Assembly: GCF_017357525.1 (NCBI RefSeq) | Contig: NZ_CP036172.1 | Span: 558,001-622,000 of the forward strand | Reading direction: 5' to 3' | Length of the DNA: 64,000 nt | DNA from: Methanofollis aquaemaris | GTDB lineage: Archaea; Halobacteriota; Methanomicrobia; Methanomicrobiales; Methanofollaceae | Part shown: positions 1 through 64,000 of the stretch, in pieces | Position numbering within the stretch: position 1 is the stretch's first letter | How the letters are laid out: each line of letters begins with the position of its first letter | Notes under the pieces: generated by a model | The model's input: the letters and a program-made list of their open reading frames with translations, nothing else | What the model was told of the DNA's origin: nothing | Databases searched by the model: none | Translations under genes and position numbers: made by a program

Positions 1-509
1 GCAGCGGCGACTCCGGCCCGAGTGCAGATCTCTCCGCCGGCGAGGAACAGAGACCAGAGGCGGGAAGCGTCAAGGCGGTCGGTTATCAAGAGTTGATCAC
101 CTATCTGCCCGCAGCCCCGTCAGGCTGGACCGCGGAAGAGCCCTTCGGCATCACCAACCAGATCGACGAGGGGACGTGGAGCATGGCAACCCTGAGTTAT
201 TGCAACGATGCCAACGAGGAGACGACCGCGGAACTTGTCATCTATGACTCCGCCTATTATGCTGTCGGAGGATGGGAGTTCTGGGAGAGCAAATTCTCGT
301 ACGAGACCACCGACGGCTATCTCAAGTCCGGCGAGGTCCAGGGTTATCCGTCCTGGGAATCCTATGAGAAAGATCTCCAGACCTACGCAAAATGGGTCGG
401 AATCGATGACCGGTTTATGGTCTATGTGTCGATAGATGCGGGGTCAAAGGCAGATCTCGACACCTTCGTAAATGCCATCGACTACAAGGGGATCGCATCC
501 CTGAGATAA
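1..509 (+). CDS. C-terminal part of an unrecognised exported-type protein (5' end outside window)
   Basis: The frame is open from the left edge (codons from base 3), so the start lies outside the window; a TTG at 93 is only an internal codon. The visible part begins with a low-complexity Ser/Gly/Pro/Glu stretch typical of a linker behind a lipoprotein or signal anchor. A compact acidic domain of about 140 residues follows, rich in Tyr and Trp (GGWEFWES, YPSWESYE), ending in NAIDYKGIASLR. I do not recognise the family with certainty; short exported proteins of this sort are common in Methanomicrobiales. Function unknown. Confidence 0.6.
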   Translation, partial: SGDSGPSADLSAGEEQRPEAGSVKAVGYQELITYLPAAPSGWTAEEPFGITNQIDEGTWSMATLSYCNDANEETTAELVIYDSAYYAVGGWEFWESKFSYETTDGYLKSGEVQGYPSWESYEKDLQTYAKWVGIDDRFMVYVSIDAGSKADLDTFVNAIDYKGIASLR

Positions 510-559
510 GCAATCCCCTCATTTTTCCCCTCTGGTTTGATATGGCAATTCTTCTCAGG

Positions 560-870
560 ACTATCTGATAACCCCGGCCTTTCGGCTCTGTTGCATTCCT
601 CTTCTGGAATGACCATGAGGGGCTGCTCACACCCTTGCCCCTCCGTGATGGACCGGCAGAGGACGAAAACCCCCTCTGAACGATTCCCCTCCCGCCTTCC
701 CACCCTATCGCAATCACGGGGGTTCCGGGGGCAGAGCCCCCGGCGAGAGCGTAGGGGGAAGGCACGGCGATCAGAAGGGCCGCCCCGCCAGAAGAACGAG
801 AAACTTTACCCGGCTCTCTCACCGGGGGGCGGCGAAGTGCTCGGTTCCCGAGAGGGAAGGCGGTTGATGC
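560..870. repeat. Copy of the mosaic GC-rich intergenic repeat family
   Basis: The 510-935 gap holds no credible gene. It carries a terminal module starting CGGCTCTGTTGCATTCCTC (573-591), a 'ctgctcacacccttgcccct' block, and the core palindrome CCGGGGGCAGAGCCCCCGG at 725-743 preceded by CTTCCCACCCTATCG. The same blocks in the same order recur at about 12.9, 22.7, 46.7 and 62.7 kb. The palindrome could also act as a terminator for the converging genes on either side. Confidence 0.75.
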
Positions 871-935
871 ATGCTCAGATCGGGGGATCAGAGGGTCGTC
901 CCGAAAAAAGGCAGAAAAAAAGATCGAAGATTCCT

Positions 936-2438
936 TCAACACTCACTCTTCTGAAGTTCTTTTTCAGTCTCCTCAAAGACCGCTACGATTTCGGGCTCAG
1001 GCTCAGGCGTCATTTTGCTGACGACATAGATCGCAAGCATCGAGAGGATGAACCCGGGCACGATCTCGTACAGCCCGAAGAATCCAAACCACTTCCAGAT
1101 CAGGACCGTCAACCCACCGACGACGATCCCGGCGAGGGCCCCCTGCCGCGTCGTCCGCTTCCAGAAGAGACCCATCAGGATCACCGGGCCAAAGGTCGCG
1201 CCGAAACCGGCCCAGGCATAGGAGACGATCTTGAAGACGCTGCTCTCGGGATCGAGCGCGAGGAAAATAGCCAGCAGAGCAACAAAGAGAACGGAGAAAC
1301 GGCTCACCCAGATCAGTTCCTTCTCGCTTGCCTCATGTCTGAAGAAAGACTTGTAGAGATCCTGCGAGACCGCCGAGGCGCTGACCAGGAGTTGAGAGGA
1401 TGCCGTGCTCATGATCGCCGCGAGGATCCCGCAGAGCACGATACCCGCAAGGAACGAGAAGAATACCTCGCTGGTCATCACCATAAAGACCGTCTCGGCA
1501 TCAGGGCCCAGAAGAGGTTGGTTCAGATAGGCGCGGCCGATCAGACCGATCGCAACCGCAGCAAGGAGAGAGATGGTAACCCAGACCATGGCGACCGATC
1601 TCGCCTCTCTGATCTCCTCAGGTCTTCTGATCGCCATGAACCTGACCAGGATATGAGGCTGACCAAAATACCCGAGCGCCCATGCGAGACTGGAGATGAT
1701 CGCAATGGCGGTGAGAGGCAGACCGGTCTCCGCGTCCATGAAGGGGTTGAGGAGCGCGGGGTCGACCTGCTCGATCCCGGTGACGGTGGCACCGGGCCCG
1801 CCAAGAAGGAGGATGGCCATGATCGGGACCATCAAGAGAGCAAAGAACATCAGCGTCCCCTGAATGAAGTCGGTGAGACAGACCGCCTTGAACCCACCAG
1901 TGAAGGTATAGGCGACGACAATCAGCGAACCGATCAGCAGCGCCGTGGTGTAGTCGAGGCCGAAGACGGTATTGAAAAGTTTCCCGCCGGCGACGAACTG
2001 TGCGGAGGTGTAGATCAGGAAGAAGATCAGAATAAACACCGCTGCAATCGCGCTGATCAGACCGGATCGATCGTTGAAGCGATTCTTGAAAAAGTCGGGG
2101 AGGGTCAGCGAATCGTTGGCTTTCTGGGTATAGACACGCAGGCGTTTGGCGACAAATTTCCAGTTCAGGAATGTGCCGACGATGAGCCCGAGCGCTACCC
2201 ATACGGCACTCATGCCGGAGAGATAGGCCAGCCCCGGGAGGCCGATGAGCAGCCAGCCACTCATATCCGAGGCTTCGGCACTGAGTGCTGCAACATAGCG
2301 GTTCAACCCCCTGTTCCCGAGGATGTAATCGCTGACCGTGTTTGTTTTGTTGTAATACAAGAACCCGATGACGACCATTGCGCCCAGGTAGACGATAAAT
2401 GCGGCTAATATAGCGGTGCCATTGCTGAACATGCTCAC
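936..2438 (-). CDS. putP: Sodium/proline symporter (SSS family, PutP type)
   Basis: 500 aa, the usual length for PutP. It imports a small solute, probably proline, with Na+ across the cytoplasmic membrane. The sequence is almost entirely hydrophobic helices (about 13 transmembrane segments). The family signature region LSAEASDMSGWLLIGLPG lies near residues 53-70, and the GYFGQPHILVRFMAIR segment typical of PutP lies near residues 256-271. Adjacent genes give no operon context: the next gene is on the same strand but 370 bases upstream. AT-rich DNA at 2570-2600 (tttataaatg) may carry the promoter. The family is confident; proline as the substrate is inferred from family similarity only. Confidence 0.9.
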   Translation of the reverse strand: MSMFSNGTAILAAFIVYLGAMVVIGFLYYNKTNTVSDYILGNRGLNRYVAALSAEASDMSGWLLIGLPGLAYLSGMSAVWVALGLIVGTFLNWKFVAKRLRVYTQKANDSLTLPDFFKNRFNDRSGLISAIAAVFILIFFLIYTSAQFVAGGKLFNTVFGLDYTTALLIGSLIVVAYTFTGGFKAVCLTDFIQGTLMFFALLMVPIMAILLLGGPGATVTGIEQVDPALLNPFMDAETGLPLTAIAIISSLAWALGYFGQPHILVRFMAIRRPEEIREARSVAMVWVTISLLAAVAIGLIGRAYLNQPLLGPDAETVFMVMTSEVFFSFLAGIVLCGILAAIMSTASSQLLVSASAVSQDLYKSFFRHEASEKELIWVSRFSVLFVALLAIFLALDPESSVFKIVSYAWAGFGATFGPVILMGLFWKRTTRQGALAGIVVGGLTVLIWKWFGFFGLYEIVPGFILSMLAIYVVSKMTPEPEPEIVAVFEETEKELQKSEC

Positions 2439-2683
2439 TCCTGTAACGAAGGTCTCTGTCCGCCATTCATCCCTATTTAAAAAAAGAGGTCAGAGACACA
2501 TCGATTTGTAGAAATGTTCACAGGAACACTATTTATAGGGTTCGGACTTGACTTCGGGTTTACGGGTGAGACGGGGACTTTATAAATGTTTGATTCGAAA
2601 AAAATTCTCATTTTTCTGGATGCTGCAATTTTAATCTCCCCTAGCCTCCCTTATAGCCATTCTAGACCTATTATGCTGCCCGG

Positions 2684-2767
2684 ATGATATCCTGGAAGAG
2701 GTGGAACGCATTGTTTCAGCGATCCCCGGGTCACCGGGACGGGCGGAAAGAGGAGGTGATTGACTGA
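2684..2767 (+). CDS. Possible 27-residue peptide in the putP-HAD gap
   Basis: The gap 2439-2811 holds no long gene. A short open frame, MISWKRWNALF... to EEVID, sits here in a GC-rich island of an otherwise AT-rich spacer. A TATA-like cttatagcc at about 2649 lies some 30 bases before its ATG. The peptide is charged and amphipathic. There is no family assignment, and random short frames are common, so this is only a candidate. Confidence 0.15.
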   Translation: MISWKRWNALFQRSPGHRDGRKEEVID

Positions 2768-2811
2768 TGGAGGAACCGCGATTATTCCTTCAAGAGCGTG
2801 ACCATCGTTTC

Positions 2812-3591
2812 TCACCGCAACCTCACCACCTCGGCCAGGGCCGCCACCGAGTCGATGATCTCATCGGGCGCCACCTTCGCCTTCTGTACGAGTTCCTCCC
2901 GGTATTTCCCGGTCCTGACCAGGAATGCCTTCATCCCGGCATTTTTCGCCCCGCCGATATCGGTTGCGATGTCGTCCCCGATCATGACCGCATCTTCAGG
3001 AGCCACTCCCATGTCATCGAGGGCAAGGGTGAAGAAGGCCTTCGAAGGTTTCCCGACAAGATGGGCCATATTCCCGGCGGCGTACTCGAGGGCTGCCACA
3101 TACGGCCCGGCAGAGAGCATGAGATCCTCTGCGCCCCGCCAATAACGGTCTTTCTCAAGAGCGATGAGATCCGCACCCCTGAGGAGGAGCCTGAGGGCGC
3201 GGTTCATCGACTCATACGTGAACTCGTCCCCGGCATCCCCGACGACGACGAACCTGGCATCTTTTGCACCGAGCGGGATGCCGGCCGACAGGAAGTCGGT
3301 ATGCACATCGCCGGTGGCGAGCAGAAAACACCGTCCGCCACCGCGCTGTTCGATCTCCCGGGCGGCTGCGAGCGAGGGAGTGAAGATGAATTTCTCAGGG
3401 ATCTCATACCCGATGTCCCGGAGCATGGCCGCCAGCGAGGCGCGGGAGCGGCGGGTCGTGTTGGAGACGCATCTGAAGGGGATCCCAACCTCCTGCAATG
3501 CTTCCACCGCCGCCGCCCCGCCGGGCACCGGCACGCCGCCGACATGGAGCACTCCTTCGATATCGAGCAGCACCGCTTTTGCATCGATCAT
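2812..3591 (-). CDS. HAD-superfamily hydrolase, subfamily IIA (NagD/HDHD2-like phosphatase)
   Basis: 259 aa. Motif I is VLLDIEGVLHVGG near residues 7-19, where the second Asp of DxDG is replaced as DIEG, as in the HDHD2/LHPP-like branch. Motif II is CVSNTTRRSR, and the C-terminal motif is VMIGDDIATDIGGAKNAGM (motif IV). The cap falls between motifs II and III, as in type IIA. The start at 3591 is chosen because GAGGGA precedes the ATG and the upstream extension is not protein-like. Likely a cytosolic phosphatase for a small phosphorylated metabolite; substrate unknown. Confident on family. Confidence 0.85.
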   Translation of the reverse strand: MIDAKAVLLDIEGVLHVGGVPVPGGAAAVEALQEVGIPFRCVSNTTRRSRASLAAMLRDIGYEIPEKFIFTPSLAAAREIEQRGGGRCFLLATGDVHTDFLSAGIPLGAKDARFVVVGDAGDEFTYESMNRALRLLLRGADLIALEKDRYWRGAEDLMLSAGPYVAALEYAAGNMAHLVGKPSKAFFTLALDDMGVAPEDAVMIGDDIATDIGGAKNAGMKAFLVRTGKYREELVQKAKVAPDEIIDSVAALAEVVRLR

Positions 3592-3662
3592 CGTTCCCTC
3601 ATCGGTGCAGAGCATAAAAAAACCATGTCTCTGCAGACACCCTCCAGGACACCAGTAATTTT

Positions 3663-4085
3663 CTAATTTTTCGGCTCTGTAGATTCGGCATGAGGCGGGA
3701 TCACGCCTCAAGCATACGGGATGAAAATTTCTCGTCGCTTGCTCTCCCATATTAAGACAGGAGATTTGGGGGAGACCGTGTTCCATCGCCACCCCCACCT
3801 ATCTTCGTCGTGGGAGTCCGGGGGTGAAACCCCCGGCGCGAGACGGCGAGAAAGATCCTGCGATGAGGGCGGCACATCTGATCATCACACCTTCCCAAAC
3901 CCGGTGCCGGGGGCAGAGCCCCCGGCACGAACTTGCGGGAAGGCACGTCGATCAGACGTGCCGCCCCCAACAGAAGAATGAGAAACATTACCCTGCTCTC
4001 TCGCGCCGGGCCCCCCACGATGAAGAGAGCCGGGGGGGCGGCACCATGCTCTGCACGCTCTCTTTCTGGCAATCACTATGACCAT
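3663..4085. repeat. Composite copy of the mosaic intergenic repeat family
   Basis: The 3592-4242 gap carries a terminal module (CGGCTCTGTAGATTCGGCAT, then a CACGCCTCAAGCATACGGGA block). Two core palindromes follow: CCGGGGGTGAAACCCCCGG at 3818-3836 and CCGGGGGCAGAGCCCCCGG at 3907-3925. Then comes an arm with CTCTCGCGCCGGGC near 3999. The same module order is seen at 44.3-44.6 kb. No gene seen. Confidence 0.75.
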
Positions 4086-4205
4086 GCACCCAGGGCGAGA
4101 AGGGAGATGGTGCGGAACCAGAAAGTTACGAAAAAAGTATCACACATTTGACTGATGACACAACACCAGAAGTCAGGAACTGATCACTTCCGGTCAGATA
4201 TCGAG

Positions 4206-4216
4206 ATGTTTATATG
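4206..4216 (+). promoter_or_regulatory. TATA box of the NYN-LOTUS gene
   Basis: gtttatatgca lies about 27-35 bases before the ATG at 4243. This places the predicted transcript start almost at the start codon (leaderless or nearly so) and favours ATG 4243 over the in-frame TTG at 4231. Confidence 0.45.
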
Positions 4217-4242
4217 CACCAATATATCTATTGCATGTTGGA

Positions 4243-5325
4243 ATGGATACTAAATCAGATTCAATCGCACTCTTCATCGATTTTGACAATATCGAGATCG
4301 GGATAAAGAGAGGATATAATCGGAGTTTCTCAATCGGACCGGTTATCAAAGAACTCTCTGAGATGGGCACCGTCGTTGTCAGGAGAGCGTACGGCGACTG
4401 GGTATCTTACCAGGCCTATCGGGAAGGCCTGATCGAACACGGGATCGAACTGATCGAACGAACAGCCATCACAAACAGCGGGAAAAACGGCGCGGACATT
4501 AAAATCGCCATTGACGCCGTCGACCTGGCACTGAAGAACGACTTCATCGACACCTTTGCAATCGTATCCGGAGACAGCGATTTTCTCCCGCTCATCCAGA
4601 AGTTGAGAGAATATGGGAAGTATGTGACGGTGATCAGCGGGGATGGTTTCACCAGTCCGTTTATTATGAAAAATTGCGACAAGTTCATCTCATATGAGAC
4701 GATCGCCGGGATCGAAAAACCCCATGAAGAGAAGAAGAAGTTGAAAGATGCGATCGAACTGCTCGAAAAGGTCATACTCTCCAGGGTCGACGAAGGAAGA
4801 GGACTGCACCTGGCCGCGATCAAAAACCAGATGCTCAGACTCGACCCTTCATTCAACGAAAAGTCCTATGGTTTTTCCAATTTTGGAAAATTTATCAGGT
4901 ACATCGGCGACGAGTGTCTTCTCCCGATAAAAATCCACACCAGGGACAGCGGGGACTGGTACCTCGACTACTTCTCCGACGACGACGAGATGATCACCTC
5001 AGAAGAATACCAGCAGCGGGAACCAAATCTCCGGGAGTGGGGGATCATTTTTGGGACCATTGAACGGTGTTTCCGCGAGGGCGAGGGCAAGTATACCCAG
5101 GGGTGGTATCAGTACCTGATCGCATACCTGACGCAGCAGAGACGGGAGGGAAAGATCGGTCTGGACCAGAACAGTCTGCGGGCGGCACTGCACCGTCTCC
5201 TTGACTATGGCATATTGCTCCAGAAAAATCCGGAGAAGAGCCTTGAGAAATCGGTGTTTCAGTTGTCCGGAACCTATGCGGAAAAAAAAGCCACATTCAT
5301 GGACGAACGGTATCGCGGCCTCTGA
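4243..5325 (+). CDS. NYN-domain (LabA/PIN-like) putative RNase with LOTUS/OST-HTH domain
   Basis: 360 aa. Residues 5-155 form a NYN (PIN-fold) nuclease domain with conserved acidic clusters: FIDFDN, NGADIKIAID and SGDSDFLPLI. Residues about 175-255 fit an OST-HTH/LOTUS RNA-binding winged helix (LHLAAIKNQMLRLDPSFNE, then YGFSNFGKFI). The last ~90 residues are helical, perhaps a second winged helix. The family (LabA, MARF1-like proteins) pairs a metal-dependent RNase with RNA recognition, so a cytosolic role in RNA turnover is likely; targets are unknown. It stands alone, flanked by repeat DNA. Moderately AT-rich coding compared with neighbours. Confidence 0.8.
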   Translation: MDTKSDSIALFIDFDNIEIGIKRGYNRSFSIGPVIKELSEMGTVVVRRAYGDWVSYQAYREGLIEHGIELIERTAITNSGKNGADIKIAIDAVDLALKNDFIDTFAIVSGDSDFLPLIQKLREYGKYVTVISGDGFTSPFIMKNCDKFISYETIAGIEKPHEEKKKLKDAIELLEKVILSRVDEGRGLHLAAIKNQMLRLDPSFNEKSYGFSNFGKFIRYIGDECLLPIKIHTRDSGDWYLDYFSDDDEMITSEEYQQREPNLREWGIIFGTIERCFREGEGKYTQGWYQYLIAYLTQQRREGKIGLDQNSLRAALHRLLDYGILLQKNPEKSLEKSVFQLSGTYAEKKATFMDERYRGL

Positions 5326-5382
5326 GACGGTCCACCGACACCCCTATATCTCACGGCCCCCATCTCGCCGCCGGGAGAGATA

Positions 5383-6075
5383 ATGCAAGAAGACGCAGCC
5401 CGACCGCCCACCAGGATCATCCGGGTGCCTCTGCGGATGATGAGCGCTTATCTGGTGCTGGAAGAGGGAGTGATCGTGGTCGATACGGGGTACCCCGGGA
5501 GCGAGGAGACGATCCTGGAAAAACTCAGAGAGACGGGCTCAGCCCCTGAAGGCGTCACCCTCATCCTCCTCACCCACTGTCATGCCGACCATGCCGGGAG
5601 CGCCGCGGCCCTGCGACAGAGGACCGGAGCCCGAATCGCGATTCATTGTCTGGACGCAGAAAATCTCAGGAACGGCCTTCAGGGTCAGATCCATCCGCTC
5701 AGTATGGTGGGGAGACTGACCGGGTGGTTCTTCGAGCGGGAGGCATACTCCAGGTACCCTGCCTGCGAGCCCGACATTCTCATCAAGGACGAACTCGACC
5801 TGGCGCCCTTCGGTGTCAGGGGCAGGGTGATTACGACGGCCGGCCACACCCCCGGCAGTGTCTCGGCCGTCCTGGAGAGTGGCGATGCCCTCGTCGGGGA
5901 TCTCATCAACCCTTCGATCCTGTCAGGAAAGCCCGGCCTTCCCTTCTGGGGGGAGAGCGAGGAAGAGATCAGAGAGAGTGTCAGAAAAGTGCTGGCCTGC
6001 AGGCCCAAGCAGATCTATCTCGCACACGGGGGGATGTACCAGGCCACAAGAGTGAGGGAAGCGTTCGGGCCCTGA
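5383..6075 (+). CDS. MBL-fold metallo-hydrolase
   Basis: 230 aa. The metallo-beta-lactamase signature LTHCHADHAG (HxHxDH) is near residues 64-73. A second-shell TAGHTPGSV and a late LAHGG complete the binuclear metal site. GGGAGAGAT gives a ribosome-binding site before ATG 5383. These hydrolases (glyoxalase II/thioesterase-like) act on thioester or ester substrates; the specific substrate cannot be read. It is 57 bases after the NYN gene on the same strand, so co-transcription is possible. Confidence 0.85.
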   Translation: MQEDAARPPTRIIRVPLRMMSAYLVLEEGVIVVDTGYPGSEETILEKLRETGSAPEGVTLILLTHCHADHAGSAAALRQRTGARIAIHCLDAENLRNGLQGQIHPLSMVGRLTGWFFEREAYSRYPACEPDILIKDELDLAPFGVRGRVITTAGHTPGSVSAVLESGDALVGDLINPSILSGKPGLPFWGESEEEIRESVRKVLACRPKQIYLAHGGMYQATRVREAFGP

Positions 6076-6107
6076 TGATCAGATTCGCAAAAAAAAGAGT
6101 ATTCTTC

Positions 6108-7718
6108 TCACCGATTAGTCGGCGTCGCGATGGTGAGGCACGTTCCGCCGATGAGACGGACGCTCCCGATGCTCTTTCCCTTCATCCGCTCGACGATGGT
6201 CTTTGCGGACTCCTCGGGCACCTCGACGAAAGTGTTGTTGTCTTCGATCCGGATCGCCCCGATGGACCGTCCCGGAATCCCGGTCTCACCGGCCAGAGCC
6301 CCAACAATATCCTTGGGTCTGATGTTGCGGTCTTTGCCGGCATTGAGGTGGAGACGAGTCATTCCGACCTCGACTTCTCCCCTATCCTCAGGTTCCGCAG
6401 CAGTTGACTTTGGCCGCGTCGTCCCATGACTGAGCATCATCTTCAGGAGGGCCGCCGCAACATCCTGGGCGGAGAGATCATCCTCGCCGATCACCCGGTC
6501 GACGATCCCGGCGTACCGGTCAAGGTCTCCTTCCTCGATCGTCTGCCTGACCTTTTCAGCCAGATTGCGCATTCTGCTCTCCTCAACATCCCGCTTGGTC
6601 GGGACCGGGAGGTTGTGGATCCTGGCCCTGGAATGGCGCTGGATCGCCCTCAGCCGGTAGCCGTCCCGCGGTCCGACAAAGGTGATCGCACGGCCGCCAC
6701 GCCCGGCCCTGGCCGTCCGCCCGATCCGGTGGATATAATATTCTATGTCCTGGGGAAGGTCGTAGTTGATGACCAACTCCACGTCCTCGACATCGATCCC
6801 CCTGGCGGCGACGTCGGTGGCGATGAGCACATCGATGGCGTCGTTCCTGAACCTGCCCATCACCCGATCGCGCTGCACCTGCTTCATCCCGCCGTGGAGC
6901 GCCTCAGCCCTGACCCCGAGGGTATGGAGCTGAGTGGTGAGGTCGTCCACACCCTGCTTGGTGTTGCAGAAGACGATCGTAAGTTCCGGGTTGTAGATCT
7001 GGAGGAGCATGGAGAGCACCTCGGGCTTCTCCCTCCCCCGCACCGTCACCGAGAGTTGCTCGACTTGCGGGACGGTCATCTCTTTCTGCTGCACCCGTAC
7101 AAACGCCGGGTCTCGCTGGAAGCGGCGCGAGATATCCCGGATCGGTCCCGGCATCGTCGCCGAGAAGAGGACGGTCTGGCGGTCTTCCGGAGTCTCCGAG
7201 AGGATCCGCTCGATGTCCTCCCTGAAACCCATGTCCAGCATCTGGTCGGCCTCGTCGAGGACGACGGTCTGCACAGCGTCAAGAGAGAGAGTACCGCGCT
7301 CCAGGTGATCGATCACCCGTCCCGGTGTCCCGACAATGATCTGCGCCCCGTGCCGCAGTGCTCCGAACTGTCTTCCGATCGGTTGACCTCCATAGATCGG
7401 AACGACAGAGAGATTTCCCTGGTGGCGGGAAAGCCTTTTGATCTCGCCTGAGGTCTGGAGGGCAAGTTCGCGCGTCGGAGAGAGAATCAACGCCTGTGTC
7501 CGGGGATCCTCTGGACTGATCTTTTCGACGAGCGGAATCCCGAATGCCGCCGTCTTGCCAGTACCGGTCTGGGCCTGACCGGTCACGTCCTTTCCTTCCA
7601 AGATCTGAGGGATAGCGAGTTTCTGGATAGGTGTTGGCTCCTCAAAGCCCATATCTTCTATTGCCTTGAGGATATTCGGGGAGATGGGAAAACTTGAGAA
7701 GCCACAATATTCTTGCAT
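6108..7718 (-). CDS. DEAD-box ATP-dependent RNA helicase with DbpA-type RNA-binding tail
   Basis: 536 aa. All helicase motifs are present in order: Q motif (PTPIQ), Walker A AQTGTGKT, PTRELA, DEAD, SAT, TDVAARGIDV and HRIGRTAR. After residue ~455 comes a DbpA/CsdA-like RNA-binding domain (LHLNAGKDRNIRPKDIVGAL). The protein unwinds structured RNA, probably in ribosome assembly or RNA decay, as bacterial DeaD/CsdA does. Single gene; its 3' end converges on the MBL hydrolase gene with a 32-base gap. Family assignment secure; the exact RNA target is not visible. Confidence 0.93.
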   Translation of the reverse strand: MQEYCGFSSFPISPNILKAIEDMGFEEPTPIQKLAIPQILEGKDVTGQAQTGTGKTAAFGIPLVEKISPEDPRTQALILSPTRELALQTSGEIKRLSRHQGNLSVVPIYGGQPIGRQFGALRHGAQIIVGTPGRVIDHLERGTLSLDAVQTVVLDEADQMLDMGFREDIERILSETPEDRQTVLFSATMPGPIRDISRRFQRDPAFVRVQQKEMTVPQVEQLSVTVRGREKPEVLSMLLQIYNPELTIVFCNTKQGVDDLTTQLHTLGVRAEALHGGMKQVQRDRVMGRFRNDAIDVLIATDVAARGIDVEDVELVINYDLPQDIEYYIHRIGRTARAGRGGRAITFVGPRDGYRLRAIQRHSRARIHNLPVPTKRDVEESRMRNLAEKVRQTIEEGDLDRYAGIVDRVIGEDDLSAQDVAAALLKMMLSHGTTRPKSTAAEPEDRGEVEVGMTRLHLNAGKDRNIRPKDIVGALAGETGIPGRSIGAIRIEDNNTFVEVPEESAKTIVERMKGKSIGSVRLIGGTCLTIATPTNR

Positions 7719-8094
7719 TCCTTACAAGTATGTGTTCACCCCTCATTAGGTACCATGTAAGGGCAGGGGCAAATCCACCTCCCGGACCTTTTTTCCAGAT
7801 GCCCATATGCCGGTTGAATCTTATCGACCCTTAAGGAGACGGAGATATGAGGTTTTTATCGCATATTATTCTCTTTATGCCCACATTCATCTCCTCGCGC
7901 GGACGGTCGCCGGGGGAAGGGAGGAGAGATAACTCAAGGCCGAACGCTATCGGGAGCCTGAGACGCCCCCTCCGGATGTGATCGATAAAGTGGGCGCAAC
8001 AGCCCCTCAGGAGAAATTTGAGCCAGTGCCTGCCCTCGATCGAAATCCGTTCGGCGAGGCTGATACCGTCATCTTCATGATCACCCCCCGCCTT

Positions 8095-8262
8095 CCTGTC
8101 CCCATCGCCATCCCGGGAGTCCGGGGCCAGCGCCCCCGACGAGAGCATGGGGGAGGGCAGGCGGGCGAACGAAGGGCCGCCCAAACCGAAGGACGAGGAA
8201 TGCTCTAAGTTGCTCTCTCGCGCCGGGGGGCGGCGAGGGGTTGTGTTCTCCCTCGCTGTCAG
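8095..8262. repeat. Partial copy of the mosaic intergenic repeat family
   Basis: The 7719-8315 gap has no convincing gene. Here CTTCCTGTCCCCATCGCCAT leads into a degraded core (CCGGGGCCAGCGCCCCCGA, 8109-8127), and CTCTCGCGCCGGGGGGCGGC ends the copy. The palindrome is imperfect compared with other copies, so this looks like a decayed copy. The tnpB element lies immediately beside it. Confidence 0.6.
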
Positions 8263-8269
8263 GGTGTGA

Positions 8270-8400
8270 GGAGCGTGAGTCAACTACCCCGCCCTGAAGG
8301 ACGGGGCTTGAGACTCTATCGTGTCGATAGTTCTCGTGTGGGTGGTTGACTGCACCCCTGCACCTCCAAGGTATACCTGTAGGTGCGTGCTCTGGACTCA
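8270..8400 (-). ncRNA. Putative omega RNA (guide-RNA scaffold) of the tnpB element
   Basis: In characterised TnpB systems the guide scaffold overlaps the 3' end of tnpB and the right end of the element. Here the tnpB stop codon lies inside a hairpin (ctatcg/cgatag, 8316-8330), and a second strong hairpin follows at 8287-8306. The structured region is seen directly; its function as a guide RNA is inferred from the family. The guide would read into sequence below about 8280. Confidence 0.4.
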
Positions 8401-9559
8401 ATGTTCCGAGCCCCGATCAGGTCGGCATGAAGCGAGTGTCCACAACATTCGCAGACAAACGATTTCCTGTGCCTGTTGTTCTTGCTGATATGATTGCATC
8501 GAGGACAGGTCTGAGAGGTATAGGCCGGATCGACGTGAACCGTTGATATGCCTTTTTCCCCTGCTTTGTACTCGATAAAGGACTGAAGTTCAAAGAACGC
8601 CCAGGAGTGATGTGTATATCTCTGCTTCTTCGAGGTTTCTGTCCGATCCCTGATCCCGGAAAGATCCTCCAGTCCAATCACATCAACATTGTTCTGAACA
8701 GCAAACTCAACAATCTCCTTAGAAACACGGTGGTTCATATCAGTCATAAGCCGTCTCTCCCGGCCAGAGAGGTGGTTCAGCATCCTCTTTGCCGACCGGG
8801 TGCCCTTCGACTGCAACCGTTTCCGCATGTTAGAATAGATGTTTCGGAGATCCTTGGCTTTCCCGCCACAGAAAAACCGACACTTTTTGTCGGTTGTCGA
8901 GGCAACCGCAAGGAAGGTCTGGCCCACATCAACCCCCATGAAAGTCGATGACTCCATAACCTCACGGGTCTTGGTCTCCCTCTCACAACAGAGGTGGAAG
9001 TAATACGTCCCGTCCTGGTGTTTCACCAACTTTGAAGCTCCAAACTTCCACGATCCGTCGAGATATTGCTCCATGTGAGAATACCGGAAGAAATGATACT
9101 TTCTTCGGCCTTCGAGGGTGGTAAGCCCGATCTCGTCTCTGTCGAGAGTGAAGTCCCGTCCGAAGGAGAAGGTCATCGTGCTGGGGGTGTATGTGATCTG
9201 CTGCCACGTGGTCTTCTTTGCCTTGATCTGCTTCTGGAGTGTCTGGTAGGTTCCCGTGACCTGTCGGACGACGTTGCAGGACATCTGGGACTTGAGACCA
9301 ATCTGTTCCCGGAGGGTCGGGTAGACGATCTTCTGGAGGGCAGCAGAACCCCTGGGTTTCCCGAGTTTGTACACGACCGCAGAGACGTAATTCATCCCCT
9401 CGGTGTAGGCCTGTACCGTCCGGTCAAGGAGATCGGTATCAGGACAGTCCATCTTGAGGATGACAGTCTTTGTGGTGAGCACATAGGCCTATTTCACTCA
9501 AAAGTATTAGGGTTATGTGCGTGAACTGCAAGTCCTCCACGGCCTGAAGACCGGGGACT
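8273..9559 (-). mobile_element. Stand-alone tnpB element (IS200/IS605 superfamily, IS1341-like)
   Basis: The element carries only tnpB; no Y1 transposase (tnpA) is nearby. On the 3' side of tnpB is a hairpin at 8287-8306 (CCCCGTCC, loop TTCA, GGGCGGGG) followed by TAGTTGAC, a right-end form common in archaeal IS605-type elements. On the 5' side, 9531-9559 (AGTCC...GGACT) forms a similar hairpin with the shared CCTGAAGACCGGGG core in the same orientation, as expected for a left end. Exact boundaries are estimates; mobilisation would need TnpA from elsewhere. Confidence 0.65.
8316..9482 (-). CDS. tnpB: RNA-guided endonuclease TnpB
   Basis: 388 aa, full length for TnpB. The RuvC catalytic acids look intact: D185 (GVDVGQ), E272 (IGLEDLSG) and D354 (HADLIGARN). 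The zinc ribbon between the second and third motifs is present (CPRC 326-329, CECC 344-347). The N-terminal OrfB helix-turn-helix/WED-like region precedes it. TnpB uses an RNA from its own right end to cut matching DNA next to a short motif, which helps its element persist. No frameshift is seen, so the enzyme may be active. Confidence 0.92.
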   Translation of the reverse strand: MLTTKTVILKMDCPDTDLLDRTVQAYTEGMNYVSAVVYKLGKPRGSAALQKIVYPTLREQIGLKSQMSCNVVRQVTGTYQTLQKQIKAKKTTWQQITYTPSTMTFSFGRDFTLDRDEIGLTTLEGRRKYHFFRYSHMEQYLDGSWKFGASKLVKHQDGTYYFHLCCERETKTREVMESSTFMGVDVGQTFLAVASTTDKKCRFFCGGKAKDLRNIYSNMRKRLQSKGTRSAKRMLNHLSGRERRLMTDMNHRVSKEIVEFAVQNNVDVIGLEDLSGIRDRTETSKKQRYTHHSWAFFELQSFIEYKAGEKGISTVHVDPAYTSQTCPRCNHISKNNRHRKSFVCECCGHSLHADLIGARNIESRARTYRYTLEVQGCSQPPTRELSTR

Positions 9560-9621
9560 CCTTGCGGAGATGGTTGAAGTTTTCTACAGAGCCCAAAACC
9601 CTACAAACCCCAAAAAAAGTA

Positions 9622-10644
9622 TTAGATCAATCCGCGGCACGCGAGGAAGTAGGCCATCAGGGTTTCGAGCCCCCAGATGTACTCGGCGGCATCGACCGAT
9701 CGGATCTGCCTGCCGATCTCTCGCACGCGCCGGTGGTCCTCCTCCCACTCCTCCATAAGGCGTTCCTCCACTTTCGCCTCCCTGAGATAGGAGAGGAAGG
9801 CTGCATCGTCACCCGAGGCACGGTGAGCAGCGATGTCGGCGGGCGTGATGAGTCCATAGGCCAGCGCCCAGCTCATCACCCCGGAGGAGTAGTCGCCCTC
9901 CTCGACCTCCCGCTCCCAGGTGCCGACCCAGTTTCCGATCCTGACCATCTGTTGGCCGTACCAGACCAGTTCCCGGAGATGAGGGAGGTCTTCCTGCCTG
10001 AGGGCGGGTGAGTACAGGGCGTCCACGGTCCCACAGATGTAGATGGTCATGTTGTGCGAGTTGTAGGAGAGGTTCTCGGCATGGCTGATCGCCTCGGGGT
10101 GCCGGTTGATGAGGTAGGCATACCAGAACGAGTTCCAGGTCTGGGCAAGGTCGAAGAAGAAGAGGTCGCCGAACTCGGCCCAGCGCGGGGCCGCTTCCAC
10201 CCGGGCGTAGATTTCATCAAAGAGGGTGGCGAGGTAACGGACCCGGTGCGCCTCTTCGGGCGTCAGGTCTGTTGGTATCTCCAGATCGTCGCGCCTGAAC
10301 GGAACCTGGAGCATCACCTCAAGCAACCGCCGGTTCTGGTGTCGGTCGGAGACGTCGTCGGTCACGGTGGTGGCCAGGATGATGAAGAGTTTGACCAGCG
10401 CCGCGTCCCTGCGGCATGCCGGCGGGACCGAGGAGAAGCCGAATGCCGGATCCTGATCGTACAGGATCTTCCAGCACCACTGCCAGAGGAACCGGTTCCT
10501 CTCCCCAAAATGTTCCTCATATTCGGGGAGGACGGCCACAAACTCTTCCGGAAGTCCGACCGCTGCGATCCCCTCTCTCAACAAGCCTTTTTCGGTGTCT
10601 GCATAGGTGCAGACCGCACTGATCACTGTTTCGTTATCGAGCAT
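9622..10644 (-). CDS. Putative class I terpene synthase-fold protein
   Basis: 340 aa, the normal length for a microbial class I terpene cyclase. An Asp-rich motif DDVSD (96-100) sits after a hydrophobic helix. About 140 residues later comes NWVGTWERE (238-246), which fits the N-x3-S/T-x3-E (NSE/DTE) Mg2+ site, followed by EEGDYSSGV as in known cyclases. Between them are long aromatic helices. Such enzymes ionise prenyl diphosphates to make cyclic terpenes in the cytosol. The start at 10644 is supported by AGGAGATG just upstream. Product unknown; a prenyl-binding protein without cyclase activity is an alternative. Motif spacing is read directly, function is inference. Confidence 0.6.
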   Translation of the reverse strand: MLDNETVISAVCTYADTEKGLLREGIAAVGLPEEFVAVLPEYEEHFGERNRFLWQWCWKILYDQDPAFGFSSVPPACRRDAALVKLFIILATTVTDDVSDRHQNRRLLEVMLQVPFRRDDLEIPTDLTPEEAHRVRYLATLFDEIYARVEAAPRWAEFGDLFFFDLAQTWNSFWYAYLINRHPEAISHAENLSYNSHNMTIYICGTVDALYSPALRQEDLPHLRELVWYGQQMVRIGNWVGTWEREVEEGDYSSGVMSWALAYGLITPADIAAHRASGDDAAFLSYLREAKVEERLMEEWEEDHRRVREIGRQIRSVDAAEYIWGLETLMAYFLACRGLI

Positions 10645-10773
10645 CTCAGCATCTCCTGAAAAGACCGGGCCGGAAGAGAGGACTGGGGGGTCAGGACCAT
10701 CGGGGCCTGGCCGGACACTTCGGTGTGCTGGCGGGGGGTTCAGGCACCCGGTCTGGATCCTGATCGGGCCATC

Positions 10774-10797
10774 AAAGATATAAATATATTTATCAAA
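10774..10797 (-). promoter_or_regulatory. TATA-rich palindromic promoter upstream of the terpene synthase-like gene
   Basis: AAGATATAAATATATTTATC contains the perfect 14-bp palindrome ATAAATATATTTAT (10780-10793). It is the only AT-rich block in this spacer and would serve the leftward gene, leaving a leader of roughly 110 bases. A regulator could compete at the palindrome. Confidence 0.4.
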
Positions 10798-10828
10798 TAA
10801 TAAACCGGACCCGATGGTTCTGTATTGA

Positions 10829-11581
10829 TTATACGTGACCGCAAATACCGTGATTTCCATGAAGAAGACAGGAACACTTCACGGCCTTCACCGCCCGGGA
10901 AACGGTGTGCACTGCGGGATCGGTGGCCATGAAATGGACGGTCCCTTTCTTGAGGTGAGCGAGGAGATCTTCTGGTCCCTCGAAGGGTTCGAGTTCAACA
11001 AAGGTGCGGCAGAGTTCGAAGGGGAGGTGGGCATCCGAACCGACCGAGAGCATTTTTTTGTGGGTCCGGCCGTACGCCTGGGCCGCACGATTCGCCTCCG
11101 GCGAGATGTTCCTGGCATTGTAGCCCTCGATGATGTCGACCCGACCGATGATCTCTTCAAGGGCGCGCCTCTCGATGGCGCTTGACCTGAAGGCGCAGAA
11201 GGGGTGGGGGACGATCGAGATGGCACCCTGCGCCCGGATCAGGTCGACGGTCTCGGCGGCGGGGAGGCCCGGTGGGATCTCCTCGGTGAGGAAGGCGCCG
11301 ATCACCTCCCCTTCGGCCGTCGAGATCTCCTCGGCGCGGATGAAGGGTACGTCGGGGTCGGTCTCCCTGATCCGGCGGTAGACCTCTTCGGAGCCGCGGA
11401 CGGTGTCGTGGTCGCAGACCAGTGCCAGAACCCGGTGCGTCTGCCATGCCCGGACGACGGCATCCGCCCCTACCACGGCGTCGGGCGAGTGGGAGGTGTG
11501 GACATGCATGTCAAGCCCGATGCACTCACTGTCTGTGTCAGTCGTCTGAAAGCGATCAGCGGGTGTGGTCCTCGATGACAT
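10829..11581 (-). CDS. PHP-domain metal-dependent phosphoesterase
   Basis: 250 aa. The PHP signature starts at MHVHTSHSPDA (His26, His28); VCDHDTVRG, HPFCAF and VGSDAH complete the metal ligands. PHP proteins without a polymerase act as phosphoesterases on nucleotides or sugar phosphates. The start at 11581 is preferred: a TATA-like CTATACTT lies 24-31 bases upstream and the longer frame begins inside the divergent neighbour. It is same-strand with, and upstream of, the terpene synthase-like gene, though a promoter-like block sits between them. Family confident, substrate unknown. Confidence 0.85.
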   Translation of the reverse strand: MSSRTTPADRFQTTDTDSECIGLDMHVHTSHSPDAVVGADAVVRAWQTHRVLALVCDHDTVRGSEEVYRRIRETDPDVPFIRAEEISTAEGEVIGAFLTEEIPPGLPAAETVDLIRAQGAISIVPHPFCAFRSSAIERRALEEIIGRVDIIEGYNARNISPEANRAAQAYGRTHKKMLSVGSDAHLPFELCRTFVELEPFEGPEDLLAHLKKGTVHFMATDPAVHTVSRAVKAVKCSCLLHGNHGICGHV

Positions 11582-11710
11582 GAATATAGATTGTTGGCCC
11601 GGAAGTATAGAGATGCTCCACTTAGTTTCCGGAGCACCCAATAAAATATAGAGGAGGTGGCCGCGTTCGACCGCCATCCGTATATGCCAGGAACGGCAGG
11701 AACATCCCAT

Positions 11711-12781
11711 ATGGATATGATCCGGATCCTGGGTGCAGGCCCGGCCGGGCTCTCGGCGGCCGTCACCCTGGCGAAGGCGGGGTACAATGTGGAGGTGTAC
11801 GAAAAACGGGAGGACGCCGGGATGCGCTTCAAGGGCGATCTCCAGGGCCTGGAAAACTGGTCGGATCCCACCGACGTCATCGAGCGCCTCGAAATGATCG
11901 GGATCAGGCCCGCGTTCGAGCACCGCCCCTACCCCTGTCTCTCAGTCTCCGACGGTCAGGAAGTGCTCCCCTTTGCCTGTCAGAAACCTGCCTTCTATCT
12001 GGTCAGGCGGGGGAGCGAACCCGGCAGTCTTGACCATGCCCTCAAAGAGCAGGCCCACGATGCCGGGGCCGAGATCAGGTTCAATGAGACCCTCCCGGAG
12101 GAGAAAGCCGACATCGTGGCCACCGGTCCCGACAGGCGGGGGGTGCATGCCGTCGCAAAGGGCTACACCTTCTCGACCTCGATGGACGACCTTGCCTACG
12201 GGCTTGTCAATACCGCCGCCTCCAGAAACGGGTATGCCTACCTCCTGGTGATGAACGGCCGCGGCTGCCTCTGCACGATGCTGACCAGGTGCTTCGATGA
12301 GGCGGGGGCCTGCCTGGCAGAGGCCGAGCAGACCTTCTCCAGACTTGTCGACCTGGAGGTGCGGGATCCAGAACCCTGCGGTGGGGTGGGGAGGTTTGTC
12401 CTGCCGCCGCACTTCCAGGATCAGGGAAGACGGTACGCCGGGGAGGCTGCCGGCCTCCAGGACCCCTTCTGGGGTTTTGGGATCCTGTACGCCCTCAGGT
12501 CCGGCCACCTCGCCGCGCAGAGTATCATCAAGGACCTCGACTACGGCCACGCCGCAGAGGAGGCCTTCGGCGATCTGCTGAAGGCGGGGGTGGTCAACCG
12601 CTACCTCTGGGACCGGTATGGTCCGGAGAATTATGCCGGGATCTACCGGAGGCTCAGGGGAGTGACAGACCCGCTGCCGTACCTCCGTTCATTCTACACC
12701 TTCAACACCTACCAGAGGTTGCTGTATCGCAAGGCAAGACGGCACATGAAGGAGCGGTACGGGACAGTGCCGGCGGCATGA
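11711..12781 (+). CDS. FAD-dependent oxidoreductase of the geranylgeranyl-reductase family
   Basis: 356 aa. The N-terminal dinucleotide-binding motif ILGAGPAGLSAA binds FAD. Near residue 190 NGYAYLLVMNGRG occupies the place of the family's substrate-contact motif (GYGWVFPKG type) but has lost its Trp-x-Phe-Pro. The C-terminal GEAAGLQDPFWGFGI matches the FAD motif GDAAG...GGGI in altered form. Family members saturate prenyl chains of membrane lipids or quinones. The divergence makes another isoprenoid or unrelated substrate possible. Start 11711 is chosen because gtatatgcc lies about 22 bases upstream (leaderless). Divergent from the PHP gene with a shared 129-bp promoter region. Confidence 0.72.
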   Translation: MDMIRILGAGPAGLSAAVTLAKAGYNVEVYEKREDAGMRFKGDLQGLENWSDPTDVIERLEMIGIRPAFEHRPYPCLSVSDGQEVLPFACQKPAFYLVRRGSEPGSLDHALKEQAHDAGAEIRFNETLPEEKADIVATGPDRRGVHAVAKGYTFSTSMDDLAYGLVNTAASRNGYAYLLVMNGRGCLCTMLTRCFDEAGACLAEAEQTFSRLVDLEVRDPEPCGGVGRFVLPPHFQDQGRRYAGEAAGLQDPFWGFGILYALRSGHLAAQSIIKDLDYGHAAEEAFGDLLKAGVVNRYLWDRYGPENYAGIYRRLRGVTDPLPYLRSFYTFNTYQRLLYRKARRHMKERYGTVPAA

Positions 12782-12869
12782 GGTCTCCGGGAAAGTTCTA
12801 GACTCATTAGTTCACGAAAAATTATGATCTGACCCAGATCCAATGGAACCCCTCGTATGAGGAAAGGGT

Positions 12870-13250
12870 TTTGTTGGGCTCTGTAAAATTCCTCTTCAGG
12901 AGTGAACATCGGGGGCTGACCACACCCTTGCCCCTGCATGAAGGATCGACGGAGGACACGATCACCCTCTGAACGATTCACCCCCCTCTGCCTTCCCGTC
13001 CTTATCGGAGCGCCCCCGGCGTGAAGATGGGGGACGGCGTGATGATCAGGCGTGCCGCCCTCAATCGTAGAATCTTCACCGCCGTCTTGCGCCGGGGGGC
13101 GGCAATTGAACAGTATCATTCAGGTGCCCTGTTGCGAGGAGAGGGATCAAGTATCCCTCCGCACTCTGGAGAACTGCAACGAGATATTTTCATCACGTAT
13201 GCTTGAACCCGGGGCTCATGCCTAGTTCTACAGAACTGAAAAATGAGAGA
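12870..13250. repeat. Copy of the mosaic intergenic repeat family
   Basis: The 12782-13361 gap has no gene. The copy starts with GGGCTCTGTAAAATTCCTCT plus the 'ctgaccacacccttgcccct' block. It lacks half of the core palindrome (only GCGCCCCCGGCGTGAAGATG at about 13010), has the TTGCGCCGGGGGGCGGCAAT arm, and ends in an inverted terminal module CGTATGCTTGAACCCGGGGC followed by CTCATGCC...TTCTACAG. So it is bounded by one module of each type. Confidence 0.75.
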
Positions 13251-13361
13251 AGTACTGAGACCACACCGTTATGAGGGGGTACCCCTCTCCCCTGCCATTT
13301 CCCTCCCAAACGGATTTTTCGCAAACTATTTGTACACATCTGGAACCACTATCTGGGATAA

Positions 13362-13910
13362 ATGGACCCCCAACCTTCACCCCCTGGAGTCAAGGATCAC
13401 GATGAACAGAGTTTGATCGAGCGGACGATCGAGACATGTCTCTGGAACTCTCGCTTCATCGTGTTGCTTGCCGTCGTTTTTGGGATCTTAAGTGCGGTCG
13501 TGCTTTTTATCTCGGGTTCGATCGAGGTCGTCACGACCCTGACGCACAGCATCTCGATCGCCGATGCCTCAGTCATGCATGAGGAGATCCTGATCGGGAT
13601 CGTCGGGGCCATCGATTTCTATCTGATCGGTGTCGTGCTGTTGATCTTCAGTTTCGGGATCTACGAACTCTTCATCTCAAAGATCGATATCGCACGCAAA
13701 GAAGGAGATTACAACAACATCCTCGAGATCTATACCCTCGACGACCTCAAAAGCAAGATCATCAAGGTCATCATCATGGTGCTGATCGTCAGTTTCTTCC
13801 AGCGGGTGCTCACGATGGAGTTCAATACCTCACAGGACATGCTCTTCATGGCTCTCTCGATCCTGGCGATCTCGCTTGGCGTCTATTTCATGCACAAGCA
13901 CAGGGTTTGA
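13362..13910 (+). CDS. YqhA family (UPF0114) membrane protein
   Basis: 182 aa with four predicted membrane helices (around residues 33-53, 82-105, 130-147 and 155-175). The family-typical segment FYLIGVVLLIFSFGIYELFI is followed by KIDIARKE and by DDLKSKIIKVIIMVLIVSFF. UPF0114 proteins are conserved in bacteria and archaea, but no biochemical role is firmly known. Single gene, flanked by repeat DNA on the left and converging on the sequon-rich secreted protein gene. Confidence 0.82.
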   Translation: MDPQPSPPGVKDHDEQSLIERTIETCLWNSRFIVLLAVVFGILSAVVLFISGSIEVVTTLTHSISIADASVMHEEILIGIVGAIDFYLIGVVLLIFSFGIYELFISKIDIARKEGDYNNILEIYTLDDLKSKIIKVIIMVLIVSFFQRVLTMEFNTSQDMLFMALSILAISLGVYFMHKHRV

Positions 13911-14000
13911 AGGGCCAGGAAAACAGGCACCCCCCATTCTTTCAGATCGTTTTTGCGTCACGGTTCAAAAAAGAAGAGAGATCATTTCGGCATTCCTGCA

Positions 14001-15038
14001 TTAACTCTGGACATCGGCACCTGCCGGTGCGTACGCCGGGTAGGTCTGGATATTGCGGATGTTTGCCTGAGTCATGTTGTCGACGGTCTGCGGGTAGGAG
14101 ATGCCCTGTGCAATCCCCTCGCCCCATGGTGCGATGGTGATGCAGCGGAACGCGAGACCTTCGTTCACCATGTCAGGAATGATCGGCTCTGCAGACTGGT
14201 AGTGGATGATGATCGGCTCGACGGCGGGCTCAGGCTCGATGACGATCGGTTCCGGTTCGATAGTGACATTCTCGTCGACGGTCACATTTTCATCAACGGT
14301 GACGTTTTCATCGACCGTCACATTCTCGTCAACGGTGATATTTTCATCGACGGTCACGTTTTCATCGACGGTCACATTCTCACCATCGGTCATGTTCTCA
14401 TCGCCGGTGACATTTTCACCATCAGTGATGTTCTCATCGACGGTCGCGTTCTCACCATTGGTCATGTTCTCATCCATCTGAGCCATGAAAACACCCGAGT
14501 AATTCATTAAAGTCTCATCGGTGACATTCTCCATGGTCTCGTTGGTCACGTTGATGTTGTAGTCACCATAGACGAAGAGCGCACCCGCAGGCACGACCTT
14601 CCCTTCCTCGCCTCCCCAGGTACCATAGAGTGTCGTCTCGTTCTCGATCGTCACCATGAATCCGCCGTCACGCAGCACCCACCCCTCCATCGGGACATCC
14701 ATGCCGGTGATATAGTAGACCCTGTACTCATTCCTCGGGTCGACACCGAATGCGACCGGTTCAGGGACTGTGGTGAAGTTCATGCCGAAGGTCTCCTCAA
14801 AGTAGGCCGTCGCCTCGTCTCTGGTCGTGTTGATCTCCTCGTCTGTGCGGCCCATGATATCCTTGTGGAACCACATCGCAAGATCGCCTTCCTCGGGCGG
14901 GACAGACGGGTCATACTGCCCGGTTGCCATCGCGACGACGACTTTAAAGTCGTCCTCTTCGACAGCAGTGACGGCACCCACCCCGAGGACCGCGATGGCC
15001 ACCAGAACAAGTGACGCCACAAGTGTTTTTCGCATCAT
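14001..15038 (-). CDS. Secreted protein with a tandem array of N-glycosylation sequons
   Basis: 345 aa. Residues 1-26 are a classic signal peptide ending around VTAVEE. A folded domain (about 27-165) follows. Residues ~190-262 are a six-residue repeat of the type NVTVDE, and a C-terminal domain after a PEP-rich linker ends the protein. I count 20 N-x-S/T sequons, 12 of them in the repeat array. Archaeal AglB glycosylates such sites, so the array should form a rigid, acidic, heavily glycosylated rod, as in surface-layer or adhesion proteins. No C-terminal anchor is seen. Family not recognised. Confidence 0.75.
   Translation of the reverse strand: MMRKTLVASLVLVAIAVLGVGAVTAVEEDDFKVVVAMATGQYDPSVPPEEGDLAMWFHKDIMGRTDEEINTTRDEATAYFEETFGMNFTTVPEPVAFGVDPRNEYRVYYITGMDVPMEGWVLRDGGFMVTIENETTLYGTWGGEEGKVVPAGALFVYGDYNINVTNETMENVTDETLMNYSGVFMAQMDENMTNGENATVDENITDGENVTGDENMTDGENVTVDENVTVDENITVDENVTVDENVTVDENVTVDENVTIEPEPIVIEPEPAVEPIIIHYQSAEPIIPDMVNEGLAFRCITIAPWGEGIAQGISYPQTVDNMTQANIRNIQTYPAYAPAGADVQS
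14263..14478 (-). repeat. Twelve in-frame 18-bp tandem repeats encoding sequons
   Basis: Exactly twelve 18-base units (first gtgacattctcgtcgacg, last at 14461) lie in register with the reading frame. Units differ mostly at third positions and at the GD/NG/VD variants, so selection keeps the peptide pattern. Length variation between strains by slippage or recombination is expected. Confidence 0.9.
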
Positions 15039-15571
15039 TATTCCATTCCCCCTCGTGTTTCGGCCAGAATATGGCCATCTTATCTCCCGGAACCGGAAAT
15101 TATGTACGCCTCAACCGGCAAACCAGTTAAAGACCGATTTCCTGCTCGGAAGGTTTACCCACATGGATGCGTCCCGATATATACTTTCTCCAACATCCAT
15201 GAAATCCGAAAATCGTGGCCCATAATTGTCGCATCCGACAGGGCGACATGATGAAAAATCCATGAATCTCAGTGCGGCGACCCCCACCAGGTGTCAGCAG
15301 ATTGACGAACATAGACCATACCGGGCCCCTCGCCCTCGCTCCCCCCATAAAAACACATTGAATTTATGATAGTGGCCATCCCAGAACCCTCTTCTGAACG
15401 ACGAGGTACTCTGTTCCCGTCCGCGGCCCTGTCGTGAGGAGAGGGATCAAGGGACTTTACACAGTCCATAGATCGTTCATATCAGATGCAGAGAGAACCC
15501 CATCACCCCCGACACAGTCCCGGTCCAATGGGCAGAGTCAGTTTCATATAATTCCAGGAACAGGTGCGGGC
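15039..15571. other. Intergenic region with divergent promoters and a decayed repeat fragment
   Basis: No gene seen. cgatatatactttc (about 15176-15189) is a TATA-like block. GTCGTGAGGAGAGGGATCAA at 15432-15451 matches the tail block of the mosaic repeat seen at 13130 and 45260, so an old fragment remains. gtttcatataatt at 15541-15553 is a plausible TATA box for the next gene, whose ATG at 15572 lies about 25 bases downstream. Confidence 0.45.
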
Positions 15572-16552
15572 ATGAGCATCAACTATGGACCACTCTCTCT
15601 CGCGTGCCTGCTCGTCCTCTGCCTCTGCACCGCGGGCACGGCCCATGTCCCGGTCCAGGGCGGAGAGAACGATCACCTCGACCATGCCCTCCCGGTCGAG
15701 AACCCGGAAAAATCCTGGGTGGTCTACGACACCCTCCCGCCTGGTGGCGGGGTGAAATACTATCGCTTCGATCTTAAGGAGGGAGATGAACTCCGCCTCG
15801 GCCTCTTCACTCCGGACCACACCGCCTCACCACCGACACTGGTGGTGATGGAGCCGGAGGTCGCAGGATCAGGTGCCACTCCGTCCGGTGTCGAGATCCC
15901 TCCCGACGCCGCGGCCGTCGTCGTGGAGAGTGCTCCCCCTGATCAACCTGAGTACGAACCCTTCACCCCCTCGGCACTCTATCCTGTGGCGGCGTACACC
16001 CTCGTCGCCACCGTGCCAGGCACCTATTATGCCGCCGTCGCCGGGGACGAAGGGAACTTCGGGCTCTCGGTCGGATTCAGGGAGGAGTTCTCTCCCTCCG
16101 AGTGGCTCGGCGTCCCGCTCTCGGTGGTCGGGGTCCATCTCTGGGAGGGGCAGTCTCCGGCCCTGGTCTTCGGCCCCCTGGTACTGGCCCTGGCCATCGG
16201 GGCCGTCTTCCTCGCCCGGGCACCGCGGCGCCCCGATCTGCCCGGACTCCTGGCCCTTGCGGCCGGGCTTCTGTACATCGGCGGGGGGGCGATGGTCCTC
16301 CTCCAGATGGGGATCGCCATCGCGCAGACCGGATGGGCCGTTGCAGCCCTCTTCACCCTCATCTTCGCCCTCGGCCCGATGCTCCTCGGGGTCGTCGCCC
16401 TCAGGGCAGGGAGGGAGAGGGAGCGGAAGGGCTTTGTCCTGAAGATGGCCGGCGTCGGGCTGCTCGGCTTCCTCCTCTGGGCTGGATTGGTCGTCGGGCC
16501 GATCCTTGCCCTGGCCGCGGCCCTGGCTGGCGCCCTCAGAAGAGGTGGGTAG
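15572..16552 (+). CDS. Exported multi-pass membrane protein, function unknown
   Basis: 326 aa. A signal peptide (about residues 7-25, ending CTAGTAH) precedes a ~180-residue extracellular beta-type domain. That domain has KYYRFDLKEGDELRLGLFTP and later PGTYYAAVAGDEGNFGLSVGF, a pattern like pre-peptidase C-terminal or sugar-binding jelly-roll modules. Four or five membrane helices fill the C-terminal ~130 residues. This looks like an outward-facing sensor or scaffold. Start 15572 is chosen by the signal peptide and the TATA box 20-30 bases upstream. No named family recognised. Confidence 0.7.
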   Translation: MSINYGPLSLACLLVLCLCTAGTAHVPVQGGENDHLDHALPVENPEKSWVVYDTLPPGGGVKYYRFDLKEGDELRLGLFTPDHTASPPTLVVMEPEVAGSGATPSGVEIPPDAAAVVVESAPPDQPEYEPFTPSALYPVAAYTLVATVPGTYYAAVAGDEGNFGLSVGFREEFSPSEWLGVPLSVVGVHLWEGQSPALVFGPLVLALAIGAVFLARAPRRPDLPGLLALAAGLLYIGGGAMVLLQMGIAIAQTGWAVAALFTLIFALGPMLLGVVALRAGRERERKGFVLKMAGVGLLGFLLWAGLVVGPILALAAALAGALRRGG

Positions 16553-16595
16553 CGGGATACCGTTATCCTGCCATGCGTCGTAAGATAGCAGAATT

Positions 16596-17534
16596 ATGAC
16601 TGAGGCAAAACGACCTGTTGTCCTGATCCTTGGTGCGGGAGGGGTGGGCCTCTCTCTTGCCGGGGCACTTGCGGGGGTCGCCAGGGTTGCCGTCGCATGC
16701 AGGCCGCGCCATGCTGCGACGGTCCGAAGAGACGGTCTCGTGATGGAAGGGGTCTGGGGGGACCGCATCGTCCGTGAGATCGCCTGCATCGCCGGTCCCG
16801 AGGAGGCCCCGTCTGCACCGGATCTCGTCATCATCACAGCGAAGGGCTTTGATACCAGGGCGATCTGCGAGGAATACGCCGCCGTGCTCAGGGGAAGCAC
16901 CGTTGCCAGTCTCCAGAACGGGATCGGCAACGAGGAGATCATCGCCGAATATGCCGGAACCGTCATCGGCGGCACGGTCACCACCAACTTCTCGGTCGTC
17001 GGCGACGGGCATGTGAAGGCGAAGAGTCAGAGCAGCCCGATGGTCCTTGGCCTCTGGTCAGGCCCCGATGACGAGAGTCTCCAACGCCTTGTCGCCCTGA
17101 TACGCTCGGCCGGCATTCTCGTCGAGGCCGTGAACGACATCAGGTCGGCAAAATGGTCGAAGTCGCTCCTGAACCTCTCGGTAAATCCGATCTGCGCCCT
17201 CCTCTCCATACCGGTCGGGAAGGCGGCCGACCTTCGTCTGCGGAGCGTGATCGAGCATATCGTCTCCGAAACCTTCGCCGTGATGGAAGCAGGGGGCGTC
17301 AGGACGGCATGGCCGTCTGCAAAAGACTACCTCGACTACCTCTTCTCGGTGCAGGTTCCCGACTTCGCCACCGCCTACCCCTCGATGTATTATGATATCC
17401 AGGCGGGGCGAAAGACCGAGATCGACCTCCTCAACGGCTACGTCGCCGGGCAGGGGGAGAGACTCGGGATCCAGACCCCATACAACCGGTGTATCGCCGA
17501 CCTCATCCGGTTCAGGGAGATCGACGGCAAATGA
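16596..17534 (+). CDS. panE: 2-dehydropantoate 2-reductase (ketopantoate reductase)
   Basis: 312 aa, normal for the family. N-terminal NADPH-binding GAGGVGLSLAG (13-23). The catalytic lysine lies in the segment AKWSKSLLNLSVNP near residue 190, and the C-terminal substrate helix signature is GRKTEIDLLNGYV. It reduces ketopantoate to pantoate with NADPH for coenzyme A synthesis in the cytosol. Related PanE-like enzymes act on other 2-keto acids, so substrate is by family. It starts 43 bases after the membrane protein gene on the same strand. Confidence 0.9.
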   Translation: MTEAKRPVVLILGAGGVGLSLAGALAGVARVAVACRPRHAATVRRDGLVMEGVWGDRIVREIACIAGPEEAPSAPDLVIITAKGFDTRAICEEYAAVLRGSTVASLQNGIGNEEIIAEYAGTVIGGTVTTNFSVVGDGHVKAKSQSSPMVLGLWSGPDDESLQRLVALIRSAGILVEAVNDIRSAKWSKSLLNLSVNPICALLSIPVGKAADLRLRSVIEHIVSETFAVMEAGGVRTAWPSAKDYLDYLFSVQVPDFATAYPSMYYDIQAGRKTEIDLLNGYVAGQGERLGIQTPYNRCIADLIRFREIDGK

Positions 17535-17545
17535 AAGGACGCTTT

Positions 17546-18505
17546 TCATAAAGACGCAAGAAGATCGTCCAGGATTCGCCTGCTCTCGACCATCGCCTCC
17601 AGTGTTCGCTTCATGATCCTCCCGTTCCGCAACTCCCGGCCCTCGTCGATCCCGTGGGACGCGGCATATCCGGTCAGGAGGCCGACCTCCTCATCGGTGA
17701 GCGCATTCTTCCCGGGGTCAGGGAGCGGCAGGATCTCAAGGGTCACCTTCTCTCCGGCAAGATACCCGGCGATACGCCTGAACCCCCCGAGGCCGATCTC
17801 TCCTTCGCCCACCGGCCGGTGATCAAAGACATGGTACCGTGGATGAGGACTCTCCGGGGTGCAGTCATGGACATGATACGACACCGGGACGCCGGTCGCC
17901 CTCACCTCTCCGATGAACCTGCTCATGGACTCGACGGCCTTTCCTCTCCTTTGCCCCACTTTTTTCCGGTAATAATAGTAGACATGCCCGGTGTCGATGC
18001 ATGCTCCCACTGATCCGATTCCGGTCGCCCTGATCGACTCCATCAGTCCGATATAGTCGCGGGGTACGAGGCGGCCGCTGAACTCCACGTACAGGATCTT
18101 TCCACGTCTCATGAGAGAAGGGTCGATCGCCCTGCAGGCACCGGCATATGCCTCCATCCCGGATGCCGAGAGGGTTCGGGCGTGCGGATCGCTCTCGTCG
18201 TGAACGACGACCGAGATGCCGGGAAGCGCATCGAGGAGCGAGACCGCCGCGTCGACATACTGTTTATTCCGGCAGGGTTCGTCGTCTGAAAAATAAAACT
18301 CAAAATCCTTCCCTCTCCGGATATGTATTGAGACCTCGGGCACCCGGGGAAGGCCTGCCAGGAAATTCTTCAGGATCTCCAGGTCTCGCTGCGACCTGAT
18401 ACCGACCTCAAGGCCCATCCGGTGCCGGCAGGCACACCGCACCTGCATCTTCATGAGCGCCATGTCTCCGCCCCGGAGGTCGAACCTGATGAAGTAAGTG
18501 GGCAT
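17546..18505 (-). CDS. TIM-barrel protein of the sugar phosphate isomerase/AP endonuclease 2 family
   Basis: 319 aa. Metal-ligand motifs of the AP2Ec fold are visible: VVHDESD, LYVEFSG, ACIDTGHVYYYY, SYHVHDCTPES and LEILPLP. Such proteins are xylose-isomerase-like epimerases/isomerases or endonuclease IV relatives. Unusual here is the KKVGQRRGK insert after the GHV motif. Start 18505 is chosen because the longer frame would overlap the divergent promoter. It converges with panE (11-base gap). Substrate unknown; endonuclease IV itself is unlikely given the divergence. Confidence 0.7.
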   Translation of the reverse strand: MPTYFIRFDLRGGDMALMKMQVRCACRHRMGLEVGIRSQRDLEILKNFLAGLPRVPEVSIHIRRGKDFEFYFSDDEPCRNKQYVDAAVSLLDALPGISVVVHDESDPHARTLSASGMEAYAGACRAIDPSLMRRGKILYVEFSGRLVPRDYIGLMESIRATGIGSVGACIDTGHVYYYYRKKVGQRRGKAVESMSRFIGEVRATGVPVSYHVHDCTPESPHPRYHVFDHRPVGEGEIGLGGFRRIAGYLAGEKVTLEILPLPDPGKNALTDEEVGLLTGYAASHGIDEGRELRNGRIMKRTLEAMVESRRILDDLLASL

Positions 18506-18561
18506 GAGTCCTGGCAGATGAACATCCGGTCCGAGTTTAAAAGTTTGCAGGCAGAGAGTAT

Positions 18562-19488
18562 ATGAACGGGGGCCGTGCACTCTTCACCATGGCCTGGAAG
18601 CGGGCCCTCCTTGAAAAGCGAGAGGTCCGGACGTCGGAGGGGAGGTATACCATCACCCTCGAGAGAGAAGATCTCTCGGTCCTGTATCCCGCAATGGAGC
18701 GCTACACCCTCACGCTCCGGGCCGGAAAAAAAGAGGTCGCCGTCTTCAGGACCAACACCTACGAATACTCCCCTACCGTCGGCCTCGACCCCCGCTCGGT
18801 CGCCAGGCAGCGCGCCCGAATATGGGAGGAGAGATTGAAAGACGAACCCCTCGATTTTCTCGAATATCTCACGAAAGAACAGACCCGTCGCCTGCCAACC
18901 CTCCCGCTCACCGATGTGCTCGTCATCCAGGGAAGCCCGCGGGCCGACGGGAACTGCAGCATCCTCGCCGGATGGGTCGCAGAAGAGGTTAAAATCTCCA
19001 GGAAGTCAGTGCAGGTGCTCTTGCCCGACGACATGGAGATCCATCCGTGCATCGGGTGTTACCAGTGCTACAACACCGGTGCCTGCACCTTCGAGGACGA
19101 GATGGAAGGGGTTGTCCGCGCCCTGCGGTGTGCCCGTCTCCTCGTCGTCTGTACGCCGGTCTACACCAGCACCGTCCCGGCCGGGCTCAAGGCCCTCATC
19201 GATCGCTGCCAGGCCCTGCATGCGGCGCTGAACTTCACGGGGAGGAGAAGAATGGAGGGTACTTGTGGCCTCCTCCTCGGAGTCTGCGGTCGGCAGGGCC
19301 AGGAGAACTTTGCATGTCTCGCACCGGTCGTCGAGGTCTTCATGGAGAACCTCGGGATTGTCCCGGCCGGCGAGGTGCTGGTCGACGGCATCGACCGGGC
19401 GCGAGACATCAGGACGATACCCGGTCTGGAAGGGTGGGTGCGCAAAGCGGTGCGAACCGCACTCAGTACTTCGTGTTGTCCTTCATGA
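18562..19488 (+). CDS. Iron-sulfur flavoprotein-like NAD(P)H:FMN oxidoreductase with extra N-terminal domain
   Basis: 308 aa. Residues 118-300 form a flavodoxin-like FMN domain (VIQGSPRADGNCS, then TPVYTSTVPAGLKALIDR). Between them CIGCYQCYNTGAC gives C163-x2-C166-x2-C169-x5-C175, the compact [4Fe-4S] motif of archaeal Isf proteins, which handle electrons and reduce O2/H2O2 in methanogens. The first ~115 residues are an added domain not normal for Isf. AGTTTAAAAG about 25 bases upstream supports a leaderless start at 18562. Its 3' end overlaps cheW by 26 bases on the opposite strand. Confidence 0.8.
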   Translation: MNGGRALFTMAWKRALLEKREVRTSEGRYTITLEREDLSVLYPAMERYTLTLRAGKKEVAVFRTNTYEYSPTVGLDPRSVARQRARIWEERLKDEPLDFLEYLTKEQTRRLPTLPLTDVLVIQGSPRADGNCSILAGWVAEEVKISRKSVQVLLPDDMEIHPCIGCYQCYNTGACTFEDEMEGVVRALRCARLLVVCTPVYTSTVPAGLKALIDRCQALHAALNFTGRRRMEGTCGLLLGVCGRQGQENFACLAPVVEVFMENLGIVPAGEVLVDGIDRARDIRTIPGLEGWVRKAVRTALSTSCCPS

Positions 19489-19933
19489 TCCTGAGCATAT
19501 CCAGCCAGATCACGAGTTCGCCCTTCTCGACACCCTTTTCAGCGCCTTCGCCACCGCTCTTGATGATCCCCTTCACAAAGCCGTCGGTACCGAGGCCCTC
19601 GTCGATCTGCTCGACATTCTTCTCCGATACCTGGATGACGCTGTGGACATCGCCGACGATCACCCCGACGTTCGCCCCGCCGGTTGCCTCGGGCATCAAC
19701 ACGATGATCTTCTTTGTCGTCTCGGTTTCCAGATCAGGAATGCTGAGGAGAGGGGCGAGGTCGATGACCGTTGTAACCTCACCCCGGAGATTGATCAGCC
19801 CGGCGATATGGGCCGGGGCTCTGGGAACCGGGGTGATCGGGATCATCTCCACGATCTCCCTTGCCAGGTGGATGTCCAGGGCATAGCACTCGCCACCCAG
19901 TTCGAACTTCACGACATCGATAGTTTCAGCCAT
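19463..19933 (-). CDS. cheW: Chemotaxis adaptor CheW
   Basis: 156 aa, one CheW/SH3-like domain: KFELGGECYALDIHLAREIVE at the start, then TPVPRAPAHIAGLINLRGEV with the conserved NLRGE, and GVIVGDVHSV. CheW links receptors to the CheA kinase under the membrane. It follows the receptor gene by 9 bases on the same strand, so the two are co-transcribed. No cheA lies in this window; the partner kinase must be elsewhere. Confidence 0.93.
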   Translation of the reverse strand: MAETIDVVKFELGGECYALDIHLAREIVEMIPITPVPRAPAHIAGLINLRGEVTTVIDLAPLLSIPDLETETTKKIIVLMPEATGGANVGVIVGDVHSVIQVSEKNVEQIDEGLGTDGFVKGIIKSGGEGAEKGVEKGELVIWLDMLRIMKDNTKY

Positions 19934-19942
19934 GTCCGGGCC

Positions 19943-21949
19943 TCACGCAAGTTTGAAGCCGCCCACCTTCTCACTGAGGTGGCCGACCATCTCTGCAACT
20001 TCATGGGCGCCGCTCCCGACCTCCTGGGCCGAGGCCGACACTTCTTCGGTGAGGGCGGCCATGTCTTCGATGCCGCGCATGCTCTCCTGGGTCATGCCCC
20101 TGGTCTCGGCCACCTTCTCGGTGACGCGGTTGGTGTTGCTTGCCTGGTCCTCGGTGGCTCTGGCGATCTCGGTCACGTTCTCCTTGACTTCCCGGGACAT
20201 CATGACCAGGTGGTTGAGGGCTTCGAGGGTCTTGTCGACACTTGCGATCCCCTCGTTGATCTCGGCGTAGACTCCCTCCATGTCCCTGGCTGTCATCTCG
20301 GTCTGGCCCTGGATGGTGGTGATCAGTCCCTCAATGTTGCTGGTCGCCTTCTTCGACTCGCCGGCAAGGTTTCTGACCTCGCCTGCGACGACCGCAAAGC
20401 CGCGACCGTGCTCACCGGCTCTGGCCGCCTCGATCGCAGCGTTGAGCGCGAGCAGGTTGGTCTGGTTGGAGATGTCGGTGATCAACTTGACGATCTTGTC
20501 GATCTCCTGCATCTGGGAGTTGAGTTTGCCAATCTCGTCCACAGCCCGCTGGGCAATGGTCACAACGGCCTGCATCTTTCCGGTCGCTTCCTGGCCGAGG
20601 TTCCTGGCCTGTTCGCCGACTTCGGCACCCTTCTCAGTGTTCTGGAGCACTTCCTGGCAGGTGCTGGCGATCTCCTCGACCGATGCGGAGAGGTCGGACA
20701 TCGCGCGTGCGGCGTCCTCGAAGTTGTCGAGTTGTTTCTTGGAGTCGTCAGATGCCTTCTGGCTCTTTATCGCGACCTGCTCGATGGCCTTCGCGATCTC
20801 CTCTGAACTCTTGCTCGTCTCGTCGGTGTTGGTGTTCACGTCCTGGATGGCTCTGGTGATATCGCTCATCAGATCGTTTATGGCAGTCCTGGTGTCGAGG
20901 AAGTCTTTCTTCAGGTTCCTGAGGGGATCGTCCTCGCGAAGTTCAAGGGCGACCGTGAGATCTCTCTTTGCCATGGCACCGAGAGCGGTTTCCAGTTCTT
21001 CTGCACTCGCTTCAAGCCGCTGTGCATTCTCTTGGGCCTGCTTCTCCTGTTCCTTGATGACGGTAATATCCTGGACGATCTCAATGTGCCCGATCCGCTG
21101 ACCTTCTTCATTTTTCAGGTAGGCGACTTCAAGTTTGAAGTTCTCCTCGCCGACGTCAAAAAAGGTGTTTATCGAGTCTTTACCGCTTCTCTGGAGTTGT
21201 TTGACACCACAGTTTTCGTTGTGGCAGAGCGGACCATTGGTGGCGCTGCAGTGCCGACCCCTCTGATGATCGCGATCAAGGCCGAAAGATTCTGCGAAAG
21301 CTTTGTTCATCGCGGTCCAGTTCATTGCCATATCGGTGACACTGATCGGGTACGGGATGGTGTCCAGGATCTCTTGATACCACCGGGCCTTCGTTTCCGC
21401 GTCCCCGGCAAGTTTTTCAGCCCGCGCCTGCTCTTCATCCGCCGCGGTGGTGTCTTCGATGACGAGGAGGATATTCTCGATCTTCCCGTCCTCACCGAAG
21501 AATGGGATGCTGTACTCATGGGCGCGCTTCACCCCGACCGGGTATTCGACCACGGTCCTGGAGCAACCACGCGTCTTTTTCCGGAGCGTGTCGCTGAGCC
21601 CGTCCCCTTCTTGCTCAAGAATCTTGAAGTCCTCGACATGTATCCCGACGACCTCGTCATGAGTCATCCCGCTGAACTTCTCGAAGGCGGGGTTGTCATC
21701 GGTGACATTGCAATCGGCATCCAGGAAGAGCATGGGCACCGGGTTCTCGCTAATCGTCATCTGGTAGTTTTTCAGATTTAAGGAGAGTTCTTTGCTCTCT
21801 TCTTCCTTCTTCTGAAGTTTCCCGATCAGCTGGTTCACTGCTGTGACGATAGGTCCGAGTTCTGCATCACACTGCTCTTCATCAAGGGTCTTTGAAAAAT
21901 CCCCGTTCAGTGCCCTGGATATAGTATCAGTAATCTCTGTAATCTCCAC
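19943..21949 (-). CDS. Cytosolic methyl-accepting chemotaxis protein with two PAS domains
   Basis: 668 aa, with no membrane helix. It starts with a short HAMP-like helix, then PAS 1 (about 65-168), PAS 2 (about 190-315) and a full MCP signalling hairpin whose tip contains [24 protein letters not shown] 2 carries cysteines C234, C242 and C247 in a short loop, suggesting a metal, haem or redox role. The receptor would sense an internal cue such as redox state or a ligand. GTG start at 21949 with AGGTGA eight bases upstream. Followed by cheW. Confidence 0.9.
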
Positions 21950-22400
21950 TTCTCTTCACCTGCCAAGATATGTTCTGCACTCTGCCCTGCGTGCGGAATT
22001 CTGATCTTCATGGGGGGTATATTCCCATCAGAGCGTACTGGTAGTGGCTTTCGCGCACGGCTGAGTCTAACGTACTAAATTCAATTCATCATTTATATTA
22101 CTTCCTATTAATTTATTTTTTGAATTTTGAACCATTATGATTTATCGTTAATAAATTAGTCGACATATAGAAAATAAGCTTAATTGGTCATTCATACACA
22201 CAGAATGATTCCATACCAGCAGGAATATCACAATCTTTTTAAAAAATAAGGTTTTTTAGAGATCATTTCCCCCAAATAAGCCGTTTAAGATCCCTGTTCT
22301 GGATGAACGGTGCGAGGGTTTTCACATCCCCCGGCCCCTGCATGAGAATCGATCTGGAGCAGCCTTGTAGAATAGAGCATGAGCCGAGAGCACACCCCAA
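21950..22400. other. AT-rich upstream region of the receptor gene
   Basis: No gene seen. 22075-22260 is strongly AT-rich (for example tttatattacttcctattaa, and ctttttaaaaaataaggttt) and must hold the promoter of the leftward receptor gene, but several TATA-like boxes compete. The base composition is unlike the surroundings. Confidence 0.4.
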
Positions 22401-22920
22401 GCAGAACACATGAAAAGATTCATAGTAATTTCTCTTCAGGAGCATGAATCCAGGATTGACCACACCCTCGTGAATGATCAATAGGGGATGGAATCACCCC
22501 TCGGTTCCTGTCACCCTCCCGATCAGGAGGAGAGGGATCGAGGGATTACCATGAAAGAGTATTCATGTGGAGGTTATTCCAAAACTCTCCTCTTCCACTC
22601 TCCACCAAAGAGAGAGATCAATGATGGTGTAAAAACCTCATCCCTCGCAGCTTGAACATACATTCATCACTTTTCCCATCCTCGCGCCGGGGGCGCTGCC
22701 CCCGGACCCCCGGGGATTGCGATAGAGGTGGGAAGGCACATTTGATGATCCTGAAGAGGGGATTACCGTTCTCCACCCTATCTTCTGCGGAGGGAACAGG
22801 GTGCGGCAGCCCTCCGACGGAAGATATGCGCTCAAAATTTCTGGAATGAAGGATTTTGATCCAGATGAAGATTCATGTCCGGGGTACTTTTGGGATATGC
22901 TCGTGGGATGCACGAGGCGT
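22400..22920. repeat. Rearranged copy of the mosaic intergenic repeat family
   Basis: Fragments in order: ATTTCTCTTCAGGAGCATGA with 'ggattgaccacaccctcgtg' (22429-22473), a 'gaggagagggatcgagggat' tail block, and core CCGGGGGCGCTGCCCCCGG (22687-22705) followed by ACCCCCGGGGATTGCGATAG. Near 22898 a degraded terminal module (gctcgtgggatgcacgaggc) is seen. The core is in the reverse orientation relative to the copy at 725. Confidence 0.65.
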
Positions 22921-23014
22921 GCTTTCGCTTCATGAACAGTTCAAAAGAGCCGATTGGTCCGGATTTATGAAGATCTTCCCTCCTACATGGATGGTTTCTG
23001 GATGAAACCCTCAA

Positions 23015-24034
23015 CTACTTTTTTTTCTTCGGCCTGCCCCGTTTGCCATTGGACTGAACGCCTAATTTTTTTAGCATCTTTTCAATGGACCATCGACCTC
23101 GACCGAGTTCTTTTTCCAATATATCTATCGAAGCCTTCTTTGTTTTTCCAGATGAGATCAGTTGATTGAACCGTCGTATCAGAGTTTTCTTGTCGCTATC
23201 AATCCATTTTTTACCTTGATTTGCCTTTTTTTCTATTTCTGGAATTCTTAACGCCGACAAAAGGTATCCTGGTTTTAGATCTCGCAATTCTTCGATTTTC
23301 GTACTGAACATCAAGGGAGAAATCTCAAAACCGATCGCCCGGCGATTCAGACCGATGGCCACTTTTGCGGTCGAAAAGCCCCCAAGAAACATATCGCACA
23401 CCAGATCGCCCTCATCGCTACTGTACTGGATCATTTTAACGAGCAATAAGACCGGCAATTCATTCTTATTTTTCACCCGGCCAGGCTTGTATTCACGATT
23501 GATAATCCAGACATCTTCACGATCCTGATAGTTCAATGAACCACTATTGGGGGCCTTTTCCTTAACGCCGAATCGAGATTCCAGGTTGAATGTCCTGTTA
23601 CCCCCGGGTTTCTCGTAATAGAGGATGTGATAATGGGAAGAAACATATTTTTTGCTCGTATAAACTCCAAAATTGTATTTCCAAATAATATGATTGATCT
23701 CTTCAAGTTTGGTCTGTCGAAGAGCATGAAGGATATGATAGAGATTCGTATATCCTGAAACAATATATATCGACCCGCCCGGTTTGAGAATACGTTCCGC
23801 TTCTTTTATCCATTTAAGGCTGAATTCTCCGCATTCAGATTCAGGGATTTCGACATATCCCTCTACCACAAAATCCTCGTTCCGGTTATAGTGCAGGTGG
23901 AGTTTATCCCCGTTGATCCCATACGGGGGATCGGTGACAATAAGATCTACAGAATTCGATTCGATATGCTTTTTAGCTCCAGATATGCAGTCTTCGTTGT
24001 AAAATTTGCCACACGGTGTAATGAAAGACTCCAT
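23015..24034 (-). CDS. Orphan DNA methyltransferase (amino-methyltransferase, beta-class order)
   Basis: 339 aa. Catalytic motif IV DLIVTDPPYGING near residues 31-42 comes before the AdoMet-binding motif I region (CDMFLGGFSTAKVAIG), the order of beta-class N6-adenine or N4-cytosine methyltransferases. The C-terminus is a helical DNA-binding segment ending KRGRPKKKK, an AT-hook-like basic tail. No restriction enzyme gene is adjacent, so it is an orphan. The gene is clearly AT-richer than neighbours, with long A/T runs, which suggests recent transfer. Target sequence cannot be read. Confidence 0.85.
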   Translation of the reverse strand: MESFITPCGKFYNEDCISGAKKHIESNSVDLIVTDPPYGINGDKLHLHYNRNEDFVVEGYVEIPESECGEFSLKWIKEAERILKPGGSIYIVSGYTNLYHILHALRQTKLEEINHIIWKYNFGVYTSKKYVSSHYHILYYEKPGGNRTFNLESRFGVKEKAPNSGSLNYQDREDVWIINREYKPGRVKNKNELPVLLLVKMIQYSSDEGDLVCDMFLGGFSTAKVAIGLNRRAIGFEISPLMFSTKIEELRDLKPGYLLSALRIPEIEKKANQGKKWIDSDKKTLIRRFNQLISSGKTKKASIDILEKELGRGRWSIEKMLKKLGVQSNGKRGRPKKKK

Positions 24035-24529
24035 GGTATATCCTTCTGTTTCTACTCAATTTTATTCTCAAAATCCTGCGAACTCTACTGAATTTGTATC
24101 TTTTTCACCACTTCTAATCCTTTTCTTTTTCTCTCCTTTCTCCAGGATTCACCCTCAGAGGACAGACGAGCATCTTCTTCAAATGAAGTCAGCAGGTCGT
24201 ACCCATCGCGTATCGGTCCTCTCCTCCGGGGAAGTTTGTCAGGGGAGGAGGCAGCCCGAACAGAGCCACGATACGGAGCAAAGTCTACCCACACCCCTGA
24301 TAAGAAGTCGGGGCGTTCCACATCTCAGGGCGGATCCCGGACCGGAAACCGCCGCACACATTTTTCGTCTCTGATTCTCCGAATAAAACGGACCCCGTCC
24401 TGTCATGAGCACGCACACCAGGCAATGGAGAAGCAAAGACAGAAGAGAGTAAGTGTCATGTCATCACTCAAATGTCTGATACTTTTTTCAGCTATGTTGA
24501 ATCGCCCATAGCAGACTTCAGGGTGATTT
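24035..24529. other. Intergenic region without recognisable gene
   Basis: AT-rich near the methyltransferase start (promoter side), then mixed composition. Short frames on both strands lack start signals and family features. No clear repeat module was recognised before 24530. Confidence 0.4.
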
Positions 24530-24690
24530 TTATAGTAATTCAGCATGAACCTTGGGCCCAAGCATACGCGATTGAACATTGTTCTAGAGATCTTCTGATC
24601 GATGCGCCTTCCCGCACGCTTGCGCCGGGGGCGCTGCCCCCGGACCCCCGGGATGGCGATAGGGACGGGAAGGCAGCGGGAAGATCATGA
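24530..24690. repeat. Short copy of the mosaic intergenic repeat family
   Basis: A terminal module (AATTCAGCATGAACCTTGGG, then CCAAGCATACGCG) is followed by the core CCGGGGGCGCTGCCCCCGG (24625-24643) with ACCCCCGGGATGGCGATAGG and GGGAAGGCA after it. It is a compact copy with one terminal module and one core, 170 bases before the tRNA gene. Confidence 0.7.
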
Positions 24691-24862
24691 AGAGGATAGT
24701 GTCGTCCCCGACGCTCTCTTCACGCGGGGGACTGGAGGATGGTCAACCTCCCGCACAAAGATCAATACAGACGATTTCTTCACGGCCAAAAATGTCTGTC
24801 GTTCAATCGAATTCTCCTGGCGACCTTGTGTTCTTGTCTCGCCACCAGACAATAGGAACAAA

Positions 24863-24947
24863 TGCGAGGGGAGGGGTTCGAACCCTCGAACTTCTACAAG
24901 ACTGGACCCTAAATCCAGCGCCTTTGACCTGGCTCGGCAACCCTCGC
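24863..24947 (-). tRNA. tRNA-Leu (anticodon UAG)
   Basis: On the minus strand the acceptor arms GCGAGGG and CCCTCGC pair. The anticodon arm CTGGA-TTTAGGG-TCCAG places TAG in the loop. A long variable arm (TCTTGTAGAAGT) marks a class II tRNA, and the T arm GAGGGTTCGAACCCCTC is canonical. The discriminator is A; the 3' CCA is not encoded. All features fit leucine tRNA reading CUA/CUN codons. Confidence 0.95.
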
Positions 24948-24989
24948 GTATACACCGGCACAAAGGTCACTCTCTGGTAGGAGCGCCCC

Positions 24990-25000
24990 CTATAAATATC
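24990..25000 (-). promoter_or_regulatory. TATA box of the tRNA-Leu gene
   Basis: GATATTTATAG on the minus strand lies about 44 bases before the mature tRNA 5' end, leaving a short leader for RNase P to remove. Confidence 0.5.
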
Positions 25001-25074
25001 ATAGATGCCGGGCACGCTCCGACCACCTGATTTTATCTTTTCTCCCCTCAAATGAAGAGCAGGACTGCTGGACC

Positions 25075-25515
25075 ATGCTCAAAGCGCTGGACACCTATCA
25101 GAAAGGCATATACTATATCCTCATCGGCCTCCTCGCCATCATCATCGGTTTTTCCGTGATCGAATTGGCGATCCTGACCATTCAGGGCCTGTTCTACCAA
25201 TCGGCCCTGCGGCTTGAGAACCATGAGATCATCGGAGTCTTCGGGCTTTTCCTCCTTGTCCTCATCGGCCTCGAACTCATGGAGACGATCCGGGCATATG
25301 TCGAAGATCACAGGGTCCATGTCGAGGTGATCATGCTTGTTGCGATCATCGCCGTGGCGAGGAAGATCATCATCCTCGAGTCAGAGGAGGCAAACGAGTT
25401 CTCCCTCATCGGTATCGGGTTCGTCATCATCGCCCTCGCATGTGGTTACTATCTGATCAAGAAGGCGAGGAACACCGATAAGGAAACCATAACCGAACCC
25501 TGCCTCCAGAAGTGA
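25075..25515 (+). CDS. PsiE-family membrane protein
   Basis: 146 aa with four membrane helices. The family pattern is clear: an Arg/Tyr-rich loop GLELMETIRAYVEDHRVHVEV precedes VIMLVAIIAVARKIII. PsiE is induced by phosphate starvation in bacteria; its role in archaea is unknown. Single gene after the tRNA. Family match by motif pattern only. Confidence 0.75.
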   Translation: MLKALDTYQKGIYYILIGLLAIIIGFSVIELAILTIQGLFYQSALRLENHEIIGVFGLFLLVLIGLELMETIRAYVEDHRVHVEVIMLVAIIAVARKIIILESEEANEFSLIGIGFVIIALACGYYLIKKARNTDKETITEPCLQK

Positions 25516-25646
25516 ACGATAACCCCCTCACACACCCGATCTATTCTCTTTTTATCAGCATCTTCGCCGGTGCGTTCCGAAAATAACGACGAGGGACGTT
25601 TCGGAAGAGGGATATATGGGACATTCAAGAATCTCGTAGATGAAAT

Positions 25647-26033
25647 ATGAATCATAAGATGATAGTGCCAATATTGTTCTGCGCCGCCCTCGTTCTCATC
25701 GCCGGATGCACCACCACTCCCACTCCCGCACCCACCACCGCCCCGGAGGCGGTGGTGGCCAACGCATGCTACGACTCGAAGGGCCACGTCACCTTTGAGA
25801 TCGTGAACACCGGGACGGCTGAGGCCGTCATCGACTATGCCTGGACGCTCATCGACCCCGCGACCGGAGAACCGATCGATGCGGGGGAAGGCTCAGTCAC
25901 TCTCGGCCCTGACGAGTTCGAAGGAGTCTCCGCCCCCATCAATACGACAATTCCCCATGACGACGCTGGGAACTCCATCATCTGCGTGAACCTCTCGGTG
26001 GACGGGAAGACCATCCATCAGTACCGTCAATGA
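25647..26033 (+). CDS. Small lipoprotein with an immunoglobulin-like domain
   Basis: 128 aa. The signal peptide ends in the lipobox LIAGC (Cys21), followed by a Thr/Pro linker, so it is probably a membrane-anchored lipoprotein on the outer face. The rest reads as a beta-sandwich: CYDSKGHVTFEIVNTGTAEA, then DYAWTLIDPATGEP and a final VNLSVDGKTIHQYRQ. Cys residues in the domain may pair. A gatatatgg box about 30 bases upstream suggests an independent promoter. Unknown role. Confidence 0.7.
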   Translation: MNHKMIVPILFCAALVLIAGCTTTPTPAPTTAPEAVVANACYDSKGHVTFEIVNTGTAEAVIDYAWTLIDPATGEPIDAGEGSVTLGPDEFEGVSAPINTTIPHDDAGNSIICVNLSVDGKTIHQYRQ

Positions 26034-26216
26034 TCCCCAACTGAAGTCGCAGGCATGAACATTCATGCCCATAGGCTTGCCCTTCCATCTCTTCCATACT
26101 TTTTTTCTGGAAGTGGAGTGCAATAGGCTGATTGACGACAATCATGCATGCAATGTTCTTTGCTGGACTTTGTAAAAAATCTTGATTCAGGATCTTTTAT
26201 TTAGGATCAACCGCCC

Positions 26217-28508
26217 TCAGATCCCATCAGAGGAAGAGACCAAATCGCCCTGTTTTGCCTCAGACCGTACTTCTTTCTTCCCGCCGCCGATGAGAGCAAG
26301 GGCCGCGGGCATGATGACGATCGCCCCGATCAGGGAGAACCCGACGGCGATGACCGTCGTGATCCCGAAGTTTGCGATGATCTTGAAGTCCGAGAGCATG
26401 AGGGCCGAGAAACCGCATGCGGTCACGAGAGCCGAGACCGTGACCGCCGTCCCGACCTTCTGGACCCCATCGCGTATGGCGACGAGGGGGTCGCCGGTCT
26501 CCTCAAGTTCCTCGGCATACCTCTCCATCATCAGGATCGTGTACTCCGAGGCAACGCCGATGGTCATTGAGCCCAGGCAGGCTGTCATCGGGGTGTAGTC
26601 GATCCCGAGGAGGAGCATGCCCACGGCATTCCAGCCCACGATGGCGACGAGGGGAAAGAGGGGCGAGACCGCGTACCGCCGCCTATAGACGACCACAAGG
26701 TACGCCAGGATCAGGGCAAAGCCAAGGTAGGTCATCTCACCCTTGCTTTGCGCGATGTTGGCGATGAGAGAGGTGTACATATCGTAGTCGCCGGTCGGAT
26801 AGACTACAATGCCGGGCGGCGGCTGCATCCAGCCGACATCGGTCATGACCTCCTCCTTCACCTGGTTCTGGGTGCCCATCTCCATATCGGTGGTCGAGAA
26901 CTGGATCACCGCGGCCGTATGGCCGTCCAGGTACTTCGCCCTCTCATCTCCAGGGATGCGGGCGAGGGCCGCGGCGAGACCGGGTTGACTGGCGGGGAGG
27001 ACACCGTTGTTATACTGTCTGATGAGCGTCGCGATGCTTGTGACGCCGGTGAGTTCAGGGTGCTCGTCAAGGGCGTACCGGCCGAAACGATCGATCCAGG
27101 CGATCGCCTGATAGTCGTCCACCCGGTCACCCTCCACCAGGAGGGGGAAGGGCTGGACCGAACCCACTATTCCGGTCACCGTGTTCAGGGAAAGTTTGGT
27201 CGGCATGTTCGGCGGGACGAAGGTGTCCTGGTTGGTATCGATCGGGATCGAGGTGTCGACGGTGATCCCGGCAAAGGCCACCACCGCCGCCACCAGCAGC
27301 ACCGGCACCGGGTTCTTTGCGATCTTCACCGCGGCTCCCGAGAGGAGGCTGTCGTACCGGTTCTTCAGGGCGACCGCCCGACCAGACCCCCCGGGCTTGG
27401 GACGATACTTCACGAGGAGAGCCATCACGGGCAGACCGACCAGGGCCGCGCCGTAACAACAGGCGATCCCGATGATGCTGACCAGACCGAAGGACCGCAC
27501 CATCGGTACCGGCGAGATGAACATGGCGATAAAGCCCATCGCCGTCGCAAGCATCGCAATGAGCACCGCAGGGCCGGTCCGCACGATCGTCGTCCTCACC
27601 GCGTCAGGGAGGGGGGACAGGCGGCACTCCTCGTCGAGTCTGGCCTGGAACTGGATCGCATAGTCGATCCCGAGGCCGAGCAGCACCGGGAAGGCAGCTA
27701 CGACGCCGATATTCATGTGGATGCCATTGAAGCCCATGATCCCGAAGGTGAAGATCATCCCGACCACCACAAGAGCCGCAGGGATGAAGCGGTGGCTCAT
27801 CGAGGAGAAAAGCACCGCAAGGGTCACGACCATCAACCCCATCGCCGCGGCGATGAGCACCAGCAAGGAGCCGGAGAGTTCATCCTCCATCTGTTCGTCG
27901 AAGGCGGTGTTCCCGGTGATCTCGATCGAGACGCCGGGCGGCGGGGACTCGCTGTCGATCACCGACTGGATGTTGCCGAGGACACTGCGGGAGACGTCCT
28001 TTGAGACCCCCTGGTCCACCGTGACGAGGGCAAGGGTCATCGTGTTGGACAGGAGCAGTTTCTCCTTAAGGTCGGGGGGGAGGCGGGAGACAAGTGTCTG
28101 TGCCTTAGCCCTTGAATCGGGAAGTGTGCCCCCGTTCATCTGCATGAGCACGTCGGCAAAACTCTCCACAGAAGCGACATTCCTGACCTCCCTGATCTCT
28201 CCTTCAAGACGGTTGAGGAAGACGAGGAGGTCGGGGTCGAGGGGATCGTCGCACCGCACAAGGAGAACCACCGTGTCGGAGAGGAAGCGTTCGCTGTAAC
28301 TGTCATAGATGATCCCCTCCTTCGTCGATTTGTCGAGATAGGTGTTCGACCCTGTCTCCATCGTGACGCCTGTCATCCCGATGATGCCGACGACGAAGAG
28401 GACGCCTATCAGGAGGGCGAGTTGGGCAGGATAGCGGAGGATCCCCGTGGCCACCCCGTTGAAGATCTGCTCTATTCTGGATATATCGTCTGATTTTTGC
28501 GGGATCAT
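26217..28508 (-). CDS. MMPL/RND-family transporter (hydrophobe/amphiphile efflux-3 type)
   Basis: 763 aa with 12 membrane helices in two repeats of one plus five, separated by two large outward loops, the classic RND/MMPL plan. Conserved helices include GLGIDYAIQFQARL and IGVASEYTILMMERYAE (the second-half GxxxxY/D segment). It probably exports lipids or hydrophobic molecules, driven by an ion gradient. The paralogue at the right end of the window shares its C-terminal half closely. No partner genes are seen. Substrate unknown. Confidence 0.87.
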   Translation of the reverse strand: MIPQKSDDISRIEQIFNGVATGILRYPAQLALLIGVLFVVGIIGMTGVTMETGSNTYLDKSTKEGIIYDSYSERFLSDTVVLLVRCDDPLDPDLLVFLNRLEGEIREVRNVASVESFADVLMQMNGGTLPDSRAKAQTLVSRLPPDLKEKLLLSNTMTLALVTVDQGVSKDVSRSVLGNIQSVIDSESPPPGVSIEITGNTAFDEQMEDELSGSLLVLIAAAMGLMVVTLAVLFSSMSHRFIPAALVVVGMIFTFGIMGFNGIHMNIGVVAAFPVLLGLGIDYAIQFQARLDEECRLSPLPDAVRTTIVRTGPAVLIAMLATAMGFIAMFISPVPMVRSFGLVSIIGIACCYGAALVGLPVMALLVKYRPKPGGSGRAVALKNRYDSLLSGAAVKIAKNPVPVLLVAAVVAFAGITVDTSIPIDTNQDTFVPPNMPTKLSLNTVTGIVGSVQPFPLLVEGDRVDDYQAIAWIDRFGRYALDEHPELTGVTSIATLIRQYNNGVLPASQPGLAAALARIPGDERAKYLDGHTAAVIQFSTTDMEMGTQNQVKEEVMTDVGWMQPPPGIVVYPTGDYDMYTSLIANIAQSKGEMTYLGFALILAYLVVVYRRRYAVSPLFPLVAIVGWNAVGMLLLGIDYTPMTACLGSMTIGVASEYTILMMERYAEELEETGDPLVAIRDGVQKVGTAVTVSALVTACGFSALMLSDFKIIANFGITTVIAVGFSLIGAIVIMPAALALIGGGKKEVRSEAKQGDLVSSSDGI

Positions 28509-28610
28509 GCCAATGCCTGTATGAAGTATTTTTCTGTCCTCCGGGTATGGTTTTTTCGTATCCCGGCCCTGACCGCCACCCTCATATCAGATCACTTCCA
28601 CTGTAGGTGT

Positions 28611-29423
28611 ATGGAAGACCTCCCTGACTACAACGACCTCTGGCGGGCGGCGATCGAGTCGCGGCAGGGCGAGGAGAGCGACCCGGGTGCCCGGTGGGAC
28701 AAAAAGGCCGGGGCCTTTGATAGGATGGCCCGCGCCGATGGTGTGCCGGTCGAGTACTGCATGATCGGCGTCAGGCCGGATGAGACGGTCCTGGACATCG
28801 GCGCCGGGACCGGGCGGCTCTCGGTTCCGTTCGCACGGGAAGCGCGCCATCTCACCGCCCTCGATCCCTCCGAGCAGATGCTCGACCGACTCCGGCAGCA
28901 TATGGCCGAGGCCGGGCTCTCCAACTACACAGTCCTCAGGGAGCGGTGGGAGGTGGCGGAGGTCGAGGGCCATGATGTGGTGGTGGGCGCAAATGTCCTG
29001 GGCTTTGCCGACCTCCGTGCGGCCCTTGCAAAGATGGACGCCGCCGCACGCCGGGCTGTCCACCTCTTCTGGCACGCGGGGGAGTGGCGCGAGCCGGACG
29101 AGATGACCCTGCACAGAGTCGTCTTCGGGGAGGATCAGTGGGGATACCCGGACTATCTCTGGGTGGTGCATGTCCTCCACGAGATGAGGATCTATGCCAA
29201 TGTCACCATCTACGGGACCGAGCACACCACCAGGTACGCCTCGGTCGATGAGGCGGCGGCTGAGTGGTGCCGCCTCCATGATGCGCCTGACGGAAGCGAA
29301 GCGACCGTGCGGTCGCACTTTGCGCGGGTGCTCGCCCCGCTGGAGGGCGGCGGGTACGTGCTCAGGCGGAGGTGGAGGATGGCGATGATCTGGTGGGAGA
29401 AGGGGACGGGATGGGCGACCTGA
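28611..29423 (+). CDS. Class I SAM-dependent methyltransferase
   Basis: 270 aa. The AdoMet-binding motif VLDIGAGTGRLSVPFA (about 60-75) and acidic motif II TALDPSEQMLDRLRQHM are textbook. The N-terminus ARWDKKAGAFDRMAR is a common start of this branch, and the C-terminal half is specific. Substrate unknown, probably a small molecule. Start 28611 follows GTAGGTG; the longer frame overlaps the divergent MMPL gene. The ~100-base divergent spacer likely holds both promoters. Confidence 0.85.
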   Translation: MEDLPDYNDLWRAAIESRQGEESDPGARWDKKAGAFDRMARADGVPVEYCMIGVRPDETVLDIGAGTGRLSVPFAREARHLTALDPSEQMLDRLRQHMAEAGLSNYTVLRERWEVAEVEGHDVVVGANVLGFADLRAALAKMDAAARRAVHLFWHAGEWREPDEMTLHRVVFGEDQWGYPDYLWVVHVLHEMRIYANVTIYGTEHTTRYASVDEAAAEWCRLHDAPDGSEATVRSHFARVLAPLEGGGYVLRRRWRMAMIWWEKGTGWAT

Positions 29424-29670
29424 AGAGTGGATGGCTCCTGGATGCACGCGGACTCTCAAAGAGGGGGGACATCTCTAACTCCCCATCTTCTCACATCAAT
29501 CGCGCCGGGGGCTTCCTCTGAGATCGAGAAGATGGAAGATCAAAGATCTGTCCTGTCGGTTTTGTTGAATTCCTCATGATAAAAGGTTTAAAAAGATCCC
29601 ATTCACACATCAGCACCAAAAAAGGCAGATTTTTAAGACAATATTGAACATGAATGCCTATTGATGAAAT

Positions 29671-30462
29671 ATGAGTCCAGAACCCGACCCAATAAAGTCA
29701 ATCTCCATCCCGGTCATTATGCTCATCTGCCTCTGCCTCACATGCGGCTGCTTTACGTCACAGAGTTTTTCAGTCCCACCGAATGCGTTCGGTCTTCCTC
29801 TCCTGGACATCTGGAATGAGAGCGTCGCACTCTCCGGGATAGATGAGCGTACTGCTGATCTTTCCGACCTATACATCTTCATAAAGGACAACGGCGGGAT
29901 CGAATCTATGAATCTTGCTTTCTCTGGAGAGAAAGACGGAAAGATACAGCGTTACCGGGTTGACATGAACGGAGAAGGACTATTCACCCTTCGATCCACA
30001 GGAACACTCGACCCGGACATGGACCCCATCAAAGTACGTCCCCGCCCACTCCTCAGAGAACTTGAGATGATCGACTACCGGGAGTTTATCGGGGATCTGC
30101 CCCCAGGAACATGCATGCTGAATGTCCGCCTGCATGATGGTGTGGGAGCGTCGTTCGATGAAAGGAATGTGTGCATCATGTCGCTTGAGAACGGGACCTT
30201 TTCTCCCCTGAAGAGGGTCATCCAACCAGCGTCTTATCTCACGATATGCAAGATGTACAGAACAGACCATGAGAATGGCACATCATATTCCAGCGATGTC
30301 GGCCCTGAGGGAGAACGCACCTACATCTTTGCGTTCACCCCCGATCAACTGACAGGAGTTTCTGTAGAGTGCCCCGAATATCCTCAGGAGGACACAGAGG
30401 GGCCCTGCAGGCCCCTCATCCCATCCGCCGGCGGCACCAGCGGGGGCGGATCCTCTCGTTGA
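29671..30462 (+). CDS. Lipoprotein, function unknown
   Basis: 263 aa. A signal peptide with lipobox LTCGC near residue 27 indicates membrane anchoring. The mature part is a mixed alpha/beta domain with TADLSDLYIFIKDNG, RYRVDMNGEGLFTLRSTG and a YREFIGDLPPGT loop, and it ends in a Gly/Ser tail. No family recognised. The coding sequence is less GC-rich than its neighbours. Single gene between a methyltransferase and repeat DNA. Confidence 0.7.
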   Translation: MSPEPDPIKSISIPVIMLICLCLTCGCFTSQSFSVPPNAFGLPLLDIWNESVALSGIDERTADLSDLYIFIKDNGGIESMNLAFSGEKDGKIQRYRVDMNGEGLFTLRSTGTLDPDMDPIKVRPRPLLRELEMIDYREFIGDLPPGTCMLNVRLHDGVGASFDERNVCIMSLENGTFSPLKRVIQPASYLTICKMYRTDHENGTSYSSDVGPEGERTYIFAFTPDQLTGVSVECPEYPQEDTEGPCRPLIPSAGGTSGGGSSR

Positions 30463-30993
30463 TGTATGAACCTGAACTCTGCATAATCGCAGGCAAAATA
30501 ATCCTGACCCTTTTGTCAGGGCGACACTTCTGTTCCCCGGCGTGAGAAGATCTCTCACCTTCTCCCTCTTGCGGGGTTTACACTCTCGAATGGCCATCTT
30601 CCTGCAAAACGATCAATTCCGGGCTCTGTAAAATCAGGTATGAGGCGTGCTCTCGGCTCATGCCAGATCTACAAATCCAGAACCAGACAGGTCTGGCCCT
30701 CCCAAAATCCCCCCGGAATCCTGTCTTTTTATAGGCATCCCTCGCAGGCGTATCGTGGGGTCACAGGGGAAAACATTACCTTCAGTCATATCGGGGCTCA
30801 GGGGGCCGGGAGTGGCCCGGTTCCCTCCCCGCGTTGCATGAAAAAACGGCCCTCCGGCCCGATCGGAAACGAAGCCCGGGATGACCCAGGATCGGAGGCC
30901 TGAATCTTGAAACCAGGGGCAATATGGCCGTATTCTGGGGCGGGTCGTACCTCCCTGCCCATGTCAGCCCTCACCCTCCGGGGTTCCAATCCC
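30463..30993. other. Intergenic region with a minimal repeat derivative and hairpins
   Basis: No gene seen. Just inside the preceding gene end, GGGGCCCTGCAGGCCCC (30401-30417) forms a strong palindrome. 30612-30676 is a mini copy of the repeat family (separate entry). The rest is non-repetitive and GC-rich near the PerM gene end. Confidence 0.4.
30612..30676. repeat. Minimal palindromic copy: two terminal modules back to back
   Basis: GGCTCTGTAAAATCAGGTAT leads into GAGGCGTGCTCTCGGCTCAT and then GCCAGATCTACA: a left terminal module fused directly to an inverted one, with the whole interior lost. It supports the view that the terminal modules are the ends of a mobile unit. Confidence 0.6.
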
Positions 30994-32031
30994 TCAGGCG
31001 CCCGCCGTCTCCTTCGCGCCCTCCAGTTCCTCCACCAGAATATGGTACGCCGTGATCGCGAGCACCACAAAGAGCGGCCCCAGGACGAACCCGACCAGAC
31101 CCATCACCACCAGGCCGCCGAAGAACCCGATCCACATGATCACCGGGTGGATACGCGCCCGCCGCCCCATCATGAGCGGGCGGAAGTAGATGTCGGGAAG
31201 AGCGCAGACGACCGGGTAGCCGATGAGGGCGGCGAGGGCCGCGCCCCTGAGGTCGCCCTGGGAGAGGGCGAAAGCCCCGACGATGAGCATGATCACCGAA
31301 GGGCCGATGATCGGGATGAGCTGGAAGATCCCGGCCATCACTGCAAAGAAGATGACATGGTCATAGCCAAGGATCCAGAAGAAGGGGATGGCCAGGATGA
31401 ACGTGATCACCGACGTCGCCACATGCACGACATATATCGCATAGAGGGTGTCGATCGAGGCCGTGGTCATCCGCTCCACCGCCACCCGCAGACGTGATGG
31501 GAGGGCGGCCGTCAGTTCGGCGGCGACGGCGGCGCCCCGGAAAACGAACATATAGAGGCCCAGGAAGAAGACGATGAAGTCCAGGAACAGGTTCGGCACC
31601 TGGGTGGCGATACCGGCAGCGGCATCAGCGAATGAAGCGAACCGCTCATCAAACCAGGCAGCGACCTCACTCTCCGGCCCGATCCCGGCCGCGGGGTCGA
31701 CACCGGCCGCACCGATCCAGCCTGTGATCCCCTGCATGATCTCAACGAGGAAGTCGGCGTTCTGCGCGAGGACCGCCACCGTAAACCCAACCGCACCGGT
31801 CAGCACCAGAAAGACGATGACTGTCACGACCAGAGCCGAAAACCCCTCGGGGACCGACCTCTCGACCAGATAGCGCTGGAGAGGCATCACGACCACCGCC
31901 AGGGAAAGGGCGAGGACGACCACCCATAGGAGATTCCAGAAGGCGACGGCCGCTGCGAGGAAAATAGCAAAGACCAATACCATCGTCGGACGGTCGAGGG
32001 GGGAGAGGTGTGGCGTCATAGAGATGTACAT
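30994..32031 (-). CDS. AI-2E/PerM-family membrane transporter
   Basis: 345 aa, about 8 membrane helices with a central soluble region (residues ~95-145). The family's C-terminal pattern is present: IPFFWILGYDHVIFFAVMAG, then FQLIPIIGPSVIML. The family includes Na+/H+ antiporters and export permeases; the substrate cannot be inferred. Start 32031 is chosen because GATTTATACC (TATA) lies about 20-30 bases upstream, giving a leaderless transcript. Divergent from the eha operon. Confidence 0.82.
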   Translation of the reverse strand: MYISMTPHLSPLDRPTMVLVFAIFLAAAVAFWNLLWVVVLALSLAVVVMPLQRYLVERSVPEGFSALVVTVIVFLVLTGAVGFTVAVLAQNADFLVEIMQGITGWIGAAGVDPAAGIGPESEVAAWFDERFASFADAAAGIATQVPNLFLDFIVFFLGLYMFVFRGAAVAAELTAALPSRLRVAVERMTTASIDTLYAIYVVHVATSVITFILAIPFFWILGYDHVIFFAVMAGIFQLIPIIGPSVIMLIVGAFALSQGDLRGAALAALIGYPVVCALPDIYFRPLMMGRRARIHPVIMWIGFFGGLVVMGLVGFVLGPLFVVLAITAYHILVEELEGAKETAGA

Positions 32032-32161
32032 TTGAGTGCGCCTCAGCCGGTATAAATCCTCCCTGATCCGGTCGGAGGCAAAATGTGCCATAATATCAAT
32101 TTTCTTATAGGATGGTGAGCAAATACCTCGAACATACGGGAATAGAAAGAGAAGAGACGGA

Positions 32162-32218
32162 TTAACAGAATTACAAAAGATTTATCCTATAGTCCCTGTT
32201 AATTACGTTTAATAAACC
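32162..32218 (+). promoter_or_regulatory. Promoter/operator region of the eha-fwd operon
   Basis: TTAACAG (32162-32168) and CTGTTAA (32196-32202) form an inverted repeat around a TATA-like gatttatccta, and each arm is followed by AATTAC, a direct repeat. This arrangement brackets the predicted box and may bind a regulator. gtttaataaacc at 32208 is a second AT-rich box. Confidence 0.4.
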
Positions 32219-32235
32219 GTACCCGGAGACCTGAA

Positions 32236-32721
32236 ATGCTCGCTGACTATGAACAGGTACTGATCGCTGCCGTTCTCTGCTGGATCCTCTTCGTCACCGT
32301 CGACGTCCTCTTCAGGCTGCCTGAGAAGGGAGGAGTGAGCGGGGCGAGCGCGATCGGAAAGAAGATCGAGGCCGACGGCGGCGCCCTGCACGGCGGGTAC
32401 ATGATGGGCAACATCGTCTCCTCGCCCGACGCCTCGGCCGGCACCCTGCTGGCCGCATGTGGGGTCTATGTCGCCGGACTCCCCGGGGGACTCGCAGCGG
32501 CGGTCCTGGTCTATATCGGGAACAGGATATGCCATGACCCCGGATACGCCGGGACGACCGGCGCGGTGCTTGCCAGCCTCATCTTTACCGGCCTTGTCGG
32601 GGCCGGCTTTTCTGCCGAGAACTTTATTGCCGGGATGGTCATTGCAATCCTCACCGTCCAGGGCCTCTCGCACCGGTATGCGAGCAGACTTCTCGGACGC
32701 CTCTGGGGGTGGCGGAGTTGA
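32236..32721 (+). CDS. ehaB: Energy-converting hydrogenase A subunit EhaB
   Basis: 161 aa, hydrophobic, close to the usual EhaB length (about 164). A cytosolic loop (LFRLPEKGGVSGASAIGKKI) follows helix 1, then HGGYMMGNIVSSPDASAGTL, and further membrane helices. EhaB is an integral membrane subunit of the Eha hydrogenase, which uses an ion gradient to drive H2-dependent ferredoxin reduction. It is the first gene of a long overlapping gene run; no EhaA-like gene precedes it. Assigned by size, order and character. Confidence 0.75.
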   Translation: MLADYEQVLIAAVLCWILFVTVDVLFRLPEKGGVSGASAIGKKIEADGGALHGGYMMGNIVSSPDASAGTLLAACGVYVAGLPGGLAAAVLVYIGNRICHDPGYAGTTGAVLASLIFTGLVGAGFSAENFIAGMVIAILTVQGLSHRYASRLLGRLWGWRS

Positions 32722-32960
32722 TCGCCCTGTACATCTGTGGAGTGGTCGCCCTCTTCGCGGCCGCCCGGACGCTCATCGAGCCCGACCCGTACAGAAAACT
32801 CCCCTACCTCAACGTGCTCAACTTCGCGATCGCCGGACTCATCGTGCTGGTTCTCGACCACCCGCTCTCTCTCGTCGCGGCCGCCGCCTACTTTGTCGGC
32901 TCGACCCTGGAGGCCAACGCGATCGCCTCGGCCCGTGCGGGGGTGACCGGTGATGATTGA
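32709..32960 (+). CDS. ehaC: Energy-converting hydrogenase A subunit EhaC
   Basis: 83 aa, matching EhaC length. Three short membrane helices with the conserved-looking loop PDPYRKLPYLNVLNFAIAG, similar in plan to MnhF/MrpF-like antiporter subunits. GTG start overlapping the last 13 bases of ehaB indicates translational coupling. Membrane arm of the hydrogenase. Confidence 0.72.
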   Translation: MAELIALYICGVVALFAAARTLIEPDPYRKLPYLNVLNFAIAGLIVLVLDHPLSLVAAAAYFVGSTLEANAIASARAGVTGDD

Positions 32961-33192
32961 GTTCCTGACCGCTACGCTGGCGGCGATCGTGCTTGCCGGT
33001 GCGATCGCGACCGCCTGGGTGCGCGACCCCTTCTCCAAACTCATCGCCCTCGGGGTGATGATCGGCGGGGTCATACCCTTCATCGTCGCACGAGGATACC
33101 TCGACGTCGCCATCGCCGTGAGTCTCATCGCCCCGATCGCGACCATCTTTGTCCTGCTCATCGCAGGGAGGAGGGACTTCTATGACGCCTGA
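32953..33192 (+). CDS. ehaD: Energy-converting hydrogenase A subunit EhaD
   Basis: 79 aa. Three membrane helices with RDPFSKLIALGVMIGGVIPF, the MnhG/MrpG-like signature of this subunit. It starts inside the stop region of ehaC (ATG 32953; GTG 32950 is the alternative). With ehaC it forms the small antiporter-like module of the membrane arm. Confidence 0.72.
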   Translation: MIEFLTATLAAIVLAGAIATAWVRDPFSKLIALGVMIGGVIPFIVARGYLDVAIAVSLIAPIATIFVLLIAGRRDFYDA

Positions 33193-33418
33193 GTTCTACC
33201 TCGGCCTCGCCGTGCTCGTCATCGGGACCCTCGCCGCCGCGAGACCGCGGCCGCACACCTACCTCTCCCGGATGATCAGCCTGGAGATCCCGGCCTGGGG
33301 GCTGCTGCTCATCATGCTCGCCTACGACGAGACCCTGGCCCTCCTCACCTTCATCGCGGTGACGGCCATCTCCACCTTCGTGCTGGTGCGGGTGATCGAG
33401 CGGAGGGGTGAACCATGA
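33182..33418 (+). CDS. ehaE: Energy-converting hydrogenase A subunit EhaE
   Basis: 78 aa, three membrane helices; SRMISLEIPAWGLLLIMLAY marks the middle. The start at 33182 overlaps the end of ehaD by 11 bases. Assigned by length and position between ehaD and ehaF. Membrane subunit, probably part of the ion pathway. Confidence 0.7.
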   Translation: MTPEFYLGLAVLVIGTLAAARPRPHTYLSRMISLEIPAWGLLLIMLAYDETLALLTFIAVTAISTFVLVRVIERRGEP

Positions 33419-33879
33419 GGATCTACGAACTCGTGCACAAGATCTCTGAGATCCTCTCAGACTACGAGCAACTGGTCAGCGTCTTTGCGGCCATCGTCGT
33501 GCTTGTCGCGGTCATCGGGATCTTCACCCTCCCCGAACTCGCCTATTACGACGACCAACTCTACCCCAAGAGCATCGACCGCACCAGCCCCCTCGATCCC
33601 TACGATCGGGGCGGCGAACCCTTCGGGAACACCACCGTCGTGGCACAGTACCCGGAGAACTCGCCGTACCTCGGCTATGTCACTGCCTACCTCACGCCCC
33701 TGACGCGGGCTCTGGCGACGCTCACACTCTACACCGGGACGACGATCGTCTCCCATCCGGGCGGGATCATCGACGAGATCCTGTACAACACCAGAGGCCT
33801 GGACACCGTCGTCGAGACGACCATCCTCTTCGTGGCCTTTGCGATCGCCAGTTTCGTCTTCAGGAGGGGACGTAATTGA
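33415..33879 (+). CDS. ehaF: Energy-converting hydrogenase A subunit EhaF
   Basis: 154 aa. One N-terminal and one C-terminal membrane helix enclose a ~75-residue outward region rich in Pro, Tyr and Asp (YDDQLYPKSIDRTSPLDPYD; later VSHPGGIIDEILYNTRGLDT). The second part resembles the MbhE/EhbE-type segment that precedes antiporter subunits. ATGA overlap with ehaE. Role: structural part of the membrane arm. Confidence 0.72.
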   Translation: MRIYELVHKISEILSDYEQLVSVFAAIVVLVAVIGIFTLPELAYYDDQLYPKSIDRTSPLDPYDRGGEPFGNTTVVAQYPENSPYLGYVTAYLTPLTRALATLTLYTGTTIVSHPGGIIDEILYNTRGLDTVVETTILFVAFAIASFVFRRGRN

Positions 33880-34475
33880 TACACGAATACACCATCGGAC
33901 TCGCCGTCGCCTTCACCGGGATCGCCGTTGCCTTCCTGGCCCTGGCGCGGGAGAGAGACGACCTTCACCGCCTCCTCCTCACTGACCTTGCCGAGATCCT
34001 CTCGCTTGCGGTCATCGCCCTCGTCGGCACCGACCTTGCCGAGGCCCTCATCCTGCCCGGTCTGGTCGTCGGGATCTCGGAACTGATGGCCCTCTCCGAG
34101 ATCTATCTCAAGAAAGAGAAGCTCTATGATGAACCGAAAGAACGGGTGCACTTCGAGGTGATGGACACCGCGCCAGGGATCCTCGCGGCCGCCCTCGTCG
34201 TCTACGGCCTCGTCCTCTCCGGGTTCTCCGGCGGGGTCGTCGCCGGCCTCGGCGTCGTCTTCTGGTTCCTCTGCAAAGGACACCGGGAGCAGTTCGAACT
34301 CCTGGAAACCGTCAGCGGGTATGCCTGGGCGGCATGGATCGGGGCCTTCCTGGTCTTCATGTTCCTGCCGCAGTACTGGTTCTTCGCCGTGATGATCGCA
34401 GGCTCTGCGGTCCTCGTGAAGGTGATGACCAAGATGTCCCTCCTCGGGACGATGCGGGGTGGTCAGAATGCCTGA
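33876..34475 (+). CDS. ehaG: Energy-converting hydrogenase A subunit EhaG
   Basis: 199 aa, five or six helices. Starts at TTG 33876, with AGGAGGGG seven bases upstream, overlapping the ehaF stop. The central loop LSEIYLKKEKLYDEPKERV is cytosolic. Membrane subunit with no cofactor motif; assigned by order and size (EhaG about 200-230 aa). Confidence 0.7.
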   Translation: MIHEYTIGLAVAFTGIAVAFLALARERDDLHRLLLTDLAEILSLAVIALVGTDLAEALILPGLVVGISELMALSEIYLKKEKLYDEPKERVHFEVMDTAPGILAAALVVYGLVLSGFSGGVVAGLGVVFWFLCKGHREQFELLETVSGYAWAAWIGAFLVFMFLPQYWFFAVMIAGSAVLVKVMTKMSLLGTMRGGQNA

Positions 34476-35133
34476 GTTCACCGGCGGCGCCATCGGCGGC
34501 GACCTCCTGGCGGCCGTCCCCTTCGGCGACATCGTCAACTATATCACGCCCCTGACGGCAAGCCTCTTTGTGGTGGCCCTGCTCTTCACGGTCTTTGCCA
34601 TCATCTCCAGGCCTGAGAAGCAACTCGACATCGTCTTTGGCACCGAAGCCATCTATACAAAAGAGGTGACCCCTGACGAACTCAGGTTCAGGCGGTTCAT
34701 GGCCGTCGCCTGCGGGATCGCCACCATGGGCGCAATGGTGAGCGGCGACATCTTCAACTTCACCCTCTTCGTCTCCCTCATCGGGATCACGATCATCGGG
34801 ATCGTCGCCGCGGTGAAGAACCAGCACGTCCTCAACGCCGCCTTCCAGTACGGGATCGTCGCCATGACCGCCACAGTTCCGCTCTTTGCCGGAGCGGCGA
34901 TCACCCTGGCGACGACCGGCACCCTCTCTATCTGGGAACTCTCCGCAGGAGCAGGCGTGCCGCTCATCGCCAAACTCCTCCTCCTCCTCGGTGTGATGGG
35001 CGAGGGGATCGCTCCCTTCTACGCCGCAAAGACCGAACTGTTCAGGGCGCCGGGTGCGCCCTACGTGATCCTCATCCACGTCTCGTCCCTGCTGATGTTC
35101 CTGCGGGTGGTCGAGATCCTCCTGGCGGTGTGA
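34468..35133 (+). CDS. ehaH: Energy-converting hydrogenase A subunit EhaH
   Basis: 221 aa, six helices, short antiporter-like subunit. Charged residues sit in or near helices (MVSGDIFNFTLFVSLIGITI, and GEGIAPFYAAKTELFRAPGA). The conserved Glu/Lys in the latter resemble those in NuoL/M/N-type ion pumps. It starts at ATG 34468 overlapping ehaG by 8 bases. Likely the ion-translocating subunit, by family analogy. Confidence 0.72.
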   Translation: MPEFTGGAIGGDLLAAVPFGDIVNYITPLTASLFVVALLFTVFAIISRPEKQLDIVFGTEAIYTKEVTPDELRFRRFMAVACGIATMGAMVSGDIFNFTLFVSLIGITIIGIVAAVKNQHVLNAAFQYGIVAMTATVPLFAGAAITLATTGTLSIWELSAGAGVPLIAKLLLLLGVMGEGIAPFYAAKTELFRAPGAPYVILIHVSSLLMFLRVVEILLAV

Positions 35134-35137
35134 TGCA

Positions 35138-35341
35138 ATGAAAAATGAGACATACGGACTGGTTGCAGCGGTCTCGACCCTCCTCTGGATCGGAGCCGGG
35201 CTTGCCGGCCTGCTGGGTGCCGTGCCCGACGGAGCCGCGGCGGCCCTCACCATCGTCGCCTTCCCGGTCTCCGTGGTCACCACCATGCTCTGGTGGATGG
35301 CCAGGACTGGTGAAGAAGACATTCCATTCGTGGGGTACTAG
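35138..35341 (+). CDS. ehaI: Energy-converting hydrogenase A subunit EhaI
   Basis: 67 aa with two membrane helices and a short acidic tail (TGEEDIPFVGY). Size and position match EhaI of other methanogens. It begins 5 bases after ehaH and ends 3 bases before ehaJ. Confidence 0.68.
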   Translation: MKNETYGLVAAVSTLLWIGAGLAGLLGAVPDGAAAALTIVAFPVSVVTTMLWWMARTGEEDIPFVGY

Positions 35342-35343
35342 AG

Positions 35344-36186
35344 ATGATCGGCTATCTGATACTTGCAGTCTTCATCGGCCTGCTGTATATGGGCATTCAC
35401 CGGAAGGTGATCGCGAGAGTTCAGGGACGGCCGGGTCCGCCGATCTGGCAGGAACTTCTCCACACCCTGAAGTTTTCCTTCAAGCAGACCTGGATTCCGA
35501 AGACCGCAAGCCCCGCGATTTTTGTCGGGATCGTCTTTGTGGCCATCGGGATCTGGACCACCGCCCTCTGGGTCGTCATCTCGGGCGGGAGCCTGCTGAT
35601 TATCTTCGGGCTCTACATCTGCTACAAGATGGTCGAGCACGGTGTCGGGCTCTCGCCGGGTTCGCCGTACGCCAAGTTCGGTGGGGTGCGTTCGGTCATC
35701 TCGGCGGCCTCAGAGATCCCGCTCCTCCTCTCGGTGGGGGTGCTCTACTTCTTCACCGGCTCGCTGATGATCGGGGACATCGCCGCCTTCCAGGCCGAAC
35801 ACGGCCCCCTGCTCGTCACCGCAGCCCCGGCGGCCCTGGCGCTGTACGTCGTCATCCTCTCGAAGATGCACTACAGCCCCTTCTCCATCGTGGAGAGCAA
35901 AGAGATCGTCAGCGGCTACAAGACCGAGCACTTCGGCGTCTGGCGGGCCGGACTGGAGGCCGCGGACGGGATCAAGACCTTTGTCCTGCTGTACCTCTTC
36001 GTGCTCCTCTTCGTGGGGCCGCTCCCGCTCGTGCTGATGCTCCTCGCGATGCTCGTGCTCATGCTCACCCTCTCGTTTGTCTGCGCCCTCACCCCGATGC
36101 TCGCTCCCTTCGACTCGGTCACGGTGCAGACCGGACTCATCGCGGTGGTGCTGGCATGGACAGCACTCCTGGTGGTGGTATTATGA
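35344..36186 (+). CDS. ehaJ: Energy-converting hydrogenase A subunit EhaJ (NuoH-like)
   Basis: 280 aa, eight helices. Homologous in plan to NuoH/EchB: RVQGRPGPPIWQELLHTLKF at the cytosolic side after helix 1, then ASEIPLLLSVGVLYF and SKMHYSPFSIVESKEIVSGY. The acidic residues of these loops couple the hydrogenase module to ion movement. This is the membrane anchor of the catalytic domain. The ehaK/L gene starts within its stop codon. Confidence 0.85.
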   Translation: MIGYLILAVFIGLLYMGIHRKVIARVQGRPGPPIWQELLHTLKFSFKQTWIPKTASPAIFVGIVFVAIGIWTTALWVVISGGSLLIIFGLYICYKMVEHGVGLSPGSPYAKFGGVRSVISAASEIPLLLSVGVLYFFTGSLMIGDIAAFQAEHGPLLVTAAPAALALYVVILSKMHYSPFSIVESKEIVSGYKTEHFGVWRAGLEAADGIKTFVLLYLFVLLFVGPLPLVLMLLAMLVLMLTLSFVCALTPMLAPFDSVTVQTGLIAVVLAWTALLVVVL

Positions 36187-36422
36187 TACGCGAACTCATC
36201 GCAGGCGGTGCGGGAGTCTACCTCGTCATCGCCCTGACCGAGGGCATCCTCACGGGATCGGTCCTCCTCCAGGCCAGTGCGGTCGTTGCCCTTCTCGTCC
36301 TTCTTGGGGCCCTCCTCTTTGGCAGAGAGGAACGGTTGCACCGGGCCGAACAGACCCTGCTCTGGTGCATGGTCTTTGCGATCGCAGGCTATGCCCTTGC
36401 CCGGATCGGAGGTGTGTTCTGA
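36183..36422 (+). CDS. Energy-converting hydrogenase A subunit EhaK/EhaL-like
   Basis: 79 aa with two to three membrane helices (GAGVYLVIALTEGILTG; VALLVLLGALLFG). One gene occupies the place where EhaK and EhaL lie in other methanogens, so one of the two seems to be missing or fused. ATG overlaps the ehaJ stop (ATGA). Confidence 0.65.
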   Translation: MIRELIAGGAGVYLVIALTEGILTGSVLLQASAVVALLVLLGALLFGREERLHRAEQTLLWCMVFAIAGYALARIGGVF

Positions 36423-36423
36423 G

Positions 36424-36810
36424 ATGGTGGATATCATCTATGAGAAAGACCTGCGCCCGATGAAGTACCATGTCCTGACCGGCCCCCGTCAGGACCGTGC
36501 CGTGCGGGCGATCGCAAAATGGTTCAATGTCAGGGTCCAGCCGATGCGCAAGTTCCTCATCGAGAGGCTGGACATGTCTGATATGGAGAATATGCCGGCC
36601 CGCTGGGAGGTCGCCGAGGCCGCACCCGAGGCCGACCCTCTCGATGCCGCGCTCGGCGCTCACCGGTTCACGCAGAACATTCCGCTCTTTACCGACGAGG
36701 AGATGGCCCGCGCCCTTCAGGCGGCACGGGCGGCGGCCAGCGAAGGCGCCGGCACAGACACAGCGGCGAAGGCCGGCAAAGATCTGCTCAAGGAAGTGAT
36801 TATAGGATGA
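36424..36810 (+). CDS. ehaM: Energy-converting hydrogenase A subunit EhaM (DUF1959)
   Basis: 128 aa, soluble. The DUF1959 signature is visible: MKYHVLTGPRQDRAVRAIAK and FLIERLDMSDMENMPARWEV. It is a small cytosolic helical subunit found only in Eha clusters, so it anchors the identification of the operon. The C-terminal ~50 residues are Ala-rich and lower in complexity. Starts one base after the previous stop; 4-base overlap with ehaN. Confidence 0.83.
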   Translation: MVDIIYEKDLRPMKYHVLTGPRQDRAVRAIAKWFNVRVQPMRKFLIERLDMSDMENMPARWEVAEAAPEADPLDAALGAHRFTQNIPLFTDEEMARALQAARAAASEGAGTDTAAKAGKDLLKEVIIG

Positions 36811-37262
36811 GAGTCCTCCAGAAAATGAAAAATGCCGTGCGCTCCCGTTCGATCCATGTCTCGTACGTGGACACCGGGTCATGCAACGGCTGCGATATCG
36901 AGGTGCTCGCATGCCTCTCCCCCCGCTACGACCTGGAGCAGTACGGGATCTATGTCCACAACAACCCCAGGGAGGCCGACGTCCTCCTGGTGATCGGGTG
37001 CTGCACTCCCCAGTGGGAGGACAAACTCAGGTCGATCTGGGAGAAGATCCCCGAGCCCAAGGTGGCGATCGCCATCGGCAACTGCCCGGTCTCGGGCTGC
37101 GTCTTCAACCGTGAAGGCGGGTATGTCAACCCGCCGGCAGAGAAACATATCCCGATCGCGGCGTCTGTCCCGGGATGCCCCCCCCGGCCGACCGAGATCA
37201 TCAGGGCGATCCTCTCGCTTGCGCCGCAGGTCTTCGAGGACTACGAGGAGAAACAAGGATGA
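36807..37262 (+). CDS. ehaN: [NiFe] hydrogenase small subunit EhaN
   Basis: 151 aa, NuoB-like. Cluster ligands for the proximal [4Fe-4S] centre are all present: DTGSCNGCDIEVLAC, IGCCTP, IGNCPVSGC and SVPGCPPRP. It relays electrons between the Ni-Fe site in EhaO and ferredoxin subunits on the cytosolic side. Overlaps ehaM and ehaO by 4 bases each. Confidence 0.93.
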   Translation: MRVLQKMKNAVRSRSIHVSYVDTGSCNGCDIEVLACLSPRYDLEQYGIYVHNNPREADVLLVIGCCTPQWEDKLRSIWEKIPEPKVAIAIGNCPVSGCVFNREGGYVNPPAEKHIPIAASVPGCPPRPTEIIRAILSLAPQVFEDYEEKQG

Positions 37263-38344
37263 AAAAGACCGTCGATGTTGCGATGCCGATCGGACCGGTC
37301 CACCCCTGCTGGAAGGAACCGGTCAGGATCAAGTGCGAGACCAGGGGCGAGAAGGTGCTCGCCGCCGAGGTCGAGATGGGATACATGAAGAAGGGGATCG
37401 AGCGGATCATGCAGGGCCGACCCTGGCAGGAAGTGATGTTCCTGGCCGAGCGGGTCTGCGGGATCTGTTCGATCGTCCACAACATGGTCTTCACCGAGAC
37501 GATGGAGGAGATCTCGGGGATCACACCGCCAGAACGGGCGGCGTTCCTCCGCGTGGTGGCCAACGAACTCGACCGGATGCAGAGCCACCTCATCGCCAAC
37601 TTCTCGTACTGCTACACGATCGAGCACGAGACCCTGGCGATGTATCTCCTCAACGAGCGGGAGACGGTGATGGACATGATCGAACTCCTCACCGGCAACC
37701 GGGTGAACACCGCCTATATGATCCCCGGCGGGGTGCGCTATGACCTGCGCGAGGAAGACGCCGCGACCATGAAAGAGAACCTGGACCGTCTCGATAAGAA
37801 CCTCACCCGATACATGAAGATGTTCGACGGCGGCCCGCTGATTGCCCTGCGGAGCCGCGGGATCGGGGTGCTCACCGAGGAAGATGCTCTCGAAGCCCAT
37901 GCCGTCGGCCCGACGGCCAGGGCAAGCGGGATCTCCGCGGACTGCCGGATCAACCACCCGACCTACCGGAAACTCGGTTTCACACCGGTGGTCAGGACAG
38001 AAGGGGACAACTATGCACGGATCATGGTCAGGTTCGAGGAACTCATGCAGAGCATCGGGCTGATCAGGCGGGCCCTGGCGATGATGCCCGAGGGTCCGGT
38101 CCGCGGCGGCGGAGAGTGCAAGGGCGGCGAGGCGAGGTATTCGGGCGAGGCCCCACGGGGCGAACTCACCTACTTCATCAGGACCGACCGGTACGGCCGG
38201 GTGGAGGAGATCGCCATCCAGACGCCGTCCATTATGAACATCGATGCATGCACCCACTATATGCTCGAAGGGGTCAACTCGCTCGCCGACGTGACCTCGA
38301 CGTTCATCAGTTCGGACCCGTGCATCGCCTGCAATGAGAGGTAG
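37259..38344 (+). CDS. ehaO: [NiFe] hydrogenase large subunit EhaO
   Basis: 361 aa. Ni ligands are in ERVCGICSIVHN (C67, C70) and in the C-terminal DPCIACNER (C355, C358). The gene ends right after this motif, so there is no long tail for maturation cleavage, as in other group 4 enzymes. It oxidises H2 and passes electrons to EhaN. Start 37259 overlaps the ehaN stop. Core catalytic subunit of Eha. Confidence 0.94.
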   Translation: MKKTVDVAMPIGPVHPCWKEPVRIKCETRGEKVLAAEVEMGYMKKGIERIMQGRPWQEVMFLAERVCGICSIVHNMVFTETMEEISGITPPERAAFLRVVANELDRMQSHLIANFSYCYTIEHETLAMYLLNERETVMDMIELLTGNRVNTAYMIPGGVRYDLREEDAATMKENLDRLDKNLTRYMKMFDGGPLIALRSRGIGVLTEEDALEAHAVGPTARASGISADCRINHPTYRKLGFTPVVRTEGDNYARIMVRFEELMQSIGLIRRALAMMPEGPVRGGGECKGGEARYSGEAPRGELTYFIRTDRYGRVEEIAIQTPSIMNIDACTHYMLEGVNSLADVTSTFISSDPCIACNER

Positions 38345-38351
38345 AGAGAGG

Positions 38352-38957
38352 ATGAGTGCTTCGGTCATCTGGTATCTGAGAGAATTTCTGCGGGGCGAGT
38401 GGTTGAAGAAGTTCTTCTTCGCAAAGACCGCTCCGCTTGTCGACCCCCCCTACTTCAGGGGCTATCCGACCCTTACCGACAGGGAGTGCACCCACTGCCT
38501 CTCCTGCATGATGATCTGCCCGACGCCGGGCGCGATCGAGGTGGTCAGGGACGGCGAAGGTTGGACCCCAAAGATCTACGAGGGCCACTGTATCAGGTGC
38601 GGTCTCTGTGTCGAGGCCTGCCCGGAGGATGTCCTGGACTCAGGACGGGTGCTCGCCACCCAGCACCGCGACCACACCGCTCTCTCGGTGAGGTATCAGG
38701 TGACGGTGAAGCCCGAGGCCTGCGTGCGGTGCGGCAACTGTGTCGTCGCCTGTCCGGTGAACAAGGAGGCCGATCCGCAACTCGGTTCGACCGGGACCTC
38801 GGCCAACGACGAGGTGATCATGAAGATCCGCAACGGCAACCTCTGGGTGCTCCATGACGAGAAGTGCACCGGATGCAAGACCTGCGAAGAGGTCTGCCCG
38901 ACCGACGCCATCGCGATCGCACGGGTCGCCGAAGGGACGCAGGAGGGACGGTCGTGA
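38352..38957 (+). CDS. Four-cluster ferredoxin-like subunit of the Eha/Fwd unit
   Basis: 201 aa. After a ~40-residue N-terminal segment with basic and aromatic residues (FLRGEWLKKFFFAKTAPL, like the membrane-docking start of NuoI/EchF), four [4Fe-4S] motifs follow: CTHCLSCMMICP, CIRCGLCVEACP, CVRCGNCVVACP and CTGCKTCEEVCP. It lies between ehaO and fwdD. It could serve as the Eha ferredoxin (EhaP/Q role), as the Fwd ferredoxin, or connect both. SD GAGAGG precedes ATG 38352. Overlaps fwdD by 4 bases. Confidence 0.85.
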   Translation: MSASVIWYLREFLRGEWLKKFFFAKTAPLVDPPYFRGYPTLTDRECTHCLSCMMICPTPGAIEVVRDGEGWTPKIYEGHCIRCGLCVEACPEDVLDSGRVLATQHRDHTALSVRYQVTVKPEACVRCGNCVVACPVNKEADPQLGSTGTSANDEVIMKIRNGNLWVLHDEKCTGCKTCEEVCPTDAIAIARVAEGTQEGRS

Positions 38958-39352
38958 AGGCCCTCTTCAACACCGGACGCACTTCGGCGCAGGGGCAGGG
39001 ACTGGAAGCGAAGGCGCAGCCCGAATATATGGAGGCGACCTCGATCTGCATGATGAACCCGGTGGACCTGATGGACCTCGAACTGGAGGAAGGGGAGCGG
39101 GTGCTCGTCCGCGGGCCTGCAGGCGAGGTGATCCTCACCGCGGTCCAGAACGAGGGCGTCCCGCGGGGGACCGTCTACGTCCCGATGGGCCCGTACGCCA
39201 ACGCCGTCATCGACGCCGGCACCCATGCCACCGGCATGCCCGACTACAAGTCCTGCATCGTGGACCTGGAACCGACCGACGACGAGGTGAAGAGACCGGC
39301 CGAATTGATGGAAGCGATCGGCGGGCTCGCCTATGAGGGGGACACAGAATGA
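38954..39352 (+). CDS. fwdD: Formylmethanofuran dehydrogenase subunit D
   Basis: 132 aa, the molybdopterin-dinucleotide-binding barrel domain that in other enzymes is fused to the catalytic subunit. ATSICMMNPVDLMDLELEEG and RVLVRGPAGEVILTA are typical, and PMGPYANAVIDAGTHATGMP is the conserved pterin-contact end. GTG start, with AGGAGGGACG upstream and overlap with the ferredoxin gene. Works with FwdB to hold the tungsten or molybdenum cofactor. Confidence 0.92.
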   Translation: MKALFNTGRTSAQGQGLEAKAQPEYMEATSICMMNPVDLMDLELEEGERVLVRGPAGEVILTAVQNEGVPRGTVYVPMGPYANAVIDAGTHATGMPDYKSCIVDLEPTDDEVKRPAELMEAIGGLAYEGDTE

Positions 39353-40644
39353 TCCACGAAGATATGATCTGCCCGTTCTGCGGTTGTCTCTGCGACGACC
39401 TGGTCATCGAGACCGAGGGGACCGAGGTAGTGCGGGTGGACAATGCCTGCACCCTCGGGAGCCACAAACTGATGAACGCCGGGAAACACCGGCTCAAAGC
39501 CCCGATCATGCGGGACAGTGGCCGGTGGCGGGACGCCACCTATGAAGAGGCGATCGAGTACACCGCGGGCATCCTCCTGGACGCCGACCGACCCCTGCTG
39601 TACGGCTGGTCCAGCACCCAGGGGGAGGCGCAGGGGGCCGGAGTCTCGATGGCCGAACTCCTCGGCGGGGTGATCGACTCGACCACCTCGGTCTGCCACG
39701 GGCCCTCCATCCTGGCCATCCAGGAGGTCGGCCACCCTGGCTGTACCCTGGGTCAGGTGAAGAACCGGGCCGACCTGATCGTCTACTGGGGCTGCAACCC
39801 GACCGAGGCCCATCCCCGGCACATGAGTCGGTACACCACCTATGCAGACGGCTACTTCCTGGAGAACGCCTTCAGGGACAGGAAACTCATCATCGTCGAC
39901 GTCAGAAAGACCGAAACCGGAAGCATCGCCGACGAGTTCATACAGGTGAAGCCTGGCGGCGACTATGCGGTCCTCTCGGCCCTGCGGGCGATCGTGCGGG
40001 GACGCGAAGATGTCGTCCCGCCGACAGTGGCCGGAGTGACCAAAGAGCAACTCCTCAGGGTCGCCGCACTCTGCAAGGAGGCAAAGTTCGGGGCTCTCTT
40101 CTTCGGGGTCGGGCTGACGATGTCGCCCGGCAAGTACAAGAATGTCAGGAACGCCATCGAACTCGTCGACGAACTGAATCGGTACACCAAGTTCACCCTC
40201 ACACCCCTGCGGGGGCATTACAATGTCTACGGTTCCAACGAAGTCTTCACCTGGATGACCGGGTACCCGTACGCCGTCGACTTCTCCAGGCAGATCGCCT
40301 TCTACAACCCCGGCGAGACGACGGCGGTGGACATCCTGGCACGGAAGGAATGCGACGCCGCGCTCATCGTGGCAAGCGATCCCGGTGCCCACTTCCCGAA
40401 GAAATGCCTGGAGCACCTGACCGACATCCCGACGGTGCTCATCGACCCGATGCACACCATGACCACCCCGCTTGTCAGGTGCCAGATCCCGACGGCCGTC
40501 ACCGGTATGGACGCCGCGGGCACGGCCTACCGGATGGACGGGGTGCCGATCCATGTGAAGAAGTTCCTGGACCTGGGCTACCCCAGCGACACCGAGATCA
40601 TCACGAAAATCTTCGAGAAGGTCACGGAGGTGAGACATCCATGA
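39349..40644 (+). CDS. fwdB: Formylmethanofuran dehydrogenase subunit B (catalytic, W/Mo pterin)
   Basis: 431 aa. The N-terminal cluster CPFCGCLCDD (C8, C11, C15; C34 downstream) binds [4Fe-4S]. TTSVCHGPS contains C116, the expected metal ligand (Cys, not selenocysteine). The enzyme reduces CO2 to formate at the W/Mo site; FwdA then transfers it to methanofuran. It overlaps fwdD by 4 bases and precedes fwdA. Tungsten versus molybdenum form cannot be told from sequence by eye. Confidence 0.94.
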   Translation: MIHEDMICPFCGCLCDDLVIETEGTEVVRVDNACTLGSHKLMNAGKHRLKAPIMRDSGRWRDATYEEAIEYTAGILLDADRPLLYGWSSTQGEAQGAGVSMAELLGGVIDSTTSVCHGPSILAIQEVGHPGCTLGQVKNRADLIVYWGCNPTEAHPRHMSRYTTYADGYFLENAFRDRKLIIVDVRKTETGSIADEFIQVKPGGDYAVLSALRAIVRGREDVVPPTVAGVTKEQLLRVAALCKEAKFGALFFGVGLTMSPGKYKNVRNAIELVDELNRYTKFTLTPLRGHYNVYGSNEVFTWMTGYPYAVDFSRQIAFYNPGETTAVDILARKECDAALIVASDPGAHFPKKCLEHLTDIPTVLIDPMHTMTTPLVRCQIPTAVTGMDAAGTAYRMDGVPIHVKKFLDLGYPSDTEIITKIFEKVTEVRHP

Positions 40645-42341
40645 ACGAGTTACTCGTCAAAAACGCCTATGTCATCGACCCCATCAACCATATCGACGGC
40701 GAAGTGATGGACATCGCCGTCAGGGACGGTCGTATCGTCGAGGACGTCGGCCCACAGGCCGAGGTGATCGACGCCGAAGGCTGTCTCACCCTGCCCGGCG
40801 GCGTCGACTCCCACACCCATGTCTGCGGAACCAAGGTGAACTTCGGGCGGTACATGAGTCCTGAGGACATGCGGGCCGGGCGCGAGGTGCGCCGCGGGGT
40901 CAAGCACGCCACCTCTGGCTACTCGGTCCCGACGACGTACGCCAACTCATACCGCTATGCCATTATGGGCTACACCACCCTCCTCGAAGGAGCAATGGCA
41001 CCTCTCGAGGCCCGCCACACCCACGAGGAGTTCTCGGCCACGCCTCTCCAGGACATGATGGCCAACACTCTCTTCGACGGCAACTGGGGGGTGATGAAGG
41101 CGGTGAGCGAGGGCGACATCGAGCGTGTGGCCGCGATCGTCGGGTGGACCCTCTCGGCGGTGAAGGGCTTCGGGATCAAACTGACCAACCCCGGCGGGAC
41201 CGAGGCCTGGGGGTATGGCAAGGATCTCCGGTGCATCAAGGACGAGGTTCCGCATTTCGGGGTGACCCCGGCCGAGATCATCGAGGCGATGATCCAGGCC
41301 TGCGAGATGCTCAGGCTCCCCCATTCGGTCCACCTCCACTGCAACAACCTGGGCACGCCCGGCAACTATGCCTGCACGGTCGGCACCTTCAACCTGGTTC
41401 CCGACCTCAACAAAAAGCGCCAGAGCCTGTACGCAACGCATGTCCAGTTCCACAGTTACGGCGGTTCGGACTGGAAGACCTTCCGTTCGAAGGCCGAACC
41501 GGTCGCGTACACCGTGAACAACCGCCCCCAGATCGTCATCGACATGGGGCAGGTGATGTTCGGCAAGACCACCACCATGACCGCAGACGGCCCGATGGAG
41601 TTCAACCTCTACCGCCTCCACCACAACAAGTGGTCGAACCACGACGTGGAACTGGAGACCGGGTCAGGGATCATCCCGGTGCTGTACAGGAAGAAGAACC
41701 TGGTCAACTCGATCATGTGGGCGATCGGCCTGGAACTGGGACTGCTCGTGAAGGATCCCTGGCGGTGTCTGCTCACGACCGACAACCCGAACGGGGCGCC
41801 CTTCGTGAAGTATCCCGAGATCATCGCCCTCCTGATGAGCAAGAAATACCGGGACGCCGAGTTTGCGACCGTGCACCGGAGGACCGAGTCCAGGGTCGAC
41901 CTCCCTGCCCTCGACCGCGAGATGGACTGGAACGAGATCGCGGTGATGACGCGGGCCGGACAGGCAAAGGCCCTCGGGATCACCGGGATCGGGAAGGGCC
42001 ACCTGGGCCTCGGGGCAGAGGCCGACATCGCCGTCTACCCGTTGAAGGTCGGCGAGATCGATCCGGCGCAGGAGTACCAGAAGATCATCGACGGGTTTGC
42101 CAGGGCAAAGTGGACCGTCAAACGGGGTCGTCCGGTGGCGAGGAACGGCGAGATCCTGGTCCATGGCGAGAACACCACCATCTGGGTCGACCCCAAGATC
42201 AGTCCCGAGCATGATATGAGCCGCGACCCCAAGTTCACGGAGATGTTCAATCACTGGTACTCGGTGCGGATGAGCAACTACCCGGTCCAGGATGAGTATC
42301 TCAAACGAAACCTGCGGATAGAGACGGAGGCGACGATATGA
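40641..42341 (+). CDS. fwdA: Formylmethanofuran dehydrogenase subunit A (amidohydrolase-type)
   Basis: 566 aa, normal for FwdA. Metal-binding HTH at LPGGVDSHTHVCGTKV (H58, H60), the lysine segment GIKLTNPGG expected to carry the bridging carboxylate, HLHCNN, and LLTTDNPNG with the catalytic Asp. It condenses formate with methanofuran at a binuclear metal site reached through an internal tunnel from FwdB. Starts within the fwdB stop region; overlaps fwdC. Confidence 0.95.
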   Translation: MNELLVKNAYVIDPINHIDGEVMDIAVRDGRIVEDVGPQAEVIDAEGCLTLPGGVDSHTHVCGTKVNFGRYMSPEDMRAGREVRRGVKHATSGYSVPTTYANSYRYAIMGYTTLLEGAMAPLEARHTHEEFSATPLQDMMANTLFDGNWGVMKAVSEGDIERVAAIVGWTLSAVKGFGIKLTNPGGTEAWGYGKDLRCIKDEVPHFGVTPAEIIEAMIQACEMLRLPHSVHLHCNNLGTPGNYACTVGTFNLVPDLNKKRQSLYATHVQFHSYGGSDWKTFRSKAEPVAYTVNNRPQIVIDMGQVMFGKTTTMTADGPMEFNLYRLHHNKWSNHDVELETGSGIIPVLYRKKNLVNSIMWAIGLELGLLVKDPWRCLLTTDNPNGAPFVKYPEIIALLMSKKYRDAEFATVHRRTESRVDLPALDREMDWNEIAVMTRAGQAKALGITGIGKGHLGLGAEADIAVYPLKVGEIDPAQEYQKIIDGFARAKWTVKRGRPVARNGEILVHGENTTIWVDPKISPEHDMSRDPKFTEMFNHWYSVRMSNYPVQDEYLKRNLRIETEATI

Positions 42342-43111
42342 GGATTGTGCTGACGATGAAGGAGCGCACAAACCCGCACATCCCTATCGAGGCTGAGAAG
42401 ATCAACCCCGCCTTCCTGATGTGGGGGACAGACGAACTCACCGTCTGGGAGGGGAACAAGGAGCGTCGTCTCGACGAGGTCTTTGAGATCGAGATGGAGG
42501 GCACGGCCACCTCAGTCAACGAGGTCGAGGTGGTGCTCCGCGGCGATACCTCCAGGGTGAAGCGGGTCGGTGAATACATGGACGGCGGCCGGATCACCAT
42601 CGAAGGCGACATCGGGATGCACTGCGCTAATTTCATGGCCGCAGGCACTATCGAAGTGATGGGAAATGCAGGCGGCTGGTTTGCAAGGGAACTGCGGGGC
42701 GGCACGGTCATCTGCCGCGGCGACGCCGGTCACTACTGTGCCGCAGGATACCGGGGCGAGAAGAAGGGGATGAGAGGCGGGAAGGTGGAGGTCTTCGGGA
42801 GTGCCGGAGACTTCACGGCCGAGCACCTCTTCGGCGGCGAGGTGATCGTCCACGGCAACTGTGGGGATATGCCCGGCGTTGACATGCAAGGGGGTTTTCT
42901 CACCATCCATGGTGACTGCTCGCGCCCCTGTGGGAACATGACCGATGGGAGGTGCATGGTGCTGGGGTGCGCTTCGGAGATGCTCCCCACGTTCAAGAAG
43001 CAGGACGAGGTGAATGGGCCGGACGGTCTCTCGCTCACTCACTTCACCGGGGATGTGGCCAACCGCGGAAAAGGAAATCTTTTGGTCAGGTGCTATCAAT
43101 ATCTGGAGTGA
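42338..43111 (+). CDS. fwdC: Formylmethanofuran dehydrogenase subunit C
   Basis: 257 aa, right-handed beta-helix with repeated G-G-x-I/V turns (MDGGRITIEGDIG, AAGTIEVMGNAGG, RGGTVICRGDAGHY, RGGKVEVFGSAGD, FGGEVIVHGNCGD), the same fold as the glutamate synthase C domain. It has a scaffold role beside FwdA. ATGA overlap with fwdA; the next small gene overlaps its stop codon. Confidence 0.94.
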   Translation: MRIVLTMKERTNPHIPIEAEKINPAFLMWGTDELTVWEGNKERRLDEVFEIEMEGTATSVNEVEVVLRGDTSRVKRVGEYMDGGRITIEGDIGMHCANFMAAGTIEVMGNAGGWFARELRGGTVICRGDAGHYCAAGYRGEKKGMRGGKVEVFGSAGDFTAEHLFGGEVIVHGNCGDMPGVDMQGGFLTIHGDCSRPCGNMTDGRCMVLGCASEMLPTFKKQDEVNGPDGLSLTHFTGDVANRGKGNLLVRCYQYLE

Positions 43112-43260
43112 TGATACGGCACGAATGTGGGTATGAGGCGCCGGTCTTCTGTCGACGCTGTGGCCGCCCCCTCGAATACACTGAACGCCGCGGTATCTAT
43201 TGCCCATACTGCGGCCGACAGGTGACGATGATCTGTCCGAAGTGCGGAGAGCGCTGGTGA
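43111..43260 (+). CDS. 49-residue zinc-ribbon protein at the end of the eha-fwd operon
   Basis: Starts at ATG 43111, sharing a base with the fwdC stop (TGATG), so it is translationally coupled. It carries C-x2-C pairs FCRRC, YCPYC and ICPKC, enough for one or two zinc sites, and nothing else: HECGYEAPVFCRRCGR... to CPKCGERW. Possibly an assembly factor or regulator for metal-loaded Eha/Fwd enzymes; that is inference. No named family recognised. Confidence 0.7.
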   Translation: MIRHECGYEAPVFCRRCGRPLEYTERRGIYCPYCGRQVTMICPKCGERW

Positions 43261-43270
43261 AGAGCCGGGT

Positions 43271-43543
43271 CTATTCTATCCGGCTCCTGACCCAGCGGGT
43301 GTATTCCGAACGAAGCCTGCTCTTCTCCGACTCGTCAAGATCTTCTTTGCCTGTGTCGTCCAGGAAGTCCTGGAGCTGGCAGACAACCTTTTCTGCGTCC
43401 TGATGGTCGATGGCTTCGAGGTAGACGGGAGCGCGCATGACGTCTATCACCTCGCCGCAGATATGGCAGAGTTTCCAGTGCTGGTAGGGATCTACATAGG
43501 TGAAGTTCAGGCATCCAGGACAGCGGATGACATGGTACATCAT
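43271..43543 (-). CDS. DUF1922-like zinc-ribbon protein
   Basis: 90 aa. The N-terminal zinc ribbon YHVIRCPGCLNFTYVDPYQ followed by KLCHICGE is the DUF1922 pattern of archaea. The C-terminal half is a charged helix (VCQLQDFLDDTGKEDLDESE). It may act with nucleic acids or as an assembly factor; unknown. ATG 43543 or 43540 (two adjacent Met). Convergent with the operon end, 10 bases apart. Confidence 0.75.
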   Translation of the reverse strand: MMYHVIRCPGCLNFTYVDPYQHWKLCHICGEVIDVMRAPVYLEAIDHQDAEKVVCQLQDFLDDTGKEDLDESEKSRLRSEYTRWVRSRIE

Positions 43544-43620
43544 CCGGAGATGCGTGTTGCTGGGTGAAAAAGATTCCTCTATGCACTCACAAAAAGAAGA
43601 AGGGGCGTGCAGTGCCCCGT

Positions 43621-43845
43621 TCACCAGCGCCCACCGCGTCCTCCGCCAAAGCCGCGGCCCCTGCCGCAGCCCCGCGGGAGGCCGCCGCGGCCGAGGCCGT
43701 AATAGGCGCCCTGTGGCGGCTGTGCCGATACTGTTTGTTCTCCAGTCTCTACAGTGGGTGCGGGAGCAACCGGCCTGCACCGGCCGCGCCCTCCTCCGGT
43801 CAGCGACCCCCTCCCCAGGGGGCCGGTACCGTCCATACCTGGCAT
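43621..43845 (-). CDS. DUF5320-type small Gly-rich protein
   Basis: 74 aa. MPGMDGTGPLGRGSLTGGGRG is the hallmark start of DUF5320 proteins, often found near dinitrogenase-cofactor-like and Mrp/NBP35 genes. The C-terminus is GRGRGFGGGRGGRW. Start 43845 has GGATGTGATC upstream. An alternative in-frame ATG at 43887 (MSNNCGCMPADVI) sits about 15 bases from a predicted TSS and would add 14 residues with two Cys. Function unknown. Confidence 0.7.
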   Translation of the reverse strand: MPGMDGTGPLGRGSLTGGGRGRCRPVAPAPTVETGEQTVSAQPPQGAYYGLGRGGLPRGCGRGRGFGGGRGGRW

Positions 43846-43963
43846 ATTGATCACATCCGCGGGCATACACCCGCAATTATTACTCATATGCGCATTATTA
43901 GATAAAGGGTGATGATCAGGCAAATTGCCATGCAACAAAAGAAAAAAGAGTTTGCCGGCCCTT

Positions 43964-44143
43964 TCACCAGTGCCAGTGCCAGCGTCCTTCCCGCTTCCCG
44001 GTCTCGGTCCTGATGATGACTTCCATCGTGGCCGGGACCGCAGCCCCCCCGGCAGCCTCGCCGGTGCCCGTCTTCAGCGAGGGCCCGAACTTCCGCTGGG
44101 CAAGTTCCTCTTTTCCAAGCTTCCCGATACTGTACCATGTCAT
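43964..44143 (-). CDS. 59-residue protein ending in RWHWHW, function unknown
   Basis: GAGGTGTCG stands right before ATG 44143, a good ribosome-binding site, and a TATA-like TTGATATAGT lies about 65 bases upstream. The peptide begins MTWYSIGKLGKEELAQRKFG, has a Gly/Ala-rich middle and a beta-like strand ATMEVIIRTET, and ends in alternating His and Trp, which could bind metal. It sits upstream of the DUF5320-type gene on the same strand. Confidence 0.5.
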   Translation of the reverse strand: MTWYSIGKLGKEELAQRKFGPSLKTGTGEAAGGAAVPATMEVIIRTETGKREGRWHWHW

Positions 44144-44239
44144 CTCGACACCTCTGCAGACGACCGTCCCGGACCGCCCGCACACTCCCCCCATCTCGGC
44201 CCAACTATATCAAACCCATGGAGCCGGACGCGAGACCTC

Positions 44240-44307
44240 TCTCATCCCAGCTATAGAGAATCAGGCATGAATCGAGAGCACGCCTCAGGCATTACCATAT
44301 GAAAACT
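44240..44307. repeat. Terminal module of the repeat family outside the large inverted-repeat element
   Basis: GAGAATCAGGCATGAATCGA, then CACGCCTCAGGCATTACCAT: the same terminal module as the one that begins at 44308, in the same orientation and directly in front of it. Two modules in tandem suggest nested insertion. Confidence 0.55.
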
Positions 44308-45369
44308 CGGCTTTGTAGAATCAGGCATGAACCTTGGGCTCAAGCATACGGAATGAAAATGATCGTGGGTCTCCAGAGTGTTTGGATCCGTGCTCCGCCT
44401 TCAGAGCAGGACACCACGGGGGAACACCGCCTTATTGCCGCCCCACCCCTATCTTCGTCGTGGGGGGTCCGGGGGTGAAACCCCCAGCGCGAGATTGGGA
44501 TAAAGATTCTGCGATGAGGGCGGCACGCCTGATCACCACGCCTTCCCACACCTTCACGCCGGGGGCGCTGCCCCCGGACCCCCGGGATGAAGATAGGGGC
44601 GGGAAGGCAGAAGGTCGATCATTCAGAAGGTCTCTCTGTCATCTGCGTATCACTCACGAAGGAGTCTAGAGAATTTAATCCATCATGCAAACCCGGAGAG
44701 ATGATCCTCAGGATCATTTACATGATAAATCCTCCAGATGGTTATCTCTGCGGGGGGCTAGCCGCACCCCGATCCCCCCGCGTCAAGATAGGACAGGGGA
44801 CGGGAACTCCCTCTTCATGTTCGCTGATTTTGCCTTCCCAACCCTATCTTCATATCGGGGGTCCGGGGGCAGCGCCCCCGGCGCGAGCATGCGCGAAGGC
44901 GGTTGGGTCACGCTTGCCCAGAAGAGGTGAGGATTTACCATGAAAATGATCCAGACGTTCAATTCTGGAGTTATGGATGAGAATTTGAACACACAAATTT
45001 CTCTCATACCTGATATACGGAGAAAAAAACCGCCCTCAGAATGATCGGGCTCTCTGCCTTCCCGCCCCTATCTTCGTCCCGGGGGTTCGGGGGCAGCGCC
45101 CCCGGCATGGTGGTGTGGGAAGGCACGTCGATCTGATCGGCCGCCCCCCATCGTCGAACCTTCACCGCCGTCTCGCGCCGGGGGGCGGTGCCCCCCGGAC
45201 CCCCCCCCACAGATGAAGATAGTCGAGGGGCGGCAGTTGAACAGTATCCTTCTGGTGCCCTGTTGCGAGGAGAGAAATCAAGTATCCCTTCGCACTCAGG
45301 AGAACTGCAACGAGATATTTTCATCCCGTATGCTTGAGCCAGGGGTTCATGCCTGATTCTACAAAGCCG
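44308..45369. mobile_element. 1.06-kb non-coding element with 53-bp inverted terminal repeats
   Basis: 44308-44360 (starting CGGCTTTGTAGAATCAGGCA) and the reverse complement of 45317-45369 agree at 49 of 53 positions. Inside are several core palindromes (44559-44577, 44863-44881, 45087-45105, 45178-45198) in both orientations, the 'cgcgccggggggcgg' arm and the 'ccctgttgcgaggagag' tail, but no gene. It looks like a MITE-type or composite non-autonomous element. Clear target-site duplications are not seen. Confidence 0.7.
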
Positions 45370-45721
45370 AAAACGCTTTCATGGTAACTCCTCGATCCTT
45401 CTCCTCCTGACCGGGCGGGTGAGGGGAACCGAGCACTTCGCCGCCCCCTGGCGCGAGAGAACAGTTGAGCATCCCTTCTCCTAATGGTGGGAGGGCCTGT
45501 CTGTTAGGGCCGGAAGACAGAGGAGAAGATCCAGGAGGGAGTGTTGCCGTTCTCGGCGTCTCTTCTGCAGAGGGAGACCTGAAAGTGGCAAGCCCCTCGT
45601 CATTACCTGTCCTGAGGATTTTCTCCAGGGCCATTGGACCGGTTTTGATCAAAAATTTTCGTGAACCGCCGGAACCCCGACCGATGGCTATTAGTCTGGA
45701 GGAGACCGATAGAAATATTCT
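45370..45721. other. Intergenic region before cofE
   Basis: Contains CGGGTGAGGGGAACCGAGCACTTCGCCGCC-like repeat remnants (45414-45450, similar to 830-850 and 46610-46640). From about 45540 on the sequence is non-repetitive. ccgatagaaatattctatgc just before cofE is the only promoter-like AT-rich block. Confidence 0.4.
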
Positions 45722-46462
45722 ATGCATATCGAGGTAATCCCGGTCGAAGGCCTCCCACTTATCCATCAGGGGGATGACCTCGCAGAGATGATCTGCAAAC
45801 TGGTCGCCTTCGAGGACGGCGACGTCCTCTGCCTCGCCTCATCGGTCTACTCCAAGGCGCACGGCCACACCAGACTGCTCGATGAGATCGTTCCCTCGGC
45901 AAACGCAGAGCGTATCGCTCAAAAAACCCATGAAGACCCCAGGTTCGTCCAGGCTGTCCTCGACGACACCACCGACGTCATCCTGGAAGATCCTTTCATC
46001 CTCTCCGAGACCGTCACCGGCCATGTCGGTGTGCGGGCCGGACTCGACCACTCCAATGTCGAGGACGGCATGGTCGTCCGTCTCCCCCCCGACCCGATGA
46101 CAGCCGCGGCCGGACTGCGGGACGCGCTCAGAGTGGTCTGTGGCAAAGAGATCAGAGTGATCATCACCGACACCTGCGGCCGCTCCTTCAGGCGGGGCCA
46201 GGCGGGCGTCGCCATCGGGTGGAGCGGGATGACGGCGATCCGCGACTTCCGCGGCGACCACGATCTCTTCGGCCACACCCTCGAGATCACCGAAGAGGCG
46301 GTGGTCGACGAGGTCGCGGGCTTCTCGAACTTTGTGATGGGCGAGAGCAACAACGGCATCCCGGCCGTGGTCTTCAGAAACTGCCCCCAGTGGAACGGAC
46401 ACGACGATCTCCACTTCAGGAGAGACGAAGACATCATCAGACAGGCGCTCGGCAAAAACTAA
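45722..46462 (+). CDS. cofE: Coenzyme F420-0:L-glutamate ligase
   Basis: 246 aa, the length of archaeal CofE. Hallmarks: EVIPVEGLPLIHQGDDLA at the start, CLASSVYSKAHG, VRAGLDHSNVEDG, and IITDTCGRSFRRGQAGVAIGWSGM with the GTP/metal-binding acidic residues. It adds glutamate residues to F420-0 using GTP, completing the hydride carrier used in methanogenesis. Single gene between repeat blocks. Confidence 0.95.
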   Translation: MHIEVIPVEGLPLIHQGDDLAEMICKLVAFEDGDVLCLASSVYSKAHGHTRLLDEIVPSANAERIAQKTHEDPRFVQAVLDDTTDVILEDPFILSETVTGHVGVRAGLDHSNVEDGMVVRLPPDPMTAAAGLRDALRVVCGKEIRVIITDTCGRSFRRGQAGVAIGWSGMTAIRDFRGDHDLFGHTLEITEEAVVDEVAGFSNFVMGESNNGIPAVVFRNCPQWNGHDDLHFRRDEDIIRQALGKN

Positions 46463-46469
46463 ACTCCGG

Positions 46470-46915
46470 CTTTGTTGAATCGGGCATGAGGCGAAAGCAC
46501 ACCTCAAGCATACCGAATGAACAATTGTTCTGTGCAACGCTTCGGAGCGTGGAGGAATCGGCTCTGTTGAAACCTTCAATTCCTCTTCTTCCAGCCTTGA
46601 GGGTGCCAGGAACCGAACACTTCGCCGCTCCTCGGCTATCTTCTTTTGGGGGAGTTCAGGGATCTCCCCCGGCGCGAGACGGCAGGTTCAGATCTTTCAG
46701 TTGGAGCGGTCCTTCTGATCGCCCGCCTTCTCGCATGCTCTCGTCGGGGCCGCTGCCCCCGGACCCAGGAAATGCGATAGGGGGGAAGGCGGGCGGGGAA
46801 TCGTTCAGAGGTTGTCTCCTTCCTCTGCCGATCCGTCACGCAGAGACACGGGTGTGGTCGGCCCTTCGTTCACGCCAGAAGAGGAATGCAACAGAGCCGA
46901 AAAAATGTGCTTTGA
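46470..46915. repeat. Copy of the mosaic intergenic repeat family with one end of each type
   Basis: The left end CGGCTTTGTTGAATCGGGCA with CACACCTCAAGCATACCGAA is of the 'aatcaggcatgag' type. The core is CGTCGGGGCCGCTGCCCCCGG (46742-46762). The right end CAGAAGAGGAATGCAACAGA, then GCCG (46877-46900), is the inverse of the end seen at 573-610. No gene inside. Confidence 0.7.
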
Positions 46916-46968
46916 TCCAGAGAAATGTTCCAGTCCTCAGACACTTTGGGGATGACCTCAAAAAAATA

Positions 46969-47127
46969 TCAGTAGAAGAAGTCCAGCAGGAGAATAAAGA
47001 CGCCCACCGCCGCGGCGATCGCGACCACGTACATCGGGTTGATATGGAACGCCCGCCGGCTCTCGCTGTCATAATAGTTCACAAGACCCGCAGACGAGAC
47101 AAGCCGTCCGCTACTTTTCTTCGCCAT
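46969..47127 (-). CDS. secG: Preprotein translocase subunit Sec61beta (SecG)
   Basis: 52 aa. MAKKSSGRLVSSAGLVNYYD is the strongly conserved start of archaeal Sec61beta, and one membrane helix (VVAIAAAVGVFILLLDFFY) ends the protein. It is a small tail-anchored part of the SecYEbeta export channel. A TATA box at 47146-47157 places the transcript start at the ATG (leaderless). Lies immediately beside repeat DNA at its 3' side. Confidence 0.95.
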   Translation of the reverse strand: MAKKSSGRLVSSAGLVNYYDSESRRAFHINPMYVVAIAAAVGVFILLLDFFY

Positions 47128-47145
47128 GGTAGAAGGTTCACATTC

Positions 47146-47159
47146 AATATATATAAATT
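47146..47159. promoter_or_regulatory. Shared bidirectional TATA region (secG / amidohydrolase)
   Basis: aatatatataaatt reads as a TATA box on both strands. It lies about 25 bases from the secG ATG (47127) on one side and about 25 bases from ATG 47178 on the other, predicting leaderless transcripts in both directions from one spacer of 50 bases. Confidence 0.5.
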
Positions 47160-47177
47160 CGGTGTCAATGGATGGGT

Positions 47178-48221
47178 ATGCCGGAACAGACGTACGAGGC
47201 GACTATTCTCATCGGGGAGGCCCTCGAATCGGTGACCGGTACGATCGTTGTCACAGACGGGGTCGTGACCGGGATCGAGGAGGGGCCGGTGTCCACCGAC
47301 CGCTGGATCTGCCCGGCACTCTTCAATGCCCATACCCACCTCGGCGACACCGTCGCCATGGACTGCGCCACCTGTGGCAACCTCTCCGACCTGGTCAAGC
47401 CCCCACACGGACTCAAACACCGGATACTCAGGGCGACCCCGCGAGACCGTCTTGTAGCTGGCATGCAGGCCAGCCTTGACGTGATGGCGGCCACCGGCAC
47501 GGTCGGGTTCGCCGACTTCAGGGAAGGCGGACCCGAAGGAGTGCTCGCACTCAGGGAAGCGCTCAAAGGATCCCCCCTCCACTCCCTGATCCTCGGGCGG
47601 GATGGAGGGGAAACCTTCGGCGACGGCGTCGGGATCAGCAGCGTCACCGACATCGCCGACGCCGAAGAGCAGGTGGCCAGGGCGCGGGCCGCGGGCAAGG
47701 CCGTCGCCTTCCATGCCGGGGAGAAGAACCCGAACGACATCGACGGCGCCCTCGCCTACGACCCCGACCTCCTGGTCCACTGCACCCACGCCACCGACCG
47801 GCAGCTGCGGGCCATTGCTGATGCCGGCATTCCCATCGCCGTCTGCGTCCGCTCCAACTGGATCCTGGGCGTGACCCGCGGCGCCGACCACCCGCCGGTG
47901 AAAAAGATGCTCGAATTCGGGTGCACCCCCCTCCTCGGCACCGACAACGTCATGTTTGTCCAGCCCGATATGTTCAGAGAGATGGCCTTTGTCGAGACCG
48001 TCACCAGGCTTCCCCCGGCCGAGATCTTGCGCGCCGCGGTGAAGGGGGCGGGACTCGCGGGCAGGACCTACTTCATTGAAGAGGGACAGAAAGCCAATTT
48101 CATCATTATTAATACTTTCAAATCAAACCTCAGGTTCAGCACGGACCCGGTCGCCTCCATCGTCAAGCGGGCGGGACGGGGCGACTTCCTCGAAACCGTT
48201 ATAAATACACAAACTGAGTGA
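47178..48221 (+). CDS. Metal-dependent amidohydrolase (cytosine/adenosine-type deaminase family)
   Basis: 347 aa. Metal ligands: FNAHTHLGD (HxH), FHAGEK, VHCTHAT and LLGTDNVMF (Asp), in normal order for the ATZ/TRZ/deaminase branch. C-terminal GQKANFIIINTFKSNLRFS is the typical closing beta sandwich. It probably deaminates a nucleoside-related or other amine substrate in the cytosol. Start 47178 fits the shared TATA; ATG 47172 in frame is possible. Exact substrate unknown. Confidence 0.85.
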   Translation: MPEQTYEATILIGEALESVTGTIVVTDGVVTGIEEGPVSTDRWICPALFNAHTHLGDTVAMDCATCGNLSDLVKPPHGLKHRILRATPRDRLVAGMQASLDVMAATGTVGFADFREGGPEGVLALREALKGSPLHSLILGRDGGETFGDGVGISSVTDIADAEEQVARARAAGKAVAFHAGEKNPNDIDGALAYDPDLLVHCTHATDRQLRAIADAGIPIAVCVRSNWILGVTRGADHPPVKKMLEFGCTPLLGTDNVMFVQPDMFREMAFVETVTRLPPAEILRAAVKGAGLAGRTYFIEEGQKANFIIINTFKSNLRFSTDPVASIVKRAGRGDFLETVINTQTE

Positions 48222-48253
48222 TCTTGCAAATTCTGATTTTAGGAGGTGCAGAT

Positions 48254-48679
48254 ATGTTCCACACAATTGTCGTCGCCGTCGACGGTTCAGAGATTAGCAT
48301 GAAGGCCCTCGAGACCGCCATGCACGAAGCGGAGGTCTGGGATGCGGACCTCCATCTAGTTTATGTTGTTGAGACCAGCATGTTCTCCTCCATCCCCATG
48401 GACAATACCTGGGAGATCATCTACTCTCTCCTGGAGACCGAAGGAAAAGAAGTCTTTGAAAAGGCCAGAACGCGCGCCGAGCAGGAGGAACTCTCCATCG
48501 AGACCCACCTGAGAGACGGTCACGCCGGAAACGAGATCCTCGCCCTGGCCGACGAGGTCGGAGCCGACCTGATCATCATCGGTTCTCGCGGCAAGAGCAA
48601 CATCGACCGCCTCCTCCTCGGCAGCGTCTCCGAGCATGTGGTCAGGAACAGCAGTTGCACGACCATGGTGGTGAGATAA
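48254..48679 (+). CDS. Universal stress protein (UspA family)
   Basis: 141 aa. Begins MFHTIVVAVDGSEISMKALE and has the ATP-binding motif G-x2-G-x9-G-S (GSRGKSNIDRLLLGS) near the C-terminus. Usp proteins bind ATP/AMP and respond to stress. A strong SD TAGGAGGTG lies before ATG 48254. It is followed 20 bases later by a CBS protein on the same strand; both can bind adenylates, so the pair may share a signal. Confidence 0.92.
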   Translation: MFHTIVVAVDGSEISMKALETAMHEAEVWDADLHLVYVVETSMFSSIPMDNTWEIIYSLLETEGKEVFEKARTRAEQEELSIETHLRDGHAGNEILALADEVGADLIIIGSRGKSNIDRLLLGSVSEHVVRNSSCTTMVVR

Positions 48680-48699
48680 TTCCTGCAAAAGCAGATGAC

Positions 48700-49563
48700 A
48701 TGTACGTCAGAGATTATATGACCAAAGACGTCGTCTCGGTTGAGATCCCCAGCAACCGCGACGACATCCTCAAGATCCTCAAGCGGACCGGGATCAGCGG
48801 CGTGCCGGTCACCGAGAAGGGTAAAGTCGTCGGTGTCGTGACCAGAAAGGATCTTCTCCGCAAGTCGGAAGAGACCCAGGTCGCCCTCCTGATGTCACCC
48901 CACCCGGCGATGATATCCGTCGATGCCCCCCTGGCCGAGGCGGCCAGGTTGATGACCACACACAAGTTCCGCAGGCTGCCGGTCATCGACGAGAACGAGT
49001 GCCTTGTCGGACTCATCTCGGCCGCAGACCTGGTGGCGGCGATCGCCCAGCTCAGGATCAAAGATGAGATCTCAGAACACTTCACCAGCAACACCTTTGC
49101 CCTCTGGGAAGAGACGCCGCTCCCGCTCGTCGGACGGATCATGGAGATCTCCGACGTCGAGGCCGTGCCGATCATGGACGACAAGGGACGGGTCTCGGGG
49201 ATCATCGCTGAACGCGACCTGATCCGCAGTTCCCACATCGAGGACTCGGTCGAGGTCTCCGACTTCTCGAACGGGACCGACGACGACGAGTGGACCTGGG
49301 AGAGCATCAGGGACATGCATGTGATCAGTTACGGCGTCTCCAAGGTGAGACTCCCCGACAAACCGGTGAGTGCGGCGATGATCCAGAATGTCATCACCGT
49401 CCCGAAAAACGCCGGGGTGAGCGAATGTGCACTCATGATGAAGCGCTCGCGCCTCGACCAGTTGCCGGTGGTCAATGGCGACAAAAAACTCATTGCAATG
49501 CTCTTTGACCGAGAGCTCATCAAGGTGCTCTGTGCCGGGCCCGGAGAGGCCCCGGATCAATAA
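48700..49563 (+). CDS. Four-CBS-domain protein
   Basis: 287 aa made of two CBS pairs: residues 1-60 and 65-125 (VRDYMTKDVVSV; LLMSPHPAMISVDAPL), then 130-190 and 225-285 (IMEISDVEAVPIMDD; MIQNVITVPKNAG). CBS pairs bind adenosine nucleotides or AdoMet. No catalytic domain is present, so it is a stand-alone sensor. Follows the Usp gene. Confidence 0.9.
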   Translation: MYVRDYMTKDVVSVEIPSNRDDILKILKRTGISGVPVTEKGKVVGVVTRKDLLRKSEETQVALLMSPHPAMISVDAPLAEAARLMTTHKFRRLPVIDENECLVGLISAADLVAAIAQLRIKDEISEHFTSNTFALWEETPLPLVGRIMEISDVEAVPIMDDKGRVSGIIAERDLIRSSHIEDSVEVSDFSNGTDDDEWTWESIRDMHVISYGVSKVRLPDKPVSAAMIQNVITVPKNAGVSECALMMKRSRLDQLPVVNGDKKLIAMLFDRELIKVLCAGPGEAPDQ

Positions 49564-49641
49564 CCTTTAAATTTCTTGGTATCACTTATAACTGAGTAAC
49601 GCTTTTCCAACTTTTAGCGTGTAATTTTTGGGGGTATTCGA

Positions 49642-50280
49642 ATGCCTGAAATACATCAGGAAATACTCAAAGGAACCACAACTGTGGGTTTAGTCTTTCA
49701 TGAGGGCATCGTCCTCGCCACCGAACGGCGTGCGACGATGGGCAATCTCATCGCAAGCAAGAAGGCAAAGAAGGTCTACCAGATCGCAGACCGTATAGGA
49801 ATGACCACAGCCGGCGGTGTTGGCGACGCACAGTCGCTCGCCAGGCTGATGCAGGTGGAGTGCAACCTTTACAAGGTTCGCCACGGCAAGAACATCTCGG
49901 TTGGTGCTGCAGCGACGCTTCTCTCCAACTATCTCCAGCAGAACCGGTATTATCCGTACTATGTCCAGCTTCTGGTCGGCGGCGTCGACCGGAAGGGTCC
50001 GAGCGTCTACTCGGTCGACGCCATGGGCGGAGCCTCGCTGGAAGACGAGATCGTCTCCACCGGCTCGGGCTCACCGATGGCATACGGTGTCCTTGAAGAT
50101 CGGTTCCACCCCGACCTGAAGGAAGCCGAAGCGGCTGAACTCGCCACCAGGGCACTCAAGGCGGCGATGCGTCGCGACTCGGCTTCCGGCGAGGACATCA
50201 GTGTCGTCGTCATCACCGGAGAGAAATACGAGGAACAAACCGTCGAATCGACCAAGAAATACTCTGAATTGATCCAATAA
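49642..50280 (+). CDS. psmB: Proteasome beta subunit
   Basis: 212 aa. A short propeptide ends at K10-G11, then [11 protein letters not shown] gives the catalytic Thr12 of the mature N-terminus. [20 protein letters not shown] and [20 protein letters not shown] are conserved. Assembles with alpha subunits to the 20S core for ATP-dependent protein breakdown. A TATA-like cacttataactgag lies near 49582-49595. It precedes the aCPSF1 gene, a pairing common in methanogens. Confidence 0.96.
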
Positions 50281-50302
50281 TTCTTTTTTCAGGACGATAG
50301 TA

Positions 50303-52192
50303 ATGCTCATAGAGGATAGACTCAAAGAACTCAGGGACAAGATCAACGCTAAGGTCCCGGCCGGGATTGTCATTTCCCAGGTCGAGTTTGAAGGCCCTGA
50401 GCTGGTCATCTACACCGACGAACCCAAAAAGTTCGCCGACCAGGAAGACCTGATCAAGGTGCTTGCCAGGGATCTGCGTAAGCGTATCGTTGTTCGACCC
50501 ACCATCCTTGAAGACCCCGAGACCGCGGTCACCAAGATCAACGCGGTCGTCCCTGAGAACGCAGGCATATCAGACATATTTTTTGACCCTGATACCGGCG
50601 AGGTGCTCATCGAGGCCGAGAAGCCGGGTGTCGTCATCGGCAAGAACGGGGCGACCCTGCGTGAGATCACCAAGAATACCTGCTGGACGCCCAAGGTGGT
50701 GCGGACCCCGCCAATCGAGAGTTCGACGGTCAAGCAGGTGCGACAATACCTCCGTTCCATTAAGGACGACCGTAAGGCGTTCCTGCGCACCATCGGCCGG
50801 CGGATCCACCGGGATGTCATCGCCAAGGACCACTGGGTCAGAGTGACGACTCTGGGATGCTGCCGGGAGGTCGGGCGTGCGGCCTTCCTCCTCACCACAC
50901 CTGAGAGCAAGATCCTCATCGACTGCGGAGAAAAACCAGGGAGTGCTACGAGCACGCCGTACCTGTACGTGCCCGAGATCTCTCCGCTCTCTTCCGTCGA
51001 TGCGGTGGTGCTCACTCACGCCCACCTGGACCACTGTGCCCTTGTCCCGCTTCTCTTCAAGTACGGCTACGACGGGCCCGTCTACTCGACGCCGCCGACG
51101 CGGGACCTGGCGGCACTCCTCCAGCTCGACTACCTGGACGTGGTCAAGAAGGACGCCGGCAGGCAACCATACACCTCCAATGAGGTGAAGGAATACCTCA
51201 AGCACTCGATCACCCTCAACTATGGGTCGGTCACCGACATCGCACCCGACATCAAACTCACCTTCCATAATGCCGGGCACATCCTGGGATCGGCCGTCGC
51301 ACACTTCCATGTCGGAGACGGCCTCTACAATATCGCCTTCACCGGCGACTTCAACTACCAGAAGACCCGTCTCTTCTCACCGGCGGTCTCGAGTTTCCCC
51401 CGTCTCGAGGCCGTGTTCATGGAGAGCACCTACGGCGGGTCGAGAGATCTCCAGCCGCCACGCGAGGAGGCCGAGAACAAACTCTACGAGGTCGTGAACC
51501 GGACAATCGAACGGGGCGGCAAGGTCGTCATCCCCGCCTTCGCAGTCGGACGGTCGCAGGAGGTCATGCTCGCTCTCGAAGAGGGTATGAGGAAGGAGAA
51601 GATCCCGAAGGTCAAGGTCTACCTGGACGGGATGATCAAGGAGGCGACGGCCATCCACACCACCTATCCCGAGTATCTCAACTCCGACTTGCGCAACCAG
51701 ATCTTCAGGGACGGACTCAACCCCTTCCTGGCCGAGTGCTTTGTTCAGGTCGACTCCTCTGAACTGCGGGAAAAGGTCATCGGCGGCGACCCGTGTGTCA
51801 TCGTCACCACGAGCGGTATGCTCAGCGGCGGGCCGGTGATGGAGTATCTCTACGCCCTGGCCCCTGACGAGAGGAACACCCTCATCTTCGTCGGGTACCA
51901 GGCCGACGGCACCTTCGGCCGCAGGCTCCAGAAGGGCTGGCGCGAGATCCCGGTCGGCAACCGTGAGACGATGGTCGTCAGGCTGGATATCGAGACGGTC
52001 GACGGGTTCTCCGGTCACTCGGACCGCAAGCAGTTGATGAACTTCGTCCATCACCTCCAGCCCAGGCCCGAGAAAATTTACACCATCCACGGCGACGAGG
52101 GGAGCACCATCGACCTGGCCAGTTCGATCTACAAGCGGTACCGGATCGAGACGCGTTCGCCGATGAACCTCGAAACCTATCGTATGGTATAG
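50303..52192 (+). CDS. Archaeal CPSF1-type ribonuclease (KH-MBL-beta-CASP)
   Basis: 629 aa. The N-terminal KH region carries VVIGKNGATLREIT (GKNG at 113-116). The metallo-beta-lactamase core has VVLTHAHLDHCA (239-244), GDFNYQKTRL, and a beta-CASP domain with MESTYGG, VIPAFAVGRSQE and the late GFSGHSDRKQL. aCPSF1 cleaves U-rich RNA 3' ends and acts as a transcription termination factor in archaea. SD AGGACGAT before ATG 50303. Next gene follows without a gap. Confidence 0.96.
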   Translation: MLIEDRLKELRDKINAKVPAGIVISQVEFEGPELVIYTDEPKKFADQEDLIKVLARDLRKRIVVRPTILEDPETAVTKINAVVPENAGISDIFFDPDTGEVLIEAEKPGVVIGKNGATLREITKNTCWTPKVVRTPPIESSTVKQVRQYLRSIKDDRKAFLRTIGRRIHRDVIAKDHWVRVTTLGCCREVGRAAFLLTTPESKILIDCGEKPGSATSTPYLYVPEISPLSSVDAVVLTHAHLDHCALVPLLFKYGYDGPVYSTPPTRDLAALLQLDYLDVVKKDAGRQPYTSNEVKEYLKHSITLNYGSVTDIAPDIKLTFHNAGHILGSAVAHFHVGDGLYNIAFTGDFNYQKTRLFSPAVSSFPRLEAVFMESTYGGSRDLQPPREEAENKLYEVVNRTIERGGKVVIPAFAVGRSQEVMLALEEGMRKEKIPKVKVYLDGMIKEATAIHTTYPEYLNSDLRNQIFRDGLNPFLAECFVQVDSSELREKVIGGDPCVIVTTSGMLSGGPVMEYLYALAPDERNTLIFVGYQADGTFGRRLQKGWREIPVGNRETMVVRLDIETVDGFSGHSDRKQLMNFVHHLQPRPEKIYTIHGDEGSTIDLASSIYKRYRIETRSPMNLETYRMV

Positions 52193-53263
52193 ATGAGACA
52201 GCGCCTCACCCTTTTGCTCGGCGTCTTCGCCGTGATGGCGCTGTCCAATGCAGTCGTCCCGGTCCTGCCGGCCCTCGCAGAGGGCGCGGCGTTCCAGGGC
52301 GCCATTTTTTCCGCGTATTTCCTCGGAGCATTCCTGACGGTCTTTCCGGCAGGGCTCCTATCAGACAGGATCGGGCGGGTGTTCCTGGTCAGGGCCGCAC
52401 TCCTGCTCACCATCGCGAGCGGAGCATTGATCCTGATGGTCTCAGACCCGCTCGCCCTCCTGGCGGCGCGGGCCCTGGAGGGGATCGGGGCCGGGCTCTT
52501 CGTGCCGGCGGCGATGTCCTGGATCAATCTCCAGTCCGACCACCGGAAGATGAGCGGCAACTTCATCGCGGCCCTGAACGTCGGCCTGGTCGTCGGCCTG
52601 GTGGTGGCAGGATGGCTGAACGGGTTCTTTGGGTCTTCAGGGGGAATCATGGCCTTCACGGTCATCACCCTCATCCCGCTCCTCCTGAGTCTGATGATGA
52701 AAGATGTGGCGGTCGGCCCGGTGCCGGGCGGCGGTGCCGATCTGCTTGCCATCGGCAGGGACTATTTCTGGATGTACGTCGCGACGATCATGCTGATCGG
52801 GGCGACCGGTGCGGTGACGGCACTGTACCCCGAGTACACCGGTGAAGAGGCGGCGGCCCTGGGCGTACAGCTCGGGGCGATGAATGTGGCCACCATCTTC
52901 TCGTCCCTGGCGGCGTCACGGGTATCTCTGAAACCGATCCCGACGATCCGTGCATCGGCGGCGCTGATGGGGGCGGCGGTTGCCCTCCTGTACTTCACGC
53001 CGGTGGCCTTCGTGCTCATCGGGGCACTGGCGGGAGTGGTGATCATCGCCCAGGTCAACTACCTGGCGGCCGACCCGACCCACCAGGGGGCGGTGATGGG
53101 ATTGTTCAACACCGCGACCTATGCAGGGATGACCCTCCTGCCCTTTGCGGCCGGGGTCGTCGCCGAGTACCAGGATTTTGCAGCGGCATTCGCAATGATC
53201 GCCGTCCTTGCGGTCATCATGGCCGCCACCATCGGGCGGTGCCGGTGCAAGGTTCCGGAATAA
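52193..53263 (+). CDS. Major facilitator superfamily transporter
   Basis: 356 aa, 11-12 membrane helices. The loop 2-3 signature GLLSDRIGRVFLVRAA is present in its usual place. Somewhat short for the MFS, with compact loops. Substrate unknown; probably drug or metabolite efflux. ATG 52193 directly follows the aCPSF1 stop, so they are co-transcribed. Confidence 0.87.
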   Translation: MRQRLTLLLGVFAVMALSNAVVPVLPALAEGAAFQGAIFSAYFLGAFLTVFPAGLLSDRIGRVFLVRAALLLTIASGALILMVSDPLALLAARALEGIGAGLFVPAAMSWINLQSDHRKMSGNFIAALNVGLVVGLVVAGWLNGFFGSSGGIMAFTVITLIPLLLSLMMKDVAVGPVPGGGADLLAIGRDYFWMYVATIMLIGATGAVTALYPEYTGEEAAALGVQLGAMNVATIFSSLAASRVSLKPIPTIRASAALMGAAVALLYFTPVAFVLIGALAGVVIIAQVNYLAADPTHQGAVMGLFNTATYAGMTLLPFAAGVVAEYQDFAAAFAMIAVLAVIMAATIGRCRCKVPE

Positions 53264-53275
53264 TGGAGAGAAACT

Positions 53276-53692
53276 ATGAGATCAACATTTGAGAACCTGG
53301 ACGGAGAAAGTGTCCAGGAGAAGTTTGCCGGTCTGGGAATCACCCCGGGCGAGCGTATCGACATCCTCGAAATCCAGCGGCTCGGCCAGGAGTATGGTTT
53401 CAGGGCGGTCCTCTACTTTGAGGAGGAGATGGGGAGGAACGGCGACCTTGCGGCCGACGAGAAGGCGTACAAAAATGTACCCGAGACCGAGCGGCCGTTC
53501 ATCTCGGTGGACGGGTTCCTGAAATATGCCAGGGAGTATGATCCCTACTCGTTCGAACTGCGGCTCAAGGATCTCCCGATCATCATCGAGGTCGCCACCG
53601 TCGGTGAGATCAAGGGCGAGCCTTATATGGCCGGGCTGATGCCGTTCCTCGACGACCTCGAAGACTTCGAGGAGCCCGAGGTCATCGAGTAA
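53276..53692 (+). CDS. Acidic conserved hypothetical protein
   Basis: 138 aa, no membrane or signal segment. Starts with STFENLDGESVQEKFAGLGI, then GERIDILEIQRLGQEYGFRA, a pattern like a small alpha/beta fold, and ends with an acidic tail DDLEDFEEPEVIE. No family recognised. It is 12 bases behind the MFS gene on the same strand (SD GGAGAG). Its end overlaps the RNase III gene by 11 bases on the opposite strand. Confidence 0.7.
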   Translation: MRSTFENLDGESVQEKFAGLGITPGERIDILEIQRLGQEYGFRAVLYFEEEMGRNGDLAADEKAYKNVPETERPFISVDGFLKYAREYDPYSFELRLKDLPIIIEVATVGEIKGEPYMAGLMPFLDDLEDFEEPEVIE

Positions 53693-54407
53693 GCGAAGCG
53701 TCGGCCCTATCTTCAAGAGCTGAGAGGGCCTTCCTCGCGGCGGCCCGCTTGGCGTCGGCCTTGCTGCGGCCACGGCCCCTGGCCGAGAGGAGGCCGGGAG
53801 CGGTGACCGCGCAGGCGAAGGTCGGGGCATGGTCCGGACCTTCGCGCCCGAGGATGAGGTATTCGGGCATCTCACTGTATTCTTGCTGGAGGTGCTCCTG
53901 GAGCCTGCCGATGACATTGCCGTCCGGGTCGAAGTGGAGGACGTCGTCGGCGATGAGCCCGAGGACGATCTCGCGCGTCCGGTCGAGGCCGAGGTGGAGA
54001 TAGAGGGCGCAGATGAAGGCCTCGAAGACGTCGGCGATGATCGGGCGGGTGAGGGGTTGGCCTGCGCCGAGGAGGATATGCTGTTCGAGCCCGATCCCGG
54101 TCGCCGGAACGATCACCCCGAGGTGCTCGTTCTTGGTCGCTTCCATCCGTTTTGAGAGCGCCCCCTCCGAGCAGTCGAAGTGGCGGAAGAGATATTCGGC
54201 CACGATGAAGTTGAGGACGCGGTCGCCGAGGAACTCGATCCGCTCGTAGTCAGGGCGGGGGCAGAGTTCCAGGGGATGTTCGTAGGCGTAGGACCGGTGC
54301 GTCATGGCCTGGTCAAAGCGTGCGAGGGTCTCGTCGTCGGGGTCGGTGACGCCGATCCCGGGCTGTGCAAGAAATTGCGTGAGTTCTATTTTTCTGGTCC
54401 ATTCCAT
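53682..54407 (-). CDS. rnc: Ribonuclease III with dsRNA-binding domain
   Basis: 241 aa. The signature ERIEFLGDRVLNFIVAEYLF contains E55, E58 and D62, and ADVFEAFICALYLHLG holds D126 and E129, so all residues matching bacterial catalytic acids (E38, D45, D114, E117 of E. coli) are kept. Residues ~160-235 form a dsRNA-binding domain ending SKADAKRAAARKALSAL. It cleaves double-stranded RNA, for example in rRNA processing. RNase III is scarce in archaea, so transfer from bacteria is plausible. Confidence 0.9.
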   Translation of the reverse strand: MEWTRKIELTQFLAQPGIGVTDPDDETLARFDQAMTHRSYAYEHPLELCPRPDYERIEFLGDRVLNFIVAEYLFRHFDCSEGALSKRMEATKNEHLGVIVPATGIGLEQHILLGAGQPLTRPIIADVFEAFICALYLHLGLDRTREIVLGLIADDVLHFDPDGNVIGRLQEHLQQEYSEMPEYLILGREGPDHAPTFACAVTAPGLLSARGRGRSKADAKRAAARKALSALEDRADASLTR

Positions 54408-54466
54408 CGGAAAACCGCCGGCCGGGGAAAAGGCTATTGTGCAGAAAAATATAGGTCTGACGCATT

Positions 54467-55879
54467 ATGAAGATGCTCATCGGCGGAGAATGGAAGGCGG
54501 CCGCGAGCGGGGGGGAGATGGAGGTGGTCAACCCGGCGACCTGGGAGACGATCGGGACGGTGCCGCTGGGCGGGCACGAGGACGCCGGGGCGGCAGTGGA
54601 CGCCGCGGGCAGTGCGTTCGCGGGCTGGGCCGACCTCCCGCCGGTTGAGCGGGGGAAGGTGCTCTTCAGGACGGCGGCGCTGGTCCGCGAGGAGACGGAG
54701 CACCTTGCGGCCACGCTCGTCGCGGAGCAGGGCAAACCGCTGCGGGAGGCGACCGACGAGGTGCGGGGTTTTGCTCATGTCCTGGAGTACTACGCAGGGC
54801 TTTCGTCGTCCCTGTACGGTGAGAGCATCAACACAAAGGCCTACGGGCGGATCATCGTCGAGAGGCGCCCCCTCGGGGTCTGCGTCGGGATCGTCCCGTG
54901 GAATATGCCGGTGCTCATCGCGGGCTGGAAGATCGGACCGGCGCTGGTGGCCGGGAACACGATGGTGCTCAAACCCGCGAGCACCACGCCGCTGACGACC
55001 CTGGCCATCGGCGACCTCTTTCTCAGGGCCGGGTTGCCGGAAGGTGTCCTCAATGTCGTCACCGGTCCTGGCGAGACGGTGGGCGAGGCCCTGGTCACGC
55101 ATCCGAATGTCAGAAAAGTCTCGTTCACCGGCGATATCGGGACCGGGCGGCATGTGGCCGAGACGGCAGCGCAGACGATGAAGCATGTGGCCCTGGAGCT
55201 CGGCGGGAGCGATCCCATGATCGTCTGCGACGATGCCGACCTTAAGGCCGCCGCGGCCGGGGCGGTGGTCGGGCGGTTCTACAACTGCGGTCAGACCTGC
55301 ACGGCGGTGAAGCGGGTGTACGTCTTCTCTGACGTTGCCGAACGGTTCAAGGAACTGCTCGTCGAGAAGACCCGTGCGATCACGGTCGGAGACGGGATGG
55401 AGACGTGGGTGCGAATGGGGCCGCTGAACAACGCGGCCGGGCTTGAGCGGATCGAGGGAGTGGTCGAGGACGTGCGGGAGGAGGCGGAGATCCTCACCGG
55501 CGGGAGGCATCCGGGAGGGAAGGGGTTCTTCTATGAACCGACGCTGATCACCGGTCTTCCCGCCGACGCCCCAACTCTGCGCGAGGAGGTCTTCGGCCCG
55601 GTGCTCCCGGTCGTGGAGGTCGAGGATCTCGACGAGGCGGTGGAGGCGGCGAACAGCACCCGCTATGGTCTTGGGGCATCGATCTGGACGAAGGAGATCG
55701 GGCGGGCCGAGCGCGGCTGCCGGGACCTGGAGGCCGGCATCGTCTGGGTGAACCAGCACCTCAAGGTGCCGCCTGAGACACCGTTTGGCGGGGTGAAGTG
55801 GAGCGGCACGGGACGGGAGAACGGGCTGCATGCGCTTGAGCGCTATACTGAGGAGAAGGCGCTGTTGATCAGGTCGTGA
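54467..55879 (+). CDS. Aldehyde dehydrogenase (succinate-semialdehyde/lactaldehyde type)
   Basis: 470 aa. The catalytic glutamate is in ALELGGSDPMIV (about residue 244) and the catalytic cysteine in NCGQTCTAVKR (about residue 278). NAD(P)-binding residues lie in IVPWNMPVLIAGWKIGPAL and the TGDIGTG loop. It oxidises an aldehyde to the acid with NAD(P)+. In methanogens such enzymes make lactate for F420 from lactaldehyde, which is a possible role; the substrate is not proven. Divergent from rnc. Confidence 0.9.
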   Translation: MKMLIGGEWKAAASGGEMEVVNPATWETIGTVPLGGHEDAGAAVDAAGSAFAGWADLPPVERGKVLFRTAALVREETEHLAATLVAEQGKPLREATDEVRGFAHVLEYYAGLSSSLYGESINTKAYGRIIVERRPLGVCVGIVPWNMPVLIAGWKIGPALVAGNTMVLKPASTTPLTTLAIGDLFLRAGLPEGVLNVVTGPGETVGEALVTHPNVRKVSFTGDIGTGRHVAETAAQTMKHVALELGGSDPMIVCDDADLKAAAAGAVVGRFYNCGQTCTAVKRVYVFSDVAERFKELLVEKTRAITVGDGMETWVRMGPLNNAAGLERIEGVVEDVREEAEILTGGRHPGGKGFFYEPTLITGLPADAPTLREEVFGPVLPVVEVEDLDEAVEAANSTRYGLGASIWTKEIGRAERGCRDLEAGIVWVNQHLKVPPETPFGGVKWSGTGRENGLHALERYTEEKALLIRS

Positions 55880-55903
55880 GGGGGGCGAATTGCGGCGTGG
55901 TTG

Positions 55904-55933
55904 TACACTCCGGAGTGTAATACTCCTGAGTGT
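55904..55933. promoter_or_regulatory. Tandem palindromes downstream of the aldehyde dehydrogenase
   Basis: TACACTCCGGAGTGTA (55904-55919) is a perfect 16-bp palindrome. ATACTCCTGAGTGT (55920-55933) is a near copy with two changes, 15 bases on. Both could be operator half-sites or a processing hairpin; 25 bases after a stop codon they may also be a terminator, but there is no U-tract. Confidence 0.35.
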
Positions 55934-56129
55934 CTTCCTCGACCGGGAGGGGGTTGCCACCCCCACAGAAGATTGGGGGGAGGACCGTGTGTCGCCTTCA
56001 TGAAGGACATTGAAAGGTTCATCTGGTGTTTCTTCCGTGCTTCATGCATCCCGCCTGATGATGGGTCTCATCCCCTGTGTCCTGGTGGAAAAATGGTAAA
56101 TTCCATTTTCAATTTGTCCAGATAGACCT

Positions 56130-56490
56130 GCCCCGAGCCCCGCATGACTGATACATAGAGGACAGAGACACCCCCAGAACGATTCGTCCTCTGCCTTCCC
56201 GGCCCTCTCTTCGTTCCGGGATCTTAGGGGTAGAGCCCCAGGCGCGATTGGTGTGGGAAGGCGTGAGATCAGAATTCCTGAAACAGAAATACGTGATGAT
56301 CAGCCGTGCCGCCCATATTGGAGACTCTTCCCCGGCGGACCCCCACGGACCGAAGATAGGTGGAGGCGGCAATTGAGGGAGATCTCCACCGATTCTTCCG
56401 TCTTGAAATGAGACAGCAATGACAAGAAATATTCAACTGCGTATGCTTGAGCCCAGGGCTCACGACGAATTCTACAGAGCAATAAAAAGG
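56130..56490. repeat. Decayed copy of the mosaic intergenic repeat family
   Basis: The 55880-56499 gap holds no gene. CTGCCTTCCCGGCCCTCTCT leads into GGGGTAGAGCCCCAGGCGCG (an altered core at about 56229-56248), then GCCGCCCATATTGGAGACTC, and the right end CGTATGCTTGAGCCCAGGGC followed by TCAC..TTCTACAGAGC, an inverted terminal module. Confidence 0.65.
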
Positions 56491-56499
56491 GGAGGGACT

Positions 56500-56967
56500 T
56501 CAGTCCCTGAAGAGGACGTGGGTGGTCATCGAGCGGGCGCCGAAGAACTGCTTGCAGAACTCCCCCATCTTCTTGGGGCCGTATTCCTTGCAGGAGAAGA
56601 TGTCGAGGTAGGCTGCGTTGGTCTCGTTGGCAAAGTGGCCGGAGACCAGAGAGGTCTCGATGAGCTGGGTCATCGAGTATCCGGCCACTTTTTCGTTGGG
56701 GCCAAAGTGGACGACCGTCGGCTCGCCGAAACGCTTCATATCAATGAGGTCACAGAGCTCAACGATAAACCGTCTGATCGTGTCGGCATCTCTGATGGCC
56801 TCAGGGTCGCATTCCTTGAGGTCAACACTGGTGTAAAGGCCCCAGGAACACTGCTCTCTGAACCGCTCGATGATATCGTCGTCAGAGAGGGCGTCCCAGG
56901 TTGTCATCGCACGGTTAAGGCCAAGCATGTCAGGCTGGTTGTTCATTTCGGTAGTGGTCATCTCCAT
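56500..56967 (-). CDS. Divergent S-adenosylmethionine decarboxylase-like protein
   Basis: 155 aa. LIETSLVSGHFANETNAAY followed by LDIFSC fits the AdoMet decarboxylase core: taking S106 as the pyruvoyl-forming serine, H111 (+5) and C126 (+20) match the spacing of the catalytic residues in bacterial and archaeal SpeD (Ser63/His68/Cys83). The flanking sequence is otherwise unlike typical SpeD. AGGAGGGGATC precedes the ATG. Would make decarboxylated AdoMet for polyamines after self-cleavage; a non-polyamine role is possible. Confidence 0.7.
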   Translation of the reverse strand: MEMTTTEMNNQPDMLGLNRAMTTWDALSDDDIIERFREQCSWGLYTSVDLKECDPEAIRDADTIRRFIVELCDLIDMKRFGEPTVVHFGPNEKVAGYSMTQLIETSLVSGHFANETNAAYLDIFSCKEYGPKKMGEFCKQFFGARSMTTHVLFRD

Positions 56968-57476
56968 ACTGATCCCCTCCTGGGGGTCTGTAGAATATTG
57001 ATGGATCTACAACACATGATGGAGATTTAAAAATATCCCTCGTGACAACTCGCCAGGATTGAGAATGTAAGAGCAGAATATGGGCCATATCGTCAAAAAA
57101 TGGCTAAAAAAACCCACATTTTGATTAAAATGCCCTCAGGGCCGCCGAAATGAAATAAGACAGATCCTTGCCCTATTCCCTCCCCCAGATCCAGCGAGGG
57201 ATGCTCAGGCCATGGATCGGTTCTGCGCTCCATACGCGTCCAGATTTCAATTCGGCATGGTCCGGCACGATGAAAATCAAAATAATCAGGTTTAATTTGT
57301 CAAAATAGAGCCAATTCGGTTTTAATTTGGGCGATTGCGAATCATAAGAGAATAAATGGGGCAAATAGTCCTGAATATGCCATATTTTGTCCGAACTGAA
57401 GGCCCATGAGATTACATCGATATCGGGTATGAAATATTGTTCAAAAAGATATGGATACATCCGTGCACACATGTGA
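56968..57476. other. AT-rich intergenic region without recognised gene
   Basis: No gene, RNA or repeat module recognised. tttaaaaatatccc near 57027 is a TATA-like promoter for the leftward SpeD-like gene. The remaining ~400 bases are AT-rich with short random frames. Confidence 0.4.
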
Positions 57477-60326
57477 TCATTTTCTCTGCTCCCGGGCCGC
57501 CGGGTGCGGCACCCCCTCCAGTTCAGGGGCCGAACCGTGAACGGCCACATACTTCGCCACCGCGTGCGGCGCCCCGATGAGGAGACGGCGGGCGGTGTGG
57601 TAGACGCTTGGCTGTTTCTCCGGGTCGACGGCCCGCATCACCGAGAGAAGAACACCCACCAGCGGCGCCTGGTGCTCTTCGGCCATCCGGTCGAGGGCGC
57701 CGAAGACCTCGAGGGCGCTGACCGTGTTGTATTCGTTCACCCGGCCGAGGCGGCCGAGCACCTCTGCAAGATACTCCCGGCCCTCCGGCGTCTCCAGCGA
57801 GAGCTGCCGGTTCCTGGCAAACCGGCCGAAGAGTGCCCGCTGGTCGTTGGACTGCTCCATCCGGAAGGACGGCGAGGCCGTCACCCGTTGCACCAGATCG
57901 AGGGCGTCGGGTGCGGACGAACCGGCGACGACGGCAAGGAACGTCTCCCAGGAGACCGGGTGTTCCTTCGACTCCTCCTCGAAGGCGTCGAGCACCGCAC
58001 GCCGGTCGGGCGCCGAGGAGTCGAGGTACGCGGCGAAGGCAGCGATCCGATCGGTGGCGCACTGTGCATCGTCGAACTGCTCTTTGATAAGCGCGTGGAT
58101 CTCCGAGGTGTCGAGGGCGGCGAGCACCTGCAGGACGGCGTTCTTCACCTGTCGCGCCTTGATCGCCGACGGACTCCGGTCGGTCGGCGCCGCGGCGTAC
58201 CGGCGGTAGAGAGCGATAAGCCGCTCCTGGTGGGCGGCCGCGATCCCCCGCAGCAGGCGCACCCGTGCGTCGTGGAGGGCGGTGTATCGGTGGGCGTACC
58301 GGGGATTGGTCACCGACTCGAAGATGGTGAGGAACTGCCCGCCCGCACGGCGCATCAGGTCGGTGTCGTCGGCGAGGTCGGCATAGAGCGTGCAGAACTC
58401 CGCCGACGGCACCGCCGCGGGGTCGGCAAGCAGCCCGAGCATCTCGACCTCCGCACACCGCTGGAAGGCGGAAAACCTGGCGATGAGATCGGGATCGGTC
58501 CGCGCCTGGAGGAAGAGCGCCGCAGGCGCGGCATCGTCGGTCACCCGCCCGTAGAAGGTGTAGCCGCGGTTGACCGAGAGGTAGGCAGGGGCGTCGACGT
58601 CCTCGAAGACCATCGTCTCGTGTCGTCCCCTCACCAGGTGCGTCTGCTCCGCAAGGTCGACGCCGTCGGCCGCGACCAGGGCCACGGTCAGCGGGAAGAT
58701 CCAGGGCTCCGCGCCCTCGCGGGTCTCCTGCTCGAACGCGAGCGTGCAAGTACGCCTCGACGGATCGTACCGGTGCGTCATCCGCACCTCCGGGTACCCG
58801 GTCTGCTTCAGCCACACCCCGGCCATCTCGCCGAGACAGCGACCCGAGACCCCCTCCATCGCCTCCAGCCAGTCCTGCCTGGAGGCGTTCCCGTGGGCGA
58901 ATCGCCGGTGGTACACCCCGAGTCCCTGGACAAAGGCCTCTTTCCCCACGACGGTCTCGACCATCCTGACAAACTCCGGGGACTTCACATAGGTGACCCC
59001 GGTGATCAACTCGTTGGGATCGTTGAACCCGTCGGGCTCGATGGGCATCGAGGCCGCCCCCTCGTCCAGAGCGAAGGTGCCGGTCTCGGGATCGACGAGG
59101 TCGAGGACCGTCTGGAGACGGGCATACTCCTCGCCGAAGAAGAACCCAAAGTGCTGGTTCTCCACATGCACCGTCACCGCTTCGTTGAGCCAGATCTCAA
59201 ATGGCGTCTTCCCAGTCACCTCGGAACCGTTGAGGTTGTGGTAGTACTCGTGGACCTTCACCCGCACCATATACTCGAAGGCCCGGTCGGTCATCTGCGG
59301 GAAGGGCATCAGCCGGTTGGTGGTGATGGTGGTGTTGCCGACATTCTCCATCCCGCCATAGTCGGAGTTCTGCATCCCGATCTCGCGGTACACCGTGCCG
59401 GTGTAGGCATACCCGGGGATGATCTCCCCGACCCGCGCGGCGAGTTCGGCCCGCAACGCCGCGACGCGTTCCCCGTCCCCGTCCCCGTCCGCCTTCGCCC
59501 GGTCCCGCTCGTGGCACCGCGCCATGATGGCCTTGCGGAGAGGGAGGTCGTGGTATTGGTCCGGGCCGGTGAAGAGATAGACCCAGAGCACGCCGTCGGC
59601 GAGCACCTCCAGCGCCTCCTCTGCGGCCGCGGGGTCGGAACCCGGAGGGGCCAGGAGTTCGAGGGCGAAGGTCCGGCCGTCCGGGTACTCGAACTCGCGC
59701 CTGAAGGTCGCATAGGTGCCGACGCCCAGGAAGAAGAGGTACGGGGCCATCGGGGTGATGGTGTTGTCGAAGGTGACGACCTGCCGGCCGTCCCCATAGG
59801 GTCTCGGGGCCGAGAGGGGGTCGCCGTTGGAGATGATGTTGGTGTAGCGTTCGTCCGCGACGACCGTCGTCATGTAGGTGCACTTGGCCATCATGTCGTC
59901 GAAGCACGGGACGATCCGCTGGAAGCCCCACTGCTGGCACTGGGTGATCTGAGTCGGCGGGGCACCGGCCGGGGTCACGTCATAATACAGCCCCTCCAGG
60001 AGGTGGTCGGAGGGGCGGCACCTGGTGCGGGTGAGCAGGTGGAGGTCTGCTCCGGCAGGGAGAGGGGTGGCGAAGGTGAAGATCAGGAGGTGGCCTTTCG
60101 TGTTGTACTCAACCGAGGCCTCGAACTCCTCGCACGAGGCGGCCAGCACCTCGAGGTCGCGGGCATTCAGTTCCAGCCTCTCGACCGACCGGTCCCGCAC
60201 CCGCAGATGCAGCCGCGACCCCACCCCGGTCACCTCGTCGCCGACCGAGATCATCAGGTCCATATGGAGGACATCAACCGGCAGTTCGCCAAAATCTTCT
60301 GGATAAAAGGTAAAAAGACGCGTCAT
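57477..60326 (-). CDS. M1-family aminopeptidase (aminopeptidase N-like)
   Basis: 949 aa. Zinc site HEYYH followed 18-19 residues later by LNEAVTVHVE; substrate motif GGMEN (for GAMEN) in YGGMENVGNT. N-terminal beta saddle, catalytic thermolysin-like domain, and a long helical C-terminal half (after ~540) as in full-length aminopeptidase N. It trims amino acids from peptides, probably in the cytosol downstream of the proteasome. ATG 60326 follows GGTGA; GTG 60335 is an alternative start. Confidence 0.92.
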   Translation of the reverse strand: MTRLFTFYPEDFGELPVDVLHMDLMISVGDEVTGVGSRLHLRVRDRSVERLELNARDLEVLAASCEEFEASVEYNTKGHLLIFTFATPLPAGADLHLLTRTRCRPSDHLLEGLYYDVTPAGAPPTQITQCQQWGFQRIVPCFDDMMAKCTYMTTVVADERYTNIISNGDPLSAPRPYGDGRQVVTFDNTITPMAPYLFFLGVGTYATFRREFEYPDGRTFALELLAPPGSDPAAAEEALEVLADGVLWVYLFTGPDQYHDLPLRKAIMARCHERDRAKADGDGDGERVAALRAELAARVGEIIPGYAYTGTVYREIGMQNSDYGGMENVGNTTITTNRLMPFPQMTDRAFEYMVRVKVHEYYHNLNGSEVTGKTPFEIWLNEAVTVHVENQHFGFFFGEEYARLQTVLDLVDPETGTFALDEGAASMPIEPDGFNDPNELITGVTYVKSPEFVRMVETVVGKEAFVQGLGVYHRRFAHGNASRQDWLEAMEGVSGRCLGEMAGVWLKQTGYPEVRMTHRYDPSRRTCTLAFEQETREGAEPWIFPLTVALVAADGVDLAEQTHLVRGRHETMVFEDVDAPAYLSVNRGYTFYGRVTDDAAPAALFLQARTDPDLIARFSAFQRCAEVEMLGLLADPAAVPSAEFCTLYADLADDTDLMRRAGGQFLTIFESVTNPRYAHRYTALHDARVRLLRGIAAAHQERLIALYRRYAAAPTDRSPSAIKARQVKNAVLQVLAALDTSEIHALIKEQFDDAQCATDRIAAFAAYLDSSAPDRRAVLDAFEEESKEHPVSWETFLAVVAGSSAPDALDLVQRVTASPSFRMEQSNDQRALFGRFARNRQLSLETPEGREYLAEVLGRLGRVNEYNTVSALEVFGALDRMAEEHQAPLVGVLLSVMRAVDPEKQPSVYHTARRLLIGAPHAVAKYVAVHGSAPELEGVPHPAAREQRK

Positions 60327-60392
60327 CAGACTCACCCAGGATAGGGGCCGGGGAATGATTATCCTTGCCCCTGCCGGGTGGATCCTATTCTT

Positions 60393-61064
60393 CTATCTCC
60401 GTTGCAAGAGACTCCTGATGCGTCCGAAAGGAACATCAGGGGTGGTGATGAGACACAGGATCCCGTCATCCTCGTCGGTGACAAGGAAGGTACCTGACCT
60501 GGTCTCAAGCGTGAAGTCCGAGACCTCACCGATCCCAAGAACGTCCGCGAGATCGCAGGCGATTCCAAAGGCCGAACAGAGAGCCTGCTCGTCCAGGTCG
60601 TCGGGCCGCCTCCCGGCCAGGACCTCAAGGCCCCCGGCACCGCACCGACCCACCATCTGAATCCCGACATCCAACCCCGGTGCAGCCGGGACAGGCTGCA
60701 TCCGGGCTTGGACCGGAGGTTCGTCAGGTACCGTCGGTGCCGACACTGCACCTGCGATCGGGACGCCATGTTCCTCGCACCATTCTTGAGCGGTCGAGAA
60801 CTCTTCTCCGGTATACCGGCAGAGAGTCAGATCGACCACCTCCTGAGAAAGGAGGTATTCCCTGGCTGCTTTGCCGCGCAGGACCATCCCGCCGTACCTG
60901 AACCAGTAGGCAAGTACCTCTCCCTTCTTGATCAGGAGAAACCCGTTCCCTCCCTGGACCTCGACCGCAATTTTTCCGACAAACTTGCCGGTGTGGGAGA
61001 AGACCCATGTGAGTGGGGCCTGCATCATGCCAAGACTGGCTCCTTCAGGGAGTTCTACTGTCAT
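60393..61064 (-). CDS. Partner protein of the HAMP-Roadblock operon
   Basis: 223 aa, soluble. The N-terminal ~90 residues (LTWVFSHTGKFVGKIAVEVQ; GGNGFLLIKKGEVLAYWFRY) resemble a small beta-type module like those fused to signalling regulators. After a Pro-rich linker, the C-terminal ~80 residues (SDFTLETRSGTFLVTDEDDG) have the alternating strand pattern of a Roadblock-like domain. It overlaps the Roadblock gene by ATGA. Not recognised with certainty. Confidence 0.65.
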   Translation of the reverse strand: MTVELPEGASLGMMQAPLTWVFSHTGKFVGKIAVEVQGGNGFLLIKKGEVLAYWFRYGGMVLRGKAAREYLLSQEVVDLTLCRYTGEEFSTAQEWCEEHGVPIAGAVSAPTVPDEPPVQARMQPVPAAPGLDVGIQMVGRCGAGGLEVLAGRRPDDLDEQALCSAFGIACDLADVLGIGEVSDFTLETRSGTFLVTDEDDGILCLITTPDVPFGRIRSLLQRR

Positions 61065-61408
61065 ACCACTGATGTGATCAATTCGATGTTCTTCTTCATC
61101 TCGTATCTGACCCGGCCCTGGTTGGCCCCGGGGCCGAGGAGAACTGCAAGCACGGAACCGTCCTCGATGGGCATGACCAGGAGGCTTCCCCCGGTCCCCT
61201 CCACGATGGCTCCACCGTATCGCTCGGTCTCCAGCCCGCCGGCGAGTCGGTCCCAGGATGATGCCGCCCCATGTATCAGGGGAGCGGCGCCGTCCCAGTC
61301 GGCACCCCCGGCCTGACCGAGCACCTCGCCTTCAGGCCCGACCAGGGCGGCACCGACCGCCCCGCCGACCAGCAGTTTTTTCAGGACAAATGTGAGCATT
61401 CCAACCAT
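61061..61408 (-). CDS. Roadblock/LC7-like protein
   Basis: 115 aa. A helix, then VGPEGEVLGQAGGADW, a helix, and a beta hairpin with GGAIVEGTGGSLLVMPIEDG and VLAVLLGPGANQG: the Roadblock/LC7 profilin-like pattern. In bacteria such proteins (MglB) act on small GTPases; no GTPase gene is adjacent here. Start 61408 has GAGGT upstream and overlaps the previous stop by one base. Confidence 0.75.
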   Translation of the reverse strand: MVGMLTFVLKKLLVGGAVGAALVGPEGEVLGQAGGADWDGAAPLIHGAASSWDRLAGGLETERYGGAIVEGTGGSLLVMPIEDGSVLAVLLGPGANQGRVRYEMKKNIELITSVV

Positions 61409-61650
61409 CAAAAAACCTCTTCAATGCCCGAAAGTTTCAGAACCCTGCCCCGTATCCGCCCGGCAGCCTCAGTGCCAAGGACCGGCACCACCGCCGCGTG
61501 GCAGGCATCCGCCAGAGCAGGGAGGTCGGCCCGGGTCAGCCCGGACGGACTCTTGTTCAGTGCCTTCTTCGCACACCTGGAGAGGAGACGCGCGGCCGAG
61601 GGGCCGATCTCCTCCTTCAGGGCTGCGAGCACGTCGTCGTCCAGCGACAT
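61408..61650 (-). CDS. Small helical protein of the HAMP-Roadblock operon
   Basis: 80 aa, wholly alpha-helical by sequence: LAALKEEIGPSAARLLSRCA, KKALNKSPSGL, LPALADACHAAVVPVLG. No cofactor motif. It may be an adaptor between the HAMP protein and the Roadblock protein. SD GAGGTGGT before ATG 61650. No named family recognised. Confidence 0.7.
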   Translation of the reverse strand: MSLDDDVLAALKEEIGPSAARLLSRCAKKALNKSPSGLTRADLPALADACHAAVVPVLGTEAAGRIRGRVLKLSGIEEVF

Positions 61651-61662
61651 CCAGGGACCACC

Positions 61663-62085
61663 TCACTCATTATCTTCACGAGCAAGAGCATCGAGAACCC
61701 GGTACGAGTTGATCATCCTGTTGAAGGATGCGGCAAGATCTCCGATCTCGTCGTTGCTCATGACGTCGACCTCTGCTCCCTTGAGGTCTCCCATCGAGAC
61801 ATTCCTGGCCACCTCAGAGAGTTGTGTGATAGGGCTTGTGATGCTGCTTGCAAGGAAGAAACTCCACATCACCACGATCGCAAGAGTCGCCAGGGTCAGG
61901 ACGAATACCGTCCCCTGGAGACCGAGGACTTCCACAATCCATCCCGTGTCTCCGGCCGCCATGATCCCGAGCAGGATGACCGGGATCACCGCGACAAAGA
62001 GCATGCTCACAAAGAGTTTGTAGAAGATGGGGATCTGGAGGGTGAGGCTCCTCCCCTGTGTGCCGGACCTGGCCATGCCGTCCAT
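61663..62085 (-). CDS. HAMP-domain membrane protein without output domain
   Basis: 140 aa. Two membrane helices (about 21-43 and 55-80) with a short outer loop, then a HAMP domain (SSITSPITQLSEVARNVSMG, DEIGDLAASFNRMINSYRVL), and then it stops. In normal receptors HAMP passes a signal to a kinase or MCP module; here none is fused, so the following soluble genes likely provide output. First gene of the operon; TTTAAATT lies about 30 bases upstream. Confidence 0.85.
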   Translation of the reverse strand: MDGMARSGTQGRSLTLQIPIFYKLFVSMLFVAVIPVILLGIMAAGDTGWIVEVLGLQGTVFVLTLATLAIVVMWSFFLASSITSPITQLSEVARNVSMGDLKGAEVDVMSNDEIGDLAASFNRMINSYRVLDALAREDNE

Positions 62086-62109
62086 GGGTGATTATTCTAC
62101 AGGTTAGAA

Positions 62110-62121
62110 TTTAAACTTTAT
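62110..62121 (-). promoter_or_regulatory. TATA box of the HAMP-Roadblock operon
   Basis: AGTTTAAATTCT on the minus strand lies about 25-36 bases before the ATG at 62085, predicting a leaderless or near-leaderless transcript. Confidence 0.45.
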
Positions 62122-62424
62122 GAATTGAGTTATCTACCCTGGGCGTATTCAAAACTAAATTGAAAATAATTTTCAGGCGCCCCGGAGCATTCCCGGACTG
62201 ATTGGCATGGAAATAAGAGATCATAAAAAGAGGTCCGGCAGAATTCCCATTCTGGAGTGCTGATGACAGTCTCCTCTTTCGAGATCTTCTCATTTGCCTT
62301 CCCGGCCATGATCTCGGGGGAAACGAGCGCCGGTGAGTTCGAGAAAATCTGTGATTCCAGATAGGGTTCCAGGTAATGCCCCGGAATAAAACCGAAAATC
62401 TATTGCTGAACATTTGACTCCGAT

Positions 62425-62815
62425 GAATCAGGCATGAGCCGGGAGCACGCCTCAGGCATGCCGCATGAATACTCTTTCCGAGTGGAACTTTCGAGTGCGG
62501 AAGGATTTTTTATCGGCTCTGTTGAACCCCCAATTCCTCTTCTCCTGGCCTTGAGGGTGACAGGAACCGGGCACTTCGCGCCCCCCGGCGAGAGAGAGAG
62601 CAGGGTGAAGTTTCTCGATTTTCTGTGGGCGCGGCACGTCTGATCGACGTGCCTTCCCACACGCTCGCACCGGGGGCGCTGCCTACGGACCCCCGGGATT
62701 GCGATAGGGGGCGGGAAGGCAGAGGGTGTTCCCGTCCTCTGCCGATTCGTCATACAGGAGCGGGGGTGTGTTCAGCCTCCAATGTTCACTCCTGAAGAGA
62801 AATTTTACAAAACTA
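62425..62815. repeat. Copy of the mosaic intergenic repeat family
   Basis: The 62086-62855 gap holds no gene. The left module GAATCAGGCATGAGCCGGGA, then CACGCCTCAGGCATGCCGCA, starts the copy. CTCGCACCGGGGGCGCTGCCTACGGACC-type core near 62665-62695 has a broken palindrome. The right end TTCACTCCTGAAGAGAAATT is the inverse of the module at 12885. Same layout as the copy at 46470. Confidence 0.7.
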
Positions 62816-62855
62816 CCGGGTCCGTACACAGCCAGAAAAAAAAGAAATACGGAGA

Positions 62856-64000
62856 TCACTCAGTGGCAGCGTTCTCCGGGTTCGAACGCCAGGAACGCCC
62901 CACCAGGGAGAGGACTGCGGGCATCACGATGATCGCACCCAGCAGCGAGAACCCGACCGTGATCACGGTGACGACTCCGAAGTTCTGGATGATATTGAAG
63001 GTGGAGAGGATCAGTGCCGAGAAACCGAAGACCGTCGTCATCCCCGAGACCGTGATCGCCGTCCCGATCTGGGAGACGGCCTGCTGGATCGCGTCATAGA
63101 CCCCGGTCCCCTTCTCGCGCTCTTCGTAGAACCGCTCCATGATCAGGATGGTGTACTCCGACGCCACCCCGATGGTCATCGAGCCCAGGACCGCGGTGAG
63201 CGGGGTGTAGTCGATCCCGAGGATGTACATGATCAGCCCGTTCCACCCGACAATCATCATGATCGGGATGAGCGGGGAGGCCGCCTTCCCGATCTTGCGG
63301 TATATCAGGAAGAGGAAACCGAGGATGAGCCCGAAACCGAGGAGCGTCATCTGGGTCTTGCCCTTGGCGATATCGTCGATGAGCGCCGTGAAGAGTTCGA
63401 GGGTGCCGGTGGGGTCGGCGACGATCCCGGCCGGCGGTTTATCCCAGACGATGTCCTGGCGGACCTTGTTGATGAAACTCTCCGCCTGTTCCATCTCCAT
63501 GTCGGTCAGGGAGAACTGGATGACCGTCTCCATGTTCCCGCGTAGATACTTCGCCTTCTCAGCCTCCGGGATCCGGTTCAGCACCATGGCGACCTCGGCA
63601 TCGGTGCCGGGCAGAACGCCTTTGTTGTACTGCTGGATCAGACTGACGATGCTGGTCGCGCCGGTGATCTCGGCATTCTCCTTCACCTCGGATTGCGAGA
63701 ACCTCTCGATCCATTCCAGACTGTCCAGACTGATGACGTCGTCGCCCCTGATATAGATGGGCAGGGTCTGGGTCGAACCCATCGTGCGCGTGATCTTCTT
63801 GAGGTCGACGACCGCGGGCATATCCGAGGGGACGAAGGTCTGCTCGTCGGTGCTGATCTTGATCTCGCCGTCCATCTCGACCCCGACGAATGCGATGAGG
63901 CCGAGGATGAGGAGGATGGGGACCGGATTCTTTGCAATCTTCACGGCCAGGTTGCCGAGGAAGGTGTTATACGCATCCATCCTCCCACTCGCGGCGGCTT
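62856..64000 (-). CDS. MMPL/RND-family transporter, C-terminal part (5' end outside window)
   Basis: The frame is open to the right edge, so the start lies beyond 64000; at least 381 residues are visible. One outward domain and six membrane helices, with IGVASEYTILIMERFYEE in the same place as in the MMPL gene at 26217-28508; the two proteins are clear paralogues in this half (shared AVKIAKNPVP, TSI..LI.QYN.GVLP and SMTIGVASEYTIL). Likely exports lipids or hydrophobic compounds. Confidence 0.85.
   Translation of the reverse strand, partial: AAASGRMDAYNTFLGNLAVKIAKNPVPILLILGLIAFVGVEMDGEIKISTDEQTFVPSDMPAVVDLKKITRTMGSTQTLPIYIRGDDVISLDSLEWIERFSQSEVKENAEITGATSIVSLIQQYNKGVLPGTDAEVAMVLNRIPEAEKAKYLRGNMETVIQFSLTDMEMEQAESFINKVRQDIVWDKPPAGIVADPTGTLELFTALIDDIAKGKTQMTLLGFGLILGFLFLIYRKIGKAASPLIPIMMIVGWNGLIMYILGIDYTPLTAVLGSMTIGVASEYTILIMERFYEEREKGTGVYDAIQQAVSQIGTAITVSGMTTVFGFSALILSTFNIIQNFGVVTVITVGFSLLGAIIVMPAVLSLVGRSWRSNPENAATE

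Follow-up and report, generated by a model that had tools for sequence, protein, structure and literature searches.

The locus and its surroundings

The window analysed here is a stretch of 64,000 nucleotides from the genome of Methanofollis aquaemaris, on a single contig of 2.75 Mb (NZ_CP036172.1). Its minus strand carries, at positions 9622..10644, the coding sequence of a class I terpene synthase-like protein of 340 aa (P0001), extending from an ATG at 10642-10644 to a stop at 9622-9624. Translation of the minus strand over this interval gives a single uninterrupted protein, and the plus strand of the same interval is interrupted by a stop; the 340-aa frame reported in a preliminary description of this DNA is retained, with its strand corrected to minus. 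A Shine-Dalgarno-like GGAGATG is found at 10650..10656 (minus strand), 5 nt 5' of the ATG, and a TATA-like AT-rich box, AAATATATTTATA, at 10779..10791 (minus strand), 134 nt 5' of it. Conservation of the start region extends over four Methanofollis species, in which the position of the TATA-like box is also constant, and this conservation suggests that P0001 has its own promoter. A longer open frame of 412 aa was considered and rejected, as its upstream part is unconserved and the ribosome site belongs to the 340-aa start. P0001 is shown to be a real and intact gene under selection, the dN/dS of the synthase being 0.04-0.09 among the Methanofollis species of the first of two lineages described below (93-94% identity).

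Upstream of P0001, an open frame at 10829..11923 on the minus strand, whose true start is probably near 11570, encodes a PHP/CehA-like metal-dependent phosphoesterase whose close orthologues are confined to the four species with the first synthase lineage. Divergent from it is a gene at 11657..12781 on the plus strand (true start probably at 11717), encoding a FAD enzyme that resembles geranylgeranyl reductases, a group known to saturate prenyl chains and to be multiplied in archaea (PMC10821996). This gene is adjacent in the same four species and is also present, in a different neighbourhood, in three Methanofollis genomes devoid of the synthase; a terpenoid cluster comprising the synthase and the reductase-like gene was for this reason discarded as not specific. 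The second Methanofollis lineage of the synthase is accompanied by genes for a GNAT acetyltransferase, a uracil phosphoribosyltransferase and a xanthine/uracil permease. Neither a P450 nor any other obvious tailoring cluster was found within the window, and no sensory or regulatory neighbours (kinase or bacterio-opsin activator type) of the Methanofollis gene were seen. From these neighbourhoods, no pathway is visible in Methanofollis.

Other features of the window include an IS200/IS605-type TnpB-like gene at 8316-9482 on the minus strand, directly downstream of the synthase, with a C-terminal zinc finger recognised by eye; it is probably a recent insertion, because it is absent at the same place in two relatives (G087 and G090). 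A plus-strand frame at 4231-5325 fuses a NYN nuclease domain to an OST-HTH/LOTUS domain, and the minus-strand gene at 14001-15038 encodes a protein that looks secreted and contains VDENVT-type repeats in a row.

The host had been described as a methanogen from the sequence of the window, and the presence of two mcrA genes in the source genome bears this out. The genome contains one recognised gene for a trans-prenyl diphosphate synthase (PF00348), located elsewhere than P0001. Prenyl diphosphates are abundant in archaea for membrane lipids, and the archaeal ether lipids require GGPP. Given this requirement and the single PF00348 gene, GGPP is most likely the substrate, from which a C20 terpene would be expected, FPP being a possible alternative.

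Metal motifs and active-site residues

Two metal motifs are recognised in P0001, and their coordinates were computed from the residue numbers. The Asp-rich motif DDVSD occupies residues 96-100 (10345..10359, minus strand), and the NSE-type motif NWVGTWERE residues 238-246 (9907..9933, minus strand), with GDYSSGV at residues 250-256; for all three, the residue positions given in the preliminary description agree with the translation. The motif pair occurs in one of the 377 open frames of at least 80 aa in the window, and it was found in 6/882 control frames of at least 200 aa and in 46/20000 shuffles. With a chance rate of roughly 0.2-0.7% of frames, the pair by itself is weak evidence, and it is its conservation that makes it compelling. 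D97, N238, T242 and E246 are invariant in 19 homologues spanning 26-94% identity, and D96 is kept in over 90% of them, being replaced by N in one. Both motifs persist down to 20-30% identity, including the Methanosarcina homologues (~20%), so that the conservation of DDxxD and NSE, which had been proposed as a check among close homologues, holds in close and distant ones alike.

Further positions are invariant in the alignment (19/19), among them M199, D208, R224, R235, I236, W243, R245, D251 and G255. R235, in the sequence RIGN, precedes the NSE-type motif by three residues, counted from its Asn, and R245 lies inside the motif just before the Glu. Plant synthases carry an R-x2-N/D element at this place, and on the basis of these and of bacterial enzymes R235 and R245 are likely candidate diphosphate ligands. 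In the bacterial class I synthases, a diphosphate-sensor Arg, part of the effector triad, is situated some 46 residues N-terminal to the Asn of the NSE motif. With the sensor position taken from this background, the alignment of 19 homologues contains no invariant Arg in residues 180-220, the nearest invariant residues being M199 and D208, and R235 and R245 could act as stand-ins for the sensor Arg. An invariant R-Y pair was likewise sought in the C-terminal columns of the 19 homologues and none was found; such a pair is a bacterial-only trait, which is not defining for the plant class I synthases.

Profile and fold evidence

The only Pfam family matched by P0001 at E<=1 is PF19086 (24.4 bits, E 2.8e-5), a model with which a profile search had been suggested, over residues 90-259 and with both metal motifs in register. 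The gathering cut-off of 23.7 bits is passed by a marginal 0.7 bits, and 16 of the 19 family members match the same profile at E<=0.01, the best at 3.9e-8. A search of the NCBIfam models with P0001 gave no match, and sequence searches of the PDB, with P0001 alone and with the 19-row profile, returned nothing significant.

The AlphaFold model of P0001, built with the 19-sequence alignment, is all helical and predicted with a pLDDT of 92.5 and a pTM of 0.92; the fold predicted is that of the class I terpenoid synthases, on which the preliminary description had made its reading depend. Foldseek comparison of the model with the PDB gave 16 matches at E<=0.001, 12 of which are terpene synthases, including Sat1646 diterpene synthase, tolypothrichol synthase, T-muurolol synthase, hydropyrene synthase (TM up to 0.60/0.66) and the plant 5-epi-aristolochene synthase; the other four are prenyl/isoprenoid synthases of the same superfamily. 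The model resembles these structures moderately (TM 0.5-0.66, most rmsd values being 5-10 Å), with a Foldseek probability of 1.00 to terpene synthases. That both metal motifs would face a single cavity is supported by this match of the whole fold. When a Methanosarcina homologue was modelled from a separate alignment, its matches were once more class I terpene synthases, chiefly epi-isozizaene synthase and hydropyrene synthase. No match at E<=0.001 was obtained in a viral fold library. Taken with the conserved motifs, the PF19086 match and the predicted fold support the earlier reading of P0001 as a putative class I terpene synthase.

Distribution and phylogeny

Within the order, the gene is carried by 7 of 232 genomes, all of them Methanofollis (7/12 species), in two lineages: the first, at 93-94% identity, comprises four genomes including the source genome, and the second, at 41-43% identity, is found at a different genome location. 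In haloarchaea a profile of 19 members recovered the family in 120 of 392 sampled genomes (~31%), representing 39/86 genera, so the view that these enzymes are rare in archaea was not borne out; all six homologues on annotated haloarchaeal plasmids are named 'hypothetical protein'. Elsewhere in the phylum, the profile found copies in further genomes, among them two genomes of genus g57 and several large genomes of genera g87 and g98, which belong to the same taxonomic family (f8) as g57. The copy in G536, a genome that we take to be Methanosarcina acetivorans C2A, has ~20% identity to P0001 and keeps DDSCD and N-x3-T-x3-E. In the tree, g57, an archaeal MAG (L010) and both Methanofollis lineages group apart from haloarchaea with a support of 100/100, the order in which L010 and the two Methanofollis lineages branch being weakly supported (80/39). 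Four loci of another family, f9 (L110-L113, genera g66/g79), hold fragmentary or broken synthase copies that contain in-frame stops or have lost the motifs, which suggests gene decay in that lineage or poor assembly.

Neighbourhood of the gene in other archaea

An unexpected association emerged when the 119 open frames lying up to two genes away from 30 haloarchaeal copies were compared with 120 frames around control positions of the same genomes. The synthase neighbours include PAS (8), HalOD1 (6), BAT (5), GAF (5) and histidine-kinase ATPase (3) domains, and the control frames PAS_4 (2), HTH_10 (3), BAT (2) and GAF (2), with HalOD1 and the kinase ATPase not among the 25 families listed for the control. 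Sensory genes are enriched approximately 2-4 fold over control loci, which is not decisive, since the copies are related and the comparison covers the top families only. The independent annotation of plasmid records is in agreement: in four of five, a PAS protein, a PAS kinase, a bacterio-opsin activator or a HalOD1 gene lies within two genes of the synthase. Three Methanosarcina-type genomes have a same-strand PAS-HisKA_2 kinase gene adjoining the synthase gene, and the two g57 genomes have a multi-PAS kinase gene there. Homologues with sensory neighbours of these types (PAS/GAF kinase, bacterio-opsin activator or HalOD1) include, in haloarchaea and Methanosarcinaceae, those at L035, L039, L087, L088, L094, L095, L097, L101, L102, L105, L108, L109, L154, L157 and L158.

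In the haloarchaeal genome G529 (L037:6763-8277), a single frame of 505 aa joins a receiver domain (REC) and HalX to a C-terminal synthase. This is the only true fusion, the N-terminal extensions of several other haloarchaeal copies having been dismissed as chance open frames. On the opposite strand, past the end of the L037 frame, an alpha/beta hydrolase gene and a FAD monooxygenase-like gene are found. A 2018 census of archaeal two-component systems described response regulators with enzymatic outputs, a terpenoid enzyme being unmentioned (PMC5847659). At L010, the start of the synthase and a FIST-domain gene share 4 nt. At L089:2189-4390 in the haloarchaeal genome G664, a synthase paralogue, the second copy of that genome, is followed immediately, on the same strand, by genes for a cytochrome P450 and a SnoaL-like protein. 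P450s are uncommon in archaea, and such a layout is typical of terpenoid clusters. Because the gene is tied in many relatives to regulators of the two-component or bacterio-opsin-activator type, the product of these regulator-linked relatives is probably made conditionally.

Proposed function and alternative explanations

Judged from the sequence and the predicted structure, P0001 is very probably a functional class I terpene synthase made of a single domain. Catalysis, metal geometry, substrate, product and use of the product are here inferred. As in the family at large, Asp96, Asp97 and Asp100 together with Asn238, Thr242 and Glu246 would hold three Mg2+ that bind the diphosphate of the prenyl substrate, and the invariant Arg235 and Arg245 would contact this diphosphate. 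Closure of the helical bundle would then pull the diphosphate off, and the resulting allylic cation would cyclise or be quenched in a hydrophobic pocket.

The same fold is shared by prenyltransferases, and an enzyme of this kind would transfer the cation, once formed, to IPP, to an aromatic compound or to a second prenyl chain as acceptor, with no terpene released. In favour of this reading, prenyl/isoprenoid synthases make up 4 of the 16 top fold matches, and many prenyl transfers take place in archaea; yet the second motif of P0001 is N-x3-T-x3-E and the second DDxxD of chain-elongating enzymes is absent, neither PF00348 nor the squalene/phytoene synthase profile (PF00494) is matched, and terpene synthases account for the remaining 12 of the best fold matches, which renders prenyl transfer unlikely. 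It could also be argued that a protein with the synthase fold now serves sensor kinases by binding to or regulating them, perhaps as a sensor of prenyl diphosphates, and that its catalysis has been lost or is incidental. The frequent adjacency of the gene, in Methanosarcinaceae and haloarchaea, to genes for PAS/GAF kinases and bacterio-opsin activators and to HalOD1 genes, and the one REC-HalX fusion, would suit this role. Against it stand the metal ligands kept family-wide, the strong selection, the Methanofollis gene with none of these neighbours, the P450 neighbour in one case and an enrichment over control loci of only a few fold, and we regard it as very improbable. Mere resemblance, in which an unrelated helical protein happens to carry two short acidic motifs, draws on the chance rate of the motif pair given above, and it is contradicted by the profile match, the family-wide invariance and two separate fold predictions to the point of being hardly credible.

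If P0001 and its relatives are terpene synthases, their product may act in signalling, the sensor kinases, bacterio-opsin-type activators and REC-HalX domains either switching the synthase on or sensing the terpene, and the substrate being ionised without the bacterial sensor Arg. This proposal is tentative and we consider it rather doubtful; were it correct, the terpene made by haloarchaea and methanogens would be produced conditionally, might be volatile, and would serve as a signal or as a modulator of the membrane. That sensory genes recur beside the synthase is a concrete lead to the purpose of the product. As the family is present in Methanofollis, in Methanosarcina and in about one third of the haloarchaeal genomes sampled, archaeal terpene production is directly testable in tractable hosts.

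To our knowledge, the terpenes of class I synthases are practically undescribed in archaea, and no peer-reviewed archaeal class I terpene synthase was found in the literature searched. A preprint by Samusevich et al. (bioRxiv 2024.01.29.577750, cited in PMC12797696) claims in its title that structure-based prediction revealed archaeal terpenoid biosynthesis; as archaeal terpenoid synthesis has already been claimed there, we make no claim to a first in archaea. 'Terpene clusters' have also been reported in Halomicroarcula (PMC8600319), and these are probably carotenoid or squalene genes. What is new here is how widely the family occurs, how its active site seems to differ from the bacterial one, and the sensory genes that are found around it.

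Comparison with known enzymes

The microbial class I enzymes of PF19086 (Terpene_syn_C_2, terpene synthase family 2) share with P0001 a length of about 340 aa, a single all-alpha domain and both metal motifs. Unlike them, the P0001 family has no invariant Arg at the sensor position, and invariant R-I-x-N and T-W-x-R-E surround its second motif. The best structural matches are the bacterial di- and sesquiterpene synthases Sat1646 (7e4n), hydropyrene synthase (8b4l), T-muurolol synthase (9hqm) and tolypothrichol synthase (9kgb), with TM ~0.54-0.66 and a probability of 1.00, although their sequence identity to P0001 is 11-14% and they are missed by sequence search. The plant enzymes 5-epi-aristolochene synthase (5eat) and AtTPS18 (7bzb) share the helix H pattern R-x2-N/D-x3-T-x3-E followed by a G-containing turn, and it is on this helix H stretch that AtTPS18 was aligned as the best PDB profile hit (E = 0.21, not significant); they differ in that P0001 lacks the N-terminal second domain, and the target-normalised TM is low (0.38-0.41). 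With the archaeal trans-prenyl diphosphate synthases (PF00348; A3MSH1, 4dhd), P0001 has in common the superfamily fold and the first DDxxD-type motif, but it carries an NSE motif in place of their second DDxxD. The P0001 family is best described as a branch of the class I terpene synthases that is archaeal and divergent.

Follow-up and report, generated by a model that had tools for sequence, protein, structure and literature searches.

A kinase-free membrane cassette of HAMP and Roadblock proteins with an optional STAC member in Methanomicrobiales

Four minus-strand open reading frames at positions 60393-62085 of a 64,000-nucleotide stretch of the Methanofollis aquaemaris genome (the window) raise the question of what a membrane HAMP protein that carries no output domain may act on, and whether the Roadblock/LC7 proteins encoded with it are part of the answer. 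The original prediction described four tightly overlapping genes forming a possible new signalling module. This description fits three of them, the overlap being 1-4 bases between the 80-aa gene and RB, depending on the choice of start codon, and 4 bases between RB and N, whereas the HAMP gene lies 12 bases apart from the 80-aa gene (Table 1). When compared with three relatives of the same genus, all four genes were found to be under purifying selection, with dN/dS values of 0.08-0.15 for the HAMP protein, 0.04-0.26 for RB, 0.15-0.31 for N and 0.34-0.46 for the 80-aa gene, the least constrained of the four. Pfam searches of the four proteins returned no kinase, receiver, MCP signalling or GTPase domain, in agreement with the proposal that this is not a standard two-component or chemotaxis design, and the NCBIfam kinase and MCP matches were confined to the HAMP stretch and lay far under the cut-off.

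Table 1. Genes of the cassette in the window, with their positions, strand and assignment.
Gene	Positions	Strand	Assignment and remarks
HAMP protein, 140 aa	61663..62085	-	Two-helix membrane protein with HAMP at its end and without output domain; cassette core
Stand-alone STAC protein (by modelled fold), 80 aa, Af1502-like	61408..61650	-	Optional cassette member
RB, Roadblock/LC7 protein, 116 aa	61061..61411	-	Annotated start TTG, with an ATG directly after
N, 223 aa	60393..61064	-	Alpha/beta N-terminal domain (about 1-100), disordered linker, predicted C-terminal Roadblock domain (128-223); cassette core

The reading of the first protein as a two-helix HAMP protein without output domain was upheld, HAMP being its only significant Pfam domain (E 1.1e-12, 48.5 bits against a cut-off of 25, residues 77-126 of 140), together with two hydrophobic segments separated by a loop of about a dozen residues. 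The motif QIPIFYKL..SMLFVA of the first transmembrane segment is invariant in an alignment of 16 HAMP proteins, and the C-terminal tail RM-N-SY-ILD is kept whether or not STAC and RB are present. The top PDB matches of the family profile are HAMP structures of Af1503 from Archaeoglobus fulgidus (2e-6), which is the source of many of the solved HAMP structures. As in Af1503, the HAMP domain is the sole cytosolic module and no effector was recognized by Pfam or in the alignment. The N-terminal outside sensor domain of the Af1503-like receptors is absent, the short loop standing in its place, and the protein is therefore a variant of these output-less receptors and not a full member. Because the outside domain is almost absent, what the HAMP protein responds to is probably the membrane itself, or a partner within it, and not a soluble ligand.

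The 80-aa protein had been predicted to be helical, and its AlphaFold2 model is all-helical with a mean pLDDT of 86. No significant Pfam or NCBIfam family was found for it, and its 19 relatives likewise gave nothing significant in Pfam. Structural comparison with VIA placed Af1502 (5a1q) first of 618 chains, with a Z of 7.8 and an rmsd of 2.3 over 67/68 residues, the next entry having a Z of 5.2; the Foldseek E value against Af1502 was not significant, and a helical bundle matching over such a length does not amount to proof. A profile built from the 19 relatives also has Af1502 as its top PDB match, at an E of 0.044 that is weak by itself; according to the authors of the STAC paper, in the part available to us, sequence searches are unsuccessful with Af1502 too (PMC4834066). 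The same part describes Af1503 and Af1502 as an adjacent pair of output-less HAMP receptor and STAC partner with the motif LGPx(x)A, and refers to Methanofollis liminatans as the source of a stand-alone STAC (PMC4834066). The corresponding stretch of the 80-aa protein is IGPSA, in which G is invariant and P and A occur in at least 90% of the 19 aligned rows, and its gene adjoins that of an output-less HAMP receptor, as expected of a stand-alone STAC gene. Judged by its modelled fold together with motif and gene position, we assign the 80-aa protein, like Af1502, to the stand-alone STAC proteins; it is not a new kind of protein. In this respect the description as a new module is not supported as it stood, since output-less HAMP receptors paired with a protein of this known kind were already published.

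STAC genes with HAMP partners are also found away from the cassette. A HAMP membrane protein precedes the STAC relative in all six of the loci L066, L072, L074, L075, L076 and L077 and in 11/16 further non-cassette loci (L107-L122), and none of the non-cassette loci with STAC and HAMP was flagged for a Roadblock gene. Several of these relatives depart from the stand-alone form. At L076:4811-6265, directly after a HAMP protein, the STAC domain is fused into a larger protein that also has a long linker and TPR repeats, and STAC-like C-termini without an adjoining HAMP gene occur in 299-358-aa proteins of L109, L111 and L121, whose genomes are from a different family in the phylum. A HAMP partner is likewise lacking for the STAC-like proteins at L119:819-1713 and L112:1399-1713, the one in L119 following two membrane proteins of 111-113 aa. 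In L072 and L075 the genes after the HAMP-STAC pair encode first a PAS protein with two HAMP-like repeats at its end and next a PAS-MCP protein, an order that leaves room for a possible tie of STAC receptors to chemotaxis.

This neighbourhood bears on the idea that the cassette is a side-arm of chemotaxis, with the HAMP protein joining chemoreceptor arrays or feeding a Che system in which the Roadblock proteins would act. Some STAC-HAMP receptors elsewhere do adjoin methyl-accepting-type proteins (L066, L072, L075), and genes read as CheW-like and as a 668-aa MCP-like protein are present at 19463-21949 (-) of the window, not near the cassette. No Che gene, however, adjoins any of the cassette loci examined, and none of the four cassette proteins has an MCP signalling domain, so that we consider this role very improbable.

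The Roadblock assignments were confirmed for both downstream genes. RB matches Pfam Robl_LC7 with an E of 4.6e-5 and 23.5 bits, just above the cut-off of 23, and the profile of its family finds solved Roadblock and MglB chains in the PDB, down to 2.4e-10. N by itself gave no Pfam Robl_LC7 match; its paralogue in the same genome has a Pfam Roadblock match, and in two alignments of the N family 12/22 proteins were over the Pfam threshold and 13/24 matched at E<=1. The AlphaFold2 model of N, built with 23 sequences (mean pLDDT 81), contains two folded domains joined by a disordered stretch at 107-129, where the pLDDT is under 50. Roadblock proteins head the Foldseek list for this model, and VIA-align placed the Ragulator and MglB Roadblock structures all on residues 128-223, with Z up to 11.2. 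Structure prediction thus supports with confidence a Roadblock fold for residues 128-223, the C-terminus that had been suspected to look Roadblock-like.

The alpha/beta N-terminal domain of N (about residues 1-100) is also confidently modelled by AlphaFold2, and has no Pfam family and no PDB sequence match. PATAN/DUF4388 (PF14332) was considered for it and gave no match among 24 N proteins in a sequence-level search; the same family was above cut-off in 0/196 genomes of the phylum. A search with N alone returned 62 matched stretches with no relative among them, and weak matches to its N-terminal domain were noticed in three genomes outside the order (G206, G233, G215). A third Roadblock protein of the same genome, of 149 aa, is encoded at 973.6-974.7 kb (L002:1381-2465) and shares its operon with a REC-MetOD2 response regulator.

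To define the conserved unit, 199 genomes of the order were searched at E<=1e-20 with a profile of residues 1-76 of the HAMP protein, a stretch that leaves out the HAMP domain. The cassette HAMP was found in 63/199 genomes, and the neighbourhoods of all 63 were examined. N lies downstream of it in 61/63, the exceptions being a contig that ends 222 bases downstream (G120) and a genome in which the HAMP frame itself is cut short (G075). RB is present in 40/63 cassettes and an intact STAC gene in 12/63. By layout, 12 of the 63 loci hold intact STAC, RB and N (L062 being counted here), one holds a truncated STAC with RB and N, three have RB and N with a STAC-sized spacer (a weak STAC trace in one, E 0.0018), 24 have RB and N without STAC (including L185, whose RB is the cassette RB), and in 21 N alone follows HAMP. 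The cassette core is thus HAMP plus N, a well-supported linkage, with RB a usual and STAC an optional member. STAC as an invariant partner of the cassette HAMP is rejected, being absent from most cassettes. Three own-genus loci (L054, L055, L056) show STAC apparently decaying between HAMP and RB, with HAMP, RB and N intact.

In a separate scan over contigs of 84,980 species, 21 of the 82 matched stretches were relatives; they come from Methanomicrobiales-type records throughout and show the same three layouts. Of 294 genomes scanned across the phylum, 23 carry the cassette HAMP, and these all belong to the own order, so that an operon spread over the archaea is rejected within the genomes scanned. 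The proposed conservation of the four-gene order in archaea therefore extends well beyond the species, with the cassette HAMP seen only within the own order, where the full form is in the minority (12 intact of 63).

The genes around the cassette vary by lineage. In most loci of the own genus the gene immediately upstream encodes an MMPL transporter (MMPL 1.4e-52), and downstream lies the gene of a large peptidase, which we take to be M1-like. A 946-aa open frame at 57504-60344 (+) of the window runs antisense to the 952-aa peptidase-like gene and is most likely a mirror ORF, of the kind that a GC-rich gene produces. Five f2 genomes have the cassette oriented divergently from a hydrogenase operon, at whose end stands a paralogous RB-N pair, and in Methanoregula-type records the cassette sits among what are presumably cofactor-biosynthesis genes. 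Since neighbour genes differ between lineages, a shared neighbourhood does not explain the HAMP-N linkage, and the cassette appears self-contained; its content being kept while the surroundings change, it likely functions as a unit. These observations support a self-contained, kinase-free membrane signalling cassette in which HAMP and N form the conserved unit and RB and N carry the Roadblock domains.

The upstream transporter suggests another role, in which the cassette would regulate or read a transport protein, with the Roadblock pair as the read-out. Besides the position of the MMPL gene in most own-genus loci, this would accord with the tie that the STAC authors draw, in the part of their paper available to us, between Af1503-like receptors and membrane transport genes (PMC4834066). 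The MMPL gene is, however, not upstream in L062, L063 or the other lineages, and most cassettes are without STAC. Control of a transporter is for these reasons improbable.

The structural matches of N point in turn to Ragulator/LAMTOR, in which membrane-held Roadblock heterodimers control small GTPases and which its modelled C-terminal domain resembles at the level of the fold (MP1/p14, Z 11.2). The Ragulator is tethered to the membrane by p18/LAMTOR1, an anchor that is lipidated and, unlike that of the cassette, not a HAMP protein. By analogy, the HAMP protein might merely tether a Roadblock scaffold to the membrane and pass on no signal, a role suited to its nearly absent outside domain and to the Ragulator chains among the top structural matches of N. 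Against such a static anchor, a bona fide HAMP domain, needless for mere tethering, is retained in every cassette lineage, and STAC, a known partner of HAMP receptors, is under selection where intact; we judge it rather unlikely, yet the most serious of the competing explanations.

The cassette contains no GTPase gene. A 163-aa Ras/MglA-like small GTPase is encoded about 525 kb from the cassette (G000:C1:93485-93973), with a Pfam Ras match over the cut-off (5.2e-7) and PDB matches to Rab14 (3.6e-8) and MglA (2.7e-7). Its orthologues, at a cut-off of E<=1e-20, occur in 112/199 genomes of the order, and Roadblock genes, with cassette and hydrogenase-locus types pooled, in 129/199; this cut-off and the family labels were chosen by us from the search tables. 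Both are present in 106 genomes, Roadblock only in 23, the GTPase only in 6 and neither in 64 (29 discordant), counts that, like their p values, ignore the relatedness of the genomes. By family, the numbers with both, Roadblock only, GTPase only and neither are 39/10/3/23 in f5, 35/2/0/3 in f4, 7/3/1/0 in f3 and 12/0/0/0 in f1; in f2 (13/8/2/5) the association is not significant, and all 33 genomes of f6 (0/0/0/33) are without GTPase and Roadblock. A GTPase orthologue is present in 58/63 cassette genomes against 54/136 of the others, the five cassette genomes without it being G120, G168, G175, G186 and G191.

The cassette loci contain no such gene, and in 12 GTPase loci scanned no cassette or Roadblock gene was found nearby, so that a lone GTPase gene within the operon or adjoining it is rejected. 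For methanogens, the portion of a survey available to us describes a Group 4 of MglA, recorded in 56% of the methanogenic Euryarchaeota covered, whose mglA genes have no conserved neighbours (PMC4316618). A 391-aa protein of the own genome (L130:6507-7682) has a Ras/Arf-like GTPase in its C-terminal half and an N-terminal half that reads as KaiC-like, and adjoins a DUF7504 protein. The own-genome PF00025 matches, one a Ras fusion and one another protein (presumably a KaiC-like/Ras fusion and an HflX-like protein), were rejected as the GTPase partner.

A second RB-N pair of the genome lies after [NiFe]-hydrogenase subunit genes and before MinD-like, T2SSE and two T2SSF genes; a divergent gene beside it encodes a prepilin peptidase. 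The seven hydrogenase-locus RBs form one clade (support 99/99) apart from the cassette RBs, and derivation of the cassette RB as a recent copy of a hydrogenase-locus RB is therefore unsupported; L069 was excluded from the trees and L097, which has masked bases, from the fold alignment. According to the part of PMC4858521 available to us, the archaeal Roadblock proteins grouped as arCOG02603 frequently have their genes within type IV pilus loci. The cassette is perhaps linked to type IV pilus machinery as well, a link that comes from the paralogue and not from the cassette's own-genome neighbours.

Taken as a mechanism, it is possible, and we propose it tentatively, that the HAMP protein relays to or anchors a Roadblock platform that would probably act on a small GTPase. 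The HAMP protein would dimerise, and its HAMP domain and conserved C-terminal tail would hold a Roadblock dimer made of RB and the C-terminal domain of N, or of N with itself in lineages without RB. A conformational change of the HAMP domain would then switch this dimer, the N-terminal domain of N would serve as the effector-binding part, and STAC, where retained, would tune the HAMP end. The likeliest target would be the separately encoded Ras/MglA-like GTPase, towards which the cassette may act as a GAP, GEF or scaffold, and through which type IV pilus machinery might perhaps be regulated. The strictest form of this proposal, a phosphorylation-free one-step route in which a membrane HAMP dimer directly switches an RB and N heterodimer that is the GAP or GEF for an MglA-type GTPase of type IV pili, seems rather unlikely as a whole.

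Besides Ragulator, three characterized systems share parts of this arrangement. Like Af1503 and Af1502, the cassette joins a receptor whose sole cytosolic domain is HAMP to an adjacent STAC gene of 60-90 aa with the GPxA motif and a matching fold, and the top PDB matches of the two families are exactly the Af1503 HAMP and Af1502; unlike them, it has no outside sensor domain, is linked to RB and N and can dispense with STAC. Its Roadblock proteins share the MglB fold with the MglA/MglB and MglB/RomY systems of Myxococcus xanthus, where, in the part of the source available to us, RomY is a second partner aiding the Roadblock GAP as co-GAP (PMC9481161). The cassette operon differs from MglA/MglB in having no GTPase gene and in including a HAMP membrane protein, and N has an extra domain. 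In the actinobacterial conservon, as far as the accessible portion of the source describes it, CvnA is a HAMP histidine kinase, CvnB a Roadblock protein and CvnD the GTPase, with CvnC as a further member (PMC4316618); a HAMP membrane protein and a Roadblock protein thus share one operon there too, yet the cassette has no kinase and GTPase genes, and no conservon counterpart of N or STAC was found among those tested. No description of a HAMP-N or HAMP-STAC-Roadblock cassette was found in the literature consulted, and the full STAC paper may mention one.

According to the part of the STAC paper available to us, Af1503 has no recognizable effector (PMC4834066). With HAMP tied to one Roadblock partner in 61/63 loci, the target of an output-less HAMP receptor now has a named candidate, and the question becomes testable in organisms that also hold a matching small GTPase. 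If a direct route from HAMP through Roadblock to GTPase is true, it would be the first defined effector for output-less HAMP receptors of the Af1503 kind, and the co-occurrence of GTPase and Roadblock genes suggests where the regulators of the methanogen Group 4 MglA may be.
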